NCBI RefSeq assembly: GCF_002975405.1
Contig: NZ_PCPS01000001.1
Span: 1 to 64,000 of the forward strand
Source of the DNA: Arthrobacter sp. MYb229
GTDB lineage: Bacteria; Actinomycetota; Actinomycetes; Actinomycetales; Micrococcaceae
Length of the DNA stretch: 64,000 nucleotides
Reading direction: 5' to 3'
Below are positions 1-64,000 of this stretch, piece after piece. The notes under the pieces were generated by a model, which saw only the letters and a program-made list of their open reading frames with translations, made no database searches and was not told the DNA's origin. The translations under genes were made by a program, and so were the position numbers. The first letter of the stretch is position 1. The number at the start of each line of letters is the position of its first letter.

Positions 1-102
1 GCTGATGGTAATGCTGGTGTGTTGCCGGAGTTGAAGCAGCGTGTGCTGGATCTGGCGCAGGCTCACCCGCTCTACCCGGAACTCGCGAAGGTTTCCGAGT
101 AG
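1..102 (+). CDS. glyA: Serine hydroxymethyltransferase, C-terminal fragment
   Basis: Only the last 33 codons are in the window, reading in frame 1 to a TAG at 100-102. The tail (ending HPLYPELAKVSE, preceded by LKQRVLDLAQ) resembles the C-terminus of actinobacterial serine hydroxymethyltransferase, the PLP enzyme that interconverts serine and glycine with tetrahydrofolate. The next gene is L-serine dehydratase, a common neighbour of glyA in Micrococcaceae, which supports the call. The catalytic part lies outside the window, so the assignment rests on the tail and context. Confidence 0.6.
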   Translation, partial: ADGNAGVLPELKQRVLDLAQAHPLYPELAKVSE

Positions 103-118
103 CAGCTTTTAAGTAAGG

Positions 119-158
119 AAGGCCCGGAAAGCAAAAACATCGCGTTCCGGGCCTTTCG
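119..158 (+). terminator. Rho-independent terminator of glyA
   Basis: An 11-bp perfect stem (AAGGCCCGGAA at 119-129, TTCCGGGCCTT at 145-155) with a 15-nt loop ends in a short pyrimidine run. It lies 17 nt after the glyA stop and separates glyA from sdaA. Confidence 0.8.
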
Positions 159-241
159 TCTCTTGTGCGAATGCCAAACAGGCCACTATCGTGCATCACC
201 GGGGACGGGGATCATCCTATTCTCTGCCTCACCACACACAT

Positions 242-260
242 TAGGTGTGAGCATCACCTA
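242..260. promoter_or_regulatory. Inverted repeat upstream of sdaA
   Basis: The arms TAGGTG (242-247) and CACCTA (255-260) are separated by 7 nt, 30 nt before the sdaA start. The size and place suit a dimeric repressor or activator site. The cognate protein is unknown. Confidence 0.35.
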
Positions 261-290
261 TTGCCCCAAGTTCTAAGGATGTGAACCGTC

Positions 291-1700
291 ATGGCGGTTA
301 GCGTATTCGATCTTTTCTCGGTTGGTATCGGACCTTCCTCCAGCCACACCGTGGGACCAATGCGTGCGGCGCACGCATTCATTGCCCAGGTAATTCGCGA
401 GGGGAAGATTGAGGCACTCGAATCCCTGCGCATCGACGTGTACGGTTCGCTTGCAGCGACCGGACGCGGGCACGGGACCTTCACCGCAATCATGCTCGGG
501 CTGGAGGGCTTCGAACCTGAAGCCATTCTCCCGGCACAGGTAGATGAGCGTCTGGCACAGATGGAATCCACCGGTATTCTTCGTCTCGGGTCTCAGCTGG
601 AGGTGCGCAAGGACCTGAATTACAAGGTCAGTGACATGATTCAGCACCCATTGACCGTCCTGCCCCGGCACACCAATGGCGTGAAGTTCATAGCCTTGGA
701 TGCAGCAGGTGCAGAACTGCTCAACGAAACGTTCTTCTCCGTCGGCGGCGGTTTCATTGTCCGCGAAGGCACCGAAGAACGTATCGAGAAGAATATCGAA
801 AAGAAGGTCAAGCAGCAGCCGTATCCCTTTACTACTGCTGCGCGCTTGATGGAACATACGCAGGATACCGGCAAGTCGATCGCCGAGATCATGATGGCCA
901 ATGAGGAGACCTTCCGTACCCGGGAGGAAATCCGCTCCGGCCTCGTCCATATCTACGAGGTCATGGAACAGTGCAAGGACGCGTCGCTCGAACGCACCGG
1001 CGTGCTTCCCGGAGGATTGAAGGTTCGCCGCCGCGCACCAGAATGGCACGAACGCTTGCGCAAGGAAGACAAGGATCGTGATCCGGTCTACTGGCAGGAA
1101 TGGATCAACCTCGTGGCGCTGGCCGTCAATGAAGAAAACGCTTCGGGCGGTCGCGTCGTGACGGCTCCAACCAACGGCGCCGCGGGCATCATCCCTGCCG
1201 TCCTGTTCTACGCAACCCACTACGCACCAGGGGCCAAGTACTGGAACGAAGAGGAAAAGAACGACGCCGTGGTTCGCTTCCTGCTCACCGCCGGTGCCGT
1301 TGGCGTGCTGTACAAGGAACAGGCCTCGATCTCCGGTGCCGAGGTCGGCTGCCAGGGCGAAGTTGGTTCGGCTTCGTCGATGGCGGCCGGTGGGCTAGCC
1401 GAAATTCTTGGCGGTACCCCAGCCCAGGTTGAAAACGCCGCGGAAATCGCCATGGAACATAACCTTGGACTCACCTGCGACCCGATCGGCGGCCTCGTGC
1501 AGATTCCATGTATTGAACGCAACGCGATTGCCGCTTCCAAGGCGGTGAACGCGGCCAAGATGGCGTTGATGGGCGACGGCGAACACCACGTCACCTTGGA
1601 CGAAGTCATCATCACCATGCGCGAGACGGGCAAGGATATGAGCGACAAGTACAAGGAAACCGCAATGGGCGGCCTGGCCGTCAACGTGGTTGAATGCTAA
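291..1700 (+). CDS. sdaA: L-serine ammonia-lyase, iron-sulfur dependent, single chain
   Basis: This 469-residue enzyme deaminates L-serine to pyruvate and ammonia using a [4Fe-4S] cluster. The N-terminal half carries the family hallmark [16 protein letters not shown]. The C-terminal half holds the cluster cysteines C354 (GCQGE), C396 (TCDPI) and C407 (PCIERN). The chain ends in cysteine (C469). All four positions are exactly 11 higher than those I recall for the Legionella enzyme (343, 385, 396, 458), whose terminal cysteine plugs the active site as the fourth iron ligand. It is a type II single-chain enzyme, with alpha and beta domains fused. The ATG has an AAGGA about 10 nt upstream. It follows glyA, so glycine-derived serine can flow to pyruvate. 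It probably has its own promoter, near the inverted repeat at 242-260. Confidence 0.95.
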
Positions 1701-1711
1701 TTCAGCACCCC

Positions 1712-1753
1712 GAAAAAGCGTGCGGCGGGCTCTTGCCCGCCGCACGCTTTTTC
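1712..1753 (+). terminator. Rho-independent terminator of sdaA
   Basis: A long perfect stem (19-nt arms at 1712-1730 and 1735-1753, containing AAAAAGCGTGCGGCGGGC and its complement) with a 4-nt TCTT loop ends in CTTTTTC. It is very strong and works in both orientations. Anything read from 1754 onward therefore needs a new promoter. Confidence 0.93.
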
Positions 1754-1866
1754 ATCTGACGGATGTGATCTTGTCGCCTACGTGGCAACTATTGCCCAAG
1801 ATGATGATAGAACTAAGGAGAAGGTTCTCGGGCGCACGCCCGAACGGATTCCAGGAGGTGAGCTAC

Positions 1867-1923
1867 ATGGACGACGGCTCTAGTCGATCTATGTCCACGC
1901 GACCTCCGCAAATCAGCCGCTGA
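1867..1923 (+). CDS. Candidate leader peptide upstream of mgtE (18 aa)
   Basis: An ATG at 1867 lies 8 nt after AGGAGG (1853-1858), one of the best SD matches in the window, and opens an 18-codon ORF, MDDGSSRSMSTRPPQISR, ending in TGA at 1921-1923. It has an acidic start (DD), a Pro-Pro pair and an arginine-rich second half. The E. coli mgtA leader peptide MgtL is of similar size (17 aa) and also has an acidic/proline start and an arginine-rich end; its translation stalls or aborts when Mg2+ is low. The SD of the short ORF can pair with ACCTCC at 1902-1907, inside the ORF. A control role is inference. Chance occurrence of a short ORF is possible, but a consensus SD at ideal spacing argues against it. 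Confidence 0.5.
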   Translation: MDDGSSRSMSTRPPQISR

Positions 1924-2024
1924 GCTACACGACAATTCCTATGCAGCGGTGAGTGAGCTTTGGAGAGCCGCGCTTCAAGTCCCTCCTCCACGCATGATTC
2001 CCGCCAACGATCACTGTTGGACTT

Positions 2025-2048
2025 TTCACCTAGATTTCGCTAGGTGAA
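2025..2048 (+). promoter_or_regulatory. Perfect 9-bp hairpin in the mgtE leader
   Basis: TTCACCTAG (2025-2033) pairs with CTAGGTGAA (2040-2048) around a 6-nt loop, 59 nt before the mgtE start. No T-run follows, so it is not a classical terminator. The weaker CCAAC/GTTGG stem at 2004-2020, followed by ACTTTT, lies just upstream. Confidence 0.5.
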
Positions 2049-2107
2049 CGCCTGCCGGTGATTCGCCCGCACCTCTGGAATGATGCGCCAATACACCGTT
2101 TGGGCTG

Positions 2108-3472
2108 ATGACCTTGCACATTTCCAAAGAAGTAGACTTCTCTACTATTTCAACGCTGATCCAGGAGCATCTCGGCTCACCGGATTTCAACGAGCTTGCC
2201 TTCCTGCTGCGCGGGCTGAGCTTGCAGCAAACCCTCCAGCAGCTGCACCGGCTGCCGGCCAAAGACATGGCAATCGTCTACCGGCTGCTCGCCAAGGATC
2301 AAGCCCTTGGTGTTTTCCAACGCCTGGATCCTGCCATCCAGGCCGAACTTGTTGGCAGCTTGCAGCAAGACGCGGTCAGCGAAACCTTTGCCGGGATGGC
2401 AACCGATGATCGCGTGGCGCTGCTCGATGAACTACCGGCGCAGCTTGCGGCGAAACTGCTGCGAGGCCTAGCCCCGGAGCAGCGCGAGGCGGTCAACGTC
2501 CTGCTCGGGTATCGCGCTGGGGTGGTGGGGCATCTGATGAATCCTTACTTTGTCACGACCCGCCCAGAGCTGAGCGTTGCCGAAAGCTTGCAACGGGTAC
2601 GAGGCCAATTGGATAGTGCAGAGAGTATCTACACGCTGGTAGTGACCGATGAAACGCGTCGCTTGCTCGGGGTAGTTTCACTGCGCGCACTGATGGCCGC
2701 CGACGAAGAACAGCGGGTATCGGAGCTGCTCACCGTTGGAGTAGGTCTGCGCGCCGAGCAGCCCGCAACCGAGGCGGCTCGCCAAGTGGTGCTTAGCAAG
2801 GAACTGCTGATCCCGGTGGTGGATTCCGAACAGCGGGTCGTCGGAGTCTTTAGCTCCACCGACGCGATCTCGATTCTGGCCGCAGCCGATGAGGAACGCG
2901 CTGCGCGCGGTTCCGGTGCCGAACCTCTGCGGCGTCCCTACCTGAGCACCGCGGTTGGTTCTCTGGTAAAAAGCCGCATTGTATGGCTGCTGGTGCTTGC
3001 CGTCGGGGCAAGCCTCACGGTCCAGGTGCTTTCGAGTTTCGAAGAAACCCTCGAGTCGATGGTGGTGCTCAGCTTATTCATTCCACTGATCGTCGGCATC
3101 GGCGGCAACACCGGAAACCAGGCGGCGACCACGGTCACCCGAGCAATTGCGATGGGCGATGTTCGCGTCGGGGACCTCGGGCGGGTCATGCTGCGTGAGC
3201 TCTGTGTGGGGCTCATCCTCGGATTATGCCTGGGAACCCTCGGATTTGCGCTGGCCGGATTCATCTTCGGCGGATCCATTGCGCTGATTATCGGGATCAC
3301 GCTGGTGGCACTGTGCACGATAGCGGCAGGAGTCGGCGGCATCATGCCGATTATCGGCAAATGGCTGAAAGTCGATCCTGCGGTCTTCTCGAATCCATTC
3401 ATCTCAACTTTTGTGGATGCCGCCGGGCTGATCGTGTACTTCAGCGTGGCAGTTGCCGTACTCGCAAACTAG
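2108..3472 (+). CDS. mgtE: MgtE-family magnesium transporter
   Basis: The 454-residue protein has the MgtE plan: an N-terminal helical superfamily domain (about residues 20-130, rich in LLRGL and DD repeats), a CBS pair (about 140-265), a connecting helix and five membrane helices (about 285-454). The membrane part contains FIPLIVGIGGNTGNQAATTVTRAIA, the stretch that lines the pore, and ends near NPFISTFVDAAGLIVYF. Family knowledge: MgtE is a Mg2+-gated channel whose cytosolic domains close it when internal Mg2+ is high. The length is normal. The ATG at 2108 lacks a good SD, which fits translation controlled by the structured leader upstream or a slightly different start. Confidence 0.93.
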   Translation: MTLHISKEVDFSTISTLIQEHLGSPDFNELAFLLRGLSLQQTLQQLHRLPAKDMAIVYRLLAKDQALGVFQRLDPAIQAELVGSLQQDAVSETFAGMATDDRVALLDELPAQLAAKLLRGLAPEQREAVNVLLGYRAGVVGHLMNPYFVTTRPELSVAESLQRVRGQLDSAESIYTLVVTDETRRLLGVVSLRALMAADEEQRVSELLTVGVGLRAEQPATEAARQVVLSKELLIPVVDSEQRVVGVFSSTDAISILAAADEERAARGSGAEPLRRPYLSTAVGSLVKSRIVWLLVLAVGASLTVQVLSSFEETLESMVVLSLFIPLIVGIGGNTGNQAATTVTRAIAMGDVRVGDLGRVMLRELCVGLILGLCLGTLGFALAGFIFGGSIALIIGITLVALCTIAAGVGGIMPIIGKWLKVDPAVFSNPFISTFVDAAGLIVYFSVAVAVLAN

Positions 3473-3537
3473 CATGCCCCAGCTCATGGCAACTTGCCTG
3501 TTGGAATAATATCCGGGGCTACAGCGTCACACTAGAT

Positions 3538-4647
3538 ATGCCTCTAAGTAAATTGTTCACCCCAGTCACCATCCCTACGCGCAGCGGAGCGGGCCTGATG
3601 CTGCGCAACCGGGTCGTGCTGCCACCTATGTGCCAGTACGCCGTTGACAAGACAGACGGCGTGCCCACGGACTGGCAGCTAGTTCACCTCGGCTCGATGG
3701 CCCATGGCGGTTTTTCGCTGATCGTCACCGAAGCTTCGGCGGTGGTACCCGAAGGCCGGATCTCGGATCGTGACGCCGGAATCTGGAACGAGGAGCAGGT
3801 CCAATCATGGGCACGCGTCAACGAATACGTGCACGCGCACGGTGCCGCAACGGCCATCCAGCTGGCTCACGCCGGGGCGAAGGCCTCGACCTATAGCTGG
3901 CTCCAGGAGCTCGAAGCAGAGCAGAAGACCGGAAGCCTCGCCGTGTCCGAGGGAGGGTGGGACACCGTCACCTCCACGCCGAGCGAAATTTACGGTCTGA
4001 AACCAGCGAGCGGAATGACTCAAGAGCAGATCGCTGACTCCGTCCAAGCCTGGGCCGCGGCGGCGAAGCGTGCCGATGCTGCAGGTTTTGACATGATACA
4101 AATCCATGCGGCCCATGGATATTTGATTCACCAGTTCCTCTCGCCATTGTCGAATAAGCGAACCGATGAGTATGGCGGAAGCTGGGAAAACCGCACACGC
4201 TACCTTCGCGAGATCGTGCATGCGGTCGCGGCCAGCTGGCCCGAGAACAAGGCCCTGGGCATTCGCTTCTCTGGAGACGATTGGGTCGAAGCCGGCTGGC
4301 GCATCGCTGACACCATTAAATTGGCCGAGGAGCTCTACGCGGCAGGAGTGCGGGCCTTTGACCTTTCCAGCGCCGGAATCGGTGCCTTCCATGGCCCCAG
4401 CGGTCCCGGATACCAAGTCCCATTGGCCCAGGCGGTTAAGCAGGCACTGCCAGATGACGCCTTTGTGACCGCCGTGGGCGGAATTACCGAAGCCCATCAG
4501 GCCGAGCAGATATTGGTGACCGGACAGGCCGACGGCGTATGCATCGGACGGGCGGCATTGGGCGACCCGCAGTGGCCAAACCGCGCCGCGCAGGTCTTGG
4601 GGGCCAGTAAGTCGCACCCCTCGCATTACTGGCGTGGACGCTGGTAA
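3538..4647 (+). CDS. Old yellow enzyme family NADH:flavin oxidoreductase (YqjM type)
   Basis: This 369-residue FMN-dependent TIM-barrel ene-reductase probably reduces activated C=C bonds of enals and enones. PPMCQYAV carries the redox-tuning Cys32 typical of the thermophilic-like/YqjM subclass. HAAHGYLIHQFLSP supplies the substrate-binding pair H190 and H193, followed by NKRTDEYGGSWENR, the FMN and substrate loop. The open frame runs upstream into mgtE, but the homologous region begins at the ATG at 3538 (MPLSKLFTPVTI). No strong SD is visible. It lies 65 nt after mgtE in the same direction; no functional link is evident. Confidence 0.93.
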   Translation: MPLSKLFTPVTIPTRSGAGLMLRNRVVLPPMCQYAVDKTDGVPTDWQLVHLGSMAHGGFSLIVTEASAVVPEGRISDRDAGIWNEEQVQSWARVNEYVHAHGAATAIQLAHAGAKASTYSWLQELEAEQKTGSLAVSEGGWDTVTSTPSEIYGLKPASGMTQEQIADSVQAWAAAAKRADAAGFDMIQIHAAHGYLIHQFLSPLSNKRTDEYGGSWENRTRYLREIVHAVAASWPENKALGIRFSGDDWVEAGWRIADTIKLAEELYAAGVRAFDLSSAGIGAFHGPSGPGYQVPLAQAVKQALPDDAFVTAVGGITEAHQAEQILVTGQADGVCIGRAALGDPQWPNRAAQVLGASKSHPSHYWRGRW

Positions 4648-4789
4648 AAAACTTAGGTCGGGTGGCTATTTGGGCTTTGCCCATGCGATCTTTTCGCTTT
4701 GCTCTTCCAGCTATCGACGCGCGGTGTTAGGTTAGTCACACGGAGCTAGTCGCACGGCGGCCAGGGGTCGCGTGCGGAAGGGAGTCAGC

Positions 4790-5920
4790 ATGGCACTACG
4801 CGCGGATTCTAATGGAATCGACGCTTCGCTTTATCGGGAAAATGGTTCGTGGTGCACCGCTTTGGTGGATGCATCATTGGGAACCACCGCGGCGCACGAA
4901 GCAGCTGACCGATTGCCGGGGGAAGTGGCCAAACTACTGAAAAGCCAGCAGGCCAGCTCCAATGATATTGAAGCTGTGACCGGGGCTTTGGAACCGGCGA
5001 AGGGGCTTCGTGCACCGGTAGCTCGATTCATCGCAGTCCATGACGGGACGGTGGTACTCAACGAACTCATTCCCGGATTGAAGGTCGAATCCGCCGCCGT
5101 GGATGCGGGGCCATTTCCGAATTTCACCGCCCTAGCCAGGGCGCGGGGTGGGGCATTTTCCTATCTTGTGGCCGAGGTCGGGCGCGATGGCGGAGAGGTG
5201 CACCTGTACAACACCACGTCCCCGGAGCGAGTGGGCAGCCGCGGGATCGTGGGCTCACCGGAAGAAACCCACCATGCACGCAAGGTGCCAGGCGAGTATG
5301 ACCAGCCGAAGAATCAGTCCGCGGCCGATGAGATGGCGCGACGCAACGCCGAGGAAGTTGCGGAACTGATCACCGAAATGTGCAAGGACACCTATATCAG
5401 GCTCATTGTGCTTTCCGGTGACGTGAAATCGCGAGAGGCCATCGCTGGGATGCTTCCGGTGGCGCTCAAGCCGTATGTCGAGGTCTTGGATGCGCACACG
5501 CGCACCGGCGGCGCGGATACCAAGCAGGTTGATGACCGCATTTCGCAGTTAGTCTCCGATACGCACGCCGAAGCGATAGCGGAGCTTGAGCAGCGGGTGT
5601 CGGCTCAGGCTGGCAACGGTCGCGCGCAACTGGCCGTAGGCCTCGCCGAGGTGGTGACAGCGCTTCAATCCGCTCAGGCAGAAGTGGTGCTCGTTGGACA
5701 GTATCAAGATGAACACACCCTGCGGGCGCTATCCGCCGAACCTTGGGTGGCCCATGAAGAGGGCGATGATCATTCGGACCTGGTCATGGGGCAGTGGCCG
5801 GCTCCAGAGGTGCTGCTTCGAGCGACGGCGTTGACGGATGCCACAATCCGTTACGTTCCCGACTCGATTCTTCCCGATGGCGTGGGCATCGCAGCCTTGC
5901 TGCGCTGGGCCAAGTCCTAA
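4790..5920 (+). CDS. baeRF2-family Vms1/eRF1-like protein (Rv2629 homologue)
   Basis: The 376-residue sequence matches, from memory, the layout of Mycobacterium tuberculosis Rv2629: a variable N-terminal Rossmann part, a central HVHLYNTTSPERVGSRGIVG-like segment, then an AADEMARRNAEEVAELI helix and a C-terminal domain ending PDGVGIAALLRWA. This family (bacterial archaeo-eukaryotic release factor family 2) is related to peptidyl-tRNA hydrolases such as Vms1/ANKZF1. A role in ribosome rescue or dormancy is only suggested by homology. The ATG at 4790 has GGAAGGGAG 5 nt upstream and is preferred over the GTG at 4772. Confidence 0.8.
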   Translation: MALRADSNGIDASLYRENGSWCTALVDASLGTTAAHEAADRLPGEVAKLLKSQQASSNDIEAVTGALEPAKGLRAPVARFIAVHDGTVVLNELIPGLKVESAAVDAGPFPNFTALARARGGAFSYLVAEVGRDGGEVHLYNTTSPERVGSRGIVGSPEETHHARKVPGEYDQPKNQSAADEMARRNAEEVAELITEMCKDTYIRLIVLSGDVKSREAIAGMLPVALKPYVEVLDAHTRTGGADTKQVDDRISQLVSDTHAEAIAELEQRVSAQAGNGRAQLAVGLAEVVTALQSAQAEVVLVGQYQDEHTLRALSAEPWVAHEEGDDHSDLVMGQWPAPEVLLRATALTDATIRYVPDSILPDGVGIAALLRWAKS

Positions 5921-5927
5921 AACCGAG

Positions 5928-5978
5928 AAAGCTTCGCCGGTGAGAGCGCATGATGCGTGCTCACCGGCGAAGCTTTTT
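5928..5978. terminator. Bidirectional terminator between convergent genes
   Basis: A perfect stem AAAGCTTCGCCGGTGAG (5928-5944) / CTCACCGGCGAAGCTTT with a 15-nt loop ends in TTTTT on the plus strand and in TTT on the minus strand. It serves both the baeRF gene and the convergent CPBP gene ending at 5992. Confidence 0.92.
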
Positions 5979-5991
5979 AGCGCCACCCTAG

Positions 5992-7149
5992 CTACGGGTT
6001 AGGTGCGTTATGGTCGTGGGGGTTCGCGTCCGGCTGGCTGGGATTGGGGTAGCCTTCCAGCGGTGGCTGCGCCGGAGGGTAGGCCGAACCGCTCTGCGGG
6101 GCGGGCGGAGCCCAATACGCCGGTGCCGGCGGAACCGCAGGATAGGCCGCCGGCCAAGGCTGCAACAGCTGTGGGGCACGGCGCTGCGGTGCCGGCCCGG
6201 CCGTTCTCTCGATATGCCGCCGCTTGGCCACCCAAAGCAGGATGTAGGTCACCAGCGCGGTGAATCCTATCGAAGTAAGCAGGCTAGAGAGCGACGATTG
6301 CGTGGCGTTGATATCGACCGCTCCGACGGCGGCCAGCAGGAACAAGCCCACATTGTTGATCACGTGTATTGCGATGGCCGCTTCCAAGCCGCCGGTGCGC
6401 CAGGTGAGGAATCCTGCGGCTATGGCGAAGAACGCCACATCAAGCAGCCCGTAAATATCGTATAAGTGGCCAAAGGTGAATAGCGGCACCGGAAGCAATA
6501 TCGCGAACAACGGGTGTTTAAGCCAGCTGCCAATGGTTTGCATGAGCATCCCGCGGAATACGATTTCCTCCGCCGCTGCCTGGAACGGCACCAGCAGCAC
6601 CACGAGCAAGGCGAAGAAGAGCGGATTCGCGGGGAGGTTCTCTGCGGGGACATTCGTCGGAGCCACGAGGCCGGCGGCCTCGATGCCTAAACTAATCCCA
6701 AAATAAATTGCGTAGAGCACGACCGCGATCCCGGTGCACAGGCCCAGCCATTTCCAGCGAATCCTGCCGGCCACGGAGATCAAGAGCCCCAGTGGTTTGG
6801 GGCCGAGCAGCAGGTAGGCGAAATACGCTACCGGGATCAATACGATCAGCGAGAGCATGGTGAAGAGGAAGACCGCAGGGTCGGCCATGTTCATGCTGTC
6901 GAAAGCCATCATCACCGGATCGGTCGGCTCGTCAAGCCGCGTCCCCAGCGAGCTGAAGAGCACGATCATGAGGCCTATGAGCAAGATGACAATTGCCACC
7001 AGGTAGAAACCCGTGGCCGTTCCCAGCAATGCCAACGGGCGCCACCACGCATATTTCGGATCCCGGCGCATCAGACGATGGAACTCGTATCGAGGTTCAT
7101 CGGCGCTTGCTGCATTGGGTGTAGGCCCATTTATCTCTGGCTTGCTCAT
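5992..7149 (-). CDS. CPBP-family intramembrane glutamic endopeptidase
   Basis: This 385-residue integral membrane protein has about eight hydrophobic helices between residues 35 and 310. The catalytic motif AAEEIVFRGML places the glutamate pair at E194/E195, and a downstream FTFGHLYD supplies the metal- or water-binding histidine, as in Rce1/CPBP proteases. The last 70 residues are a proline, alanine and tyrosine-rich cytoplasmic tail (PAAYPAVPPAPAYW) without structure motifs. Substrates are unknown; relatives process CAAX proteins or bacteriocin-related peptides. It is monocistronic and convergent with the baeRF gene. Confidence 0.88.
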   Translation of the reverse strand: MSKPEINGPTPNAASADEPRYEFHRLMRRDPKYAWWRPLALLGTATGFYLVAIVILLIGLMIVLFSSLGTRLDEPTDPVMMAFDSMNMADPAVFLFTMLSLIVLIPVAYFAYLLLGPKPLGLLISVAGRIRWKWLGLCTGIAVVLYAIYFGISLGIEAAGLVAPTNVPAENLPANPLFFALLVVLLVPFQAAAEEIVFRGMLMQTIGSWLKHPLFAILLPVPLFTFGHLYDIYGLLDVAFFAIAAGFLTWRTGGLEAAIAIHVINNVGLFLLAAVGAVDINATQSSLSSLLTSIGFTALVTYILLWVAKRRHIERTAGPAPQRRAPQLLQPWPAAYPAVPPAPAYWAPPAPQSGSAYPPAQPPLEGYPNPSQPDANPHDHNAPNP

Positions 7150-7305
7150 AATACAATTTTCGCCCCGAACAGGTTCTTTAGGTATGAACCTTGCGGAGGA
7201 TTTGTTGGATCATCCTTTAGGGGTGTTCATTACCGGGTGTACAGGTTGGCTGACTAGACTTGGGCGCGACGAGTTCTGAAAATTCCTTTGAGGAGTACAC
7301 CGCAC

Positions 7306-8583
7306 GTGGGGCATCACCATCACGATCAGCCGATTTTGCAAGACCCGAGCCGCAGGCGCCGCGCTTCAATCATTCTGTGGGCCCTGCTCGCCCCCGTCGG
7401 GGCGCTCGCTTTGATCATGGTCATCGCGCTCTGGCCGCAGGGCAACTATGATCGCTTTGCCCTGAATGGCGCAATGGAGACAACCGGTGGCGCGAGCATG
7501 CAGGTCGGCACCGTGACCAGATCGGCGATTGAGGACTGCCCCTCGAGCATCGGGCTTGAAGATGTCGGAGGCAAGACGCTGGAATGCAACGTCACCTACC
7601 TGATGCCAGATAGTGGCGGCGCCGAAATTCAGCTGGAGATTCCGCCGGAGACGCTGCATTCCCGCGAAGCGCGTTCCGGTGACCAGATTCGATATTTGGA
7701 CCTGTCAAGCGTTGACTCGGGCAGCGGCAGCCCCTATGTCTTTGTGGATTTCGTGCGCACCTTGCCGATGGCCCTGCTGGCGGTGGCTTATGGCCTGGTG
7801 GTGGTACTGGTAGCTGGCTGGCGTGGTGCTCGCGCGGTCATTGGGCTCGTTGGCGGCATCGCGTTCATGATCATCTTCATGGTGCCGGCGTTGTTGGAGG
7901 GCGGGAATCCCGTGCTGATTGCGCTGACGGGTTCGACCGCGATCATGTTCGTGGCGTTGTATTTCGCCCATGGGCTCAACGCGAAAACGTCCACCGCACT
8001 GCTCGGAACGCTCTTTGGCTTGGCGGTGACAGCCGGTTTGGCGGTGTGGCTGACCGACGCCGCGGCGCTCACCGGCGCCAATGATGAACATGCGATGACG
8101 CTCTCCACCGTGGTGCCGCAAATATCCCTGCCCGGCCTGCTGATCTGTGGCCTGCTGGTGGGCGGCATGGGTGTGTTGAACGACGTCACCATCACCCAGT
8201 CCGCAACGGTCTGGGAGTTGGCGGAGACCGCTCCGCATGCTTCGGCCAGGGAGTTGTTCTTCAAGGGCATGCGCATCGGTCGCGACCATATCGCCTCGAC
8301 CGTGTATACGATTGCCTTCGCCTATGCCGGTGCGGCACTGCCGATCTTGGCCATCGCGGCATTGAGCGATCAAAGCTTCGGGACCACCCTGAGCTCGGGC
8401 TCGATGGCGGAGGAAGTCATCCGAATCCTCATAGGCTCCATCGGCTTGGTCCTCGCGATCCCGGTCACCACGGCTATCGCCGTGGTTGTCGTGAAGGCGA
8501 CTGGTACCGGCGGTGCACACGGTAAAAGCAGTGTGCCGCTCGGACGGCGAGCAGCGCTAAGTGCGAATGGTTCTCAAAACTAA
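7306..8583 (+). CDS. YibE/F-like multipass membrane protein with His-rich N-terminus
   Basis: The GTG at 7306 has AGGAG 10 nt upstream and is preferred over the TTG at 7288. The protein then begins M-GHHHHDQP, a four-histidine motif right after the start. One helix near residue 25 is followed by an extracytoplasmic domain of about 110 residues with two cysteines (EDCPSSIG, LECNV). Then come about seven to eight membrane helices with the YibE/F signature region (GLLVGGMGVLNDVTITQSATVWEL). The family's function is unknown; some members are fused to or near transport systems. Here it sits directly before a zinc-binding lipoprotein, and the His cluster suggests a metal link. That link is inference. 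Confidence 0.8.
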   Translation: MGHHHHDQPILQDPSRRRRASIILWALLAPVGALALIMVIALWPQGNYDRFALNGAMETTGGASMQVGTVTRSAIEDCPSSIGLEDVGGKTLECNVTYLMPDSGGAEIQLEIPPETLHSREARSGDQIRYLDLSSVDSGSGSPYVFVDFVRTLPMALLAVAYGLVVVLVAGWRGARAVIGLVGGIAFMIIFMVPALLEGGNPVLIALTGSTAIMFVALYFAHGLNAKTSTALLGTLFGLAVTAGLAVWLTDAAALTGANDEHAMTLSTVVPQISLPGLLICGLLVGGMGVLNDVTITQSATVWELAETAPHASARELFFKGMRIGRDHIASTVYTIAFAYAGAALPILAIAALSDQSFGTTLSSGSMAEEVIRILIGSIGLVLAIPVTTAIAVVVVKATGTGGAHGKSSVPLGRRAALSANGSQN

Positions 8584-8599
8584 TGTAGAATAGTTCTCA
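8562..8599 (-). promoter_or_regulatory. Two tandem Zur-like boxes
   Basis: Read on the minus strand, TGAGAACTATTCTAC (8585-8599) and TGAGAACCATTCGCA (8562-8576) both resemble the actinobacterial Zur consensus TGAAAATGATTTTCA (9-10 of 15 matches each). They lie 23 nt apart, about two helical turns, and overlap a -10-like TAGAAT (8586-8591), 31-68 nt before the zinc-binding lipoprotein gene. Position and target fit zinc repression. The match is partial. Confidence 0.5.
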
Positions 8600-8629
8600 A
8601 TAGCGTGATGGGTGAATGGAGACTAATAG

Positions 8630-9688
8630 ATGAAAAACCGTGGAATGCTGGCCTCATTGGTGACGATCCCACTGACCGGCTTACTGCTGGCAGGATGCTC
8701 GGCAAATACAACCGCCGAGGCGCAGGGCACCGAGGAGCCAGCTGCCGGTGGCAAGGTTGAGGTTGTCACAACGATGAATGTGTACGGGCAGATTGCCCGG
8801 GCTGTCGGCGGCGAGCATGTAGAAGTCACCGAAATTATCACCTCCACGGCGCAGGATCCGCACTCTTACGAGCCAACCGCCCGGGACAAGCTCACCGTGT
8901 CCAAGGCCTCGATCGTCTTGGCCAACGGCGGCGGCTATGACCAATTCATGGACTCGCTGGTTTCCTCGTTGCCTGCCGAGCAAGCTGAACAGGTGCAGCT
9001 GATCCACGCTGTGGACTCCTCTCCGGTAGCGGCAGAGCACGAAGAAGGCGAAGCGCATGCCGAGCATGAGGGCGAGGAGCACGCCGAGCATGAGCATGAG
9101 GGCGAGGAGCATGCCGAGCACGAGCATGCAGAAGAAGCAGCCGATGACCATGCTGGACATGATCACGCGGAATACAACGAACATATTTGGTATGACCTGG
9201 ATTCAATGGAAGCCCTCGCAGCCAGTTTGGCTACCGAGCTTGGCGAATCCGACCCAGAAAACGCCGAGACCTTCAAAGCCAACGCTGCAAGCTTCGCGGA
9301 GGGGATCGGTGGATTGCAGGAGCAGCTCGCATCCGCGAAGCTTGGCAAGCGCAGCTACGCCATGACCGAGCCGGTGCCATTCCATCTGCTCGAGGATGCA
9401 GGAATGGAAAATAAGACTCCCGCTGGACTGAGCGAAGCCGTCGAAGCCGGCGAAGGGATCGCGCCGCTGACGCTCAAGTCATTGAGCGACACACTGGATG
9501 CAGGCGAACTGGATGTGCTGGCTTATAACGTGCAGACCGAAGGGCCTGAAACTACGGCACTTCGTGCGAGCGCCGAATCCGGCAAGGTGGCGGTAGTGGA
9601 CTTCCGCGAAACCATCACCGACGACTCCAGCTACCTTGAATGGATGGAGAAAAATATTAGCTCCTTGGCTTCCGCGATTGGCGAGTAG
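8630..9688 (+). CDS. Zinc/manganese ABC transporter substrate-binding lipoprotein, ZnuA/AztC type
   Basis: The 352-residue precursor has a lipobox (LLAGC, Cys at about residue 23) and cluster A-I binding protein features. DPHSYEPT supplies the first metal histidine. A long acidic His-rich loop (about residues 135-185) carries GEEHAEHEHE repeats, and NEHIWYDLD and VDFRETITDD lie near the C-terminus. Such loops capture zinc for ZnuA-type proteins. No permease or ATPase gene is adjacent, so it works with a transporter encoded elsewhere or acts as a zinc store. The neighbours are a YibE/F protein and a glycosyltransferase-like gene. Two Zur-like boxes precede it. Confidence 0.88.
   Translation: MKNRGMLASLVTIPLTGLLLAGCSANTTAEAQGTEEPAAGGKVEVVTTMNVYGQIARAVGGEHVEVTEIITSTAQDPHSYEPTARDKLTVSKASIVLANGGGYDQFMDSLVSSLPAEQAEQVQLIHAVDSSPVAAEHEEGEAHAEHEGEEHAEHEHEGEEHAEHEHAEEAADDHAGHDHAEYNEHIWYDLDSMEALAASLATELGESDPENAETFKANAASFAEGIGGLQEQLASAKLGKRSYAMTEPVPFHLLEDAGMENKTPAGLSEAVEAGEGIAPLTLKSLSDTLDAGELDVLAYNVQTEGPETTALRASAESGKVAVVDFRETITDDSSYLEWMEKNISSLASAIGE
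9062..9121 (+). repeat. 30-bp tandem repeat encoding the His/Glu loop
   Basis: Two adjacent 30-bp units (9062-9091 and 9092-9121) differ at two synonymous third positions and encode EHEGEEHAEH twice. A third, partial unit follows. Copy number probably varies between strains. Confidence 0.8.
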
Positions 9689-9708
9689 TTAAAACGTAGA
9701 CTAGAGGC

Positions 9709-10827
9709 ATGTCTCTGATTACCTCCCAAGTCAATCAAGTCGCAGGCCGTGCAAGGTCAATTTTCGCTGAACGTGCGGTGCGAACGCAGATTGCCGAGGC
9801 CAAGCAAGACTTGGATAAGGCGGAGAATGTCCTCTTTTTCGCCGAGGGTCCCGGACAGTTCTACCAACTTGGGGTTTGGCTGGAAACCTTCGAACGGTTG
9901 GCGGCGCAGGGGCAATCTGCCGGCGTAGTGGTCATGGATGCATTGACTGCCCGCGAAGTGCTCAAGGTCAGCAAATTGCCGGTTTACTTCACGCGGTCCA
10001 TTGAGCAGATCGAGCGAAAGCTTACCGAGTTGGGAACCAGGACCATTTGCTACGTGAATAATTCACAGCGCAATTTCACCATGCTCCGTTTTAATGGACC
10101 GGCGCATATTCACCTGAACCACGGGGAGAGCGAAAAGGCCTCCATGGTTTCAAACCAGCTCAAGGCCTATGACTATGCCTGCGTTGCCGGCCCGGCCGCC
10201 GTGGCACGTATTTCCGAGTCAATAGCTCGTTTCGATATCAAGCACCTGGTGCAGATAGGCCGACCGCAACTGGACGCGTTGACTCCTGAAAGCCCGTCGA
10301 CAAAAATTCGAGTGCTCTACGCGCCGACGTGGGAGGGCGACTCGGAGGCGATGGATTATTCCTCGGTGGTGCAGTTGGGTGAAAGCATCCTGACCCAGTT
10401 CGAGGGCGACCGCCGCTTCGAGGTGCGATTCCGTCCACATCCCAAAACCGGTGACAATTCTGCAGCGACCAAACGCGAAATCGCGGCACTACGCACCCGA
10501 TTTGCCGCGGAACTTGATCCGCTGGCCGACCCGGGACAGTCATTGGTTTGGGCAGACGTCGCGATCTGCGACACCTCGGCGATGGCCTACGACGCGGTGG
10601 CGTTAAACGTTCCGCTGTTCCTGACCGGAAAACGCCCCTCGCAATTGCGTGATCGCCTACCGCAGGAGCAGCTATTGGGCTCGGCAAACGGGCTGGCGCA
10701 GCGTGTGGCCGAACTGGCCAAGGCCGGCGTATCTGGGCGACAAAAGCAACTGGCCCAGTATTTCTTCGCCACCACCTCTCCGGGAGACGCTACGAAAAAG
10801 TTGGGCCAGTTGCTGGGTTCCGTCTAG
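9709..10827 (+). CDS. CDP-glycerol glycerophosphotransferase-like (TagB/TagF fold) protein
   Basis: This 372-residue protein lacks membrane segments and shows a GT-B fold pattern with the teichoic-acid polymerase signatures: HLNHGESEKAS (acceptor-side histidine), VLYAPTWEGD, RFRPHP (phosphate-binding arginine/histidine) and ICDTSAMAYDA (donor site). In TagF the matching segments bind CDP-glycerol. It is shorter than TagF and stands alone, so it may add a single glycerophosphate or related unit to a cell-surface polymer. The coding end overlaps the convergent aldehyde dehydrogenase gene by 4 nt. Confidence 0.7.
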   Translation: MSLITSQVNQVAGRARSIFAERAVRTQIAEAKQDLDKAENVLFFAEGPGQFYQLGVWLETFERLAAQGQSAGVVVMDALTAREVLKVSKLPVYFTRSIEQIERKLTELGTRTICYVNNSQRNFTMLRFNGPAHIHLNHGESEKASMVSNQLKAYDYACVAGPAAVARISESIARFDIKHLVQIGRPQLDALTPESPSTKIRVLYAPTWEGDSEAMDYSSVVQLGESILTQFEGDRRFEVRFRPHPKTGDNSAATKREIAALRTRFAAELDPLADPGQSLVWADVAICDTSAMAYDAVALNVPLFLTGKRPSQLRDRLPQEQLLGSANGLAQRVAELAKAGVSGRQKQLAQYFFATTSPGDATKKLGQLLGSV

Positions 10828-12314
10828 CGCTGCAGGAACACGGTATTCTGCCATTCGCGGTGAGTATCCGTGTCGTGCGAGATCAACACATGCTTGACGT
10901 TGGTGTATTCATCAAATGAATACTGGCTCATGTCCTTGCCCATGCCGGAGGACTTGTAGCCGCCGTGAGGCATCTCGGAGACGATGATGATGTGTTCATT
11001 GATCCACACGCATCCGGCCTGAATCTGCGCACTGGCACGCATGGCCCGGTTAAGGTCCTTAGTCCAAGCGCTGGCAGCCAGGCCGTACGGAGTATCGTTG
11101 GCTAGCTCGATCGCTTCCTCATCGGTTTCGAAAGGCAAGGCCACCAGCACCGGGCCAAAGACCTCGTGCTGTACGATCTCGGAATCTTGGCTGGCCCCAA
11201 CAAGCAGCGTAGGACGATAGAAGTTCCCCGGGCCTTCGAGCCGGCGTCCACCGGCCAGGACGCTGGCACCGGAGCCAACCGCGCCCTGCACCATCGAGGA
11301 GACCTTCTGCAGATGGGCCGCGCTGATCAGTGCTCCCATATCGGTGTTCGGATCCTGCGGGTCACCGACCACCATGGCGTCCATCAGCTGGGCAACCCGC
11401 CGGGTGAATTTCTCGAATACCGACGAATGCACATAGGCGCGCGTGGCGGCGGTGCAGTCCTGCCCCGCATTGATCGTTGAACCGGCAACCGCCCCATGGG
11501 CTGCCGCCTCGATGTCCGCGTCGTCGAAGACCACAAATGGAGCCTTGCCACCGAGCTCCAGATGCACACGCTTTCCGGTCTCGGCCGCCATCGTCATGAT
11601 CTTCAGGCCGACTTGGGTGGAACCGGTAAAGGAAGTCATGCGAACCTGCTTGTGCCTGACCAATGCCTCACCGACGCTTGCGCCGCTGCCAACCACAACG
11701 TTGATCACGCCGTCGGGCAGACCCGCATCCTTGGCGGCCTGAGCGAAGAGCAGGCTTGTTCCGGGAGTTAGCTCGCTGGGTTTGAGCACGATGGTGTTTC
11801 CGGCGGCGATGGCCGGCAGCACTTTCCAAGCGGCCATCTGCAAGGGGTAGTTCCACGGCGAGATAGAGCCAACCACGCCGATGGGCTCCCGGCGAATCAT
11901 CGAGGTCGTATTACCCGCGTAATCTCCGGAAGCCAGACCCTGCAGGTTGCGTGCGGCTCCAGCAAAGAAGTTCACGTTGTCGATCGAACCGGGCACATCA
12001 AACTCGGTGGACATGCGCATGCTCTTGCCGGTCTGCGCGGTCTCCACTTCGGCCAGCACTTGTGCGTGGGATTGCAGCTCGCGGGCCAGCGCCAACAGAT
12101 GATCGGACCGCTCCCCGGGAGTGAGGGCCGACCAGATCTCGAAGGCCTTCGCCGCCGCCTGGACCGCTTCGTCTACCTCGGCCACGCTCGCAGTATCAAC
12201 TTCTTCGAGTTGCTCTCCGGTCGCCGGATTGATTCGAATAAGTAGCTCACCGGTACCGCGGCGCCAGGAGCCGTTGATGAATTGGTGTCCTTGTGAAAAA
12301 TTGAAACCTGACAT
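10824..12314 (-). CDS. NAD-dependent aldehyde dehydrogenase, gamma-aminobutyraldehyde/betaine-aldehyde type
   Basis: The 496-residue ALDH has the catalytic cysteine C287 in NAGQDCTAATR, the glutamate motif LELGGKAP and the NAD-binding FTGSTQVG. Its pattern is close to aminobutyraldehyde dehydrogenases (PuuC/PatD). It is the last gene of an operon that starts with a PuuB-like FAD oxidase, so it probably oxidises the aminoaldehyde that enzyme releases to the matching acid, such as GABA. The spacing from the cupin gene is 37 nt. Confidence 0.88.
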   Translation of the reverse strand: MSGFNFSQGHQFINGSWRRGTGELLIRINPATGEQLEEVDTASVAEVDEAVQAAAKAFEIWSALTPGERSDHLLALARELQSHAQVLAEVETAQTGKSMRMSTEFDVPGSIDNVNFFAGAARNLQGLASGDYAGNTTSMIRREPIGVVGSISPWNYPLQMAAWKVLPAIAAGNTIVLKPSELTPGTSLLFAQAAKDAGLPDGVINVVVGSGASVGEALVRHKQVRMTSFTGSTQVGLKIMTMAAETGKRVHLELGGKAPFVVFDDADIEAAAHGAVAGSTINAGQDCTAATRAYVHSSVFEKFTRRVAQLMDAMVVGDPQDPNTDMGALISAAHLQKVSSMVQGAVGSGASVLAGGRRLEGPGNFYRPTLLVGASQDSEIVQHEVFGPVLVALPFETDEEAIELANDTPYGLAASAWTKDLNRAMRASAQIQAGCVWINEHIIIVSEMPHGGYKSSGMGKDMSQYSFDEYTNVKHVLISHDTDTHREWQNTVFLQR

Positions 12315-12351
12315 GTTCTATCGTTCCTTGGATTTGTGGATTCTTTGCGGG

Positions 12352-12720
12352 CTAGAGACTCAGATAGATCTTGCGCAGAGTTTTCGTGACGCGCCATTCG
12401 GTATGCATCTGGGCGTGCAGCCGCACCAGGGCACCGGGGAAAAGCTCAATTTCTTGCGCGGCGAAACCCGCGCTCTGCGCAATCTTGATATTTCCGGACC
12501 CGGAAAGCACCACGAAGTATTCGTCCGCTTCGATGTCGCGCATTGCGCCGATCGACATCTCCCAGATCCCGATGGACGTCCCGGCCAGGTCACCGACCTC
12601 GTGCACGGCGGTGCGGGTGCCGGCCGCGTCTAGTTCCAGATGCTGCGGAATTGGTTCGGCCGCTAGCGGGATGCTGGCAGCGTCAACAAGGGTGGCTAGC
12701 GGTCTGATTTCATCTGCCAT
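12352..12720 (-). CDS. Cupin-domain protein (DUF861/EutQ-like)
   Basis: This 122-residue single cupin has the motif run GIWEMSIGAMRDIEADEYFVVLSGSGNI, typical of the DUF861 group that often accompanies PuuB-type amine oxidases. It has only some of the usual metal ligands, so it may bind rather than convert a ligand. Its ATG overlaps the stop of the upstream oxidase by one base (TAATG), so the two are translationally coupled. The exact role is unknown. Confidence 0.75.
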   Translation of the reverse strand: MADEIRPLATLVDAASIPLAAEPIPQHLELDAAGTRTAVHEVGDLAGTSIGIWEMSIGAMRDIEADEYFVVLSGSGNIKIAQSAGFAAQEIELFPGALVRLHAQMHTEWRVTKTLRKIYLSL

Positions 12721-14165
12721 TAGGAATCGAAGCCCATGCCGATCTTGTCCATGACCTTGAGGAAGGCCGGCCGTTTACCCTCATTGCGATCGGCGCTGAT
12801 CAGCTGACTGGTCATGAGCTTAACCCCGACATACGCGGCGGGTTCCGGAGGGAAGGGAATCGGCTTGGTGCGAACCATTTCCAGCTCGGTGAGCTCGGTC
12901 TTTTCGCCCGAGAGCAGATCCAACATGACCTTCGCACCGAATCTTGTGGCGCCGACACCGAGTCCGGTGAATCCTGCGCAGTAGGCCACCTTGCCGCCGT
13001 GAGCCAGGTCAAAGAAGGAGAAGAAGCGTGAGCAGGTATCGATTGCCCCGCCCCAGGCGTGGGAGAACTTCACGTCCTTCAGCTGCGGGAAGTTTCCGAA
13101 AAAATGGGCTGCGAGCTTCTCGAATGTGGAGTTATTGGTGTCGTAGCTCGAGCGGACTTTGCCACCGAAATGGTAAATGGCATCGTAGCCCCCGTAGAGG
13201 ATCCGGCAGTTGCCATTTTCATCTACGGTCGGTCTGGCGTAGTGGAATCTATTGTTCAGATCGGCCAGCCCGACTGGCTCTTTCCAACCCAGCGAACGGT
13301 GTTGCTCTTCGGTCAGCGGTTCGGTCATCAACGCGTAATCGTAGACGGGGATGACCCTTGCCCGGTGACGTTTGAGCAAGGAGGGGAAGACGTTGGTGGC
13401 TAAGGCCACGCGCTGGGCCCGAATGCGCCCGGCTGCCGTCAATACGAGTATTTGCCCATTGTCTTCTTTCAACTCGGCAGCGTGGGTGTGCTCGTAGATG
13501 CGCACTCCCAGCTCCCGGCAGACCCGGGCCAGTTCCCAAGCGAGTTTTGCTGGGTGCACCAGCGCCGTGGACGTTCGATCCAAGGAGCCCGCGAGGAAAT
13601 CCGGGGAGTTGATGACTTCCTTGACTTGTTGGCCATCGAGATATTCGGTGCCTTCGGACTCGGCAGCTTCGGCAACCCAAGGGACCTGATGCGGCTCGGT
13701 GGCCACTTCGAGTACGCCAGCACGAGTGAACTCCACATCCATGCCATGGCGCTCGACGGTGGCTTGGAACTCATCGAGGTTTTGAGTTCCCAGCTTGCCG
13801 AGCAGAGCATTTTCCCGAGGCAAGTGGTTTTCGCCGTTGGCCTCACCGTGTACTAGTGAGGCTTCGCAGAAACCGCCATTGCGCCCCGAAGCAGCCCAGC
13901 CGATGCGTTGCCCTTCGATGAGGACCACATCCCGGTGGGGGTCTCGTTCTTTAGCTTGAAGCGCCGTCCAGAGACCGGTATATCCACCGCCGACAACGAG
14001 CAGGTCTGCCTCGATCGAACCGTCTAAAGCGTGCGTTGCATCGGGGCGGTGCTCGTTATCAAGCCAGTATGAGGTGTGCTTGGCACCGGACAGGGATTCT
14101 TTGATGTGCCCGGCCGCGGCATTTGCTTCGTGCCGGTCAAAGGTAAGGGGCAAATTCGTGCTCAT
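12720..14165 (-). CDS. FAD-dependent amine oxidoreductase, PuuB/DAO family
   Basis: The 481-residue protein has an N-terminal dinucleotide fold DLLVVGGGYTGLWTA (about residues 53-67), then RIGWAASGRNGG, and the DAO C-terminal pattern GFTGLGVGATRFGAKVM. PuuB oxidises gamma-glutamylputrescine to an aldehyde, ammonia and H2O2; close relatives act on other amines. The ATG at 14165 has CGAGGACC upstream. The frame extends another 62 codons upstream, but that part is Cys/Arg/Pro-rich and unlike the family, so I leave it out. It is first in the oxidase-cupin-ALDH operon, about 240 nt downstream of the promoter predicted at 14415-14444. Confidence 0.87.
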   Translation of the reverse strand: MSTNLPLTFDRHEANAAAGHIKESLSGAKHTSYWLDNEHRPDATHALDGSIEADLLVVGGGYTGLWTALQAKERDPHRDVVLIEGQRIGWAASGRNGGFCEASLVHGEANGENHLPRENALLGKLGTQNLDEFQATVERHGMDVEFTRAGVLEVATEPHQVPWVAEAAESEGTEYLDGQQVKEVINSPDFLAGSLDRTSTALVHPAKLAWELARVCRELGVRIYEHTHAAELKEDNGQILVLTAAGRIRAQRVALATNVFPSLLKRHRARVIPVYDYALMTEPLTEEQHRSLGWKEPVGLADLNNRFHYARPTVDENGNCRILYGGYDAIYHFGGKVRSSYDTNNSTFEKLAAHFFGNFPQLKDVKFSHAWGGAIDTCSRFFSFFDLAHGGKVAYCAGFTGLGVGATRFGAKVMLDLLSGEKTELTELEMVRTKPIPFPPEPAAYVGVKLMTSQLISADRNEGKRPAFLKVMDKIGMGFDS

Positions 14166-14414
14166 TATTGGTCCTCGAGTCGTATCAGTGTGAAGTTTGC
14201 TGTGTTGGGCTACGACAGGGGAACCACGAGCGGGCACAGGATGGCAGCGGGGATCTGGTCCCCAGGGATTGCAGGCATGACGGATGCCGATTGCCGAAGG
14301 GCAGGATCGCGTTTTGCGGCAATGCGGTGCGCGGCATGATTCGATAGCCATTGGCTGGCCACGGATATCCCTCTTCTCGGAGTGCTTGCCTCGCAGTGAA
14401 CGTCATTCATTACT

Positions 14415-14444
14415 TATCTAAGCCCGGTTTCTCGGGCAGGTCAA
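14415..14444 (-). promoter_or_regulatory. Predicted sigma-70-type promoter with inverted repeat in the spacer
   Basis: On the minus strand, TTGACC (14444-14439) and TAGATA (14420-14415) are 18 bp apart. The spacer contains GCCCG-AGAAAC-CGGGC, a perfect 5-bp inverted repeat between the two promoter boxes. This is where a repressor or a MerR-like activator would sit. Confidence 0.6.
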
Positions 14445-14489
14445 GGGAAAATTCAATTCTCTGTGCAGCGAAATGATGACATGAAACGG

Positions 14490-14520
14490 CTGAGGACCAG
14501 ATCCATGATCTGATCCTCAG
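14490..14520 (-). terminator. Hairpin ending the amine oxidase-membrane protein transcript
   Basis: CTGAGGACCAGATC (14490-14503) faces GATCTGATCCTCAG (14507-14520), a 14-bp stem with one internal mismatch and a 3-nt loop, just after the membrane protein gene. The T-run on the minus strand is weak. Confidence 0.6.
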
Positions 14521-14523
14521 CGA

Positions 14524-14952
14524 TTAATTTGCCGCGTATTGCGGTTTTGGCGTCCGACTTCGTGAACGGTTGAGTAACACGGCCGCGAAGAACATCAGCA
14601 GGAGCTCGGCGACTCCCACCACGAGCATTGGCACGGCGTGGGCAACATGTTCAGGCGCGGCGCCTGATGAGTGATGGGCGGCGCCTCCGGGGAGTCCTAG
14701 CACCATGATGATGTGCGCCAGCCCCATCAACGCGCTCATCAGCATCAGCGCCTGCGGTGACTCGCCTTTCGCCACCGCCAGCGCGCATTTTATGCACCAT
14801 GCGGTCATGAGGAGCAGCACCAAGGACCAGCCAAGGTCATGCGGCGCCGCGATGAGCAGCACCAGATGGGTAGCTGACATGATGAGAGTCGCGGCCACCA
14901 GGACCCGGAGAGCCGCCGGCACGGGATTAGCTGTTCGTGGAGCAGCATCCAC
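14524..14952 (-). CDS. Small multipass membrane protein, unknown function
   Basis: The 142-residue protein has four hydrophobic helices (about residues 12-32, 40-60, 68-90 and 105-128), with a His-rich stretch [19 protein letters not shown] between helices 3 and 4. The apparent GTG start at 14952 lies inside the last codons of the copper amine oxidase (26-nt overlap), so translation is probably coupled. The His-rich loop and the coupling to a copper enzyme suggest copper delivery or an amine-related role, but this is inference. I do not recognise the family. Confidence 0.7.
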
Positions 14953-16846
14953 CGGCGGAGTCCGATGCGGTTGAGCAGCAACCGTGCTTGGCTGGTTCCG
15001 GGACGTCTAGTGCCGGTGAACGGTCAAAGAACCCTTCGGGGCGGATCTTGAATCCAACGGTGTCCACCGGCATGATTGGCCAGTCTTCGGTGCGTGGGAA
15101 ATGGGTCAGCGCAAAGGTGTGCCAGAGGCTCACCGCCTCGCCGTCAATGTTCTTATCTTCCTCTATCCAAGAACCAATGCCGGCAACTCCCGGGTTCTGG
15201 TTGACGAAATCTCCGGTGGGGTAGCGCTGTGCCGCATTGCGCTGGGTAACCCAAAGGGCCTTGGAGGCAAATTCGGCACGCTTCTGCACCGAGGAGCCCT
15301 CGGCGGCAAGCAAGGTCGGCAGCCCCTGCGGCATGAGCTTGTAGCCTACCGGCTTGCCGAGGTAATTCTTCGACTCGGGATTGGTCACTACCCATGAACG
15401 TCCCGCGGCCATGTTCGCATCGCGGACCGCTTGCTGCTCGGTGGCCAGCACGGTGTGCGAACGGCTGAAGGCGTTGCCGCGCGGGTTCTCTGCGCTGATC
15501 GGCAGGCGGACGGCTTCCTCCTCGATGACCTGGCTGGGGCCGCCGTCGAGGGCGAAATCGAGGCGGGCGCCGAAGATGTGCTGGTGGAATGGTGCCCCTA
15601 GTCCCGGTGCCATTTCGGAGGCGAAGCGCTCATCGAGCATGGCGGAGGTGAAGACGACGCCGGTGGCCTTGGCCTCGAACTCGATGGTGCCGTCCAGGTA
15701 GAGGTACCAGTAGAAGCCGTAGTCGTAGTTGCCCACGGTGGTGAAGAAGCTGATCACCAGGCGACGGTTGCGCCGGGTGTACTTGACCCCCGACCAATCA
15801 TCGGAGTGCTTTGCGAGAATCGAGGCATCCTCCTCGTGCATGCAAATTCCGTTGGTAATTGTTTGGGCCTCGCCGTTGGCGTCGGTGATCACCGGGGAGA
15901 TGTAGTGGATCTCGCCGAGGCAGTCACAACCCAGTTCCAGCGAGTTGGCGAATCGGCCCACCAGGTATTCGCCGGTATCAAAATAGTTCTGCCAGCTGCG
16001 CACCGGAGAAGGGTCGCCGTAGGGGACCACCATTTCGGCGATGGAAGCGCGATCCAGGATGCGGCGGCGCTGCTCCTGGTCGTCAAAGGCGATGTTGTAG
16101 AGCACTAGGCCTTCGCGCATATCGAAGCCGATATCCAGCGACCATTTCTCCCACTCGACGTGGTTTCCCTCGGTTACCGTGAAGCTTGCGCCCTCGGGCT
16201 GCGTGATTTCGATCGGTCGTTGGGTGGTGCGGACCGGACCGGTGAGTTCCGGATCCGTGTAGTTTCCATGTGTTTCCGGCACCGGAACGATACCAAAATC
16301 CAGGAGCTGGTCCACGGTGCCGGCGATGGTGTCGAGGTAGACCACGAGCCCATCCACCGGGTGGGCCCAGGCGGAATCTTCGGCAAAGTCCTGGCGGAAG
16401 GCCAAGCCGCGCAGGATGCGGCGGCCGGATTCCTGCGGGTACTCGAAGACGCCGGCGGATAATGGCGCGACCCGAACCTGCTCGGGCTTCAGATTTCTTT
16501 TGGCTAGGGCCGCGGCCCACTCCTCGCTCTTGGCCAAGATCGCTTCGACCATTTCGAATTCTTCCACGAGCACCGGCAGCTGGCCGGTGGCCCCTGGATC
16601 CAGCTCCACGAGCGTTTCAATCTTCCCAGTGGAGAGGTCAAGGACTACATCCTTCGGCTCATTCTCCAGCCGGTCCATCAGCATGGCGCGGACCCTGCGC
16701 CCAGGGGCCTGCGGGTTTGGATCTTCAAGTCCCATGTAGGCAATGCGGGTGTTCTGTCCGTAAATCCCCGCGGTCACCAAGATCTTCTTGGCCGCGGCAA
16801 TTTCTTCTGCAGAAAGCAGGGAGAAGTTAGTTTTTGTATCTTGCAT
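14927..16846 (-). CDS. Copper-containing primary-amine oxidase (TPQ enzyme)
   Basis: The 639-residue protein converts primary amines to aldehydes, NH3 and H2O2. The TPQ precursor is Y374 in TVGNYDYGF, and the copper histidines H421 and H423 lie in [11 protein letters not shown]. The third ligand is in the C-terminal third. The size equals that of the phenylethylamine/histamine oxidases of Arthrobacter globiformis. No signal peptide is seen, so it is cytoplasmic. The tail [19 protein letters not shown] has two Cys pairs. The ATG at 16846 has AAAGGA 10 nt upstream; the 29-codon upstream extension would run through the operator palindrome and is rejected. It is divergent from tetR, and the palindrome at 16889-16910 lies between them. 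Confidence 0.95.
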
Positions 16847-16888
16847 GACAAACGCATCCTTTGGATTGATGTGAGTCGAACCACTTTT

Positions 16889-16910
16889 TATTCTCTGCTT
16901 GTAGAGAATA
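16889..16910. promoter_or_regulatory. Palindromic operator, probable TetR site 1
   Basis: TATTCTCT (16889-16896) and AGAGAATA (16903-16910) form a perfect 8-bp inverted repeat with a 6-nt spacer, between the divergent amine oxidase and tetR genes. A close relative lies at 17567-17592. Confidence 0.75.
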
Positions 16911-16973
16911 CGGAAAATGGCGACTCGTGGCAATAGCGCGCCGAAGAAAACTTGTCTTAGCTAGGCTGGGTGC

Positions 16974-17561
16974 ATGCCAAGAATTGTTGACCACAACCAG
17001 CGGCGCCGCGAGATTGTCGAAGTCACCTGGCGCTTTATTGCCAGGCAAGGCTTCGACAAGCTGAACCTGCGCGACCTGTCCGCCGCGGCTGGCTATGCCA
17101 ACGGTGGATTGAAAACCTATTTTCCGAACCGCGATGCGATTCTGGTTGCGACATTCAATTACGTTGCCGACTCAACCAGTCGACGCATTGCCGAAAAGAC
17201 CGCGACGCTCAAGGGCGTAGACGCGATTCGCGCCTTTGCGCTCGAGGTGCTCCCCTTGGATGAGGAGCGTCGGGACGAGGGGCGTGTTGCCGTGCATTTC
17301 TGGCATCTGGCACTCGGCGAGCCGGATTTGGCTGAGGTGAATGCGGTGGCGATGGATCGCTGGCGCACCATGCTGGACGGCTGGCTGGTCGATATCTTGG
17401 GTGATGGGCACCCGGGTGCGATGGTGGCACGTGACTCGCTGCTCAACTTCATGCTTGGTGCGCAGGGTGCGAGCGTGCTCGACGCCCGGACGAATACCGC
17501 TCAATCGCTGGTTGAGCAGCTCGAATACCAGCTGCGTGCGCTCGTGGCCCTGCCGCGATAA
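16974..17561 (+). CDS. TetR/AcrR-family repressor, BetI-like
   Basis: The 195-residue protein has an N-terminal helix-turn-helix (about residues 10-55; GFDKLNLRDLSAAAGYANGGLKTYF) and a C-terminal ligand domain of the BetI type (EERRDEGRVAVHFW). It is divergent from the amine oxidase. The two related palindromes that flank tetR suggest it controls the amine oxidase, itself and the following araC gene. The ligand is probably an amine or its aldehyde or acid product. Confidence 0.9.
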   Translation: MPRIVDHNQRRREIVEVTWRFIARQGFDKLNLRDLSAAAGYANGGLKTYFPNRDAILVATFNYVADSTSRRIAEKTATLKGVDAIRAFALEVLPLDEERRDEGRVAVHFWHLALGEPDLAEVNAVAMDRWRTMLDGWLVDILGDGHPGAMVARDSLLNFMLGAQGASVLDARTNTAQSLVEQLEYQLRALVALPR

Positions 17562-17566
17562 ATATT

Positions 17567-17592
17567 CTTTATTCTCCGCCTGAAGAATAAAG
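17567..17592. promoter_or_regulatory. Palindromic operator, probable TetR site 2
   Basis: CTTTATTCT (17567-17575) and AGAATAAAG (17584-17592) form a perfect 9-bp inverted repeat with an 8-nt spacer. It shares the pattern TTTATTCTCyGCyTGwAGA with site 1. It begins 5 nt after the tetR stop and ends 76 nt before the araC start. Confidence 0.7.
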
Positions 17593-17668
17593 GTGACTTT
17601 GGAGTAGAACTGCCGTACCCTCAAACGTGATGCCCGACACAACAGGGGTGCGTTCCAGAGAGGTCTCG

Positions 17669-18598
17669 ATGTATCAGATTCAACATGTTGACTCGTTCAG
17701 CGCATGGTCCAGGCTGATCTCTGATGCCTTCGTGCAATTACGCAGCGAGCAGGTAACCGCCGGTCACTTCTCGGCCAGCCTCGGGGTCAATATGCTCGGC
17801 AACATCGGACTGATGCGAGTGAATTCCAAGGCGCACACCGTCTTGCGCACCGAGGACCTGACCTCCACCGGAGACGGGGAATTCTACAAAGTCTCTTATC
17901 AGCTCGCCGGGCACGGCCTGTTGATTCAAGATGGACGCGAAACCGTTTTAGCCCCCGGAGACTTGGCAATCTACGATACTCAGCGGCCCTACACGCTGAG
18001 CTTTGACCAGGCGGCCTCACTGATGGTGGTGCTCATTCCGCATCATCAGTTTCGGCTCTCGCGCCACCAGGTCGGCGAAATCACCGCTACTCGAATGGAA
18101 GCCGGGCATCCGCTCACCGGAACTGTTACGCCGCTGTTGCGGCATTTGGGCGAAAACCTGGCGCAGTGGGATCGATATGGTGGCGCGGGGCTTGCCCGCA
18201 ATACCGTGGATCTGCTGGCGACCTCGCTGGGCGGTGTGCTATCCCATGCCCATGCGGTGGACCCACGGATTGCCCAGCGCGAACGCATTATCGAATTCAT
18301 AGAGCAGCGCCTGGACGCTCCGGAGCTAACGCCCGCTTTTATTGCAGAAGCCCACTTCATCTCGGTGCGAACCCTGCATGCTCTCTTCGCGGAGGAGCCA
18401 CGCAGCGTTGCCGCCCTCATCCGGCATTATCGGATGAAATACGCTGCCGAGCTTTTGAGCGACCCATTGCTGGCACAGGTGTCGGTCCAGAGCGTCGGCA
18501 CGCGCGTAGGCATCGTCGATGCACCCGGATTCACCAGAGCCTTCGCCCGCGAATACGGGCTGACTCCCGGTAAATTCAGGCTCAAGGCGTTGGCCTGA
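17669..18598 (+). CDS. AraC-family regulator, FeaR-like
   Basis: The 309-residue protein has an N-terminal AraC-binding-like beta domain (about residues 40-160: GHGLLIQDGRETVLAPGDLAIYDTQRPY) and a C-terminal double helix-turn-helix (about 205-305; FISVRTLHALFAEEP and PGFTRAFAREYGLTPGKFR). In E. coli the related FeaR activates tynA (copper amine oxidase) and feaB (phenylacetaldehyde dehydrogenase); this neighbourhood has the same two enzyme types. The ATG at 17669 with GAGAGG 5-6 nt upstream is chosen over the GTG at 17627 and the ATG at 17630. It probably activates the permease-ALDH pair that follows. Confidence 0.88.
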   Translation: MYQIQHVDSFSAWSRLISDAFVQLRSEQVTAGHFSASLGVNMLGNIGLMRVNSKAHTVLRTEDLTSTGDGEFYKVSYQLAGHGLLIQDGRETVLAPGDLAIYDTQRPYTLSFDQAASLMVVLIPHHQFRLSRHQVGEITATRMEAGHPLTGTVTPLLRHLGENLAQWDRYGGAGLARNTVDLLATSLGGVLSHAHAVDPRIAQRERIIEFIEQRLDAPELTPAFIAEAHFISVRTLHALFAEEPRSVAALIRHYRMKYAAELLSDPLLAQVSVQSVGTRVGIVDAPGFTRAFAREYGLTPGKFRLKALA

Positions 18599-18702
18599 GC
18601 CATCGTATGCGCGCATGGGCAAGAGCCCTGCACGCAACGGCAACGTGAATGTGAACCCCGTCATGGATCCTTGAGATATCGATAGATTGAGTGGGGAAAC
18701 CA

Positions 18703-20139
18703 ATGGGACTCGAACAACGCACCTTATCGGTGCCAGCACTGGTAGTCATGATTATCGCGGCCAGCGCACCGCTGACGGTTGTCGCCGGCGGCGTAACGAC
18801 AAACTATGCGGTGACCGGCATGGATTCGGTGCCGCTGTCATTTGTCATTCTGGGAATTATCCTGTTGATCTTCAGCATCGGCTACACCGCGATGAGCCAG
18901 CATATACCTAACGCGGGCGCCTTCTACGCGTATATCGCCGGAGGCCTGGGCCAAGCCGCCGGCGTCGGCGCGGCTATGGTCGCGGTTGTCAGCTACAACC
19001 TCATGCAGATCGGCATCTATGGGCTCTTCGGGTTCGCGGCGGCTTCCTTCGCTTCCGGCCTCTTAGGCTCCACCATCCCTTGGTGGGTTATGGCGCTAGT
19101 CGCTTGGATTCTGGTCGGTGCGCTGGGTATGAACCGGGTCGATTTCTCCGTCAAAATTCTTGGATTCGTCGTCGCGCTGGAATTCCTCGTGGTCATTGTT
19201 TATGACGCGATGACCTTCGCGGTCGCTCCGGAAGCACCAGAATTCAACGCTGCATTCAACGTCGGTGACGCGATGGCGCCGGGCATGGGCGCGGTCATGG
19301 CGTTCAGCATCGCGGCATTCATGGGGTTCGAGTCTGGAACTATCTACAACGAAGAGGTCAAGGATCCAAAGCGCACGGCCCGCAGTGCCACGCTGATTGC
19401 CGTCACGATCATCGCAGTATTTTATGCCTTCTCCGCGTGGGCCGTTGCCGTGGGCGAGGGGCAGGGAAATGTCGCCGCGGCCTCGGCAGAATTCGGACCC
19501 GATCTGATCTTCGTATTCCTCGGTGCCCATGCGCCGGGCTGGTTCGTTGACATCGCTAACCTGCTGTTCATCACCAGCCTGTTCGCCGCGCTGCTTGCCT
19601 TCCACAACGTGGTGGCACGCTACTTTTACTCCATGGGCCGCGGTGGCGCCTTGCCGAAGTTCCTCGCGAAGACCTCACGCCGAACCCACGCGCCGGTCGC
19701 CGGTTCCCAGGCCCAGTCATTGCTTGCCTTGCTGGTGATCGTGGTATTTGCGGTGGTCTCCGCCGGCAAGGACCCGATATTTATCGTCTTCACCATGTTC
19801 ACTTGGATGACAAACTCCGCCGCCTTCGGGCTGGTGCTGCTGATGGCGCTGACTTCATTCGCGGTGTGCGGATACTTCGCCAGGAACCGTACGGCAGATT
19901 CGGTGCTCACCCGTGTTATCGCCCCAATTGCTGCCGGGCTGGCGCTGAGCTTTGTCTTTGTCCAGATCGTCATCAACTTCGATGTTCTGATCGGCTTGGA
20001 GGAACCAGGGGCGTTGCCCTATATCTTGCAAGCAATAGTCATTGTGCCCGGTATCCTCGGCTTCCTGCTTTCTTGGTGGGTGCGAAAGATCCGGAATAAG
20101 TCTGCTCAATCTAAAATCCATGAAACAACTCTGAACTAA
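18703..20139 (+). CDS. APC-superfamily amine/amino-acid permease
   Basis: The 478-residue protein has about twelve membrane helices from residue 10 to 465 and APC features, such as an early SAPLTVVAGGV break and a mid-protein MGFESGTIYNEEVKDPKRTARSA loop. It imports an amine or amino acid, and its place between araC and an ALDH suggests the amine oxidised by the copper amine oxidase. The ATG at 18703 with GGGGA 6 nt upstream is chosen over the GTG at 18691. The ALDH gene follows after 15 nt, so the two form an operon. Confidence 0.87.
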   Translation: MGLEQRTLSVPALVVMIIAASAPLTVVAGGVTTNYAVTGMDSVPLSFVILGIILLIFSIGYTAMSQHIPNAGAFYAYIAGGLGQAAGVGAAMVAVVSYNLMQIGIYGLFGFAAASFASGLLGSTIPWWVMALVAWILVGALGMNRVDFSVKILGFVVALEFLVVIVYDAMTFAVAPEAPEFNAAFNVGDAMAPGMGAVMAFSIAAFMGFESGTIYNEEVKDPKRTARSATLIAVTIIAVFYAFSAWAVAVGEGQGNVAAASAEFGPDLIFVFLGAHAPGWFVDIANLLFITSLFAALLAFHNVVARYFYSMGRGGALPKFLAKTSRRTHAPVAGSQAQSLLALLVIVVFAVVSAGKDPIFIVFTMFTWMTNSAAFGLVLLMALTSFAVCGYFARNRTADSVLTRVIAPIAAGLALSFVFVQIVINFDVLIGLEEPGALPYILQAIVIVPGILGFLLSWWVRKIRNKSAQSKIHETTLN

Positions 20140-20154
20140 CCAAGGGAGATCTCA

Positions 20155-21567
20155 ATGTCATACTCCAACGCACAGGAACTGCTGTCCGCTATTCAGCCGG
20201 CTTCCGGCGGCACCGAAATCTTTGACCCGGCCACCGGAGAGCTCGTCGGCCGGGTAGCCCAAAGCAGCGTGGCAGATTTGGACGCCGCGGTGAGCGCCGC
20301 CCGAACTGCGCAGCCTGCATGGGATGCACTCGGCCACGAAGAGCGCAATCGTCTGCTGAACCTGGCCGCGGATCGCATCGAAGCCAACGCCGAGGCCTTG
20401 GCCGAGCTGCTTTCCCGGGAACAGGGCAAACCGCTAAACGGTCCCAACGCTCGCTTCGAAATTGGAGGATGCGCGGCTTGGCTGCGCGCCGCCACCGCCT
20501 ATGAGGTGGAGCCGGAGGTCGTGGTGGACGACGGGGAAACCTACGCCGCCAAACACTACCGTGCCCTAGGCGTGGTCGGCGCCATTGGACCGTGGAACTG
20601 GCCGATGATGATCTCCATCTGGCAGCTGGCGCCTTCGCTGCGCATGGGCAACACCGTGGTCATGAAGCCAAGCGAATACACCCCGTTGTCGGTGCTGGCC
20701 TTGGGGCATGTCCTCAACGAGGTCTTGCCAGCGGATGTGCTGCATGTAGTGGCCGGTGGCCGTGAAGTAGGAGAGAAGCTCTCCGCCCACCCAGAGATCA
20801 ATAAGATCATGTTCACCGGGTCCACCCCGACAGGAAAGGCGATCATTCGCTCTTCGGCCGACACCGTCAAGCGGCTGACCCTCGAGCTGGGTGGAAACGA
20901 TGCGGGAATCGTCATGGAGGACGCCGATCCGAAGGCCTTCGCCGAGGATCTGTTCTGGGGCGCATTCATCAACACCGGCCAAACCTGTGCCGCCTTGAAG
21001 CGCCTGTACGTCCCGGAATCCATCTACGCGCAGGTCTGCCAGGCCTTGACCGAGGTGGCCGCCAAGATGCCAATGGGCGTGGGCCTTGATGAGAACAACG
21101 TCCTCGGCCCGCTGCAGAATAAGGCCCAGTATAAGATCGTCGCCGACCTGGTCCAGAGTGCGGTGGACTCCGGTGCGACGGTGCTGCTGGGGGCCGACCC
21201 GGACAGCGAAGCTGCCGGATACTTCTACCCAACCACCCTGGTGGCAGATATCGATCCGCAAAATCCTCTGGTCACCGAGGAGCAGTTCGGTCCGGCCTTG
21301 CCGATTGTCAAGGTTAAGAACGTGGAAGAAGCCATAACCCACGCTAACTCGTTGGAGACCGGACTGGGCGCTTCGGTCTGGGGCTCGGATCGCGAGCAGG
21401 CTCTTGCCGTAGCGGCACGGATCCAGGCCGGTACGGTCTGGATCAATTCGCACGGCACTATCGATCCGCGCATTCCGTTCGGCGGGGCCAAGCAGTCCGG
21501 CTATGGTTTGGAATTCGGGTTGGATGGGCTCAAGGCACTGGCTCAGCCGCAGCTGATCAAGGGCTGA
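20155..21567 (+). CDS. NAD(P)-dependent aldehyde dehydrogenase
   Basis: The 470-residue ALDH has the catalytic Cys278 in NTGQTCAALKR, the LELGGNDAG glutamate motif and FTGSTPTGKA for the cofactor. Its context (copper amine oxidase, FeaR-like regulator, permease) suggests it oxidises the aldehyde made by the amine oxidase, such as phenylacetaldehyde or an aminoaldehyde, to the acid. The SD AAGGGAG is well placed. A strong terminator follows. Confidence 0.9.
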   Translation: MSYSNAQELLSAIQPASGGTEIFDPATGELVGRVAQSSVADLDAAVSAARTAQPAWDALGHEERNRLLNLAADRIEANAEALAELLSREQGKPLNGPNARFEIGGCAAWLRAATAYEVEPEVVVDDGETYAAKHYRALGVVGAIGPWNWPMMISIWQLAPSLRMGNTVVMKPSEYTPLSVLALGHVLNEVLPADVLHVVAGGREVGEKLSAHPEINKIMFTGSTPTGKAIIRSSADTVKRLTLELGGNDAGIVMEDADPKAFAEDLFWGAFINTGQTCAALKRLYVPESIYAQVCQALTEVAAKMPMGVGLDENNVLGPLQNKAQYKIVADLVQSAVDSGATVLLGADPDSEAAGYFYPTTLVADIDPQNPLVTEEQFGPALPIVKVKNVEEAITHANSLETGLGASVWGSDREQALAVAARIQAGTVWINSHGTIDPRIPFGGAKQSGYGLEFGLDGLKALAQPQLIKG

Positions 21568-21577
21568 TAAAAAGCGC

Positions 21578-21616
21578 AAAGGGTCCGCAACTCCGGCAAG
21601 GAGCTGCGGACCCTTT
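21578..21616 (+). terminator. Rho-independent terminator of the permease-ALDH operon
   Basis: AAAGGGTCCGCA (21578-21589) and TGCGGACCCTTT (21605-21616) form a perfect 12-bp stem with an inner CTCC/GGAG stem. It ends in TTT on the plus strand and in TTT on the minus strand, so it may also end the convergent HtaA gene. Confidence 0.88.
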
Positions 21617-21635
21617 GAAGCATGGTGCCTGCCCG

Positions 21636-22118
21636 CTAGCCGCGCAAGACGACCTCAACCGGTTCCATGTCTTGGCCGGACTTGTACTGGCCGTTGAACA
21701 GGGCCGAGCCCTGTTCCGTCAGTGATGCCGCGAAGCGGGTTTTGACCAGACCGAAGGCATTGGACACGGCGGTTTCGACCAGTTCGGCGATGGGCAGGCG
21801 CTCGCCGTTTTCGTTGGCGACGCTGAGCAGGACCAAATCATCGTGTTCTTCGATGCGCGGTTCGATGAGGTCCAGCTTCATCATTCCGCCATGGCCCACG
21901 AAGGAGACACGGCCGTTGAAGCGCAGCTCGCCTTCGGGGGATTCGGCGTCCACGGCGACCGGGAACGCGAGGTTATTGCCAACCTGCCACACCCCGTTGG
22001 ATGCTTCGATACGGCCGTCGGGAAGCGACGAAATATAGCCCACGAAGGAAGCCTTCAGGCCCCACTCGAGGTGAGGCTGGAACGGATCACCCGCCGGTGC
22101 ACCATTCATACCCATCAT
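21636..22118 (-). CDS. Single-domain HtaA haem-binding-type protein without signal peptide
   Basis: The 160-residue protein is almost entirely one HtaA domain: LEWGLKASFVGYISSLPDGRIEASNGVW, then RFNGRVSFVGHGGMMKLDL, and ANENGERLPIAELV. HtaA domains of Corynebacterium bind haem through a conserved tyrosine and histidine; the candidates here are the Tyr in FVGYI and the His in VGHGG. Unlike HtaA/HtaB it has no signal sequence or membrane anchor, so it is predicted to be cytoplasmic. The ATG at 22118 lies 9 nt after AAAGGGGA; the ATG at 22127 follows that SD directly and is less likely. Haem binding is inferred. Confidence 0.75.
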   Translation of the reverse strand: MMGMNGAPAGDPFQPHLEWGLKASFVGYISSLPDGRIEASNGVWQVGNNLAFPVAVDAESPEGELRFNGRVSFVGHGGMMKLDLIEPRIEEHDDLVLLSVANENGERLPIAELVETAVSNAFGLVKTRFAASLTEQGSALFNGQYKSGQDMEPVEVVLRG

Positions 22119-22209
22119 CGTGTTCATTCCCCTTTGCGGCTTGACGTCGCGCGCGGTGCGCAAATTAGATCCGGGGATCAGTATTGCATATACATTAGCT
22201 TGAAAGAGA

Positions 22210-22671
22210 CTACTGGTTACCTTGTTTGCGCTCGTGGTACCAAATCTCCTCGATAAATGGTTCCCCGGCCTCACGAACCTCGACGACGACGTCGCTGAAC
22301 GACGTGCCGTCGGGCAGCACCAAGCTGGTGGTAGCCCAGGAACCATTCCAATAGCCCAGATCCAGGCTTGTCGGCTCGTACTTCAGCGCAATGTTCGCCT
22401 CGAGGTGCTTCATGGCGGTGAAATAGCCGCTGGCGGCGACGATCGTGCACACGATGGCAAGCAAGCCGGAGGCACCGGCAACGATCAGTTCGGTGCGGAT
22501 CGAAGACTTCAAGGCATAGGTTTGCAGCCCGTCGGGCTTCCGCTGGAAGTCGCCGCGGCGGATCAGCCCGTGGATGAGCGTGGGGAAGCAGATCAGCACC
22601 AAGGTCACCGCGACACCAAAATAAACCAGTGGCCGCAGAAAATCTATCGGTTCGTATCCCAGCATCTCCAT
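22210..22671 (-). CDS. Two-helix membrane protein, unknown function
   Basis: The 153-residue protein has two hydrophobic helices (about residues 13-33 and 60-83) and a C-terminal soluble part of about 65 residues (EPTSLDLGYWNGSWATTSLVLPDGTSF). It resembles uncharacterised actinobacterial proteins; I do not recognise a family. AGGA lies 7 nt before the ATG. It lies upstream of the HtaA gene on the same strand, 91 nt away; a shared transcript is possible. Confidence 0.7.
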   Translation of the reverse strand: MEMLGYEPIDFLRPLVYFGVAVTLVLICFPTLIHGLIRRGDFQRKPDGLQTYALKSSIRTELIVAGASGLLAIVCTIVAASGYFTAMKHLEANIALKYEPTSLDLGYWNGSWATTSLVLPDGTSFSDVVVEVREAGEPFIEEIWYHERKQGNQ

Positions 22672-22777
22672 GGTCCGATCCTAGCCAAAGATACGCTAGC
22701 TGACCAGAGGTATTAAACACCAGTAGATCGTCCAATGAGTGGGGACCGGTCCCTTGTGGGCGCCGGGCAGCACGCGC

Positions 22778-24148
22778 CTAGATCCCCTTGCCGGGGTTGA
22801 GGATTCCCTGCGGATCGAATACCTGCCTGATGGAATGCTGCAGCCGCAGCGAACGCGACCCGATTTCTTCCTCGAGCCAATCCTGCTTGAGCAGGCCGAT
22901 GCCGTGCTCGCCGGTCAGCGTGCCGCCCAAGCGTTGGGCCAGATGGAACATGTCGGCCAGTGCCGCCTTGGGCGCCCCTGAGGTGATGGACTGCCCCGGA
23001 TCCACCACGATGACCGGGTGCAGATTGCCGTCTGCGGCATGGGCGATGGTGAAGATGCGCACGCCGCGCCGCTCGCCGATTTCGGCCAGGCCGGCCAGCG
23101 CCTCGGCGAGTTTGCTGCGTGGCACCCCGATGTCGCAGATCGATACCGTACCTAGCTGCTCCATGCTGGGGATCGCCTGGCGCCGTGCTTCCATCAGCTG
23201 AGCCGCCTGCGCTTCATCCTCGGCGCGGTCGATGCGCGAGGCCAGCGGCATAATGGCCTCCACCAGCGCCTGCATTTCCAGTTCGGCGCCGAACCCGTCG
23301 GTTTGCGCCAGGAGCAGGGCGCCACCTAGCTCCCGGTGCCCGGTGCCCAGGGCGCCATCGATGGCCCAGAGGCTGGGCCCGTCCATGAGTTCCAAAACCG
23401 AAGGCTGCAGCCGAGCGGAAATAATCGCCGCCGCGGCCTGCGCGGCGCGGGACTCATCGGGGAAATAGGCGGCGGCGGTCGCGGTGCGAATCGGCTTGGG
23501 GCGCAGGCGCAGCACGGCTTCCACCACAATGCCCAAGGTTCCCTCGGAGCCGATGAAGAGGGCATTCATGTCGTAGCCGGCCACGCCCTTGATGGTGCGG
23601 CGCCCGGTGCGCAGCAGCTGCCCATCGGGGAGCACCACGGTCAGGGCCAAAACCGATTCGCGGGTCACCCCGTACTTGGCGCACCACATGCCCCCGGCGT
23701 TGGTGGCAATATTTCCACCGATGGAGCAGATGGCGGTGCTTGCCGGATCCGGGGCATAGAACAGGCCGAGCTCACCGGCGGCGGCATTAACCGCCGCATT
23801 GATGACGCCGGGCTGAACCACCGCGATCTGCTCGACGGGATCGATGGAGATGATCCGATCCATTTTCGAGACGTCCAGGACCACTTCGCCGCGCCGGGCC
23901 GTTGCGCCGGCCGCCAAACCGGTTCCGGCGCCACGCGGCACGATCTTCACCCCGAACTTGCTGGCCAGCTCCATGGCCAGCACCACGTCCGCGGTGCTCC
24001 GGGCAAAAACCACGCCGTCCGCGAAGGATTCCGGGAGATATCCCGAGCGGTCGATGCTTGCCCGTTGGCAGTCTTCCGGACGTATCGAGGCCTGTGGATG
24101 CGCGTCTAATAGCTGCTTGCTGGACTGGTTGGCTTCTCCGGGGATCAC
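22778..24148 (-). CDS. FAD-linked 2-hydroxyacid oxidase/dehydrogenase, GlcD type
   Basis: The 456-residue flavoprotein has a PCMH FAD-binding N-terminus (VPRGAGTGLAAGATARRGEVVLDV, ICSIGGNIATNAGG) and the C-terminal oxidase domain with HAADGNLHPVIVVD and GGTLTGEHGIGLLK. This is the glycolate oxidase GlcD/D-lactate dehydrogenase family. The frame is open to 24235, but the terminator at 24186-24228 lies in that part. The GTG at 24148, with AAGGA 7 nt upstream, is the better start. No GlcE/GlcF partners are nearby, so it may be a one-component D-lactate or D-2-hydroxyacid dehydrogenase. Confidence 0.87.
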   Translation of the reverse strand: MIPGEANQSSKQLLDAHPQASIRPEDCQRASIDRSGYLPESFADGVVFARSTADVVLAMELASKFGVKIVPRGAGTGLAAGATARRGEVVLDVSKMDRIISIDPVEQIAVVQPGVINAAVNAAAGELGLFYAPDPASTAICSIGGNIATNAGGMWCAKYGVTRESVLALTVVLPDGQLLRTGRRTIKGVAGYDMNALFIGSEGTLGIVVEAVLRLRPKPIRTATAAAYFPDESRAAQAAAAIISARLQPSVLELMDGPSLWAIDGALGTGHRELGGALLLAQTDGFGAELEMQALVEAIMPLASRIDRAEDEAQAAQLMEARRQAIPSMEQLGTVSICDIGVPRSKLAEALAGLAEIGERRGVRIFTIAHAADGNLHPVIVVDPGQSITSGAPKAALADMFHLAQRLGGTLTGEHGIGLLKQDWLEEEIGSRSLRLQHSIRQVFDPQGILNPGKGI

Positions 24149-24185
24149 TGGGACGTCCTTGGCTCGAGAGGGGGTGGGAGGTGTT

Positions 24186-24228
24186 AAAAAGGCCCGGCGG
24201 GAGCGCATAATGCTCTCCCGCCGGGCCC
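24186..24228 (-). terminator. Rho-independent terminator after the aminotransferase
   Basis: A 13-bp GC-rich perfect stem (24191-24203 with 24215-24227) is followed by TTTTT on the minus strand (24190-24186). It ends the mmsA-aminotransferase transcript just before the GlcD-like gene. Confidence 0.9.
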
Positions 24229-24242
24229 GATACAACTCATGG

Positions 24243-25613
24243 CTAGCCGGTCACGAACTTGTCGGCGACAACCAGCGCCTGCTCCAGCCGGTCCAGGGCT
24301 TCGACCAGGACATCGTCCGGGATGTTCAGTGCCGGAACCACATGCAGCCGGTTGAAGTTGGCGAAGGGCAGCAGCCCGGCAGCCTTGGCCGCGGCCACCA
24401 CCTCGTTCATCTCGGGGGAAGAGCCGCCGTAGGCCGCCAGCGGCTCGCGGGTTTCACGGTTCTTGACCAACTCGATGGCCCAGAACACCCCGGCTCCGCG
24501 GACCTCGCCCACCGAGGGGTGCTGCGCGGCGAACTGCGCCAGCCGCGGGCCGATGATCTCATCGCCCAGGCGCTTGGCATTGGCCACCATGGACTCGTCC
24601 TCCATCGCGTGGATGGTAGCGACCGCCGCCGCGCAGGCCAGCGGGTGGCCCGAGTAGGTCAAGCCGCCAGGGTAGGGGCGTTCGCGGAAGGTCTCGAAGA
24701 TCTCGTCGTTGATCGCCACGCCGCCCAGCGGCACGTAGCCCGAGTTCACCCCCTTGGCGAAGGTCAGCAGATCCGGGGTGACGCCCCAGTGGTTGACCGA
24801 GAACCACTGGCCGCTGCGCCCGAATCCCGCCATCACCTCGTCGGCGATGTACACGATCCCGTACTTGCGGGTCAGCTCGCGCACCCCGGCCAGGTAGCCG
24901 GCCGGCGGCATATAGATGCCGGCGGTGCCCGGAATGGATTCGAGGATCAACGCGCCGATGGTCGAGGCGCCCTCCAGGACGATGGTGTCTTCCAGGTGCT
25001 TCAGCGCCCGCTCGGTTTCCTCCGCTTCGCTGGTTGAGCCGAAGTAGGACCGGTAGGGGTAGGCGGGGAAGAAATGCACTACCCCGTCGGTGGCATGGTC
25101 CGAGGCGAAGCGCCGCGGGTCGCCGGTCGCATTGATCGCCAGCTGCGTGCCGCCGTGGTAGGAACGGTAGGCGGAGAGCACCTTGTGCTTTCCGGTGTGC
25201 AGCCGAGCCATGCGGATGGCATGCTCCACCGCGTCGGCCCCGCCGTTGGTGAAGAAGATCCGATTCAGGTCTCCCGGGGTGCGCTCGGCGATGAGCCGGG
25301 CCGCCTCGGAACGCGCATCGTTGACATGCTGCGGGGCGATGGTCGCGATCTTCGCGGCCTGCTCCTGGATGGCCGCGATCACCTTGGGGTGCTGATGGCC
25401 GATATTCGTGTTGACCAGCTGGCTGGAAATGTCGATCAGCTTCCGGCCTTCGCCATCCCAGACGTAGGAGTCCTGCGTCTTCAGAATGGTCATCGGGTTG
25501 AACGGTCCCTGCGCCTGCCACGAATGGAAGACGTGGTCGCGGTCCAGCTGGTAGGCGCGCTTGCCTGCTTCGATCTCTTCCGCCGAGATGTCGGCGGTGA
25601 GCTGTTCGGTCAT
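24243..25613 (-). CDS. Class III omega-aminotransferase (beta-alanine/taurine:pyruvate type)
   Basis: The 456-residue PLP enzyme has the class III signatures IVYIADEVMAGFGRSGQW (PLP ring aspartate) and LTFAKGVNSGYVPLGG (Schiff-base lysine). Its N-terminus YQLDRDHVFHSWQAQGPFNP resembles taurine or beta-alanine aminotransferases. It is co-directional with and 45 nt downstream of mmsA, whose substrate would be malonate or methylmalonate semialdehyde. Beta-alanine or 3-aminoisobutyrate is therefore the likely amino donor. Confidence 0.88.
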   Translation of the reverse strand: MTEQLTADISAEEIEAGKRAYQLDRDHVFHSWQAQGPFNPMTILKTQDSYVWDGEGRKLIDISSQLVNTNIGHQHPKVIAAIQEQAAKIATIAPQHVNDARSEAARLIAERTPGDLNRIFFTNGGADAVEHAIRMARLHTGKHKVLSAYRSYHGGTQLAINATGDPRRFASDHATDGVVHFFPAYPYRSYFGSTSEAEETERALKHLEDTIVLEGASTIGALILESIPGTAGIYMPPAGYLAGVRELTRKYGIVYIADEVMAGFGRSGQWFSVNHWGVTPDLLTFAKGVNSGYVPLGGVAINDEIFETFRERPYPGGLTYSGHPLACAAAVATIHAMEDESMVANAKRLGDEIIGPRLAQFAAQHPSVGEVRGAGVFWAIELVKNRETREPLAAYGGSSPEMNEVVAAAKAAGLLPFANFNRLHVVPALNIPDDVLVEALDRLEQALVVADKFVTG

Positions 25614-25658
25614 GAATCTAGATCCTTCTACTCAAACCACGTGGGCACGCGGGGAAAA

Positions 25659-27167
25659 TTAGTCGTTCTGCGGGAAGCCGAGGTTGATTCCGCCGTGGCT
25701 CGGGTCCAGCCAGCGCTTGGTGATCACCTTGTTGCGGGTGAAGAACTTGAATCCCTCCGGGCCGTAGGCATGCTGGTCGCCGAACAGCGAGGCCTTCCAG
25801 CCGCCGAAGGAGTGGTAGCCCACCGGGACCGGGATGGGCACGTTCACGCCCACCATGCCGACCTGGATTTCGTTCTCGAAGCGGCGCGCGGCGCCGCCGT
25901 CGTTGGTGAAGATCGCGGTGCCGTTGCCGTACTTCGAGGCGTTGATCAGCTCGATGCCCTCGTTGAAGGTATCCACGCGGACCACCGAGAGCACCGGGCC
26001 GAAGATCTCATCGGTGTAGATGGACATGTCGGTGCCGACGTTGTCGAACAAGGTGGGGTGCAGGAAGAAGCCGTTGCCGTCCGCGTCCAGCGCCCCGGTG
26101 CGGCCGTCGACCACCAGCGAGGCGCCGGACTCGATGCCCGCCTCGATGTAGCCGGCGACCTTGTCGCGGTGCTCGCCGGTGATCAGCGGGCCCATATCGC
26201 AGCCGCGGGTGCCGTCGCCCACGCGCAGGTTCTTGGCGCGCTCGGCGATCTTGGCGACCAGCTCGTCGGCGATGTTCTCCAACGCCACCACCACGCTGAT
26301 CGCCATGCAGCGCTCGCCGGCCGCGCCGAAGCCGGCGTTGATGGCCATGTCCGCGGCCAGGTCCAGATCGGCGTCGGGCAGCACGAGCATGTGGTTCTTG
26401 GCGCCGCCGAAGGCCTGGACACGCTTGCCGTTGGCGGTGCCGGTGGAGTAGACGTACTGGGCAATGGGGGTGGAGCCGACGAAGGACACCGAAGCGATGC
26501 GCGGATCGTTCAGCAGCGTGTCTACGGACTCCTTGTCACCGTGCACCACATTGAGCACGCCCTCTGGCAGGCCCGCCTCGGCGAACAGCTCGGCCATCCA
26601 CTGGGCCGCGGAGGGATCCTTCTCCGAAGGCTTGAGCACTACCGCGTTGCCCGAGGCGATGGCGACCGGGAAGAACCACAGCGGCACCATGGCCGGGAAG
26701 TTGAAGGGGGAGATGATGGCGGAAACCCCGACCGGCTGGCGCTGGGACTGCACGTCCACACCGGTGGAGGCGTTCTCCGAGTATTCGCCCTTGAGCAGGT
26801 AGGGGGCGTTGCAGCACAGCTCGACAACTTCCATGCCGCGGGCCACTTCACCCAGTGCGTCATCGAGCACCTTGCCGTGCTCCGCGGTGATGATGGCTGC
26901 CAGCTCGCCCTTGCGCTCGGCGAGCAGCTGGCGGAAGTTGAACATGATCGCGGTGCGGCGGGCCAGCGAAGTATCGCGCCACTTGGGGAATGCTGTGTGG
27001 GCTGCGGCGATGGCGGCTTCGGTGGTGTTCTTGGACGCCAAGGCGACTTCGCGGGCAATCTCGCCGGTGGCAGGGTTGTAGACCTTGCCGGTGCGGGTGT
27101 CGCCTTCGCCGGAGAACGGTGCGTTATTGACCCAGTGCTGCAGAGTTTCGGTCATCGTAGTCGTCAT
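25659..27167 (-). CDS. mmsA: CoA-acylating (methyl)malonate-semialdehyde dehydrogenase
   Basis: The 502-residue ALDH converts malonate or methylmalonate semialdehyde plus CoA and NAD+ to acetyl- or propionyl-CoA and CO2. MmsA signatures are present: NFPAMVPLWFFPVAIASGNAVVLKPSE, VQAFGGAKNHMLVLPDAD and the catalytic Cys287 in GERCMAIS. The ATG has AAGGGA 8 nt upstream. With the next aminotransferase it makes a two-step path for beta-amino acids. It is divergent from the PucR-type regulator, 124 nt away. Confidence 0.95.
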   Translation of the reverse strand: MTTTMTETLQHWVNNAPFSGEGDTRTGKVYNPATGEIAREVALASKNTTEAAIAAAHTAFPKWRDTSLARRTAIMFNFRQLLAERKGELAAIITAEHGKVLDDALGEVARGMEVVELCCNAPYLLKGEYSENASTGVDVQSQRQPVGVSAIISPFNFPAMVPLWFFPVAIASGNAVVLKPSEKDPSAAQWMAELFAEAGLPEGVLNVVHGDKESVDTLLNDPRIASVSFVGSTPIAQYVYSTGTANGKRVQAFGGAKNHMLVLPDADLDLAADMAINAGFGAAGERCMAISVVVALENIADELVAKIAERAKNLRVGDGTRGCDMGPLITGEHRDKVAGYIEAGIESGASLVVDGRTGALDADGNGFFLHPTLFDNVGTDMSIYTDEIFGPVLSVVRVDTFNEGIELINASKYGNGTAIFTNDGGAARRFENEIQVGMVGVNVPIPVPVGYHSFGGWKASLFGDQHAYGPEGFKFFTRNKVITKRWLDPSHGGINLGFPQND

Positions 27168-27223
27168 GAGAAAGTCCCTTCAAGTGCGTTCGTGGTTATC
27201 TGATTCCATCTTGCGCCACCAAT

Positions 27224-27251
27224 ATGACAAGTAACACAAGCGATGTGTCAT
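27224..27251. promoter_or_regulatory. Nested inverted repeat between mmsA and the PucR gene
   Basis: ATGACA (27224-27229) and TGTCAT (27246-27251) enclose ACAC (27234-27237) and GTGT (27245-27248), all in the 124-nt divergent gap. This is a plausible binding site for the adjacent PucR-type activator. Confidence 0.45.
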
Positions 27252-27291
27252 GATTTAGGCGGAAGGTCTTACGCTTTGTAAAGGTTGACGG

Positions 27292-28914
27292 ATGAGTGCT
27301 GAAACAACTGGTTCCCTGACCATGGCCGACGTGCTGGCGCTGAAGGTCGTGCAGAACGCCGAACCGCTGGTCCTTTCGGGGGAGAAGAACCTCGATGTGC
27401 GCCTGCGCTGGGTGCATGTCACCGAGTCGGCAGAGAACGTCGATCTGCTCTTCGGCCGCGAAGTCGTGCTCACCACCTTGCGGAATGTGGAGCCCAGCGT
27501 GCAGCGGCTGCGTGCGTTCATGACCAAGCTGGAGGATTCCGGAGCGGCCGGGGTGGTGGTGGAACTGCTGGAGGATCCCGGCGGCGCGGATGCCGGCATC
27601 GGCGCACGCCTGGCCGAAGCGGTGAATGCCCTGGCGCTGCCGGTGATCCGGTTGCGCAAGAAAGTGCGTTTCGTGGAGATTACCGAGGTCATCCACGAGC
27701 GTCTCGTGGCGGAACAACTGGCCGCGGTGCAATTTTCCCGAAACGTCCACGAGATCTATACCGAGCTTTCGCTGCATGAAGCCGATGAACAGCGCATCGT
27801 TGAGCGCACGGCGGAGCTTTTGCAGGCTCCGGTGGTCTTGGAAGATGTCCGCCACCATGTGCTCGCCCACGCCGGTGCCGGATACGGGGCCGAATCGGTG
27901 CTGGAACACTGGATCAATCGCTCGAAATTCGTCGGATACGCCGAACAGACCGGGCGTGGCCACGGCGCCGAAAGCTGGCTGCAAACCCCGGTCGGCGCGG
28001 TCCGCAGCCGATGGGGCAGGCTGGTGGTTCCGGCCGAGCTCGAGGACGAGCACAACGCCGCCCTGGTCTTGGAGCGGGCGGGCCAAACCTTGACCATCGC
28101 CCGATTAGCCGGCCGCGACCAGCGCGAACTTCTCTACCAGGCCCGCACCTCGATGCTGCACGAGCTGCAGCAGCACCACTCCTACACCGACAAGGAAGTG
28201 GCCGTACGCGCCGAGTCTCTTGGCCTGGATGCCGGAGCGCACTATGTCCCGCTGGTGGTCTCGCTGGCCGTGGGGGAGGCCCACAGCCCCACGGACATCC
28301 AGCTCCGCGAACGAGAAGTGCTGGAAGTCGTAGACCAGGTGGCCGAGAATATGCGTCTGGGAGTGCTCGCCGGATCGCTGCGCTCCGGATACCTCGGGGT
28401 CATTCTCCCCGTCGCGGCGAAGCAGCTGGTGGAAAACTCGCTGCAGCGGTTCACCCGACAGCTGACCGAGATGCTCTCCGCCCAGGTCGCCGTCGGGGTG
28501 GCGGCCGAAGAAACGAGCATCAGCGCGAGCGCTCGCCGGTTGGAAGAGGCGGCCCTCGTCGCGGAGATCGTTCCCAACCTCCCGACCCGAGCCCGGCCCT
28601 ACTACCGCTTCGCGGACCTGCGCTTGCGCGGGGTGCTCTCGGCCATGGGCCAGGATGCGCGCATGCGCAGCTTCGCGCTGACCGAACTATCCGGGCTGCT
28701 GAACCCGCCAGATGAATCCGGCCTGGAGCTGCTTCAGCTATATCTGGAGCATGCTGGCAACAAAAGCGCGTTGGCCAAACAGGGCTATCTCTCGCGGCCA
28801 ACCCTGTATGCCCGATTGGCGAAGCTCGAAGAGAAGCTTGGGGTATCGCTGGATTCTGCAGAATCCCGAGCCAGCTTGCAGGTAGCGTTGCTTTGGTATC
28901 GAATGCACGGATAA
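27292..28914 (+). CDS. PucR-family transcriptional regulator
   Basis: The 540-residue protein has an N-terminal purine-catabolism PucR-like domain (about residues 10-130, MADVLALKVVQNAEPLVLSG), a middle GGDEF-related CdaR domain (about 290-415) and a C-terminal PucR helix-turn-helix (about 470-535: LELLQLYLEHAGNKSALAKQGY). In Corynebacterium glutamicum the PucR-type GabR activates gabTDP, a transaminase-semialdehyde dehydrogenase operon, which parallels the divergent mmsA-aminotransferase pair here. The probable inducer is an amino acid of that path. Confidence 0.88.
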   Translation: MSAETTGSLTMADVLALKVVQNAEPLVLSGEKNLDVRLRWVHVTESAENVDLLFGREVVLTTLRNVEPSVQRLRAFMTKLEDSGAAGVVVELLEDPGGADAGIGARLAEAVNALALPVIRLRKKVRFVEITEVIHERLVAEQLAAVQFSRNVHEIYTELSLHEADEQRIVERTAELLQAPVVLEDVRHHVLAHAGAGYGAESVLEHWINRSKFVGYAEQTGRGHGAESWLQTPVGAVRSRWGRLVVPAELEDEHNAALVLERAGQTLTIARLAGRDQRELLYQARTSMLHELQQHHSYTDKEVAVRAESLGLDAGAHYVPLVVSLAVGEAHSPTDIQLREREVLEVVDQVAENMRLGVLAGSLRSGYLGVILPVAAKQLVENSLQRFTRQLTEMLSAQVAVGVAAEETSISASARRLEEAALVAEIVPNLPTRARPYYRFADLRLRGVLSAMGQDARMRSFALTELSGLLNPPDESGLELLQLYLEHAGNKSALAKQGYLSRPTLYARLAKLEEKLGVSLDSAESRASLQVALLWYRMHG

Positions 28915-28966
28915 CTGGATCCGGCAGTTGCACCCACCACGAGGCCAGCGGAGAAACGGAGCACCC

Positions 28967-29779
28967 ATGCCCATACTGAACAAAGATATGACCCTGTGCA
29001 TTTCGCTCTCGGAGCGTCCCTCGAATCTCGGCACGAGATTCCACAACTACCTCTACGAGGAACTCGGGCTGAACTTCATCTACAAGGCGTTTGCTACCCA
29101 GGATCTGGACGGTGCCATCGCCGGGGTTCGGGCCTTGGGCATCCGCGGTTGTGCCGTCTCAATGCCGTTTAAAGAAGATGTGATGGAGCTCGTGGACGTC
29201 ATCGAGCCCTCGGCAGCGTCCATAGAATCGGTGAACACCATCGTCAATGACCAGGGTGTGCTTCGCGCGTCGAATACCGACTACGAAGCCATAGCGAAGT
29301 TGATAACCCACCACGGGCTGAACCCGAACGCCTCGGTGCTGGTCCGGGGATCCGGAGGCATGGCGAAGGCGGTCATCGCAGCATTCCGCGACGCGGGATT
29401 CGAAAACTTGACGGTGCTGGCCCGCAACGCAGCTAGTGGAAAGGAACTGGCCACGAAGTATGGCTACCGCCATCAGGTTGGCGACCCCGAACCAGGGCAC
29501 GATATTTTGGTGAATGTGACCCCGCTGGGCATGGACGGGCCACACCAGCAGGAGTTGGCCTTCGAATTACCCCAGCTAGCGGCCGCAGAAACCGTCTTCG
29601 ACGTGGTAGCTTTTCCGGCGCAGACACCGTTGATCCGCGCCGCAGAACAGCTGGGGAAACAGGTCATTACCGGTGCCGAGGTCATCGCCTTGCAGGCGGC
29701 GGCGCAATTTGAGAAGTACACCGGAATTCGGCTCAGCGAGGACCAGGTGCGACGCGCTTCGGAGTTCTCCCGCAGCTAG
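28967..29779 (+). CDS. Shikimate dehydrogenase-like protein (SDH-L, HI0607 type)
   Basis: The 270-residue protein matches, from memory, the Haemophilus influenzae HI0607 protein closely: LCISLSERPSNLGTRFHN, ELGLNFIYKAF and IRGCAVSMPFKEDV. The catalytic pair of AroE is kept (K69 and D105 in NTDYEA), as is the dinucleotide motif GSGGMAKAV. The usual shikimate-binding HSxSP segment is replaced by RPSNLG. SDH-L enzymes have very low activity on shikimate, so the true substrate is unknown and this is not the housekeeping aroE. GGAG lies 5-6 nt before the ATG. It is 52 nt after the pucR gene, and its end overlaps the convergent acyl-CoA dehydrogenase gene by 4 nt. Confidence 0.85.
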   Translation: MPILNKDMTLCISLSERPSNLGTRFHNYLYEELGLNFIYKAFATQDLDGAIAGVRALGIRGCAVSMPFKEDVMELVDVIEPSAASIESVNTIVNDQGVLRASNTDYEAIAKLITHHGLNPNASVLVRGSGGMAKAVIAAFRDAGFENLTVLARNAASGKELATKYGYRHQVGDPEPGHDILVNVTPLGMDGPHQQELAFELPQLAAAETVFDVVAFPAQTPLIRAAEQLGKQVITGAEVIALQAAAQFEKYTGIRLSEDQVRRASEFSRS

Positions 29780-31752
29780 TCCGCGCTGGGGCGCCGCGCG
29801 GCGGCGCCGTAGGGTCTGCGGACATCCTCGCGAGGTTCCGCGGACCATTCGGCGATCCACGGGCCGGTGCCTTCCGAGACGTCACGCACGCCTTCTTCGA
29901 GCCATTGGAAGTCACCATCCAATAGCTTGGCGGCAACCTGTTCGTCACGGTGCGTGGTATTGCTCCACAGGTGGCTGAAGTGCTCTTCGCAGCGTTTGGT
30001 CGCCTGTTCGCAGAATGCCTGGGCCAGGGTTTCGGCAGAGAATCTTTGGGCGGCGCCCGAATCGTGGAGCGACAAGGTCTTGGTGATCGTTGCGGACATG
30101 GCGAACAGCTCGGCGCCGATGTCCACGATGCGTCCCAGGAATACCTGCTGTTTCTCCATGCCGGACTGCCACCTCGCCATTCCGGCAAAGGTCTGGCGTG
30201 CCAGGCGGCGTGAACTGCGTTCGATATACCGCAAGTGCTTGGCCAGCGGCCCCCGGTCCGAAAAGGACCCCGGCACGGTACCGGCTCCGACCATCAGCTT
30301 TGGCAGCCAGCGGGCATAGAAGCCGGAGGCCTCCATGGCGGCTCGGGCCTTTTCCTCCAGCGTGGCATCGCTCTGCGCCAATGCCCCGGCGGCTTGGAGG
30401 TGAGCGTCAACCGCCTCGCGGGCGATCAACAGGTGCATGATTTCGGTGGAGCCCTCGAAGATGCGGTTGATGCGCAGGTCGCGCAGCAGCTGCTCGGCCG
30501 GGACCGCCCGTTCGCCCCGGGCGGCCTGGGAAGCGGCGGTTTCGAAGCCACGCCCCCCGCGGATCTGAATGAGCTCATCGGCGATCTTGCAGGCGGCTTC
30601 GGAACTGTAGAGCTTGGCGAGCGCCGCTTCGATGCGGACATCTTTCATTCCCGCATCGGCGAGGCTCGCGCTCAGTTCAAAGACCGCCTCCAGCGCGTAG
30701 GTGCTTGCCGCCATATAGGAGAGCTTGGCGACCACCGCCTGGTGCTTGCCCACGGGGTGGCCCCATTGCACCCTGGCTGCGGACCATTCGCGAGCAATTT
30801 TTGTTGCCCATTTCCCGGCGCCCGCGCACATCGCGGGAATTGACAACCGTCCGGTGTTCAAGGTGCTCAGCGCGATTCTCAGCCCCGAGCCCTCTTTGCT
30901 CAGCCGATTCTCCACCGGTACCTTGACGGCGGAGAAACGGGTGACACCGTTTTCAATCCCGCGTAGCCCCATAAATGCGTTGCGGTTTTCCACCGTGATG
31001 CCCGCAGAGTTCGCCTCGAGGACAAACGCGGTGATCCCGCCTCGTCCTGCCGGCTCGGTTCCGCAGACTTCGTGGGGCTTCACCGCTGCCATCACCACCA
31101 GCAGGTCTGCCACTACGCCATTGGTGGTCCAGAGCTTCGAACCTTCCAGAAGATAATGCGTACCGTCCTCGCTCAACGTCGCGTGGGTGCCCAAGCGCGC
31201 CGGATCGGAGCCGACATCGTTCTCGGTCAGGAGAAAGGCGCTGATTTCCCCTGCCGCGCAGCGTGGCAGGTATTCGCGTTTCTGGGCATCCGTGCCGAAG
31301 CGCTTCACGGGCTCTGGGACGCCGATGGATTGGTGCGCCGAAAGCAGCGCGCCGAGTGCGGGGGACACCGAACCGACGCGCATCAAGGCGCGCCCATAAT
31401 CCAGCAAGCTCAGTTCCAACCCGCCGTATTCCTCAGGGATTTTCATGCCGAACGCGCCCACATCCCGTAGCGCGGCTATGTATTCATCCGGTACGCGTGC
31501 GTCTTCTTCAATACCGGAAACGTTGAAGCCATCCAGCACGGTTTTCAGCTCGGCAAGGAATTTTTCTCCGCGTGCCGCGGCCTTCGGGTCCGGAACTGGC
31601 ATCGGGGTGATCAGCGAGAAATCAACCTCACCCATATAGAGGCCCTTGGCGAAACTAGGCCGTTCCCAGCCTTGCTCGCGAGATGTCTCGGCAACTTCTC
31701 GGGCTTGGGCCGCGTCGATGCTTGCGCTTGATGGTTCCGGATTCGGGCACAT
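29776..31752 (-). CDS. Acyl-CoA dehydrogenase, long ACAD9/VLCAD-like form
   Basis: The 658-residue flavoprotein has the ACAD core in the first 450 residues: FLLTENDVGSDPA (FAD/substrate loop), WTTNGVVAD, IRGGRGFET and LLRDLRINRIFEGSTEIMHLLI with the catalytic-region glutamate. A C-terminal extension of about 180 helical residues follows, as in VLCAD/ACAD9. It probably oxidises a long or branched acyl-CoA. The ATG at 31752 has AAAGGA upstream; the 75-codon upstream extension is low-complexity and left out. No beta-oxidation partners are adjacent. Confidence 0.9.
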   Translation of the reverse strand: MCPNPEPSSASIDAAQAREVAETSREQGWERPSFAKGLYMGEVDFSLITPMPVPDPKAAARGEKFLAELKTVLDGFNVSGIEEDARVPDEYIAALRDVGAFGMKIPEEYGGLELSLLDYGRALMRVGSVSPALGALLSAHQSIGVPEPVKRFGTDAQKREYLPRCAAGEISAFLLTENDVGSDPARLGTHATLSEDGTHYLLEGSKLWTTNGVVADLLVVMAAVKPHEVCGTEPAGRGGITAFVLEANSAGITVENRNAFMGLRGIENGVTRFSAVKVPVENRLSKEGSGLRIALSTLNTGRLSIPAMCAGAGKWATKIAREWSAARVQWGHPVGKHQAVVAKLSYMAASTYALEAVFELSASLADAGMKDVRIEAALAKLYSSEAACKIADELIQIRGGRGFETAASQAARGERAVPAEQLLRDLRINRIFEGSTEIMHLLIAREAVDAHLQAAGALAQSDATLEEKARAAMEASGFYARWLPKLMVGAGTVPGSFSDRGPLAKHLRYIERSSRRLARQTFAGMARWQSGMEKQQVFLGRIVDIGAELFAMSATITKTLSLHDSGAAQRFSAETLAQAFCEQATKRCEEHFSHLWSNTTHRDEQVAAKLLDGDFQWLEEGVRDVSEGTGPWIAEWSAEPREDVRRPYGAAARRPSAD

Positions 31753-31986
31753 GGCAGATCCTTTGCACTCCAGGCGCGTTTTGCCCTGGTGGCATCTGCG
31801 CCTGTCCTTTGGTTGGCCCAAGCCTAACCCTGAACTAGCAGACAAGAAAGGGGGCGTGCCTTGGCGTGCAGAAGAGGAACCGCCACTCGATGAAGAAGTC
31901 GAACAGCACCGATGGCTGCTGGCCGGCGAGCACCACGGAGCATGAAGCGAAAATGCTGCAAGACCTAGCCCTAGCATTGCCTCTCG

Positions 31987-32652
31987 CTAGGTCAGCGGGT
32001 CCAAACGTACACAGCAATGCCCGGTTTCTGGTGTGACCGGACAGGCACGATAAGGGGCATCGCCGGATTCGAGGAGCGCCGCTAAGAGCTCGCGGTTCAT
32101 CAGGCATACGGTGTCCCGGTGCTGTGCCGAAAGCTGGTGGAAGGGACAATCGGTGAGGTGAATCGAGCCTGCGGTATCCGTCTGTGGCAGATAGCCGCCA
32201 TTGGCCAGGGTCTGTTGCAGGGAGTCTTTGGAGGCCGCGATACCCCGTCCGGTTTCGCGCGAGACTTCGGCGAGCAATTCATTGACCGGCCGTTGTTCCA
32301 GTGTCGCCCGTTCGATGGCTTTAGCCATAATTTGAGCGGCCAGCGTGTATTCGCGGTGCGGGACGCTCGCCTCGATCTCCCGTGCAACGGGTGAATACAG
32401 TTTTGCGGGACGTCCCGAGCCGGGGCCGGTGTTTTCGCGCAGCTTGCGAAACTCATAGCTCAGCAGGCCCTCCTTGACCAGCCGTTCAAGCTGAAATGAC
32501 ACCGTATTTCGCGGTAGTTCCAGCGCTTGCGCCACCGCATCGCGGCTGGCCGGCTCCGCGGAGCGGGAGAGGAATTCGTAGATTCTCGCGCGGAGCGGGT
32601 CGGCTAATGCGGAGACCGCCTGGACCGAACGTTTGCGGGGAAAGAACTGCAT
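31987..32652 (-). CDS. Winged-helix regulator with C-terminal cysteine cluster, SufR-like (COG2345)
   Basis: The 221-residue protein has an ArsR-like winged helix (about residues 8-90: ALADPLRARIYEFLSRSAEPASRDAVAQAL) and a C-terminal sensor part with C169 (DCPFH), C183, C204 and C213/C214 (GHCCVRL). This spacing recalls SufR, which binds a [4Fe-4S] cluster. It is divergent from a DoxX-like gene whose promoter contains a perfect palindrome. It probably represses that gene and itself, with an iron-sulfur cluster, metal or redox signal. It is not next to suf genes, so I give no symbol. Confidence 0.8.
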   Translation of the reverse strand: MQFFPRKRSVQAVSALADPLRARIYEFLSRSAEPASRDAVAQALELPRNTVSFQLERLVKEGLLSYEFRKLRENTGPGSGRPAKLYSPVAREIEASVPHREYTLAAQIMAKAIERATLEQRPVNELLAEVSRETGRGIAASKDSLQQTLANGGYLPQTDTAGSIHLTDCPFHQLSAQHRDTVCLMNRELLAALLESGDAPYRACPVTPETGHCCVRLDPLT

Positions 32653-32683
32653 AAGTTAAGTGTAAATCTAAAATTGGTTTTTG

Positions 32684-32732
32684 TTGACTTAGAGAGTACG
32701 GGGTTCTAAAATAAGATTATCTGATTTTAGAA
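32684..32732 (+). promoter_or_regulatory. Strong promoter with palindromic operator over the -10
   Basis: TTGACT (32684-32689) and TAAAAT (32707-32712) are 17 bp apart. The palindrome TTCTAAAA (32704-32711) / TTTTAGAA (32725-32732) covers the -10 box. A further ATCTAAAAT lies near 32667. The layout is that of a repressible promoter for the DoxX-like gene. Confidence 0.75.
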
Positions 32733-32745
32733 AGGAGGGGTGGAC

Positions 32746-33162
32746 ATGGCTTCGACGGCTATGAGCGCAGCGGAAGTCCGCTCGCGCGCACTGGAGCATC
32801 AGGCGTTCGTGCTGCTGCGCACAATCTTTACGGTGGCCCCGATCTTGTTCGGCTTGGACAAGTTCTTCAACTTGCTCACCGACTGGACGGTTTACCTCGC
32901 ACCATTGGCCACCGACATCATTCCGGTGTCGGCCCAACAATTCATGTACGCCGTCGGTATCGTGGAAATTGCCGCCGGCATCTTGGTGGCTCTGCGGCCA
33001 AAACTGGGTTCTCTCGTGGTGAGCCTCTGGCTGCTGGGAATCATCGTGAACCTGCTGATCCTGCCCGGGTACTTTGACGTTGCCTTGCGCGACTTCGGAC
33101 TGCTAGTCGGCGCACTGGCGCTCAATCGGTTGGCTGCGGCACGAGCGGCGGCGCACCGATAG
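32746..33162 (+). CDS. DoxX-like membrane protein
   Basis: The 138-residue protein has four hydrophobic helices (about residues 22-42, 60-82, 87-107 and 110-130) and the DoxX-like pattern FGLDKFFNLLTDW, then GIVEIAAGILVALRP. DoxX relatives act in membrane redox or thiosulfate oxidation, but most are uncharacterised. The ATG at 32746 lies 7 nt after AAGGAGG. Control by the Cys-rich regulator next door suggests a role under oxidative or iron stress. Confidence 0.75.
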   Translation: MASTAMSAAEVRSRALEHQAFVLLRTIFTVAPILFGLDKFFNLLTDWTVYLAPLATDIIPVSAQQFMYAVGIVEIAAGILVALRPKLGSLVVSLWLLGIIVNLLILPGYFDVALRDFGLLVGALALNRLAAARAAAHR

Positions 33163-33182
33163 AGCTGACTTCCAGATGAATG

Positions 33183-33215
33183 TAGCGACCGGCTCCTTGA
33201 CGGAACCGATCGCTA
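33183..33215 (-). terminator. Hairpin after the class III aminotransferase
   Basis: TAGCGACCGGCTCC (33183-33196) faces GGAACCGATCGCTA (33202-33215). On the minus strand the two imperfect positions become G-U pairs, so the fold favours that strand. There is no T-run, so confidence is modest. Confidence 0.45.
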
Positions 33216-33248
33216 TATCCAGTTTGGAGCCTATTGTCCTGGGGTCGA

Positions 33249-34631
33249 CTAGATCTTGTTGGAGGCCTCAGAAAGTACCGCACGCAAGATCGATTCAATT
33301 TCATCGAATTCCGGTTGCGCGATGGTTAGCGGGGGCGCAAGCTGGATGACTGGGTCTCCTCGGTCATCGGCGCGGCAGTACAGCCCGGCCTCCCACAACG
33401 CAGGGGAGAGATACTGGCGGAGCAGCCGTTCGGATTCCTCATCGTTGAAGGTCTCCTTGGTGCTCTTGTCCTTGACCAGTTCGATCCCGTAGAAGTACCC
33501 GGCACCGCGAACGTCACCGACGATATCCAGGTCCTTGAGTTTGTCCAGCGTCGACTTGAAGTTCTCGGCATTGTTCTTGACATTGTCGTTGAGTCCCTCG
33601 CGCTCGAAAATGTCGAGGTTTGCCATAGCAACGGCTGCCGCCACCGGGTGACCGCCAAAGGTATAACCGTGATAGAACGTGGTGTCGCCCTTGGTGAATG
33701 GCTCGAAGAGCTTGTCCGAAACCACCATGACGCCCAGGGGTGCGTAACCGCTGGTGAGCGCCTTCGCCGAGGTGATGATGTCCGGAACGTAGCCGAAGTC
33801 ATTGCAAGCGAACATCGAGCCGATGCGGCCGAATGCGCAGATGGTTTCGTCTGAAACGAGTAGCACATCGTGCTCATCGCAGATTTCGCGTACGCGATCG
33901 AAGTACCCCGGAGGCGGTGGGAAGCAACCGCCGGAGTTCTGGACCGGTTCCAGGAAAACCGCCGCGACGGTGTCGGGGCCCTCGAACTCGATAGCCTCGC
34001 GGATTCTTTCCGCCGCCCACAGCCCGAAGTCCTTTTCATTGTCGGCAAACATTTCGGGTGCTCGGTAGAAGTTGGTATTCGGAACCCTGAAGGTTCCCGG
34101 AACCAGCGGTTCGAAGGGTGTCTTCATATCCGGCAAGGAAGTAATCGCCAACGCACCTTGCGGTGTGCCGTGGTAGGCCAAGGCCCGCGAAATGACCTTG
34201 GTTTTTCCCGGCAGGCCCTTCATCTTGAAATGTTGCTTGGCAAGCTTGAAAGCCGACTCCACCGCTTCACCGCCACCGGTGGTGAAGAAGACCCTGTTCA
34301 GATCTCCCGGTGCATAATGCGCTAGCCGCTCGGCCAGGTCGATTGCCGGTTCGTGCGCGTAGGACCAAAGCGGCATAAACGCCAACTTTTCGGCCTGTTT
34401 GGCGGCCGCTTGCGCAAGCTCGGCGCGCCCGTGTCCGGCGTTGACCACGAACAGTCCCGAGAGCCCGTCAATATACTCCTTGCCCTGATCGTCATAGATC
34501 TTATGCCCGTCGCCGCGGGAAATAATTGGCACATTGCCACCGTTGTGAAGGCCTGAGTGGCGGGCCATATGCATCCAAAGATGATCGCGAGCTGCCTGCT
34601 GGCGATCGGTACCGCGTGGAGTTGTACTCAT
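33249..34631 (-). CDS. Class III aminotransferase, polyamine/omega-amino acid:pyruvate type
   Basis: The 460-residue PLP enzyme has VLLVSDETICAFGRIGSMF (PLP-ring aspartate) and IITSAKALTSGYAPLGVM (Schiff-base lysine). The pattern LWMHMARHSGLHNGGNVPII resembles putrescine/cadaverine:pyruvate aminotransferases (SpuC type). Its ATG overlaps the lrp stop (ATGA), so the regulator and enzyme are translationally coupled. It is divergent from a Pot-type polyamine transporter, so putrescine or a related diamine is the likely substrate. Confidence 0.9.
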   Translation of the reverse strand: MSTTPRGTDRQQAARDHLWMHMARHSGLHNGGNVPIISRGDGHKIYDDQGKEYIDGLSGLFVVNAGHGRAELAQAAAKQAEKLAFMPLWSYAHEPAIDLAERLAHYAPGDLNRVFFTTGGGEAVESAFKLAKQHFKMKGLPGKTKVISRALAYHGTPQGALAITSLPDMKTPFEPLVPGTFRVPNTNFYRAPEMFADNEKDFGLWAAERIREAIEFEGPDTVAAVFLEPVQNSGGCFPPPPGYFDRVREICDEHDVLLVSDETICAFGRIGSMFACNDFGYVPDIITSAKALTSGYAPLGVMVVSDKLFEPFTKGDTTFYHGYTFGGHPVAAAVAMANLDIFEREGLNDNVKNNAENFKSTLDKLKDLDIVGDVRGAGYFYGIELVKDKSTKETFNDEESERLLRQYLSPALWEAGLYCRADDRGDPVIQLAPPLTIAQPEFDEIESILRAVLSEASNKI

Positions 34632-35101
34632 CGTGTTCCCCAGTTGTATTCCTGTTTTTTCAAAGAAAGGTACGTGTACGTATTCGTGCTGACGACGCCT
34701 TCGGTGCCGCGGATCTTGCTGATGACGCGGAGGAGGTCTTCATCGCTGGAACAAATGACTTCGGCCAGGATGTCGGCGCTTCCTGCGGTCACCACGCAGT
34801 AGTCCACTTCTTGAACTGCTGCGATGCGGTCCGCGGTCCCGTTGATGTCGCTTGAAGCGGTAATTCCGATCATTGCTTGCCGGGTGAAACCCAGCTCCAA
34901 TGGGTTGGTTACCGCCACAATTTGCATGGCTCGACTGTCCACCAATTTCTGCACGCGTTGACGGACTGCTGCTTCGCTCAGGCCCACGGCCTTGCCTATC
35001 GCCGCGTAGGATCGGCGACCGTCTTCTTGCAGCTGTTCGATGATTTCCTTGGAAATCTCATCGATTATCGCCGTCGCGTGGCCATTCGGTGGCATGGTCA
35101 T
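34628..35101 (-). CDS. Lrp/AsnC-family regulator
   Basis: The 157-residue protein has the Lrp plan: helix-turn-helix (about residues 12-55; IIEQLQEDGRRSYAAIGKAVGLSEAAVRQRV) and a RAM ligand-binding domain (about 70-145; DYCVVTAGSADILAEVICSSDEDLLRVISKI). The ATG at 35101 lies 10 nt after GGGAGG. It is the first gene of the minus-strand operon and divergent from the polyamine ABC genes. It is the likely control switch for both. Confidence 0.92.
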   Translation of the reverse strand: MTMPPNGHATAIIDEISKEIIEQLQEDGRRSYAAIGKAVGLSEAAVRQRVQKLVDSRAMQIVAVTNPLELGFTRQAMIGITASSDINGTADRIAAVQEVDYCVVTAGSADILAEVICSSDEDLLRVISKIRGTEGVVSTNTYTYLSLKKQEYNWGTR

Positions 35102-35219
35102 TCGGTATCGACCTCCCAGGTCTTTCGATGCGTATTCGCCACCCAAAAGCATCAAGCGTTTGGGTATAGCACCGACCCTACAGCTACTGATCCAGTTGCG
35201 AAAGGGGGAAATTTTGTTT

Positions 35220-35237
35220 GTTTCCAGCATTGGAAAC
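35220..35237. promoter_or_regulatory. Inverted repeat in the lrp-pot divergent region
   Basis: Arms GTTTCCA (35220-35226) and TGGAAAC (35231-35237) are separated by GCAT. The site lies 118 nt upstream of lrp and 134 nt upstream of the first binding-protein gene, and suits an Lrp-type dimer. Confidence 0.5.
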
Positions 35238-35314
35238 ACGAAATTAACAAGGATTCTTGCGTCCACCCCTTGTTTCGCCAGCAAGGAACTGACATTATGA
35301 ACGTCATTGATATG

Positions 35315-35344
35315 TTGTGTGGCACATCACAGTCACCCGATAAT
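35315..35344 (+). promoter_or_regulatory. Possible promoter of the polyamine transporter operon
   Basis: TTGTGT (35315-35320) and GATAAT (35339-35344) are 18 bp apart, ending 27 nt before the first start codon. It is the best -35/-10 pair I found in this gap, but moderate. Confidence 0.4.
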
Positions 35345-35371
35345 TTGGACAATTCAAGTTAGGACAGATCC

Positions 35372-36604
35372 ATGTCTCACTCGCGAGGACAACTTCCTGA
35401 AGATCCAAAGATCCGAGCTCTCGTGCAAGCGATGAGCCAGCGATCGATGTCTCGACGCGGCGTGCTGGGGGCAGCCGGCGCCTTGGGGCTAACCGGTTTG
35501 CTGGCAGCCTGCGGCACCGGCGGATCCGGCGGTGGCTCCAACGGGCCAGCGGCCGCCGTCAAAGACATTTCGGAAACCGACCCCACGGTCAATTGGGCCA
35601 ACTGGACCTTGTATCTGGATTATGACGACAAGGAGAAGACCTACCCCACCCTTGACCAGTTCACGAAGCAGACCGGAATCAGCGTCAATTATGTCGAGGA
35701 CATCGACGGCAACGACACCTATTACGGGAAGGTGCAAGGCCAGCTCAATGCCGGTCAGGACATTGGACAGGACCTGATTACGCTCACCGACTGGATGGCT
35801 GGACGCATCATCCGCCAGGGATACACCCAAGAGCTGGATCACGCGAACATCCCAAATATGGCCAATTTGCTTCCGAACCTCCAAAATGTCGACTTCGACC
35901 CAGGGCGAAAGAATTCGCTGACCTGGCAGACCGGCTACGCCGGAATCGCTTGGAACAAGAAGAAGTTCCCGAAGGGGCTGAAGAACGTCTCGGATCTTTG
36001 GGATCCTGCGCTCAAAGGTCGCATCACGGTGCTCGATGAAATGCGCGACACCATGGGCCTGCTGATGTTGGAAAACGGCGTCGACATCACCGGTTCGTGG
36101 GGCGAAGCGGAATTCGGTGCGGCACTAGATGACCTGCGCAAAAACATCGGCAACGGCCAGATTCGACAGGTTAAGGGCAACTCCTACAAGGAGGACTTCA
36201 TCTCCGGCGACGCGGTGGCAGGCGTTGTCTGGTCCGGGGACATAGTGCAGATGAACTTCGAAAACGATGACCAATGGGAATTCATCATCCCGGAAGCAGG
36301 CGGAGCCCTGTGGAGCGATAACTTGATGGTTCCCATCGCTTCACCGCGAAAGAGCAATGCCGAAGAGCTCATGAACTTCTACTATGACCCGAAGGTTGCC
36401 GCGGAAGTTGCAGCCTATGTGAACTTCATTTGCCCGGTTGTCGGCGCCAAGGAAGAAATGGAAAAGATCGATCCTAGTTTGGTGGACAACCCGCTGATCT
36501 TCCCGACAGACGAAGACCTGAGCCACGCACACGTCTTTCGTTCGTTGAGTGCTGAGGAGGAAAACACCCTCGGCAGTGAATTCCAAAGCGCGATTGGAGC
36601 CTAG
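35372..36604 (+). CDS. Polyamine ABC transporter substrate-binding lipoprotein, copy 1 (PotD/PotF type)
   Basis: The 410-residue precursor has a twin-arginine motif (MSRRGVLG) followed by a lipobox (LLAACG), so it is a Tat-exported lipoprotein. The mature part has the PotD/PotF fold pattern: NWANWTLYLDYDD near the start, YVEDIDGNDTYYGKV, DLITLTDWMAGRII, and W/D residues along the ligand cleft. It probably delivers putrescine or spermidine to the permease encoded downstream. It heads a five-gene operon and is followed by a diverged paralogue. Confidence 0.92.
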   Translation: MSHSRGQLPEDPKIRALVQAMSQRSMSRRGVLGAAGALGLTGLLAACGTGGSGGGSNGPAAAVKDISETDPTVNWANWTLYLDYDDKEKTYPTLDQFTKQTGISVNYVEDIDGNDTYYGKVQGQLNAGQDIGQDLITLTDWMAGRIIRQGYTQELDHANIPNMANLLPNLQNVDFDPGRKNSLTWQTGYAGIAWNKKKFPKGLKNVSDLWDPALKGRITVLDEMRDTMGLLMLENGVDITGSWGEAEFGAALDDLRKNIGNGQIRQVKGNSYKEDFISGDAVAGVVWSGDIVQMNFENDDQWEFIIPEAGGALWSDNLMVPIASPRKSNAEELMNFYYDPKVAAEVAAYVNFICPVVGAKEEMEKIDPSLVDNPLIFPTDEDLSHAHVFRSLSAEEENTLGSEFQSAIGA

Positions 36605-36614
36605 GGATAAATAT

Positions 36615-37838
36615 ATGTCACGCCAACGAGCCATTAACGAACAACGAGGCCGACTTTCCCAAGCCATCGGGCAGGCACAAGCGAGCCGACGCGGAGTGCT
36701 TGCCGGGGCGGCAGGCCTTGCGCTCGCTGGACTGCTCGGCGCCTGCGGAACCAAAGGGGCCAGCAGCGGTCCGGCGCAAGCATTAACCCCGGGAATAGAT
36801 ATTTCGGATACCGAAGAACTCGTGCGATGGGCAAACTGGACCCTGTACTTGGACTATGACGACAAGGCCAAGCACTATCCAACGTTGGAACAGTTCAAGA
36901 AATCCAGTGGTTTGGAGGTGCGGTACGTAGAAGACATCGACTCCAATGATTCCTACTACGGAAAGGTGCAGTCGCAGCTGGCATCCGGACAAGATATCGG
37001 CCAAGACCTGATGGTTCTCACCGACTGGATGACCGAACGCGTGATTCGGCTGGGATACGTACAGGAGCTTGAGCATGCAAATATTCCGAACCTGAAGAAT
37101 TTGCTTCCCAGCCTGAACGATGTCCGGTTCGACCCTGGACGCACCAAGTCACTGACCTGGCAGTCCGGTTACACCGGTCTGGTATGGAACAAGGAAGCGT
37201 TCCCTAAGGGGCTACGCAACGTGGAAGACCTCTGGGCTCCTGAGCTCAAGGGGCGGGTGACGCTACTCGACGAGATGCGCGATACCATCCCGATTCTGCT
37301 CCTTGACCAAGGTATCGATATCACGGGCCAATGGGGTCAAGACGAATTTTCCGGCGCGATCGAAATCGTGGAGAAGAACATCCAAAACGGACAGATCCGC
37401 CAAGTTAAAGGCAACTCCTATAAGCAGGACCTCATCTCAGGCGATGCATTGGCCGGGATCGCTTATTCCGGCGATATCACGCAGCTGAACTATGAAGAGG
37501 GCAACAAATGGGAGTTCATCATGCCCGAGCGGGGTGGATTGATCTGGTCAGATAATTTCATGGTTCCCTTCGGAGCGACGCATAAGAAAAATGCCGAAAA
37601 GCTGATGGACTTCTACTACCAGCCAGATGTCGCGGCAGAGGTCGCAGCCTACGTTAACTATCTGTGCCCGGTGGTTGGGGCACAGGAAGAAATGGAAAAA
37701 ATTGACCCGGATCTGGTCAACGATCCGCTGATATTCCCAACCGAAGAATTCCTGAACAAAGCAAGCACGGAACGAGAACTGTCGGTCGAAGAAGAAAACG
37801 ACTTCCAAAACCAGTTCCAAGAAGTAATTGGGGTATAG
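36615..37838 (+). CDS. Polyamine ABC transporter substrate-binding lipoprotein, copy 2
   Basis: The 407-residue paralogue of the preceding protein has the same Tat-lipoprotein leader (ASRRGVLAGAAG, LLGACG) and the same landmarks (RWANWTLYLDYDDKAK, YVEDIDSNDSYYGKV, SGQDIGQDL). By eye the two are well over half identical, with most change in the leader and C-terminus. The ATG at 36615 has AGGGAT 6 nt upstream, and the stop of copy 1 is 10 nt before it. Two binding proteins with one permease suggest widened substrate range. Confidence 0.92.
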   Translation: MSRQRAINEQRGRLSQAIGQAQASRRGVLAGAAGLALAGLLGACGTKGASSGPAQALTPGIDISDTEELVRWANWTLYLDYDDKAKHYPTLEQFKKSSGLEVRYVEDIDSNDSYYGKVQSQLASGQDIGQDLMVLTDWMTERVIRLGYVQELEHANIPNLKNLLPSLNDVRFDPGRTKSLTWQSGYTGLVWNKEAFPKGLRNVEDLWAPELKGRVTLLDEMRDTIPILLLDQGIDITGQWGQDEFSGAIEIVEKNIQNGQIRQVKGNSYKQDLISGDALAGIAYSGDITQLNYEEGNKWEFIMPERGGLIWSDNFMVPFGATHKKNAEKLMDFYYQPDVAAEVAAYVNYLCPVVGAQEEMEKIDPDLVNDPLIFPTEEFLNKASTERELSVEEENDFQNQFQEVIGV

Positions 37839-37844
37839 AACGTG

Positions 37845-39001
<1,157 letters not shown>

Positions 39002-39005
<4 letters not shown>

Positions 39006-39934
39006 GCAATACGGTGATGACCAAGAAAGGAAAGATTGCGGATCTGCGCAGCCGCGACGAGATCAAGGCCGAACGACGCAAGGAGCGAACCGGTGTATAT
39101 CTGGTGGTGCCCGGCCTGCTGCTGCTTTTGTTGTTCTTCGCAGTTCCGGTCATGGTGTTGCTTTCGATGTCGCTGTACGCGAGACCAGAAGGGGCCAGCA
39201 TCGGTGAATTCGTCCCGGCACTTGAATTCCGCAATTATGCGACGGTGCTCGGATCGTACTGGCCCGACTTATTGCGCTCCTTCGGTTTTGCGCTCATCGC
39301 TACGGTGCTGGCACTGCTGATCGGCTATCCGATGGCGTACCTCGTCGCTGTGCGCTTGCGCCAGCATGGGCTGCTTCAAGGAATCTTGCTGGTCCTGCTG
39401 ATCGCACCTTTTTTCTCCAGCTTCATTCTGCGCACCCAGGCGTGGAAGCAAATCCTGGCTGATGAAGGATTCGTGGCGCAAACGATGAAATTCCTTGCGA
39501 TCCTGCCCGCGGATGGGCACCTGACCGCCACCCCATTTGCTGTGGTGGCCGGTTTGACCTATAACTTCCTGCCGTTCATGGTGCTTCCCATCTATGCGAA
39601 CCTTGGCCGTTTAGATACGAGACTGCTAGAGGCCTCCGGAGATCTATATGCCGGGCCAATGACCTCGTTCTTTAGGGTGACGCTGCCGTTGTCTGCGCCA
39701 GGTGTTTTTGCCGGCACGCTCTTGACCTTCATCCCGGCGGCCGGCGACTACGTGAACGCTGCGCTGCTGGGCAACAACCGCAACACCACGATGATCGGAC
39801 AAGTCATCGATTCACGATTCTTCAAGGTCATCGACTACCCGGGAGCCGCGGCGCTGAGCTTCGTGTTGATGCTCTCGATCTTGGTACTGGTCACGATCTA
39901 TATCCGACGATTCGGAACCAAGGAATTGATGTAG
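39002..39934 (+). CDS. potB: Polyamine ABC transporter permease 1
   Basis: The 310-residue permease has six membrane helices, the first at about residues 35-58. The EAA loop is seen as LLEASGDLYAGPMTSFFRVTLPLSAPG (about residues 205-235), which docks with the ATPase. The charged N-terminal tail of about 30 residues is typical of PotB. It overlaps potA by 4 nt. Confidence 0.92.
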
Positions 39935-39940
39935 GAGACC

Positions 39941-40741
39941 ATGATGAAACAAAAAATAGGGCGCTGGATCATTCCCGCCATTGCTGGACTGGCTTTCATC
40001 TACCTGCTGGTACCGATCGCGTATATCTTCGTCTTCTCATTCAACGATGCAGGACGTACAAATCTTGAATGGCGCGGCTTTACCTTGGACAACTGGCAGA
40101 ACCCCTGCGGTGCGCCGGCTGTTTGCGAATCCTTGGTCAATTCCTTGCAGGTCGGCGTGGTTGCCACGATCGTGTCCACCGCGCTGGGCACCTGTATTGC
40201 TATCGGCCTGGTCCGCTACAAGTTCCGCTTCCGCAAGCTGACCGATGTGCTGATCATCCTTCCCCTGGCAACTCCAGAGGTTGTTCTCGGTGCTTCGCTC
40301 CTGGCCCAGTTCCTGAACCTCGGGTGGGAATTGGGGTACACCACGATTGTGATCGCGCATTCGGTGTTCTGCATGTCCTTCGTCATCGTGACAGTTCGGG
40401 CTCGAGTCTCTTCGCTGGATCCGCGCCTGGAAGAAGCAGCAGCCGACCTGTACTCCACCCCGCGGGCAGCATTCTTGAAGGTCACCTTCCCGCTGTTGGT
40501 GCCCGGCATCGTTGCCGCAGCGTTGCTGTCCTTCGCGATGAGTTTTGACGATTTCATCATCACGAACTTCAACTCCGGAACCTTCCAGACCTTCCCGAAG
40601 TTCATCTATGTTGCGGCGACACGTGGCATTCCGGCTCAAGCCAACGTCATCGGTTCGGCCATGTTCATCACTGCGTTGCTGGTGGTAGTCATTGGACAGG
40701 TGATGGCCTATCGAAAGCGCAAACGCCTAGAGCAGGTCTAG
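39941..40741 (+). CDS. potC: Polyamine ABC transporter permease 2
   Basis: The 266-residue permease has six membrane helices and the EAA loop LEEAAADLYSTPRAAFLKVTFPLLVPG. SFDDFIITNFNSG near the C-terminus is typical of PotC. The gap after potB is 6 nt. It is the last gene of the operon. Confidence 0.92.
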   Translation: MMKQKIGRWIIPAIAGLAFIYLLVPIAYIFVFSFNDAGRTNLEWRGFTLDNWQNPCGAPAVCESLVNSLQVGVVATIVSTALGTCIAIGLVRYKFRFRKLTDVLIILPLATPEVVLGASLLAQFLNLGWELGYTTIVIAHSVFCMSFVIVTVRARVSSLDPRLEEAAADLYSTPRAAFLKVTFPLLVPGIVAAALLSFAMSFDDFIITNFNSGTFQTFPKFIYVAATRGIPAQANVIGSAMFITALLVVVIGQVMAYRKRKRLEQV

Positions 40742-40761
40742 GGCAGCATAACCATTGCTCG

Positions 40762-40800
40762 GGGTCCGCCCGTTCCTCCACGTTGAGGAGCCGGCGGGCT
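40762..40800 (+). terminator. Hairpin after the polyamine transporter operon
   Basis: GGTCCGCCCG...TTCCTCCA pairs imperfectly with TGAGGAG...CCGGCGGGCT around CGT. It is GC-rich and 20 nt after potC, but without a clear T-run. Confidence 0.6.
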
Positions 40801-41150
40801 CTGCCAGTTGGAGCAGATAATTGGGACTAGTTATTTGAGAACCCCGGGGCAAGGTACTGGTCGCGGGTTCCGCTTCGGCACTCGATGATATTCTCCGATT
40901 AGCTGTCGAACTGTGGCTCGAAGCATTGAGACCCTGAATATCTTGCGACGTTCGCCGAGCCCAACCCTCGGGAACATCGTGGCCTTTCAGCTGCGGGTCG
41001 GCAGCTCGGGGTCGCTTACCTGCAGTACTGCAGGAGCGGAGCTGGCCTCAGTATCCGGCAGGCGACAGGGTAGGATTCAACCGATTAGAATATTCCCACA
41101 ATGTGGTAACGACTTACTGCGTGTGCGGTAGAGGAATGGTGTGAAAATAC
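40801..41150. other. Intergenic region without a supported gene
   Basis: This 350-nt stretch holds no ORF with coding character. It contains the perfect 14-bp palindrome CTGCAGTACTGCAG (41020-41033) and several short GC-rich repeats. The marR promoter is probably in the last 80 nt (TTAGAATATT near 41085). Confidence 0.5.
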
Positions 41151-41651
41151 ATGGGTGAACAGGTCATCTGGCTTTCTGCTGAAGAGCGAAAGGCCTGGCT
41201 GGGGCTGAACACAATGATGTCCTTGCTGCCCGCCGCATTAGATTCAGACCTTCAAGGCCTCGAAGGGATCACTCTCTTCGACTACCATATGCTGGCCATG
41301 CTTTCCGAAACGCCGGACCGTGAACTGACCATGACCGATTTGGCCGCTCGCACCAGCGCTTCACTGTCGCGCTTGTCTCATGTGGTGAAGAAGCTGGAGA
41401 AGCGCGGATGGGTAGTTCGTGCTCAATCTGCCGGAGACGCACGTGTGAAGATCGCCTCATTAACCAAGGAAGGTTGGGACGCGGTGGTCAAGATGGCGCC
41501 GCATCATGTCTCCACCGTCCGTGCGCTTCTCCTTGAAACCTTGGATGACAAGGACGTTAAGGATCTTGCGAGGATTTCGCGCAAGGTCGTGAAGGTTTTG
41601 GACGCGGATCACTGGGTCTTAGCGGATTCCACCTCCGATTTGGCTCCCTGA
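41151..41651 (+). CDS. MarR-family transcriptional regulator
   Basis: The 166-residue protein has the MarR winged helix (about residues 45-120): ELTMTDLAARTSASLSRLSHVVKKLEKRGWVVR with the wing SAGDARVKIASLTKEGWD. It has no obvious target next door; the next genes encode ribosomal proteins. It is monocistronic. Confidence 0.88.
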   Translation: MGEQVIWLSAEERKAWLGLNTMMSLLPAALDSDLQGLEGITLFDYHMLAMLSETPDRELTMTDLAARTSASLSRLSHVVKKLEKRGWVVRAQSAGDARVKIASLTKEGWDAVVKMAPHHVSTVRALLLETLDDKDVKDLARISRKVVKVLDADHWVLADSTSDLAP

Positions 41652-41983
41652 GCAATCCCAGATATTCTTATAGCGCGTTAATCGCGTGTTTCGTTGTGCC
41701 GCCATTTCGGTGGAGCAGCGGGTACGCGTAGCCCGTAATACCGAATATTGCGACCATCTGAGTACGGGGAAATTGCTCACCCGGTTGCGAAGTTCACCGA
41801 CTTACATACTTTAAGGCTCTTCGGTTGGTTCTCACCCAGCCTGGTTACCTTCCTAGTGTGCAGTATTAACGGTGTTTCACTGGTTGGCGGGGCTCATAAC
41901 GCACTAAGTGGTGTCGTTATTTCGGTAAAGACACTGCGCGCGAGAACCGCCGAATTTTACTACTAACTAACTAAGGAGTGATC
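41652..41983 (+). promoter_or_regulatory. Upstream region of the alternative ribosomal-protein operon
   Basis: No gene is supported in these 332 nt. The most structured part is 41896-41920, where ATAACG and CGTTAT enclose the palindrome CACTAAGTG. I looked for a TGAAAATGATTTTCA-like Zur box and found no good match, so zinc control is possible but not shown. Confidence 0.45.
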
Positions 41984-42220
41984 ATGGCAGCTGTTTGCCA
42001 GGTAACCGGTACTACCCCGGGCTTCGGACATAGCATCTCCCACTCGCACCGTCGCAACAAGCGTCGTTTCGATCCGAATATCCAGAAGAAGCGCTACTGG
42101 GTTCCGTCCCTGCGCCGCAACGTGACCTTGACCCTTTCGGTTAAGGGCATCAAGCTCATTGACGTTCGTGGCATCGACGCTGTTGTTGCCGACATGCTTG
42201 CGAAGGGTGTGAAGCTCTAA
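41984..42220 (+). CDS. rpmB: 50S ribosomal protein L28, cysteine-poor form
   Basis: The 78-residue protein starts [32 protein letters not shown] and has [18 protein letters not shown]. It lacks the paired CxxC motifs of zinc-binding L28. AAGGAG is 7 nt before the ATG at 41984. It is first in an L28-L33-S14 cluster. Confidence 0.95.
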
Positions 42221-42221
42221 T

Positions 42222-42392
42222 ATGGCAAAGAAGGATAAGGACGTACGTCCTATCATCAAGCTGAAGTCGACCGCCGGTACCGGATTCACTTACGTGACCC
42301 GCAAGAACCGTCGTAACGATCCAGACCGCATGGTTCTGAAGAAGTACGACCCAGTTGTCCGTAAGCACGTTGAATTCCGAGAGGAGCGCTAA
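42222..42392 (+). CDS. rpmG: 50S ribosomal protein L33, cysteine-free form
   Basis: This 56-residue gene is encoded directly after rpmB ([17 protein letters not shown]...[10 protein letters not shown]). It has [18 protein letters not shown] where the zinc form has CxxC motifs, so it does not need zinc. Its stop is 3 nt before the S14 start. Confidence 0.95.
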
Positions 42393-42395
42393 GAC

Positions 42396-42701
42396 ATGGC
42401 CAAGAAGTCCAAAATCGCAAAGAACGAACAGCGCAAGGTCATTGTCGAGCGTTATGCTGAAAAGCGCCTCGAACTGAAGAAGACCTTGGTTGACCCGAAC
42501 GCAACCGATGAAGCCCGCGAGGCTGCACGCGTTGGTCTGCAGAAGCTTCCACGCGATGCTTCGCCGATCCGCGTCCGCAACCGCGACTCCATCGACGGCC
42601 GTCCACGTGGTACCTTCCAGAAGTTCGGTATCTCCCGTGTTCGCTTCCGCGACATGGCACACCGTGGTGAGCTTCCGGGCATCACCAAGTCTTCCTGGTA
42701 A
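42396..42701 (+). CDS. rpsN: 30S ribosomal protein S14, 101-residue zinc-free form
   Basis: The 101-residue S14 ([20 protein letters not shown], ending [11 protein letters not shown]) lacks the CxxC pairs of the 61-residue zinc form that actinobacteria usually encode in the spc operon. With zinc-free L28 and L33 it forms the set that replaces zinc ribosomal proteins under zinc shortage in mycobacteria and Streptomyces. Confidence 0.95.
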
Positions 42702-42734
42702 GCCACAAAGTCTTACGGCTTTAGCTTTCTAGCA

Positions 42735-42784
42735 CGAATGCCGCCTCAATCCCGCAAGGGTGTGAGGCGGCCTTCGTCGTTTAA
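42735..42784 (+). terminator. Terminator of the rpmB-rpmG-rpsN operon
   Basis: CCGCCTCA (42741-42748) and TGAGGCGG (42763-42770) form the core stem with an inner CCC/GGG. An outer CGAA/TTCG extends it, and GTCGTTT follows. It is also positioned to end the convergent DUF1992 gene. Confidence 0.75.
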
Positions 42785-42792
42785 TCCGCCAG

Positions 42793-43404
42793 CTACTTGC
42801 GACGCGACCACCAGCGGCGCCTCGGCGTAGGCGCTTGCTGCGTCGGTTCAACATTCTGGACGGTCCGGCGTGCTGTCCAGGCCCGCACCTCGGCCTCGAT
42901 ATCGCGCAGTTTGGTGACCACCGGTGGACCGCCGAGTAACTGGCGGCGAGCGTCGACGATGCGCTGATTAAAATTGGCGAGGTGCTCGCGTACCGCGGCG
43001 GTAGTGGGCAGGCGATCTAGGGTCTGGTGTAGCTGCTCGTCTTCAACCCGCAAGGTCAAGGCCGGCGGACCGAGACCGGAGAGCTGCTCTCGCTGCATCA
43101 TGGATTTTAACCACCAATCTGGATCGGTAGTGGCCGTGATGTGGTCAATATTCTTGCCAGCCAAGGGCAGGTTATCGAAATCTCCTCGGGCGAAAGCCTC
43201 ATCCAAGGCGCTATTTGCCACTTCCCAGGCTTCATCTTGGGCATGATATTGCAGGGGTGTACGCGCCGGTCCGGTGACGCTTGGCTTACCCGTTTTCTCG
43301 GCATACTCGTCTACCGGAACCGGTGCATCGGAGCCGGCGGCCATTTGATAGCGGGCGGCATTCAACGCTGCGTTCTGGGCCGATTTCTCCGGTTTGTTGC
43401 TCAC
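42793..43404 (-). CDS. DUF1992 (DnaJ homologue C28 conserved domain) protein
   Basis: The 203-residue protein contains the DUF1992 core at about residues 60-130 (EAFARGDFDNLPLAGKNID and DPDWWLKSMMQREQL). A basic C-terminal tail ends RRRWWSRRK. The family occurs from bacteria to mitochondria; its function is unknown. It is monocistronic. Confidence 0.88.
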   Translation of the reverse strand: MSNKPEKSAQNAALNAARYQMAAGSDAPVPVDEYAEKTGKPSVTGPARTPLQYHAQDEAWEVANSALDEAFARGDFDNLPLAGKNIDHITATTDPDWWLKSMMQREQLSGLGPPALTLRVEDEQLHQTLDRLPTTAAVREHLANFNQRIVDARRQLLGGPPVVTKLRDIEAEVRAWTARRTVQNVEPTQQAPTPRRRWWSRRK

Positions 43405-43504
43405 CTGTTAATGGTGGCATCCCGAGCACAGACCGGCAATAGGGCACGGTAAGGAGGGCTAGTGGCATCGCGATCTGCAGAGCAAGGCATAGTAGCGTTG
43501 AGCC

Positions 43505-44500
43505 ATGAGCATTGAAGCCCGTGCCGGAACCCTGGACCGCTTAGGCTATGGAACGCCGCACCACGACGTATACGCCAATCGAGCCCGTTGGGCAGGCCTC
43601 GGCGAGGGGAAAGCCGCCGTCGTAACCGGCGCTAATTCCGGCCTTGGATTCTTCACGAGCCTCGCACTGGCGGAAAGCGGCGCCCATGTGGTGCTCGCCT
43701 GTCGCAATGAGGCGAAGGCCGAAGCGGCCATGAAAGAGATCCAACGGCGTGTACCCCAGGCGAAATTAGAGTATCTTCCCTTCGAAGCCTCGTCCCTAGA
43801 ATCTGCAACGGCGCTTGGGAACATTTTGCGTCACCGGGAACTTGATATCTTGATCGCCAATGCCGGGATGATTCGCACGCCGGCAACCCGAGTGGTCGGC
43901 AGTCTGGGATACGAGTCAACAATGAGCACAAACTTTTTGGGACACGCCCGACTAGTAGGGGAGCTCGCCGAAAATTTCCGCAGCCGGCCGATGCGCTTCA
44001 TCGGCCTCGGATCGGTGTCCACGCTGTTGCTGAAAACAGACCCAAATAACTTGGCGCTGGATCACGGCTACCACGCCTATCGGGCCTACGCCCAATCCAA
44101 GGCCGCGGTTCAAGCATTCACTCTAGCCATGGACCACCGCTTGAAGCAGCTTTCGTGGCCTTCGCGCGCCATCGCGGTACACCCCGGATATTCCATTTCG
44201 GGATTGACCCTCCAGGTGCCCGGAATCAACGAACCACCCTATTTCAAGCGGGTCCGGGACCAAATGCAGGCCAGTTTCGCGCAGGGCAAACATGAAGGTT
44301 CGGTGTCCCTCGTGGAGGCGGCGCTTAACCCCGGGATATCCGCAAGTCCCCGGGGGACCTATCTTGGCCCGCGATTCCTCTCAAAAGGCGAATCTTCGCT
44401 GGCCAGACCGGCAAAAGTCACTCGACAGAAGCGACTTATGGACCCCGTTTGGAAGATCTTTATTGAAGCGAATCAAGGGATGGATCCATTCAAAATCTGA
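43505..44500 (+). CDS. Short-chain dehydrogenase/reductase
   Basis: The 331-residue SDR has the cofactor motif TGANSGLG (about residues 41-48), ILIANAG, and the catalytic YAQSK. It begins with a 35-residue extension and has a long C-terminal part, similar to the retinol-dehydrogenase-like SDRs of actinobacteria. The residue after the first strand (ACRN) suggests NADP(H). The substrate is unknown. Confidence 0.88.
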   Translation: MSIEARAGTLDRLGYGTPHHDVYANRARWAGLGEGKAAVVTGANSGLGFFTSLALAESGAHVVLACRNEAKAEAAMKEIQRRVPQAKLEYLPFEASSLESATALGNILRHRELDILIANAGMIRTPATRVVGSLGYESTMSTNFLGHARLVGELAENFRSRPMRFIGLGSVSTLLLKTDPNNLALDHGYHAYRAYAQSKAAVQAFTLAMDHRLKQLSWPSRAIAVHPGYSISGLTLQVPGINEPPYFKRVRDQMQASFAQGKHEGSVSLVEAALNPGISASPRGTYLGPRFLSKGESSLARPAKVTRQKRLMDPVWKIFIEANQGMDPFKI

Positions 44501-44603
44501 GCTTCAGTGAACTTTCACACCATGTAACTTGACCGAATATCGGTAAAAACCGCGGATCCGTGCGCCTTCTGTCGGTAATTGCTGGTAAGTTCTCTCAAGT
44601 AAG

Positions 44604-44620
44604 CCCGTGCGAGCGTGCGG
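44604..44620 (+). promoter_or_regulatory. Leader hairpin of HU gene 1
   Basis: CCGTGCG-AG-CGTGCGG folds into the same 7-bp stem as the second HU leader but uses two G-U pairs. It follows an extended -10 TGGTAAGTT (44583-44591). Confidence 0.55.
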
Positions 44621-44649
44621 CATCCGGCCCCCGGATTGGGGCGGCGGAT

Positions 44650-44957
44650 CACTAGTCCAGGAGGACCACACATTGGCTATGAACCGTAGCGAACTTGTTG
44701 CCGCTGTTGCAGCTAAGACCGAAAACTCCCAGGTAGCCGTCAACGGTGTGCTGGATGCGCTGTTCGAAGTTTTCGTTGACCAGATCTCCCAGGGTGAGAA
44801 GGTTTCGATCCCAGGTTGGTTGGCAGTGGAGCGCACCGATCGTGCAGCTCGCACCGGACGTAACCCACAGACCGGTGAAGCTATCCAGATCCCAGCTGGC
44901 CACTCGGTCAAGCTGACCGCTGGTTCGAAGCTGAAGGCTGCTGTCTCCAAGAAGTAA
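44650..44957 (+). repeat. 308-bp exact repeat, copy 1 (HU SD and coding region)
   Basis: Positions 44650-44957 are identical to 45221-45528 by reading both copies. The identity begins 23 nt before the TTG start and stops exactly at the TAA. The upstream and downstream sequences differ. Confidence 0.95.
44673..44957 (+). CDS. hup: HU-family DNA-binding protein, copy 1
   Basis: The 94-residue nucleoid protein begins M-AMNRSELVAAVAAKTENSQVA and contains the DNA-arm segment RNPQTGEAIQIPAGHSVKLTAGSKLK. The TTG at 44673 has AGGAGG 8 nt upstream; the ATG two codons later is too far from the SD. HU bends and compacts DNA as a dimer. The protein is identical to the second copy 571 bp downstream. Confidence 0.95.
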   Translation: MAMNRSELVAAVAAKTENSQVAVNGVLDALFEVFVDQISQGEKVSIPGWLAVERTDRAARTGRNPQTGEAIQIPAGHSVKLTAGSKLKAAVSKK

Positions 44958-45179
44958 TGCCACGGCGCACTTTGTGCATTTCATTGACCCGTTACCCGAA
45001 TTTATTTCGCGGTGGCGGGTCGATGTCGTTAACTACCAGATTCTCGGTATTTGCTTCCCCTCAACCTAAAAAATAGACCGTCTGGCGTTTTGAACCGTAA
45101 ATAGTTGAAAAAATCCCCAGAATTCGCACGTTTTCGTCGGTTTCGGGGTCAAAGATTTGATATGTTCTCACTGATAAGT

Positions 45180-45195
45180 CCGCACGAACGTGCGG
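45180..45195 (+). promoter_or_regulatory. Leader hairpin of HU gene 2
   Basis: CCGCACG-AA-CGTGCGG is a perfect 7-bp stem with a 2-nt link, downstream of an extended -10 TGATATGTT (45158-45166). Its homologue in copy 1 keeps the stem through wobble pairs. Confidence 0.55.
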
Positions 45196-45220
45196 CACCG
45201 TGGCCCGCCGGGTCATGGAC

Positions 45221-45528
45221 CACTAGTCCAGGAGGACCACACATTGGCTATGAACCGTAGCGAACTTGTTGCCGCTGTTGCAGCTAAGACCGAAAACTCC
45301 CAGGTAGCCGTCAACGGTGTGCTGGATGCGCTGTTCGAAGTTTTCGTTGACCAGATCTCCCAGGGTGAGAAGGTTTCGATCCCAGGTTGGTTGGCAGTGG
45401 AGCGCACCGATCGTGCAGCTCGCACCGGACGTAACCCACAGACCGGTGAAGCTATCCAGATCCCAGCTGGCCACTCGGTCAAGCTGACCGCTGGTTCGAA
45501 GCTGAAGGCTGCTGTCTCCAAGAAGTAA
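45221..45528 (+). repeat. 308-bp exact repeat, copy 2 (HU SD and coding region)
   Basis: This is the second member of the repeat described at 44650-44957. Confidence 0.95.
45244..45528 (+). CDS. hup: HU-family DNA-binding protein, copy 2
   Basis: The 94-residue HU protein is identical to copy 1 at the protein and DNA level, with the same TTG start and AGGAGG SD. Its own promoter region is related to, but not the same as, that of copy 1, and a strong terminator follows. The copies may be expressed differently while producing one protein. Confidence 0.95.
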   Translation: MAMNRSELVAAVAAKTENSQVAVNGVLDALFEVFVDQISQGEKVSIPGWLAVERTDRAARTGRNPQTGEAIQIPAGHSVKLTAGSKLKAAVSKK

Positions 45529-45545
45529 GTCCCCCAGACTTTTGC

Positions 45546-45581
45546 CGAGGGCCCGATTCTCTTCAAGGAATCGGGCCCTCG
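45546..45581 (+). terminator. Rho-independent terminator of HU gene 2
   Basis: A perfect 14-bp stem (CGAGGGCCCGATTC with GAATCGGGCCCTCG, 8-nt loop) is followed by CATTCTTT, 17 nt after the stop. Confidence 0.9.
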
Positions 45582-45612
45582 CATTCTTTAACGGTGAATG
45601 ACGCCAACCCCT

Positions 45613-45641
45613 TTGGGACATTGTTCTACCTAGCGTAGAAT
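45613..45641 (+). promoter_or_regulatory. Promoter and inverted repeat of the copper cluster
   Basis: TTGGGA (45613-45618) and TAGAAT (45636-45641) are 17 bp apart. TTCTAC (45624-45629) and GTAGAA (45635-45640) form an inverted repeat over the -10, a repressor-like layout. No CsoR or CueR consensus was recognised. Confidence 0.5.
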
Positions 45642-45683
45642 CGATCTGCAGGGTCAAACACTCCAACTGAACGGTAGCTCTTC

Positions 45684-46304
45684 GTGCTCAAGGACTTCGG
45701 CGCAGCTCGCGTAATGCGCGGTTGGCTAGCTGCGAGCCTGTGCACCTGGACGGCATTTGCTGCGCACGCGCACAGTGCGCCAACGCGAGCTTCGCTCGTG
45801 GTGATGGTTTTGATTACCTGCGTCTCGGCGGTCATTGCTATCGCCATGCTTGGCAAGAAATTCAGTTTGCTAGCTACCAGCATCGTGGTGCTGCTCAGCC
45901 AAGGGCTCTATCACCTAGCACTGTCCGTCATGACGCACCATGCGCCGGCCGCATTGCCGATGGCTCAACAACATGCCGGGCACCATCACGGTGTTGAGCT
46001 TGCAGGAAATATTGCTTCCCAGTACGGTGCGGTGCAATCCGATTCGATGCTTTACGCCCACATCTTGGCCGCGGTGACCAGCATTGTCGTATTGCATACC
46101 GGCGAACAGCTCTTGGCGATCATTGGCGGCCTGCTGACGTTGAGCACGGTGCGCCATATTCTGGCCCGCGCCCGAAAGCTCGTTCCAGAATTCCCGCAGG
46201 TACCAGCGACATTCATCGAACCGGTACTGAACCAAATCTCTGTCCTGCTCCGACTTCCGGCCCGGCGCGGGCCACCTTCCAACGTATTGACCCTCTTCGC
46301 CTAA
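45684..46304 (+). CDS. Multipass membrane protein with His-rich loop, copper-cluster associated
   Basis: The 206-residue protein has about four hydrophobic helices (about residues 14-30, 36-56, 60-82 and 122-150). The loop between helices 3 and 4 reads MTHHAPAALPMAQQHAGHHHG, rich in His and Met. It lies 58 nt before copC in the same direction. A part in copper handling is inferred from the His/Met loop and neighbours. The GTG start at 45684 lacks a clear SD; the ATG at 45714 is the alternative. Confidence 0.65.
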   Translation: MLKDFGAARVMRGWLAASLCTWTAFAAHAHSAPTRASLVVMVLITCVSAVIAIAMLGKKFSLLATSIVVLLSQGLYHLALSVMTHHAPAALPMAQQHAGHHHGVELAGNIASQYGAVQSDSMLYAHILAAVTSIVVLHTGEQLLAIIGGLLTLSTVRHILARARKLVPEFPQVPATFIEPVLNQISVLLRLPARRGPPSNVLTLFA

Positions 46305-46362
46305 ACGAATCAATACGCTTCGATCGTGCACCGTGGTGCACCGATCATTGGAAGGAAAAATC

Positions 46363-46965
46363 TTGAAAACCCTCACTAGCCAGCAGTCATCCCGTACGCA
46401 TCTCGCGCGAATTTCGGCCGCCATTCTCGTGGCATTCTTCGCGGTGTTCAGCAGCGTTAGCGCCGCTTCGGCCCACGACCAATTGATCTCCTCGGATCCA
46501 GCCAGCGGTTCGACAGTGACCGAATCACCGGAACAGATCGTCCTGGAATTCTCCGGAGTTCTGCAGCAGCTTGCTGGAGCGGAAACCAGCGTGGTGGCCT
46601 TGAGCTCCGAGGACGGGACAAAGATCGCCAGCGAAGCCACGACCAAGGGCACCAACGTCACAGTGGTACCAGAAGCGAATCTGAGCTCGGGAACTTACAC
46701 ATTGACCTACCGTGTTGCCTCCTCTGACGGTCATCCAATCGAGGACAGCATCTCCTTCACCGTGGACGTGGCAGCGGAAGCCCGCGAGTCCGCTAGCGCC
46801 TCAGCGAACAACGCGCCGGTTGAATCGGAACCAGCAGACCAGCAGCCTGAGCCGATCCAGGAACTTGGCTCACAGGTGAACCCGATTATTTGGGTCGTGA
46901 TTGGCGTGGTTATCCTCGGTGCTGCCATTGCGGTACTGGTGAAATTCACTCGCCAGAATAAGTAG
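46363..46965 (+). CDS. copC: CopC-domain copper-binding protein with C-terminal membrane anchor
   Basis: The TTG at 46363 has GGAAGGA 7 nt upstream. The 200-residue product has a signal peptide ending SAASA, so the mature protein begins with the copper-ligand histidine HDQLISSDPASGSTV. The CopC beta-barrel continues to SSDGHPIEDSISFTV, whose DGHP histidine is the second Cu(II) ligand. A Pro/Glu linker and one membrane helix (about 170-192) follow. It probably passes copper to the CopD-domain protein encoded downstream. Confidence 0.9.
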   Translation: MKTLTSQQSSRTHLARISAAILVAFFAVFSSVSAASAHDQLISSDPASGSTVTESPEQIVLEFSGVLQQLAGAETSVVALSSEDGTKIASEATTKGTNVTVVPEANLSSGTYTLTYRVASSDGHPIEDSISFTVDVAAEARESASASANNAPVESEPADQQPEPIQELGSQVNPIIWVVIGVVILGAAIAVLVKFTRQNK

Positions 46966-47123
46966 GCCGTAGCGCCCCACGCGCAACAGCATCCTCCCTT
47001 ATGAGATCTTCGCAAGGCGACGTGAGCCAGATTAATACAGGCTGACCTATCGCGCGCATTTGCGCGCCCGATTCGCCGGCCCTGCTGGATCAGCCTTGCG
47101 AGCTAGCGAAAGCTGACACACCA

Positions 47124-47672
47124 ATGAAGTATTTCAAGCTCACCGCCGCTCTTGCCGCGGCCACCACGCTACTGTTGACCGGCTGCGCCCAAGAACCTTC
47201 GGCGGTAGCACCACAAAGCTCCACCGACCAGATGCAGGGTACCCAGGCAGAAGATCTGCGCACGAACGAGACCTGGGCTAAAGCCGCCGAGCATGGAATG
47301 AGCGCCGCGTTCGGCGAATTGCGCAATGAAGGCGCATCAACGCTGGAACTTGAATCTGTCACCGATAAAACTCACGGCACGGTGATCGAAATCCATGACA
47401 CGCAGGGCCAAGGAGCCGAAGCGCGGATGGCGCAGCACGAAGGTGCATTGCTCATCAAGCCAGCCGAAGAAGTTGTTTTGACTCCCGGCGGCACGCACTT
47501 CATGTACATGGATCTGAAGACCGAGCTGGTGGCTTCGCAAACCTCGACGCTGCAACTGAACTTTAGCGACGGTTCCAGCGCTGAAGTGCAGTTCCCGATA
47601 CGCAACTTCAGCGGCGCCAACGAAAGCTACCACGGGTCGCCCGAAGAGCATGCTGATCACGAGGGCCACTAG
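47124..47672 (+). CDS. PCu(A)C-family copper chaperone lipoprotein
   Basis: The 182-residue precursor has a lipobox (LLTGC). Copper-ligand spacing typical of PCuAC is visible: the Met near HGMSAAFGELRNEG, VIEIHDT, MAQHEG and THFMYMDL. The tail HADHEGH is His-rich. PCuAC proteins insert copper into cytochrome oxidase CuA or receive it from Sco. The 158-nt gap before it contains a GCGCGC/GCGCGC hairpin (47052-47067). The next gene starts directly after its stop. Confidence 0.88.
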   Translation: MKYFKLTAALAAATTLLLTGCAQEPSAVAPQSSTDQMQGTQAEDLRTNETWAKAAEHGMSAAFGELRNEGASTLELESVTDKTHGTVIEIHDTQGQGAEARMAQHEGALLIKPAEEVVLTPGGTHFMYMDLKTELVASQTSTLQLNFSDGSSAEVQFPIRNFSGANESYHGSPEEHADHEGH

Positions 47673-48896
47673 ATGGCAGCGGCTAATGTCCAACCGACTA
47701 GGCGCGTAGTACTCGGTGGTTCGGCCGCCGCGGCCATTGGCGGCGTCTTTGCGGGCTTCGGAGCTGGGCGCGCTACCGCCGCCGAGAACGGTGGTGCCGC
47801 GCCAAAGGCAACCACGGCTGCGCACAACCCGCGATTCCAACCTTTCCACGGCAAATATCAAGCGGGTATCCTCACCGAACCGCAGGCTCATGCGGAATTC
47901 CTCGGATTCAACGTGCATTTTGAAGAGCTGGCTCGCTCCGAAGGGATCGAAAGGATTCGTTCGATCCTCAAAATGCTGTCCACGGATGCCCAGAGGCTGA
48001 TGTCCGGTAGGGGAGTGCTTGCGGATACCGAACCGGAAATGTCGCATGCGGCATCCGATTTGACCGTGACGGTGGGAGTCGGCCAAGGCCTCTTGGACGT
48101 TCTCGGGTATAAATCCGCGTTCTTGGGAAAGCTTCCGGCATTCGCGGGAGAGAAACTCGACGCGCGCTATGGCCAGAGCGATTTGATCATTCAATGCTGT
48201 GCTCAAGATCCGACCGTGCTGCACCATGCGGTACGTGCGCTGCGTAAGAATCTACGTGGAATTACCGAACCCGCCTTTGCCCAAAGCGGTTTCCTGCACG
48301 CGGCTCACCCCGTACTCCAGGGTCCGGGATTCCGAAACCTGTTCGGGCAACTCGACGGGATCAACAATCCCACCGGGGAGGCGCGCGAATTAGCGGTGTT
48401 TGGCGATGCCCAGGAGCCGAGTTGGATCGCTGGCGGCACCACCTTGGTGCTTCGCCGCATCGAAATGAATCTGGACAAGTGGGACGAGGTGGATCGGGCC
48501 GGACGCGACTTCGCCTTGGGTCGACGGCAAAGCGACGGCTCCCCGCTGTCCGGGACGAAGCCAACGGATCCGGTGGATCTGCAAGCGGTCGACGGTCTGG
48601 GGCTGCCTGCTATTGCCGCTCATGCCCATGTCGCCAGGGCGAAACCGGAAACGGCTGATGAGGTACTGTGGCGCCGCGGCTATAACTACCACGAGACCCA
48701 GAGCTCGGGGTTGTTATTCGCTTCGTACCAGCGCGATCCGAGGAGCAGTTTTGTGCCGGTCCAACGCCGCCTGGCGCAAGTGGATGCGCTCAACGAATGG
48801 ATCACACACGCGGGCTCGGCGTTGTACGCGATCCTCCCAGGGGTCGCGGAAGGCAAATATTTGGGGGAAGAACTATTCTCCCAAAATAAGCAGTAG
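47673..48896 (+). CDS. Dye-decolourising (DyP) peroxidase, Tat-exported, EfeB-like
   Basis: The 407-residue precursor has a Tat signal (TRRVVLGGSAAAAIGG, cleavage near ATAAE). DyP motifs are GQLDGINNP (GXXDG with the distal aspartate), the proximal haem histidine region IAAHAHVARA and the distal arginine in SYQRDPRSSFVPVQRRL. It uses H2O2 at the cell surface, or, as in EfeB, acts on haem. The ATG follows the PCuAC stop without a gap (TAGATG). There is no efeU or efeO nearby; the partners here are copper proteins. Confidence 0.92.
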   Translation: MAAANVQPTRRVVLGGSAAAAIGGVFAGFGAGRATAAENGGAAPKATTAAHNPRFQPFHGKYQAGILTEPQAHAEFLGFNVHFEELARSEGIERIRSILKMLSTDAQRLMSGRGVLADTEPEMSHAASDLTVTVGVGQGLLDVLGYKSAFLGKLPAFAGEKLDARYGQSDLIIQCCAQDPTVLHHAVRALRKNLRGITEPAFAQSGFLHAAHPVLQGPGFRNLFGQLDGINNPTGEARELAVFGDAQEPSWIAGGTTLVLRRIEMNLDKWDEVDRAGRDFALGRRQSDGSPLSGTKPTDPVDLQAVDGLGLPAIAAHAHVARAKPETADEVLWRRGYNYHETQSSGLLFASYQRDPRSSFVPVQRRLAQVDALNEWITHAGSALYAILPGVAEGKYLGEELFSQNKQ

Positions 48897-48910
48897 GAGC
48901 GTTACCAAGC

Positions 48911-48941
48911 GGTGAGGCGGTGTGAGATGCACCGCCTCACC
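48911..48941 (+). terminator. Hairpin after the DyP gene
   Basis: GGTGAGGCGGTG (48911-48922) pairs with CACCGCCTCACC (48930-48941). The stem is perfect and 12 bp long, but no T-run follows, so it may be a partial terminator or an mRNA stabiliser inside the cluster. Confidence 0.6.
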
Positions 48942-49001
48942 GGCCTAAAACCACTACCCGATTCAAAGCCGGGTAAATGCAAGTGAGATGATGGAGAGGT
49001 T

Positions 49002-51116
49002 ATGGCCACTCAAACTCCAAAGCCACCGGCGACCAGGTCGGCACCGCAGCAACCCTCCATATCGCGATATCTGCTACCGGCAATCCCGGTTATGGCGCTG
49101 GTCTTCCTCGGCGCGGCGCTATTCACCGGAATCGCCGCTCCCAGCCAGCTCGCAGACCCCGGGGCTTTCGTGCGTTGGGCGTTGCCCATCTCCCGAGCGA
49201 TCCACCACAGCTCCATGGCAATCACCATCGCTGCGCTGATCTTTGCCGCGGTCATACTTCCCCGCAGCACCAAGATCCGGCGCCCCAGCGTCGACGACGC
49301 GCGCGTAGAGGTGGGCCAGAGCCATCCGGCTTTCAACCGCGCCATGAACATTGCCGCCGGCGCCGGTGTGGTGTGGACCCTCGCGGCAGCTACCGTGCTG
49401 CTGCTGACCTTCTGGGACCTGGCCGGTGTCCCGATGAACCTCGACGCGAGCTATACCGCGGCAATTCTTGACTACATTCTGCAGTTGGCCACCGGCCGGG
49501 CCTGGGCTTGGATGATCGTCATTGCTGCGATCACTAGTTCTCTGGCCCTGGCCATCCGTTCCCACACCGGGGTGGGACTGGCCGCGGTGTTTTCGCTATT
49601 CGGCATTGTCCCCATGGCATTTATCGGCCACGCTGCCGGCGGAGATGACCACTACGGCGCGGTGAATTCCATTGCCCTGCACCTGTTGGCCGTGGTCATC
49701 TGGTTCGGCGGCATCGTGGTGCTGGCCTTGCTTTCGCCGACGCTGACTTCCGCGGCCCCCGGACGCTTCGAATCCCGTCCGGTGCTTGCCGGGCTGGTGC
49801 TCAAGCGTTTCTCCGCCTTGGCAACCGTCGCCATTGTCTTGATGGTGGGATCCGGTCTGGCCTCTGCAACGATCCGCATCACCGAGCTGGACCAATGGCT
49901 TTCGAGCTACGGGCTAGTGGTGATCGCCAAGGTGGTCCTGACTCTGGCGCTGGGTTTCCTAGGCTTCATGCACCGCCGCCACGTCATTCCGCAACTGCTG
50001 GCCGGGAAACTCACGACACTCAATGCGGCTTGGCGTGTGGTGCTGGCCGAACTCATCCTGATGGGCGCCACGATGTCGCTGGCTACGGTGCTGGCACGGA
50101 CCGCGCCGCCCACCGATGACCAGCCCCCGGTGGAGGCCACCCCCGCGCGTCTGCTGACCGGCTATGAACTTCCGGCGCCGCCGACCACTGCCAGCTGGTT
50201 CACCGTCTGGCGCCTGGATTGGCTATGGGTTGCGGTGTGCTTCTTCCTGCTGGCCTTCTACCTCTGGGCGTTTATCATCCTGCGTCGACGCGGAGATAAG
50301 CCAAGCTTCCCGCGGCTCTTCAGCTGGATCATCGGCTTGGTGGTGCTGTTCTACATCACCAGTGGTGCGCTGGCCGTCTATGGCAAGGTGCAGTTCTCGG
50401 TCCATATGGTCGACCACATGTCGCTGACCATGATTGCGCCGATCTTCTTGGTGCTCGGAACCCCGATCACCCTGGCCCTGCAGGTGCTTGGCTCACGAAC
50501 CGATGGAACGCGTGGACCACGCGAATGGATCTTGTGGGCGGTGCACTCGAAGTATTCGGCTGTGGTTACCCATCCGATCTTCGCCGCGGTGATGTTCGCC
50601 GGATCGATTGTCGTTTTCTATTTCACCCCGATCCTGGAAATCGCGATGAAGTACCACGCGGGGCACGAACTGATGAACGTGCATTTCCTGCTCACCGGCT
50701 ATATCTTCGCGCTGTCGCTGGTCGATGCGGACCCGATCCCTAAACGCTACCCGTACCCGATGCGACTGATCGTGCTCCTAGCCACCGTCGCCTTCCACGC
50801 CTTCTTCGGGGTGGCGCTAATGGGCAACGAAAACCTGTTGGCTCCGGACTGGTACGGCAATATGGGGCGCACCTGGGGCGGCACCGCGATGGAGGATCAA
50901 GTGGTGGGCGCCGGGGCGATGTGGGCCATTGGAGAGGTGCCAACCTTGGTTTTGGCCATGCTCGTGGTGGTTTCCTGGCTGCGCCAAGATAAGAAGGACA
51001 CCAAGCGATATGACCGCCAGGCTGACCGTGATGGAGATGCCGAGCTGGCAGCCTACAACGAGATGTTTGCGAAGATGAAGCAGCAAGATGCAAAGGGAGA
51101 ATATCGTGGCCGCTAA
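49002..51116 (+). CDS. CopD-CtaG fusion: copper import and cytochrome oxidase assembly membrane protein
   Basis: The 704-residue protein has about 14 helices. The first 370 residues form a CopD-like domain (IGHAAGGDDHYGAVNSIALHLLAVVIWFGG has the histidines). The second half is a CtaG (caa3 assembly) domain with DHMSLTMIAPIFLVLGTPITLAL, YHAGHELMNVHFLLTGYIF and FHAFFGVALMG. The fusion is known in actinobacteria and probably moves copper from CopC/PCuAC toward cytochrome oxidase. Its 3' end overlaps the next lipoprotein gene by 11 nt. Confidence 0.92.
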   Translation: MATQTPKPPATRSAPQQPSISRYLLPAIPVMALVFLGAALFTGIAAPSQLADPGAFVRWALPISRAIHHSSMAITIAALIFAAVILPRSTKIRRPSVDDARVEVGQSHPAFNRAMNIAAGAGVVWTLAAATVLLLTFWDLAGVPMNLDASYTAAILDYILQLATGRAWAWMIVIAAITSSLALAIRSHTGVGLAAVFSLFGIVPMAFIGHAAGGDDHYGAVNSIALHLLAVVIWFGGIVVLALLSPTLTSAAPGRFESRPVLAGLVLKRFSALATVAIVLMVGSGLASATIRITELDQWLSSYGLVVIAKVVLTLALGFLGFMHRRHVIPQLLAGKLTTLNAAWRVVLAELILMGATMSLATVLARTAPPTDDQPPVEATPARLLTGYELPAPPTTASWFTVWRLDWLWVAVCFFLLAFYLWAFIILRRRGDKPSFPRLFSWIIGLVVLFYITSGALAVYGKVQFSVHMVDHMSLTMIAPIFLVLGTPITLALQVLGSRTDGTRGPREWILWAVHSKYSAVVTHPIFAAVMFAGSIVVFYFTPILEIAMKYHAGHELMNVHFLLTGYIFALSLVDADPIPKRYPYPMRLIVLLATVAFHAFFGVALMGNENLLAPDWYGNMGRTWGGTAMEDQVVGAGAMWAIGEVPTLVLAMLVVVSWLRQDKKDTKRYDRQADRDGDAELAAYNEMFAKMKQQDAKGEYRGR

Positions 51117-51873
51117 GGTATGGAAGCTGACCGCCGGAATGCTGGCCGGGGCACTGCTGTTTTCCTCCTGCTCGGCCCAAGAAGCTGGCACTGAAATGCC
51201 TGATGACCTCACGCACCAAAAGGCCACCGAGCCACCGAGCGAATCGGCCAAGGATCCAGCGCCATCAGGCTCCGCGGAAGCCGAACTGACTAAGGCGCAG
51301 GTGGTTGCCTCCACCGGTGCGGTGATGGCAGCGACCCTGGGTTTCCCCAACTCACGTCAGATCACCGCGGAGGAGCTCGAAGGCCTCGCGGTTGCCCCGA
51401 CCGACACGCTGAAGGGTGTGGTCGTGCTGCCCGCGCAGTGCTCGGAACCGGTCGAAGAGCTGAATTGGTCCCCGGCGCAGCTGGGTACCGAGGTTGCGCG
51501 CACCGACTTCACCAATGAGGCGCAGAACATTGCCGGTTCCATCGAAGTCGCCGAGGTGAAAAACCGCGAGAAGCTCGAGGATCACTACCGCACCGTGTTG
51601 GAGATCCGCACCGAATGCAAGAGCGTGAAACTCAACGGACCGGAATACACCGAGACGCTGAAGTTCTCCAGCCCCGGAATATCCGAGGTCGAGTCTCAGT
51701 TGTACTACACACGCACCGGAGATTCCGCGAACGCCCGCGAATCGCTGGTGTTATTGCAGAGCAAGGGAGACTATGTGGTGATGGTTTCATTCATGTCCAC
51801 CGCTTCGCTGGCCGAGCAAGAGTTCAACGACGTAGCCAAGACCATCATGGACACCGCAATCGCTCAGCTCTAA
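51106..51873 (+). CDS. Lipoprotein of unknown function, coupled to the CopD-CtaG gene
   Basis: The GTG at 51106 has AGGGAG 6 nt upstream and overlaps the previous gene. The 255-residue precursor has a lipobox (LLFSSC), a Pro/Ser/Glu linker, then a domain of about 190 residues with two cysteines (PAQCSEP, TECKSV). It ends in a strand-helix pattern (GDYVVMVSFMSTASLAEQEFNDVAKTIMD) similar to surface proteins of the LpqN/DUF3558 style. I do not recognise the family. Confidence 0.75.
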   Translation: MAAKVWKLTAGMLAGALLFSSCSAQEAGTEMPDDLTHQKATEPPSESAKDPAPSGSAEAELTKAQVVASTGAVMAATLGFPNSRQITAEELEGLAVAPTDTLKGVVVLPAQCSEPVEELNWSPAQLGTEVARTDFTNEAQNIAGSIEVAEVKNREKLEDHYRTVLEIRTECKSVKLNGPEYTETLKFSSPGISEVESQLYYTRTGDSANARESLVLLQSKGDYVVMVSFMSTASLAEQEFNDVAKTIMDTAIAQL

Positions 51874-51978
51874 ACGGCTTAGCATCGCTTCATACTGTTC
51901 TGCGGTGCAGGGCTAGTGGCAGATAATTGAAATCTCACTGTCGCATCTAGATAGTGAAGTCGCCTTGAAAGGACAATC

Positions 51979-53895
51979 ATGAGTGCAACTTCCGACTCGG
52001 TACGCGCAAACTACAAGGTCAGGGCCAGCGAACTGGTGGGCCGCAACTGGCTGAATACCGGCGGTGAACAACTGAATCTCGAGGCCCTGCGCGGCAAGAT
52101 TGTCCTTCTGGATTTTTGGACCTTCTGCTGCATCAACTGCCTGCATGTGCTGGACGAACTGCGTCCGTTGGAAGCGGAGTACTCCGATGTCCTAGTCACC
52201 GTAGGCGTGCACTCGCCAAAATTCGAGCACGAGGCAGACCCGGAGGCGCTCGCCGCCGCCGTGGAACGCTACGAAATCCACCACCCGGTGCTTGACGATC
52301 CAGAGCTTGTCACCTGGCAGGCCTACGGCGCTCGCGCCTGGCCGACGCTGGTGGTGCTCGATCCCGAAGGCTACATCGTGGCGCACCTTTCCGGCGAGGG
52401 CCATGCCCAGGGGCTGGGCTCCCTGGTCGACGAACTCGTGGCAGAGCATGAGGCCAAGGGAACCCTGCACCGCGGCGACGGACCCTACGTGGCGCCCGAG
52501 GCCCGCGAAGGGGATCTGCGCTTCCCGGGCAAGGCAATCGCCTTGGAGAACGGGAACTTCCTGGTCGGCGATTCCGGCCACCACCGCCTCGTGGAGCTGG
52601 GCAATGACCTGAGCACCGTGGTGCGCACCATCGGTGCAGGGGTCAAGGGCTATGCCGATGGCGACGCGGATACCGCACAGTTCAACGAGCTGCAGGGCCT
52701 GGCCATACTGCCGACGGAACTTGCCGCGAAGGTCGGCTACGACGTGATCGTCGCAGATACCGTCAACCACCGGCTGCGCTCGGTCAAGTTGAGCACCGGG
52801 GCGGTCGGAACCGTGGCAGGCAATGGAGTGCAGCGCCTCCTGGACGCGGAGAACGCCCGCCAAGAACAGCAGCCAACCGAGCTTGGCACCGACGCGTTGA
52901 ACATCTCGCTGTCCTCGCCCTGGGACGTGCTCTACCACCCTTCGGGCAAGGTCATCATCGCAATGGCCGGCACGCACCAGATCTTCTCCTTCGACCCGGT
53001 CACCAGCGCGGTTAATGTCTTTGCCGGCAGCGGCCTGGAAGGCCTGGCCGACGGCAAGCCGCTCGAAGCGTGGTTTGCCCAGTCCTCGGGTTTGGGCCTG
53101 GACACCAATGACGATGTGTGGATCGCCGACTCTGAGACCAGCGCCCTGCGCCGGTTGGAAATCGACGCGCAGGGCAATGCGGTCGCGGTGCACACCGCGA
53201 TTGGCGCGGGACTCTTCGACTTCGGTTTCCGCGATGGCGAAGCCGAGCAGGCTCGCCTGCAGCACCCGCTGGGCGTGACCGCATTGCCAGATGGTTCAAT
53301 CGCGGTGGCCGACTCCTACAATGGTGCGGTGCGCCGGTTCGACCCGGTGACCGGTATGGTTTCGACCTTGGCCAAGGGGCTGAAGGAACCTGCAGACGTG
53401 TTGCTGGACGATTCAGTCGATGGGGCCCCGGTGCTGCTGGTTGTGGAGACCAACACCCACCAGCTGATCCGTATCCCGGTTCCTGCCGAGGCACTAGTGG
53501 TGGACGAGGGTGCGAGCCAGACCCAGCGTCCGAAGACCAAGGTGCAGTCCGGCAACCACGAGATCCTGGTGCGTTTCGCCGCACCGAAGGGCCAGAAGCT
53601 CGATGACCGCTGGGGCGACCCGACACAGCTGAAGATCTCGGCCAGCCCCGAGGAACTGATCCTCGAAGGTTCCGGTACCTCGGTGGGGCTGACGCGTACC
53701 TTGGTGCTGAACCCTGAAATCACCGACGGCGTCCTGCATATCACCGCACGCGCGGCGGCCTGCGATGGCGAGCCAGGCGGCGAGATCCCAGATCATGCCG
53801 CGTGCCACCTGTACCAGCAGGATTGGGGCATCCCGGTAGAACTCGATGCCGGCGGCGACAACGAATTATTGCTTGATCTGCGTGGCGTGAACTAG
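51979..53895 (+). CDS. Thioredoxin-NHL repeat protein (NHLRC2 type)
   Basis: The 638-residue protein has an N-terminal thioredoxin/TlpA domain (about residues 15-165) with the redox motif FWTFCCINCLH (CINC active site preceded by a third Cys). Six-bladed NHL propeller repeats follow (about 175-500; GDSGHHRLVEL, ADTVNHRLRSV, ADSETSALRRL, ADSYNGAVRRF). A C-terminal beta domain (about 530-638) completes it. This is the layout of human NHLRC2 and many actinobacterial homologues. There is no signal peptide, so it is cytoplasmic. Its substrate is unknown. Confidence 0.9.
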   Translation: MSATSDSVRANYKVRASELVGRNWLNTGGEQLNLEALRGKIVLLDFWTFCCINCLHVLDELRPLEAEYSDVLVTVGVHSPKFEHEADPEALAAAVERYEIHHPVLDDPELVTWQAYGARAWPTLVVLDPEGYIVAHLSGEGHAQGLGSLVDELVAEHEAKGTLHRGDGPYVAPEAREGDLRFPGKAIALENGNFLVGDSGHHRLVELGNDLSTVVRTIGAGVKGYADGDADTAQFNELQGLAILPTELAAKVGYDVIVADTVNHRLRSVKLSTGAVGTVAGNGVQRLLDAENARQEQQPTELGTDALNISLSSPWDVLYHPSGKVIIAMAGTHQIFSFDPVTSAVNVFAGSGLEGLADGKPLEAWFAQSSGLGLDTNDDVWIADSETSALRRLEIDAQGNAVAVHTAIGAGLFDFGFRDGEAEQARLQHPLGVTALPDGSIAVADSYNGAVRRFDPVTGMVSTLAKGLKEPADVLLDDSVDGAPVLLVVETNTHQLIRIPVPAEALVVDEGASQTQRPKTKVQSGNHEILVRFAAPKGQKLDDRWGDPTQLKISASPEELILEGSGTSVGLTRTLVLNPEITDGVLHITARAAACDGEPGGEIPDHAACHLYQQDWGIPVELDAGGDNELLLDLRGVN

Positions 53896-53910
53896 CAGTC
53901 ACGCACTCAG

Positions 53911-53947
53911 CTCGGGGCGCACCAAGTACGACTTGGTGCGCCCCGAG
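53911..53947 (+). terminator. Rho-independent terminator of the NHL-thioredoxin gene
   Basis: A perfect 16-bp stem (CTCGGGGCGCACCAAG with its complement, 5-nt loop) is followed by TATTTAAG. Confidence 0.88.
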
Positions 53948-54018
53948 TATTTAAGTGACAGGAAATTGAGGAAACCTCACCAATTTTGCGTTGCCCGGTC
54001 GCTAGACTGGATGCCGAC

Positions 54019-54057
54019 GGGAGGAGCCGAAACATCTGGTGTTCGGCTAATTAATTC
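54019..54057 (+). promoter_or_regulatory. SD-hairpin-start arrangement of the MFS gene
   Basis: GGGAGG (54019-54024) is 33 nt from the GTG, too far to act directly. AGCCGAA (54025-54031) and TTCGGCT (54042-54048) form a perfect stem between them. Folding leaves an effective gap of 9 nt (54049-54057), as known for some T4 phage genes. Confidence 0.5.
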
Positions 54058-55323
54058 GTGGCAAACAAGATGTTCCGGGCACTGGAAGTGCCGAACTATC
54101 GTTTATGGGTTATCGGTGCGCTCGTTTCAAATATCGGAACCTGGATGCAACGCGTGGCCCAAGACTGGCTGGTGCTCACCGAGCTGACAGATCATGACGG
54201 GGTGGCCACCGGCATCACCACCGGCCTGCAGTTCCTGCCCATCTTGCTCCTCGGCCCCTACGCCGGCCTGGTTGCCGATCGGTATGACAAACGCAAGGTC
54301 CTGCTCGCAACCCAGACCTTTATGGGCCTCTGCGCGCTGGTGCTGGGCACCTTGGTCATCACCGGAACGGTCCAGCTGTGGCATGTCTATGTCCTTGCCA
54401 CCCTGCTAGGCATCGGATCGGCCTTTGACGCCCCCGCCCGTCAGGCATTCGTCTCCGAGATTGTGCCCGGCACTCATCTGACAAACGCGGTGGCGTTGAA
54501 CAGCGCCAACTTCAACCTTGCCAGGCTCGCGGGACCTGGAATTGCCGGTGCGGTGATCGCCTTGGTCGGGACCGGCCCGGCCTTCCTGCTCAACGGTTTG
54601 TCCTTCCTGGCGGTGCTGTTCTCGCTGAGCACCATGAAAGTCTCCGAACTGAGCCAGTCCAAACCCGTGGCGCGCTCCAAGGGGCAGGTGCGTGAGGGAT
54701 TCAGCTACGTTAAAAACCGCAAGGACCTGCTGCTGATCTTTGCCATGGCATTTGTCATTGGCACCTTCGGGCTGAACTTCCAGATGACCAACGCGATGAT
54801 GGCCGCCGAAGTGTTTGGGGTGGGCGCCGCAGAATACGGAATCCTGGGCAGCATCATGGCGGTCGGCACCTTTGCCGGCGCCTTGCTGGCGGCACGTCGC
54901 TCGAGGCCACGCTGGCGATTCGTGATCGGTGGCGGCATCGCCTTCGGTGCGACCGCATTGCTCTCGGCGTTCATGCCGCACTATCTGCTCTTCGCGGCGA
55001 GCCTGGTCCTCGTCGGGCTGAGCGCGCTGACCTTCCTCAACAGCTGCAACACCATGGTGCAGACCTCTGTCTCGCCACAGTACCGGGCCAGAGTTCTGGC
55101 GCTTTATCTGATGGTGGTGCAAGGGGGAACACCCTTGGGCGCGCCGCTGGTGGGCTGGCTCGCCGAGCTGCTGGGGGTGCGCGCCGCGGTGGCATTCGGC
55201 GCGGTGCTTTCGCTGCTGGTCAGCGTCGTGGCTCTGCTGGTTTGGCAGCGCTTTCGTCCCGATGCGGTGCCATTGCGTACCCAGTTCAGAGAACTCGTAC
55301 CGCTTCGCAAACGACGAGGCTAA
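54058..55323 (+). CDS. MFS transporter, DHA3/enterobactin-exporter type
   Basis: The 421-residue protein has 12 membrane helices from residue 12 to 400. MFS-like motifs are PNYRLWVIGALVSNIGTWMQRVAQDWLV, LVADRYDKRKVLL (motif A) and DAPARQAFVSEIVPG. The family exports drugs, macrolides or siderophores. The GTG at 54058 fits the N-terminal alignment; the ATG at 54070 is an alternative. It is monocistronic and convergent with the next gene. Confidence 0.87.
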   Translation: MANKMFRALEVPNYRLWVIGALVSNIGTWMQRVAQDWLVLTELTDHDGVATGITTGLQFLPILLLGPYAGLVADRYDKRKVLLATQTFMGLCALVLGTLVITGTVQLWHVYVLATLLGIGSAFDAPARQAFVSEIVPGTHLTNAVALNSANFNLARLAGPGIAGAVIALVGTGPAFLLNGLSFLAVLFSLSTMKVSELSQSKPVARSKGQVREGFSYVKNRKDLLLIFAMAFVIGTFGLNFQMTNAMMAAEVFGVGAAEYGILGSIMAVGTFAGALLAARRSRPRWRFVIGGGIAFGATALLSAFMPHYLLFAASLVLVGLSALTFLNSCNTMVQTSVSPQYRARVLALYLMVVQGGTPLGAPLVGWLAELLGVRAAVAFGAVLSLLVSVVALLVWQRFRPDAVPLRTQFRELVPLRKRRG

Positions 55324-55330
55324 GCCGGGC

Positions 55331-56332
55331 TTATTCCTCGGTGCCTGCTACCGGAACCACGCTGACTTCGGAGGTGCTGGTGGTCAGCTGCGCGGTGAAG
55401 GAGAACTGCTCATTCACGGTCTTCTTTTCCAGCGTACCGGTACGCAGGTCCTGCTCGGTCAACGACAGCTTTGCCGTCACTTTCAACGGGCTGAGCACCC
55501 ACGCGCCATTGTAGTAATTGACTTCAATGGTCGGGTATTTCGCGATGGACCATTCGATGGTCTCGGGGTTCACCCGTGAGGGGGTGTGATAGGCGAAGGG
55601 GCAGCCCGAAGGCATCAGTACCTGCTGCGCGGCGCATTCATTGAGGTAGGTGCGTACCTTGGAATTGACCTGTGCAATAAATTCCTTGGTCGGCTGCGTC
55701 TTCAAGGAAATTTCCACCGGTTCCTTGGCCGGACCGGTCACTACTACTCCACGGGTGTCGGCTTCGAAGTTCTTGGTGCTGAAGCTCGCGTCGGTAATCG
55801 AGGGGTAGAACACCGGCAGGGTGCTCACCCCCTTGACCAGAGGGATCTTTTGATCATTGACGGCAACCTCGTTGACGGTATTGGCCTTGACCCGAACGGT
55901 AGGGAGCATCACCGGTTCAAAGGACCACTGGTCGAAGAACAGCCAGGACTTGCCGGTGCGGCGCAGCGTATAGGTGGATTCTTGTTCGACACCGTCGGCC
56001 TTGTACGTGGCGGTGACCGTATGCAAATCCGGGTCGTTCTCGGAAGAGTCGGCCTTCTGCGCGTCGAATTCCGTAATCCCCGCTTGGGTGCGTTTGAGCA
56101 CCTCGCCGTCGAGTGCTACGGCGTCGCCCTGGGGGACTTGGGCACCCATCAGGCCAAGCGCCTCGGCGCCTTCACCGGCAAGCAGATGCTTGTGCAACGA
56201 CTCGACCGCATGCTCTGCTGAGAACAGCGTGCGGTTGGCAACAAGGGCGCTAGTTACCGCCAGTGCAACGATGATGATGGCCGCAGTTGCCCAGCGCAGG
56301 GCAAGGCGCGGCACGGAGATACGAGATTTCAT
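55331..56332 (-). CDS. Membrane-anchored extracytoplasmic protein, unknown function
   Basis: The 333-residue protein has a single N-terminal helix (about residues 13-35) and the rest outside: an N-terminal helical part, then beta-rich segments (TLRRTGKSWLFFDQWSFEPVMLPTVRV) and two cysteines (NECAAQ and SGCPFAYHTPSRV). The pattern is common in uncharacterised actinobacterial proteins with NTF2-like outer domains. The function is unknown. It lies 40 nt downstream of the HerA-like gene in the same direction. Confidence 0.75.
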   Translation of the reverse strand: MKSRISVPRLALRWATAAIIIVALAVTSALVANRTLFSAEHAVESLHKHLLAGEGAEALGLMGAQVPQGDAVALDGEVLKRTQAGITEFDAQKADSSENDPDLHTVTATYKADGVEQESTYTLRRTGKSWLFFDQWSFEPVMLPTVRVKANTVNEVAVNDQKIPLVKGVSTLPVFYPSITDASFSTKNFEADTRGVVVTGPAKEPVEISLKTQPTKEFIAQVNSKVRTYLNECAAQQVLMPSGCPFAYHTPSRVNPETIEWSIAKYPTIEVNYYNGAWVLSPLKVTAKLSLTEQDLRTGTLEKKTVNEQFSFTAQLTTSTSEVSVVPVAGTEE

Positions 56333-56372
56333 TATTAATCAGGCTAGCGGGTTTCCGTTCAGAGGTTGTAAC

Positions 56373-58076
56373 TCAACGTCGGCGTCGTCGGCGTTTTGTG
56401 CCGAACATGCCGCGGAGCATTTCGCGCCCCACCATCTTCGCCGCGTCCATCGCGAAGTCCATCAGCGGGTTGACTTGATTGTTTGAAGAATCGTTGGAGC
56501 GTTGTGGGGGCGCGGAGGATGACGACGGTGATTCTGTACGTGACGAAGACGGCGGCGTGGATTCAACCGGTGGCTGTTCGGCCGGGCTCTGCGAACTGGG
56601 CGGTACCGAAGTGGGCTTGCCAAGAATTGAATCCGCGATCCGGCGTGCTTCGGCATCGACATCTTGCGCATCCGAAGTACCGGAGCCCGGCGCCGCAGCC
56701 GGTGTTGCCGGCTCTGTGGCCGCCGGTTGGCCGTTGAGCATCTCCATGGCCGAACGCCTATCGACCGCCGTGGCGTATTTTGCTGCCAGCTCAGAAGTCT
56801 CGATCAGCGAAGCCTGGGTTTCCGGGGACGGCGGACCAATGTGTGAGCCCGGCGAGGTGAGCTTGGTCCAAGCCACCGGCGTCGGCGCACCGCGCTCATT
56901 GAGCACGGTAATGACCGCTTCGCCAACCCCGGCTTGGGTGAGAGCCTGGCGCAGGTCCAGAGGACCAGCAGGGAAGGTCTTGATAATTGCCTTGAGTGCT
57001 TCGCCGTCCTTAGGCGTGAAGACGCGTACCGCATGCTGTATCCGGTTGCCGAGCTGGCCGAGCACCTCGTCGGGCAGGTCCGCGGGCGATTGCGTGACGA
57101 AGAACAGCCCAACACCCTTGGAGCGAATGAGGCGAACGGTCGAAATGATCGCATCAATGAATGCCTTGGAAGCGTCTTTGAACAGCAGGTGCGCCTCGTC
57201 GAGGAAGAAGACGAGCTTTGGCTTGTCCAGATCGCCGGCTTCTGGCAAGTCATCAAAGAGGTCGGCAAGCAACCACATCATAAATGTGGAGAACAGCAAC
57301 GGCTGGCGATTCAGTGAGGGCAGTTCCAGACAGCTGATGATGCCGTTCCCGGCCTCGTCGAAACGTAAAAAGTCGTCGGTATCAAATTCGGGCTGGCCGA
57401 AGAATTTATCTAGGCCTTGTGACTGCATGATGGTCAGTCCGCGCAAGATGACTGCGGCCGTTGCGGCAGGAACTCCGCCGAGACCTTCGAGATCCTGCTT
57501 GCCTTCATCGGAGAGCAAGAAATTAAAGACCGCTTTGAGATCCTTGAGATCATCCATGGGCAGCTCACGCTGGTCGGCGTAGTGGAAAACCAGCTGGAGG
57601 CATTCCTCCTGCGTCTCGTTGAGTTCCAAAACGCGTGCAAGCAAGATCGGGCCGAAAGAATCAATGGTGGCACGTACCGAAAGCCCGTCGGTGCCCTCGC
57701 CGAGGGTCAAGAATTCCACCGGGTTCGCTCGTGCGGTGAACTCGTGGCCGATACCCGAGAGGCGTGCGGTGAGTTTGTCGCTGGGCTCTCCCTGCTGGGC
57801 CAGGCCGCCCAGGTCGCCCTTGATATCCGCCAAGAAGACCGGCACGCCCTGAGCGCTGAGCTGCTCTGCCATCACCTGCAAGGTGACGGTCTTGCCGGTG
57901 CCCGTGGCACCGGCAATGATGCCATGTCGGTTGAGCATTCTTAAGGGAACACGAACTTGAGCCTCAGGCTCCGGCGTTCCAGCGACAATTGCCGCGCCAA
58001 GCTCCAGGCATGTGCCGTCAAAGGCGTAACCAGCCCGAAGGTGCGCGATGATCTCCTGCGAGGTACTTTCAACCAT
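56373..58076 (-). CDS. HerA-like ATPase (DUF853, YjgR type)
   Basis: The 567-residue P-loop ATPase has Walker A GATGTGKT, Walker B KLVFFLDEAHLLF, sensor GVGLFFVTQSPADLPDEV and GNRIQHAVRVFTPKD. The C-terminal 120 residues are a low-complexity Ser/Pro/Ala linker ending in an amphipathic helix and RRRRRR. HerA/FtsK-type proteins pump DNA or remodel complexes; the DUF853 group is poorly studied. No NurA nuclease gene lies nearby, so it is not a defence pair by context. The ATG at 58076 is preferred over 58082. Confidence 0.87.
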   Translation of the reverse strand: MVESTSQEIIAHLRAGYAFDGTCLELGAAIVAGTPEPEAQVRVPLRMLNRHGIIAGATGTGKTVTLQVMAEQLSAQGVPVFLADIKGDLGGLAQQGEPSDKLTARLSGIGHEFTARANPVEFLTLGEGTDGLSVRATIDSFGPILLARVLELNETQEECLQLVFHYADQRELPMDDLKDLKAVFNFLLSDEGKQDLEGLGGVPAATAAVILRGLTIMQSQGLDKFFGQPEFDTDDFLRFDEAGNGIISCLELPSLNRQPLLFSTFMMWLLADLFDDLPEAGDLDKPKLVFFLDEAHLLFKDASKAFIDAIISTVRLIRSKGVGLFFVTQSPADLPDEVLGQLGNRIQHAVRVFTPKDGEALKAIIKTFPAGPLDLRQALTQAGVGEAVITVLNERGAPTPVAWTKLTSPGSHIGPPSPETQASLIETSELAAKYATAVDRRSAMEMLNGQPAATEPATPAAAPGSGTSDAQDVDAEARRIADSILGKPTSVPPSSQSPAEQPPVESTPPSSSRTESPSSSSAPPQRSNDSSNNQVNPLMDFAMDAAKMVGREMLRGMFGTKRRRRRR

Positions 58077-58139
58077 GCACATAGCCTACGCATCGCGTGG
58101 CGCTATCGGGAGAACGGCACGTAAAAATTCGTAGAAGAC

Positions 58140-58910
58140 TTAGAAGGGATGCAAAAGCCGCTGCATAAAAGCCTTGGTGCGATGATGCGATGGATTACCG
58201 AGAACCTGGGCGGCGGACCCGTGCTCGACCACAACTCCACCATCCATGAACACCACGGTATCGGCCACGTCACGGGCAAAAGCCAGCTCGTGGGTGACTA
58301 GCACCATTGACCATCCCTCCTGCGCCAACTCCTTGATCACGGTCAGCACCTCGCCGACAAGTTCCGGATCCAGGGCACTGGTTGGCTCGTCAAAAAGCAA
58401 CAGATCCGGCTGCAGCATCAGCGCCCGCACGATGCCCACACGTTGCTGCTGACCGCCGGAGAGCGAAGAAGGATAAGCCGCGGCCTTCTGCGAAAGGCCG
58501 ACCCGCTCCAGCAATTCATTGGCTTTAGCCATCACCTCTTCGCGGGGCCGGCGCTGCACCTGCAAGGGGCCAATGGTCACATTTTGCAGCACCGTGAGAT
58601 GGGGGAACAAATGGTGACCTTGAAAAACCATCGCTGAGCGATCGCGGAGCACCTGGGCCTTCTTAGGTGAAAGCCCAGAGGCAAAGCGCACCTCGGGGCC
58701 ACCGGCAAAAGCTACGACTCCTTGATCCGGATTTTCCAAGCCGTTTAAGCAACGCAGTGCGGTAGTTTTACCCGAACCAGACGGTCCAATGAGTGCTACA
58801 ACTTCACCGGAATGCACGGTAAAATCTATGCCGCGCAAAACCTGATTGCTGCCAAATGCCTTGTGCAGCCCGGTGACGTTGAGCAAGGGGGTGGGGTTCC
58901 TAGGCGACAT
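58140..58910 (-). CDS. Amino-acid ABC transporter ATP-binding protein
   Basis: The 256-residue ATPase has Walker A GPSGSGKT, LSGGQQQR signature, DEPTSALDPE and the switch THELAFA, typical of polar amino acid/cystine ATPases (GlnQ/TcyN type). It overlaps the permease by 11 nt. The ATG at 58910 is chosen over the TTG three codons upstream. It is the last gene of a three-gene transporter transcript. Confidence 0.9.
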   Translation of the reverse strand: MSPRNPTPLLNVTGLHKAFGSNQVLRGIDFTVHSGEVVALIGPSGSGKTTALRCLNGLENPDQGVVAFAGGPEVRFASGLSPKKAQVLRDRSAMVFQGHHLFPHLTVLQNVTIGPLQVQRRPREEVMAKANELLERVGLSQKAAAYPSSLSGGQQQRVGIVRALMLQPDLLLFDEPTSALDPELVGEVLTVIKELAQEGWSMVLVTHELAFARDVADTVVFMDGGVVVEHGSAAQVLGNPSHHRTKAFMQRLLHPF

Positions 58911-59562
58911 ACTTTTCAAGCCTGCTTTCCATGCGGTCCTGGATTGCCGAAAGGATCAGGCAAATGACCCAATAGATGGCTGCCGCTTCGAGGTATAGCA
59001 GCATGAATTCATAGGTGGTAGCGGCGATTTCCTGGGCACGCCGGAACATCTCGGTCACCAGAATCATCGATGCCAACGACGTGTCTTTAACCAGCGAAAT
59101 GAAGGTGTTCGACAGCGGCGGTACTGCCACACGCGTCGCCTGCGGCAAGATGAGCCGATACAGGGTGCGCGTGCGGGACATCCCAATGGTGTAACCGGCC
59201 TCCCACTGCCCACCAGGCACCGACAGGATTGCGGCGCGGATGATTTCCGCGGCATAGCCTCCGACGTTGAGGGTGAACGCCAAAATAGCCGAAGGCCAAG
59301 GATCAATGGTGACTCCCAAGGAGGGCAAGCCATAGAAGATCACGAACAATTGGACCAATAACGGGGTGCCGCGGATGATCGAAATATAACCACGGGCAAT
59401 TCCGGAGACCAGCTTGTTCGAGCTGATCCGCATCAGCGCGACCATCAACGCCAACGCCAGGCCCAGGCTGAAACTGATCAAGGTCAGGGGAATGGTGGCC
59501 ATTAATGCGCCGCTGACCATCGGCCACAGCGAATCCAAGGCTAGCTGCCAGAGTGAATCCAT
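58900..59562 (-). CDS. Amino-acid ABC transporter permease, cystine type
   Basis: The 220-residue permease has five helices and the HisM/GlnP family motif GGYAAEIIRAAILSVPGGQWEAGYTIGMSRTRTLYRLILPQA, which is the ATPase-docking EAA loop. ISIIRGTPLLVQLFVIFYGLP is close to cystine permeases (TcyL/YecS). Confidence 0.9.
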   Translation of the reverse strand: MDSLWQLALDSLWPMVSGALMATIPLTLISFSLGLALALMVALMRISSNKLVSGIARGYISIIRGTPLLVQLFVIFYGLPSLGVTIDPWPSAILAFTLNVGGYAAEIIRAAILSVPGGQWEAGYTIGMSRTRTLYRLILPQATRVAVPPLSNTFISLVKDTSLASMILVTEMFRRAQEIAATTYEFMLLYLEAAAIYWVICLILSAIQDRMESRLEKYVA

Positions 59563-59651
59563 TTGTTATCTTCCCGTCCTAGACAGCGGACACTGGCCCA
59601 AAGTGGGTCCTTGGGCCAGCTTACGTGTCGAGGTGCGACGATCGAGGCTAG

Positions 59652-60458
59652 TTACTTGGTGATGTCTTCGCCGAAGTACTTTTCGGAGATCTTGGTGAGG
59701 GTCCCGTCAGCCGACAATTCCTCCAATGCGGTGTTGATGGCATCGCGAAGTTCGGTCTGGTCCTTCTTCAAGGCGACGACGGTCTCGGACTTCTCTTCGG
59801 ACTCGGCAGCGATCTTGATGCTGTCATCCGGGTTGGTCGTCTGCGAATCCAGGAAGGTGAGTTTGTCGTTGACCGTGGCATCAACGCGGCCCTGCTTGAG
59901 CAGCGTGACGGCCTGGGCCCAGCCCTCGACCGCCTGGATCTTGGCGCCCGCATCCTTGGCATCATCGTGGAAGCTACTGGTCAGCGACTGCGCAGTGGTT
60001 TTACCGTCCAGCGAATCGAAGGAAGTGATGTCGGTGTTCTCGCTTTTGGTGACGATGACACCGCTGGAGAAGTTGTATGGCTCGGAAAGCAGGTATTTCT
60101 CAACCCGTTCCGGGGTTACGTTGACCTGGTTGGCGATGACGTCAAATCGTCCGGCTTCCAGGCCGGCGAAAATGCCATCCCATTGGGTTTCTTGGAACTC
60201 GACCTCTACGCCGAGCTGATCGCCGACTGCCTCAATAACTTCGACATCAAAACCGGTCAGCTGATCGCCTTCGTGGAAGGAGAAGGGACGGTAGGTGCCT
60301 TCGGTGCCCACGGTCAGCACGCCGCTGTCTTTCACATGCTGCAGCAGGTTTTCATCCGCGGCGGGGGAGCTGGCGGAGTCTGTACTTGAGGCACCGCATG
60401 CACTCAGTGCCAGTGCGAGTACTGCCGTAATTGCCAGAAGGGGAGCTGTGCGCTTCAT
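59652..60458 (-). CDS. Amino-acid (cystine-type) ABC transporter substrate-binding lipoprotein
   Basis: The 268-residue precursor has a lipobox (ALSACG) and the SBP family 3 pattern: VLTVGTEGTYRPFSFHEGDQLTGFDVEVIEAV, WDGIFAGLEAGRFDVIANQVNVTPER and a C-terminal ISEKYFGEDITK. The sequence around TYRPFSFH and QVNVTPER resembles cystine-binding TcyJ/FliY. It leads the operon, with an 89-nt gap before the permease. The ligand is inferred, and other polar amino acids are possible. Confidence 0.88.
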   Translation of the reverse strand: MKRTAPLLAITAVLALALSACGASSTDSASSPAADENLLQHVKDSGVLTVGTEGTYRPFSFHEGDQLTGFDVEVIEAVGDQLGVEVEFQETQWDGIFAGLEAGRFDVIANQVNVTPERVEKYLLSEPYNFSSGVIVTKSENTDITSFDSLDGKTTAQSLTSSFHDDAKDAGAKIQAVEGWAQAVTLLKQGRVDATVNDKLTFLDSQTTNPDDSIKIAAESEEKSETVVALKKDQTELRDAINTALEELSADGTLTKISEKYFGEDITK

Positions 60459-60562
60459 GATGACCTAACATTTCGAGGTGACGAGGTGTTCTCTACCCAG
60501 ATCAACGGTGCTGACTTACCGGGTATTCCGTAAGATTTCCGTGAATAAACCTATGAAGCAAC

Positions 60563-60572
60563 TGACATGTCA
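60563..60572. promoter_or_regulatory. Short palindrome upstream of the cystine-type transporter
   Basis: TGACATGTCA is a perfect 10-bp palindrome 105 nt before the lipoprotein start in an AT-rich stretch. It may be an operator for a cysteine or sulfur regulator; it is short enough to occur by chance. Confidence 0.3.
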
Positions 60573-60616
60573 TATAACTTCTTCTGGAAATCGATCATCC
60601 GTCGCCTAATCTTCCG

Positions 60617-61546
60617 CTAAAGCCCGAGGAGCAATGCCAGAATCATCATCATGGGGACGGCGCAGATAGTGGTGATTAACACCGTATCCTTGGCGACCGT
60701 CACACCACGCTCGTAGCGTTGCGCGGTGACGAAAATATTCTGTGCGGTGGGTAGCCCGGCCATAATGACCGCCGCGACCAGCATCCCACCGGAAAGGCCA
60801 AAGAGGTAGGCGGCGGCCAGCCACGCGAGCAGCGGCTGCAAGAATAGCTTCGCAACCGAACCCAGCAATACATCTGCCCGGCGTCCGGACTTCTTTTCCA
60901 AGGGTTTGGAGCCGACCAGGGAGATGCCGAATGCCATCAGCATGGCCGGAATCGACGCACCAGAAATTAGTTCGATAGGTGCCAATACCAATTCGGGAAC
61001 CTCGAATCCAGTCAGCGCCACCACCAGTCCCAGCATCGAACCGATAATCATCGGGTTCTTCGCGGTGGCAACCACCAAGGCTATCGGGGTAGTGCGATGT
61101 GTGCTGGTCGTAGCATCTAGCATGGCCAGATTGATCGGCTGGTAGAGGGCCAACTGAAACAGGATGATGGGCGCCGCATGAGACACGTCGCCAAGCACGT
61201 ACAAGGCGATGGGCAGGCCAAGATTCGCGGAGTTCACCGTGGAGGCCGACATGGCCGCCACGATTCGTTCGGCCGGCTCGCGTTTGAGCCACTTATAGGT
61301 CACCAGATGGTAAGCCAGAGCCGTCAAACCGGCAGAGATCGCGGCAACCCACATCAGCGGCCCTAGTACGGCCACCGGTTCTGACTCGGCCAAGGTGACA
61401 AACAACAGCGCCGGACTGGCAACGAAAAACGTCAGGCGGCTCAGCACATGGCGTCCCTGTTCGCCCAGCACTCCGGTGCGACCCACCAGGTAACCCACCA
61501 AGATCACTATCCAGATGATTGAGAATCCTGACAGCACACCGGTCAT
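60617..61546 (-). CDS. AEC-family transporter (auxin efflux carrier type)
   Basis: The 309-residue protein has ten helices in two five-helix halves with the AEC pattern: SASTVNSANLGLPIALYVLG, then LISGASIPAMLMAFGISL and a C-terminal GLPTAQNIFVTAQRYERG crossover region. Bacterial members carry malonate, malate or other small acids. The ATG at 61546 has GAGGAG 5 nt upstream. It is monocistronic, downstream of the tRNA gene. Confidence 0.85.
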   Translation of the reverse strand: MTGVLSGFSIIWIVILVGYLVGRTGVLGEQGRHVLSRLTFFVASPALLFVTLAESEPVAVLGPLMWVAAISAGLTALAYHLVTYKWLKREPAERIVAAMSASTVNSANLGLPIALYVLGDVSHAAPIILFQLALYQPINLAMLDATTSTHRTTPIALVVATAKNPMIIGSMLGLVVALTGFEVPELVLAPIELISGASIPAMLMAFGISLVGSKPLEKKSGRRADVLLGSVAKLFLQPLLAWLAAAYLFGLSGGMLVAAVIMAGLPTAQNIFVTAQRYERGVTVAKDTVLITTICAVPMMMILALLLGL

Positions 61547-61587
61547 GGAAACTCCTCGGTTCGATAAGGCACGGGATGCCAACGCAA

Positions 61588-61618
61588 AACGTCGAGACAC
61601 CTGAGGTGTCCCGACGTT
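61588..61618 (-). terminator. Terminator of the tRNA-Gly transcript
   Basis: AACGTCG-A-GACACC (61588-61600) pairs with GGTGTC-C-CGACGTT (61605-61618) on both strands. The minus-strand read continues as TTTTG, 13 nt after the tRNA 3' end. Confidence 0.8.
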
Positions 61619-61630
61619 CGGCCTAATGCG

Positions 61631-61701
61631 AGCGGGCGACGGGAATCGAACCCGCGTATCGAGCTTGGGAAGCTAGCGCTCTACCATTGAGCTACGCCCG
61701 C
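61631..61701 (-). tRNA. tRNA-Gly (anticodon CCC)
   Basis: The 71-nt minus-strand cloverleaf has acceptor GCGGGCG/CGCCCGC, D-stem GCTC/GAGC, anticodon loop TTCCCAA (CCC at positions 34-36), T-stem GCGGG/CCCGT with TTCGATT and discriminator T. CCA is not encoded. The anticodon stem CTAGC/GCTCG has one U-C mismatch at 28-42. Confidence 0.93.
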
Positions 61702-61805
61702 AATGCTCCGGGCGGCCTAATGGCGGCCCGGGCGAAGTCCAGCTTATCCTACGAAAACGCAGGTCAGAAATCTGCGAACCAAGATGTCCGAATTTTGACC
61801 CGAAC

Positions 61806-62291
61806 TTACTCGGCCCGTTTTTCCTTGAGCAGTTCCTCCTTCAGGATGGCCACTCCATCCGCTGGAACTTCAAAGCTCAGCTCATCTCCCGGATTCACCA
61901 CGAAACCGGTTCCTTCCAGCGCGCGCACAATCGTGGCACCCTGAACCTTAACTCCATAGGGGGCCATGTCGATGTAGGAGCCAGGGATACGATCCAAACC
62001 GGTAAACAGCGCGACCATTGCGGCCCCAGCCGGGTTGGTGAGCAGCATCGGCTGAGCGTTCTTGTTCTCCTCGGTCACCTCCTCGCGTGAGAGGAAGTAA
62101 ACCTCGGCGGTCATGAAAGCGCTGATCACGGATCCGGAAAGTTCGGGTTTGTTAAGTCCGGCCTGCAACATCATCTCGAAGTGCGTTTTGGGACGTTCAC
62201 GTTCCTTGTCCATTGGCGTTTCGACGGCCATATTCGGCTGGTCGTCGGGATTGCGTCCGTCCCGCGGGGCGTTGCTGTTATCGGAGCTCAT
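61806..62291 (-). CDS. SseB-family protein
   Basis: The 161-residue protein has the SseB N-terminal domain: AGLNKPELSGSVISAFMTAEVYFLSR, then QPMLLTNPAGAAMVALFTGLDRIP and a final GFVVNPGDELSFEVPADGVAIL. SseB relatives have unclear roles; in actinobacteria they are stand-alone. The ATG at 62291 gives a normal N-terminus; the ATG at 62303 is also possible. It is divergent from fumarase. Confidence 0.83.
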   Translation of the reverse strand: MSSDNSNAPRDGRNPDDQPNMAVETPMDKERERPKTHFEMMLQAGLNKPELSGSVISAFMTAEVYFLSREEVTEENKNAQPMLLTNPAGAAMVALFTGLDRIPGSYIDMAPYGVKVQGATIVRALEGTGFVVNPGDELSFEVPADGVAILKEELLKEKRAE

Positions 62292-62402
62292 GTACTCAAG
62301 CATGTCGCGCCAAACCCGCAGGTGCAAACGCCGAATGAGGAAAATCGGCGCAAAGGCCTAAAATAGTTGAAGAGCAATCATCATCATTTCCAAGGACTGA
62401 GC

Positions 62403-64000
62403 ATGCCTGAATTTCGCTATGAAGATCTTCTGCCAATTGGCGAGGATCAGACCCCATACCGCAAGATTTCCTCCGAGGGCGTCAAAGTTGTCGCCGGACC
62501 GGATGGCAAGAACTTCCTGCAGGTAGCCCCCGAGGCACTGGAACAGCTGGCCGAAACCGCACTGCACGATATCTCGCACTACCTGCGTCCGGCCCACCTG
62601 CAGCAGCTGCGCAACATCCTCGACGATGACGATGCCAGCCCGAACGACAAGTTCGTGGCACTGGATCTGCTGAAGAACGCAAATATCGCCGCCGGCGGCA
62701 TCCTGCCCATGTGCCAGGACACCGGAACGGCAATCGTCATGGGTAAGCGCGGCCAGCGTGTGCTGACCGAAGAGCAGGACGAGATTTCGCTATCGCGCGG
62801 CATCTACAACGCGTACACCCGGCTGAACCTGCGCTACTCGCAGCTCGCCCCGATCACCACCTGGGAAGAGAAGGCCACCGGCAACAACCTGCCCGCGCAG
62901 ATTGACCTGTACGCAGACACCAAGGCCGGCCACGACACCGACTACAAGTTCCTGTTCATGGCCAAGGGCGGCGGCTCCGCCAACAAGTCCTTCCTGTACC
63001 AGGAGACCAAGGCGATCCTCAACGAGAATGCGATGCTGCGGTTCTTGGATGAGAAGTTGCGTTCCCTGGGAACGGCCGCTTGCCCGCCGTACCACCTGTC
63101 CATCGTCATCGGTGGAACCAGCGCCGAGATGGCCTTGAAGACCGCCAAATACGGGTCGGCCAAATACCTTGATTCGCTGCCCACCGAGGGTGCCATGACC
63201 GGACGCGGATTCCGCGATACGGAGCTTGAAGACAAGGTGCTGGAGCTGACCCGCCACTTCGGCATCGGCGCCCAGTTCGGCGGCAAGTACTTCTGCCACG
63301 ACGTGCGAGTGGTGCGCCTGCCACGCCACGGTGCCTCGCTGCCGGTAGCTATCGCGGTATCCTGCTCCGCCGACCGCCAGATGATGGCGAAGGTCACCGC
63401 CGACGGACTGTTCGTCGAGCAGCTGGAAACCGATCCGGCGCGCTTCATGCCAGATGAGAACCACCCGGCGATCGCCGCGCACGACGACGAAACCACTGGG
63501 GTCTCCGGCACCGGCGGATCCTCCGTGGTCAAAATCGACCTGAACAAGCCCATGGATGAGATCCTGGCCGAACTGTCCAAATACCCGGTCAAGACCCGAC
63601 TGTCGCTGAACGGTCCGCTGGTCGTGGCTCGCGATATCGCGCACGCCAAGATCAAGGAACGGCTGGACGCCGGCGAAGAGATGCCGCAGTACCTGAAGGA
63701 CCACCCGGTCTACTACGCGGGTCCGGCGAAGACTCCCGAGGGCATGCCCTCGGGTTCCTTCGGCCCAACGACCGCCGGTCGCATGGACTCCTACGTGGAT
63801 CAGTTCCAGGCAGCCGGCGGCTCGATGGTCATGCTGGCCAAGGGCAACCGCTCCGGCCAGGTCACCGAGGCCTGCAACACCCACGGCGGGTTCTACCTCG
63901 GTTCAATCGGCGGCCCGGCCGCCCGCTTGGCGCAGGACTGCATCAAGAAGGTCGAGGTCGTCGAATATGAGGAGCTCGGCATGGAAGCTATCTGGAAGAT
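62403..64000 (+). CDS. Class I iron-sulfur fumarate hydratase, 3' end beyond the window
   Basis: The 532 visible codons give most of a FumA/FumB-type enzyme that hydrates fumarate to malate with a [4Fe-4S] cluster. C104 (MCQDTG), C227 (AACPPYHL) and C321 (SCSADR) match the three cluster ligands of E. coli FumA (105, 224, 318). [12 protein letters not shown]-like residues and [23 protein letters not shown] belong to the beta domain. The window ends in the C-terminal domain after about 97 percent of the usual 548 residues. It is divergent from the sseB-like gene. Confidence 0.95.

Follow-up and report, generated by a model that had tools for sequence, protein, structure and literature searches.

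A conserved short reading frame ahead of mgtE in Micrococcaceae that may serve as a magnesium gauge read by the ribosome

The gene for the magnesium channel MgtE in Arthrobacter sp. MYb229 is preceded by a short upstream open reading frame (uORF). Sequence comparison indicates that this uORF is real and conserved, its conservation being the strong evidence for it. It lies inside an RNA that, by predicted pairing, is probably able to fold in two competing ways, and translation of it may be how the cell gauges magnesium. With moderate confidence we favour a uORF-based attenuator of mgtE that works with the same sign as the enterobacterial leader peptide MgtL. What supports this reading is the uORF and its conservation, the pattern at its N terminus, compensating changes in one of the two RNA helices (helix B) among relatives, the linkage to mgtE and a link to the M-box riboswitch. 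The initial annotation of this DNA had proposed an MgtL-like leader peptide, but neither the RNA switch nor the connections to the M-box and to mycobacteria had been noticed there.

Layout of the mgtE leader

The leader lies between sdaA and mgtE in the window, by which we mean the whole 64,000-nucleotide stretch of DNA that was analysed. Its features are as follows.

291..1700, + strand: sdaA, L-serine ammonia-lyase, the upstream neighbour (TIGR00720, 655 bits)
1713..1752, + strand: long inverted repeat with a T run, presumed sdaA terminator (self-inverse match 1712-1753)
1805..1814, + strand: TGATAGAACT, candidate promoter -10 region, largely conserved in the genus alignment
1829..1842, + strand: predicted CGGGC/GCCCG hairpin 5' of the uORF (centroid fold)
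1853..1858, + strand: Shine-Dalgarno (SD) sequence of the uORF, AGGAGG (from the sequence)
1867..1923, + strand: uORF of 18 codons, MDDGSSRSMSTRPPQISR (from the sequence and its conservation)
1882..1891, + strand: AGTCGATCTA core inside the uORF, Ser-Arg-Ser codons, near-invariant as DNA
1898..1923, + strand: 3' half of the uORF, one strand of the predicted long-range helix B
1902..1907, + strand: ACCTCC inside the uORF, the anti-SD of helix A, which can pair with the uORF's own SD
1943..1973, + strand: partner strand of helix B, 3' of the uORF stop (predicted duplex and alignment)
1962-1972, + strand: island GGAGAGCCGCG within that partner strand, GAGTTCGYRG-like in 12 of 16 genus loci
2025..2048, + strand: leader hairpin TTCACCTAG/CTAGGTGAA (predicted fold)
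2108..3472, + strand: mgtE, magnesium channel, the gene presumed to be regulated (TIGR00400, 329.3 bits against a cut-off of 232.75)

The AGGAGG sequence at 8-nt spacing from an 18-codon ORF before mgtE, on which the initial annotation was built, is confirmed: the SD occupies 1853-1858, the ATG is at 1867 and the TGA ends at 1923. From the uORF stop to the mgtE ATG (2108) there are 184 nt. The upstream neighbour, sdaA, lies 5' of the uORF and mgtE in 15 of the 16 genus loci and was not within the fetched stretch in the remaining one (L004). The inverted repeat and T run after sdaA point to a separate promoter for mgtE, and this gene is probably transcribed from its own promoter. Scans of 1690-2200 found no intrinsic terminator, the 1713-1752 repeat going without a report there, and no consensus sigma-70 promoter pair. 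Where the window has the 2025-2048 hairpin, several relatives carry CACCC/GGGTG, as judged by eye.

Conservation of the uORF

We searched 18 genomes of the genus, among them the window's own, by BLAST with 1700-2120 as the query and obtained a match in 16, with a common core at about 1850-1906. All 16 matched loci keep the SD, the start codon (ATG or GTG), the frame and a stop after 17-22 codons; the peptide begins M-[DE]-[DG]-[GS]-[SP]-[SG]-R-S in each, and mgtE follows each time. Of the two genomes left, one (G005) has no BLAST match but does have mgtE and a diverged uORF, MDDSRSRSSYARCPFHLPLASL, recovered with a relaxed pattern; in the other (G013) mgtE was not found at E 1e-30 and the uORF is absent too. 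The uORF and mgtE are thus jointly present or absent in 18 of 18 genomes. Frameshifts and losses of the SD or start, named at the outset as what would count against the leader ORF, occur in none of the 17 mgtE-bearing genomes. The relatives with matching contigs that carry a name are Glutamicibacter or are filed as Arthrobacter sp.

The uORF extends beyond the genus. MgtE (E up to 1e-40) is present in 42 of 110 genomes of the family, spread over 15 of 32 genera. We fetched 39 mgtE upstream regions from the other genera, three further matches being left out, and found the uORF before mgtE in 18 of them, in seven genera, and not in 21. Its peptide always starts M-[DE]-[DEG]-[GSV]. The suggestion that mgtE has a conserved leader ORF in this family is supported, at 17 of 17 mgtE-bearing genomes of the genus and at 18 of 39 loci elsewhere in Micrococcaceae. 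The 16 own-genus and 18 other-genus uORF loci make up the 34-locus set used below. All 34 have GAGGTG at most 18 nt ahead of the start codon, and 32 have GGAGG there.

Short SD-led ORFs are common, so the sighting of this uORF is by itself weak: the 64-kb window holds 30 such ORFs of 12-40 codons on its two strands, and 8.4% of shuffled 420-nt leaders contain one. Nevertheless, we give practically no credence to a chance ORF, which is contradicted by conservation in eight genera and by the strict linkage to mgtE. Moreover, the N-terminal pattern M[DE][DEG][GSV] is found in one of the 30 window ORFs, namely the mgtE uORF, and in 0 of 3400 shuffled leaders, a lenient control in that the pattern was taken from the same loci.

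Wider searches lead back to the same gene. A scan with one pattern over a genome collection described as covering 84,980 species returned 23 stretches, all in Micrococcaceae (Glutamicibacter, Paeniglutamicibacter, Arthrobacter and one Micrococcaceae MAG) and all before mgtE. The MgtE match begins 247-414 nt past the motif in 22 of the 23; the last is the G005 contig, for which mgtE was located in the genome. A covariance model (R1) run on 396 genomes of the order gave six strong matches, all already-known mgtE leaders. Its other 13 matches, weak and from outside the family, were rejected: the 3 kb fetched at each showed no MgtE, and most of them coincide with long reading frames. A strict DNA pattern run over 395 genomes of the family recovered the window's own genus alone and was too strict, the forms in other genera having diverged.

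Outside the family, a similar uORF precedes mgtE in 11 of 49 fetched upstream regions (L075, L091, L132-L137, L143, L144 and L150). Seven of these belong to one family, f6 (L132-L137 and L091), and read MD[SP]DSRLC.. in exactly 14 codons; cmscan found no M-box at L091, the one f6 locus of the seven that was scanned. Groupings across families were made by eye and express likeness rather than established homology. Ser5 of the f6 uORFs alternates between AGT and TCT.

Two predicted, competing RNA helices

The sequence around the uORF can form two helices that share a strand. Helix A pairs the SD with an anti-SD inside the uORF, as GGAGGT/ACCTCC in the window and as GGTGAGC/GCTCACC, GGTGAGA/TCTCACC or GGTGTCC/GGACACT elsewhere. 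Against shuffled sequence it reaches p<0.1 in 10 of the 34 loci only, and the window itself gives p 0.17. Helix B pairs the 3' half of the uORF with the island beyond the stop codon; the best predicted duplex in the window has an energy of -28.4 kcal/mol and joins about 1898-1922 with 1944-1972.

Helix B shows compensating changes among relatives. In the 12 own-genus loci counted, out of 16, the share of cells that pair is 92.5%; dealing the islands among species lowers it to 86%, and 0 of 2000 such shuffles reach the observed value in a control that ignores relatedness. Two positions change in a compensating manner, U-A to C-G at one (6:6) and among A-U, G-C and G-U at the other (7:4:1). The uORF side of the helix is read in one frame in nine loci and in another in three. 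This count does not include the window (L001) and three further loci (L002, L003 and L011), in which the island has a different build. The choice of islands was made by eye or by motif, and at L038 the motif took an island other than the one chosen by eye.

In other genera, eleven loci gave 77.6% against 74.7% (1 of 2000; relatedness ignored). An enlarged set of 19 loci, 18 with the island motif and 16 of them distinct, gave 85.9% against 83.5% (37 of 5000; relatedness ignored) after three mostly unpaired outer pairs had been dropped, and slid controls did not exceed 46%. The island is absent at L046. When whole spacers are compared, a locus's own helix B partner ranks 1-3 of 34 in eight loci, with a median rank of 7.5 and a rank of 8th for the window; in nine further loci the own partner ranks 2-9 of 9.

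As modelled, helices A and B are mutually exclusive, and neither would be able to form while a ribosome occupied codons 8-18. A start-codon hairpin proposed by RNAalifold (UGGA-GAC/GUC-UCUA) has no covariation above shuffles and was rejected, though it still stands in model R1. As to Rho-dependent termination in the leader, base composition shows C in excess of G in the uORF-mgtE spacer of 21 of the 34 loci only.

Constraint on the peptide and on the RNA

The uORFs were aligned and examined for synonymous bias, a check put forward with the initial annotation. Over codons 2-8 of the 34 loci, third positions vary most, with a mean entropy of 0.90 bits, the other two positions having 0.60 and 0.52. 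In genus g18 the same serine is written AGT at L047 and TCT at L048. The MgtL-like acidic start stood in part: residue 2 is D or E in 34 of 34 loci, and two acidic residues lie adjacent or one apart within the first ten residues of 28 uORFs, whereas the other six, from one subclade (MDGSS..), have a single acidic residue. Two other proposed likenesses to MgtL did not survive. The Pro-Pro pair occurs in 3 of 16 own-genus loci (L001-L003) and is not conserved, the stretch being constrained as RNA, in two reading frames, in 12 other own-genus loci; nor is the Arg-rich C terminus conserved in the genus alignment.

The peptide is not the only thing under constraint. In the window's genus and at most loci of three other genera, AGTCGATCTA is near-invariant as DNA, third positions included, which argues that constraint on the RNA or at the codon level acts too. 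Could the switch then be RNA through and through, a leader that itself senses Mg2+ or another cue, with the peptide a by-product of constrained sequence? Besides AGTCGATCTA, the covariation of helix B in two reading frames and the seven f6 uORFs, in which codons 2-8 are without third-position variation, would suit such a switch. We nevertheless consider it improbable, since codons 2-5 of the 34 loci vary mostly at third positions and since g18 retains an MDDGPS start although AGTCGATCT has been lost. Codon choice in the M-box uORFs, described below, speaks in the same direction.

A proposed attenuator with the sign of MgtL

Reporting of Mg2+ by the ribosome is known from enterobacteria, through MgtL, a peptide of 17 residues by the initial annotation's account. 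An MgtE leader peptide conserved in soil Actinobacteria, with an M-box in some leaders and none in others, would show peptide-based sensing of this ion to be more widespread. According to the excerpted text of PMC11282234, ribosomes on MgtL drop off at acidic and proline codons when Mg2+ is low, which changes the RNA fold and hides a Rho terminator. As far as that excerpt goes, the window's uORF shares with MgtL of enterobacterial mgtA a short leader ORF before a Mg2+ transporter gene, acidic residues in the first codons and alternative RNA folds downstream, predicted in our case. It differs from the MgtL described there in having no EPDP motif, in its phylum and in the transporter that follows.

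An MgtL-like mechanism is plausible. On balance, and at slightly better than even, we judge the uORF to be the translated, cis-acting leader ORF of a stand-alone attenuator that would control mgtE. Its 3' half would be the switch strand, which could pair either with the SD of the uORF itself, giving helix A, or with the island past the stop, giving helix B. A ribosome beyond about codon 8 would cover the switch strand and block both helices; if initiation failed, or if the ribosome dropped off within the first codons, the strand would be free. With enough Mg2+ the uORF would be read through, the leader would stay open and transcription would end early, most likely by Rho. In low Mg2+ the acidic start would cause drop-off through intrinsic destabilization of the ribosome, as in E. 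coli MgtL; helix B would then form and transcription would reach mgtE. We infer translation in vivo, Mg2+ as the signal, the drop-off, the part of Rho and the sign with which the switch works.

A link to the M-box and to mycobacterial uORFs

A riboswitch for magnesium, the M-box (ykoK, RF00380), ties this leader to others. The window (scanned with cmscan), 12 loci of the genus and five genomes of the genus all lack a match to it. Hits to rpsL_pseudo, rliI and Chloroflexi-1 in or near the leader, and to mir-5881 elsewhere, fell well short of the respective gathering scores, and we regard them as chance matches. In three relatives, by contrast, an M-box (129-135 bits) stands 5' of a uORF of the same kind, and mgtE follows (L035, L042 and L045).

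The family as a whole has 20 M-boxes, in 16 of 110 genomes and in none of the five from the window's own genus. After 14 of the 20 comes a short uORF of this kind, three of them before mgtE; three other M-boxes run into an MgtC-like start, and the last three have no clear assignment. The other 11 (L113, L115, L116, L121 and L125-L131; 13-23 codons) are of the types MSSGDSSPS.., MSADSCSQ.., MSSGHxP.. and MSSGDKP.. Proteins encoded downstream of family M-boxes include an MgtA-type ATPase (L116 and L128), an Nramp protein (L126) and MgtC (L114). A survey of the class added 28 M-boxes from 15 of 246 genomes: 21 are followed by an MS[SPT][SGD].. uORF, a different SD-led ORF comes after four, and our script found none after three. 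Overall, 35 of the 48 M-boxes examined in family and class lead into a short uORF rich in Ser, Gly, Asp and Pro.

These uORFs bear on the purely RNA-based switch considered above. Proline at residue 7 is kept in 20 of the 21 class uORFs, with all four proline codons in use, and in 4 of the 11 family ones; Ser2 in the 11 family uORFs is encoded by AGT, TCA and TCC. Such varied codons for the same residue point to selection on the peptide. The acidic start does not carry over as well: in four of the 21 class uORFs and three of the 11 family ones, residues 2-7 contain neither D nor E, and together with the six single-acid mgtE uORFs these cases mean that a mechanism based on acidity does not fit all.

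Seventeen MS[SPT][SGD] uORFs come after M-boxes of a single family, f22, which we take to be the mycobacteria, and 16 of these have Pro7. This matches the conserved Pro7 of the Mycobacterium tuberculosis peptide Rv1805A, as reported in the available portion of D'Halluin et al. (RNA 2026, PMC12810186). In that portion, the pe20 M-box has uORF2/Rv1805A downstream of it and works through a triad of SD, anti-SD and anti-anti-SD with Rho termination; opening of the uORF's SD accompanies expression, and the Rho-dependent termination lies upstream. The peptide is there called mycobacteria-specific, with an unclear role, whereas similar uORFs, with likeness judged by eye, occur in other families here. 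On the same partial account, the window's uORF resembles Rv1805A in being short and SD-led and in its place after the promoter and ahead of a Mg2+-related operon or gene; the two further share conservation that is chiefly N-terminal, the lack of an intrinsic terminator and a competition among SD, anti-SD and anti-anti-SD, which in the window is predicted pairing only. It differs in having no M-box, Arg at residue 7, mgtE as its gene and an anti-anti-SD downstream of the uORF rather than at the aptamer, where the excerpt places that of Rv1805A. A literature search whose reach excluded most subscription journals and preprints turned up no description of such a uORF from bacteria other than mycobacteria.

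The pe20 leader suggests a switch of the opposite sign. Translation of the uORF would then turn mgtE on by keeping Rho off, and the triad would gate the uORF, with the aptamer lost or replaced in most Micrococcaceae mgtE leaders. The order M-box, uORF, mgtE at L035, L042 and L045 suits this reading, as do the pairing of SD with anti-SD and of anti-SD with the island, and the available part of PMC12810186 describes just such a triad with Rho termination. An SD-sequestering helix fits the pe20-like sign; the layout of the window's uORF, acidic at its start and with the switch strand at codons 10-18, agrees somewhat better with the MgtL-like one. With no aptamer in the window or in the genus loci and genomes searched, moreover, helix B would need another Mg2+ sensor, and we regard the pe20-like sign as somewhat unlikely.

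A stable small protein, acting on the transporter or elsewhere, is very improbable as the product of the uORF. The mycobacterial authors consider a small protein for Rv1805A in the accessible text of PMC12810186. Against it, conservation is limited to about the first eight residues, lengths range from 13 to 38 codons, and similar uORFs stand before genes for MgtE, MgtA-type ATPases and an Nramp protein. The last point argues for a role in cis, not for a partner of one protein complex, and this argument bears on the role of the mycobacterial M-box uORF as well.

We tentatively entertain a wider reading: that actinomycetes share a widespread kind of Mg2+ leader peptide (M, Ser or Asp, small residues, usually Asp, Ser, then Pro or Arg) which as a rule works under an M-box, that in Micrococcaceae most mgtE leaders with the uORF have lost the aptamer, and that the translating ribosome has become the Mg2+ sensor there. 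If this were true, a riboswitch would have been replaced by a nascent-chain sensor, and mycobacterial Rv1805A would have a cis-acting role. Leaders with and without an M-box form natural pairs for testing the contribution of the peptide.

Two further features of the M-box leaders can be recorded. Three family M-boxes (L112, L114 and L117) have no uORF of this kind after them and run into an MgtC-like start, as tested for L114 and judged by likeness for the others. Among the 21 class M-box uORFs (L162-L172, L178, L180-L183 and L185-L189), the serine at codon 2 is AGT in every one, and codon 6 is AGT in 20 and AAA in one, with no other serine codon.
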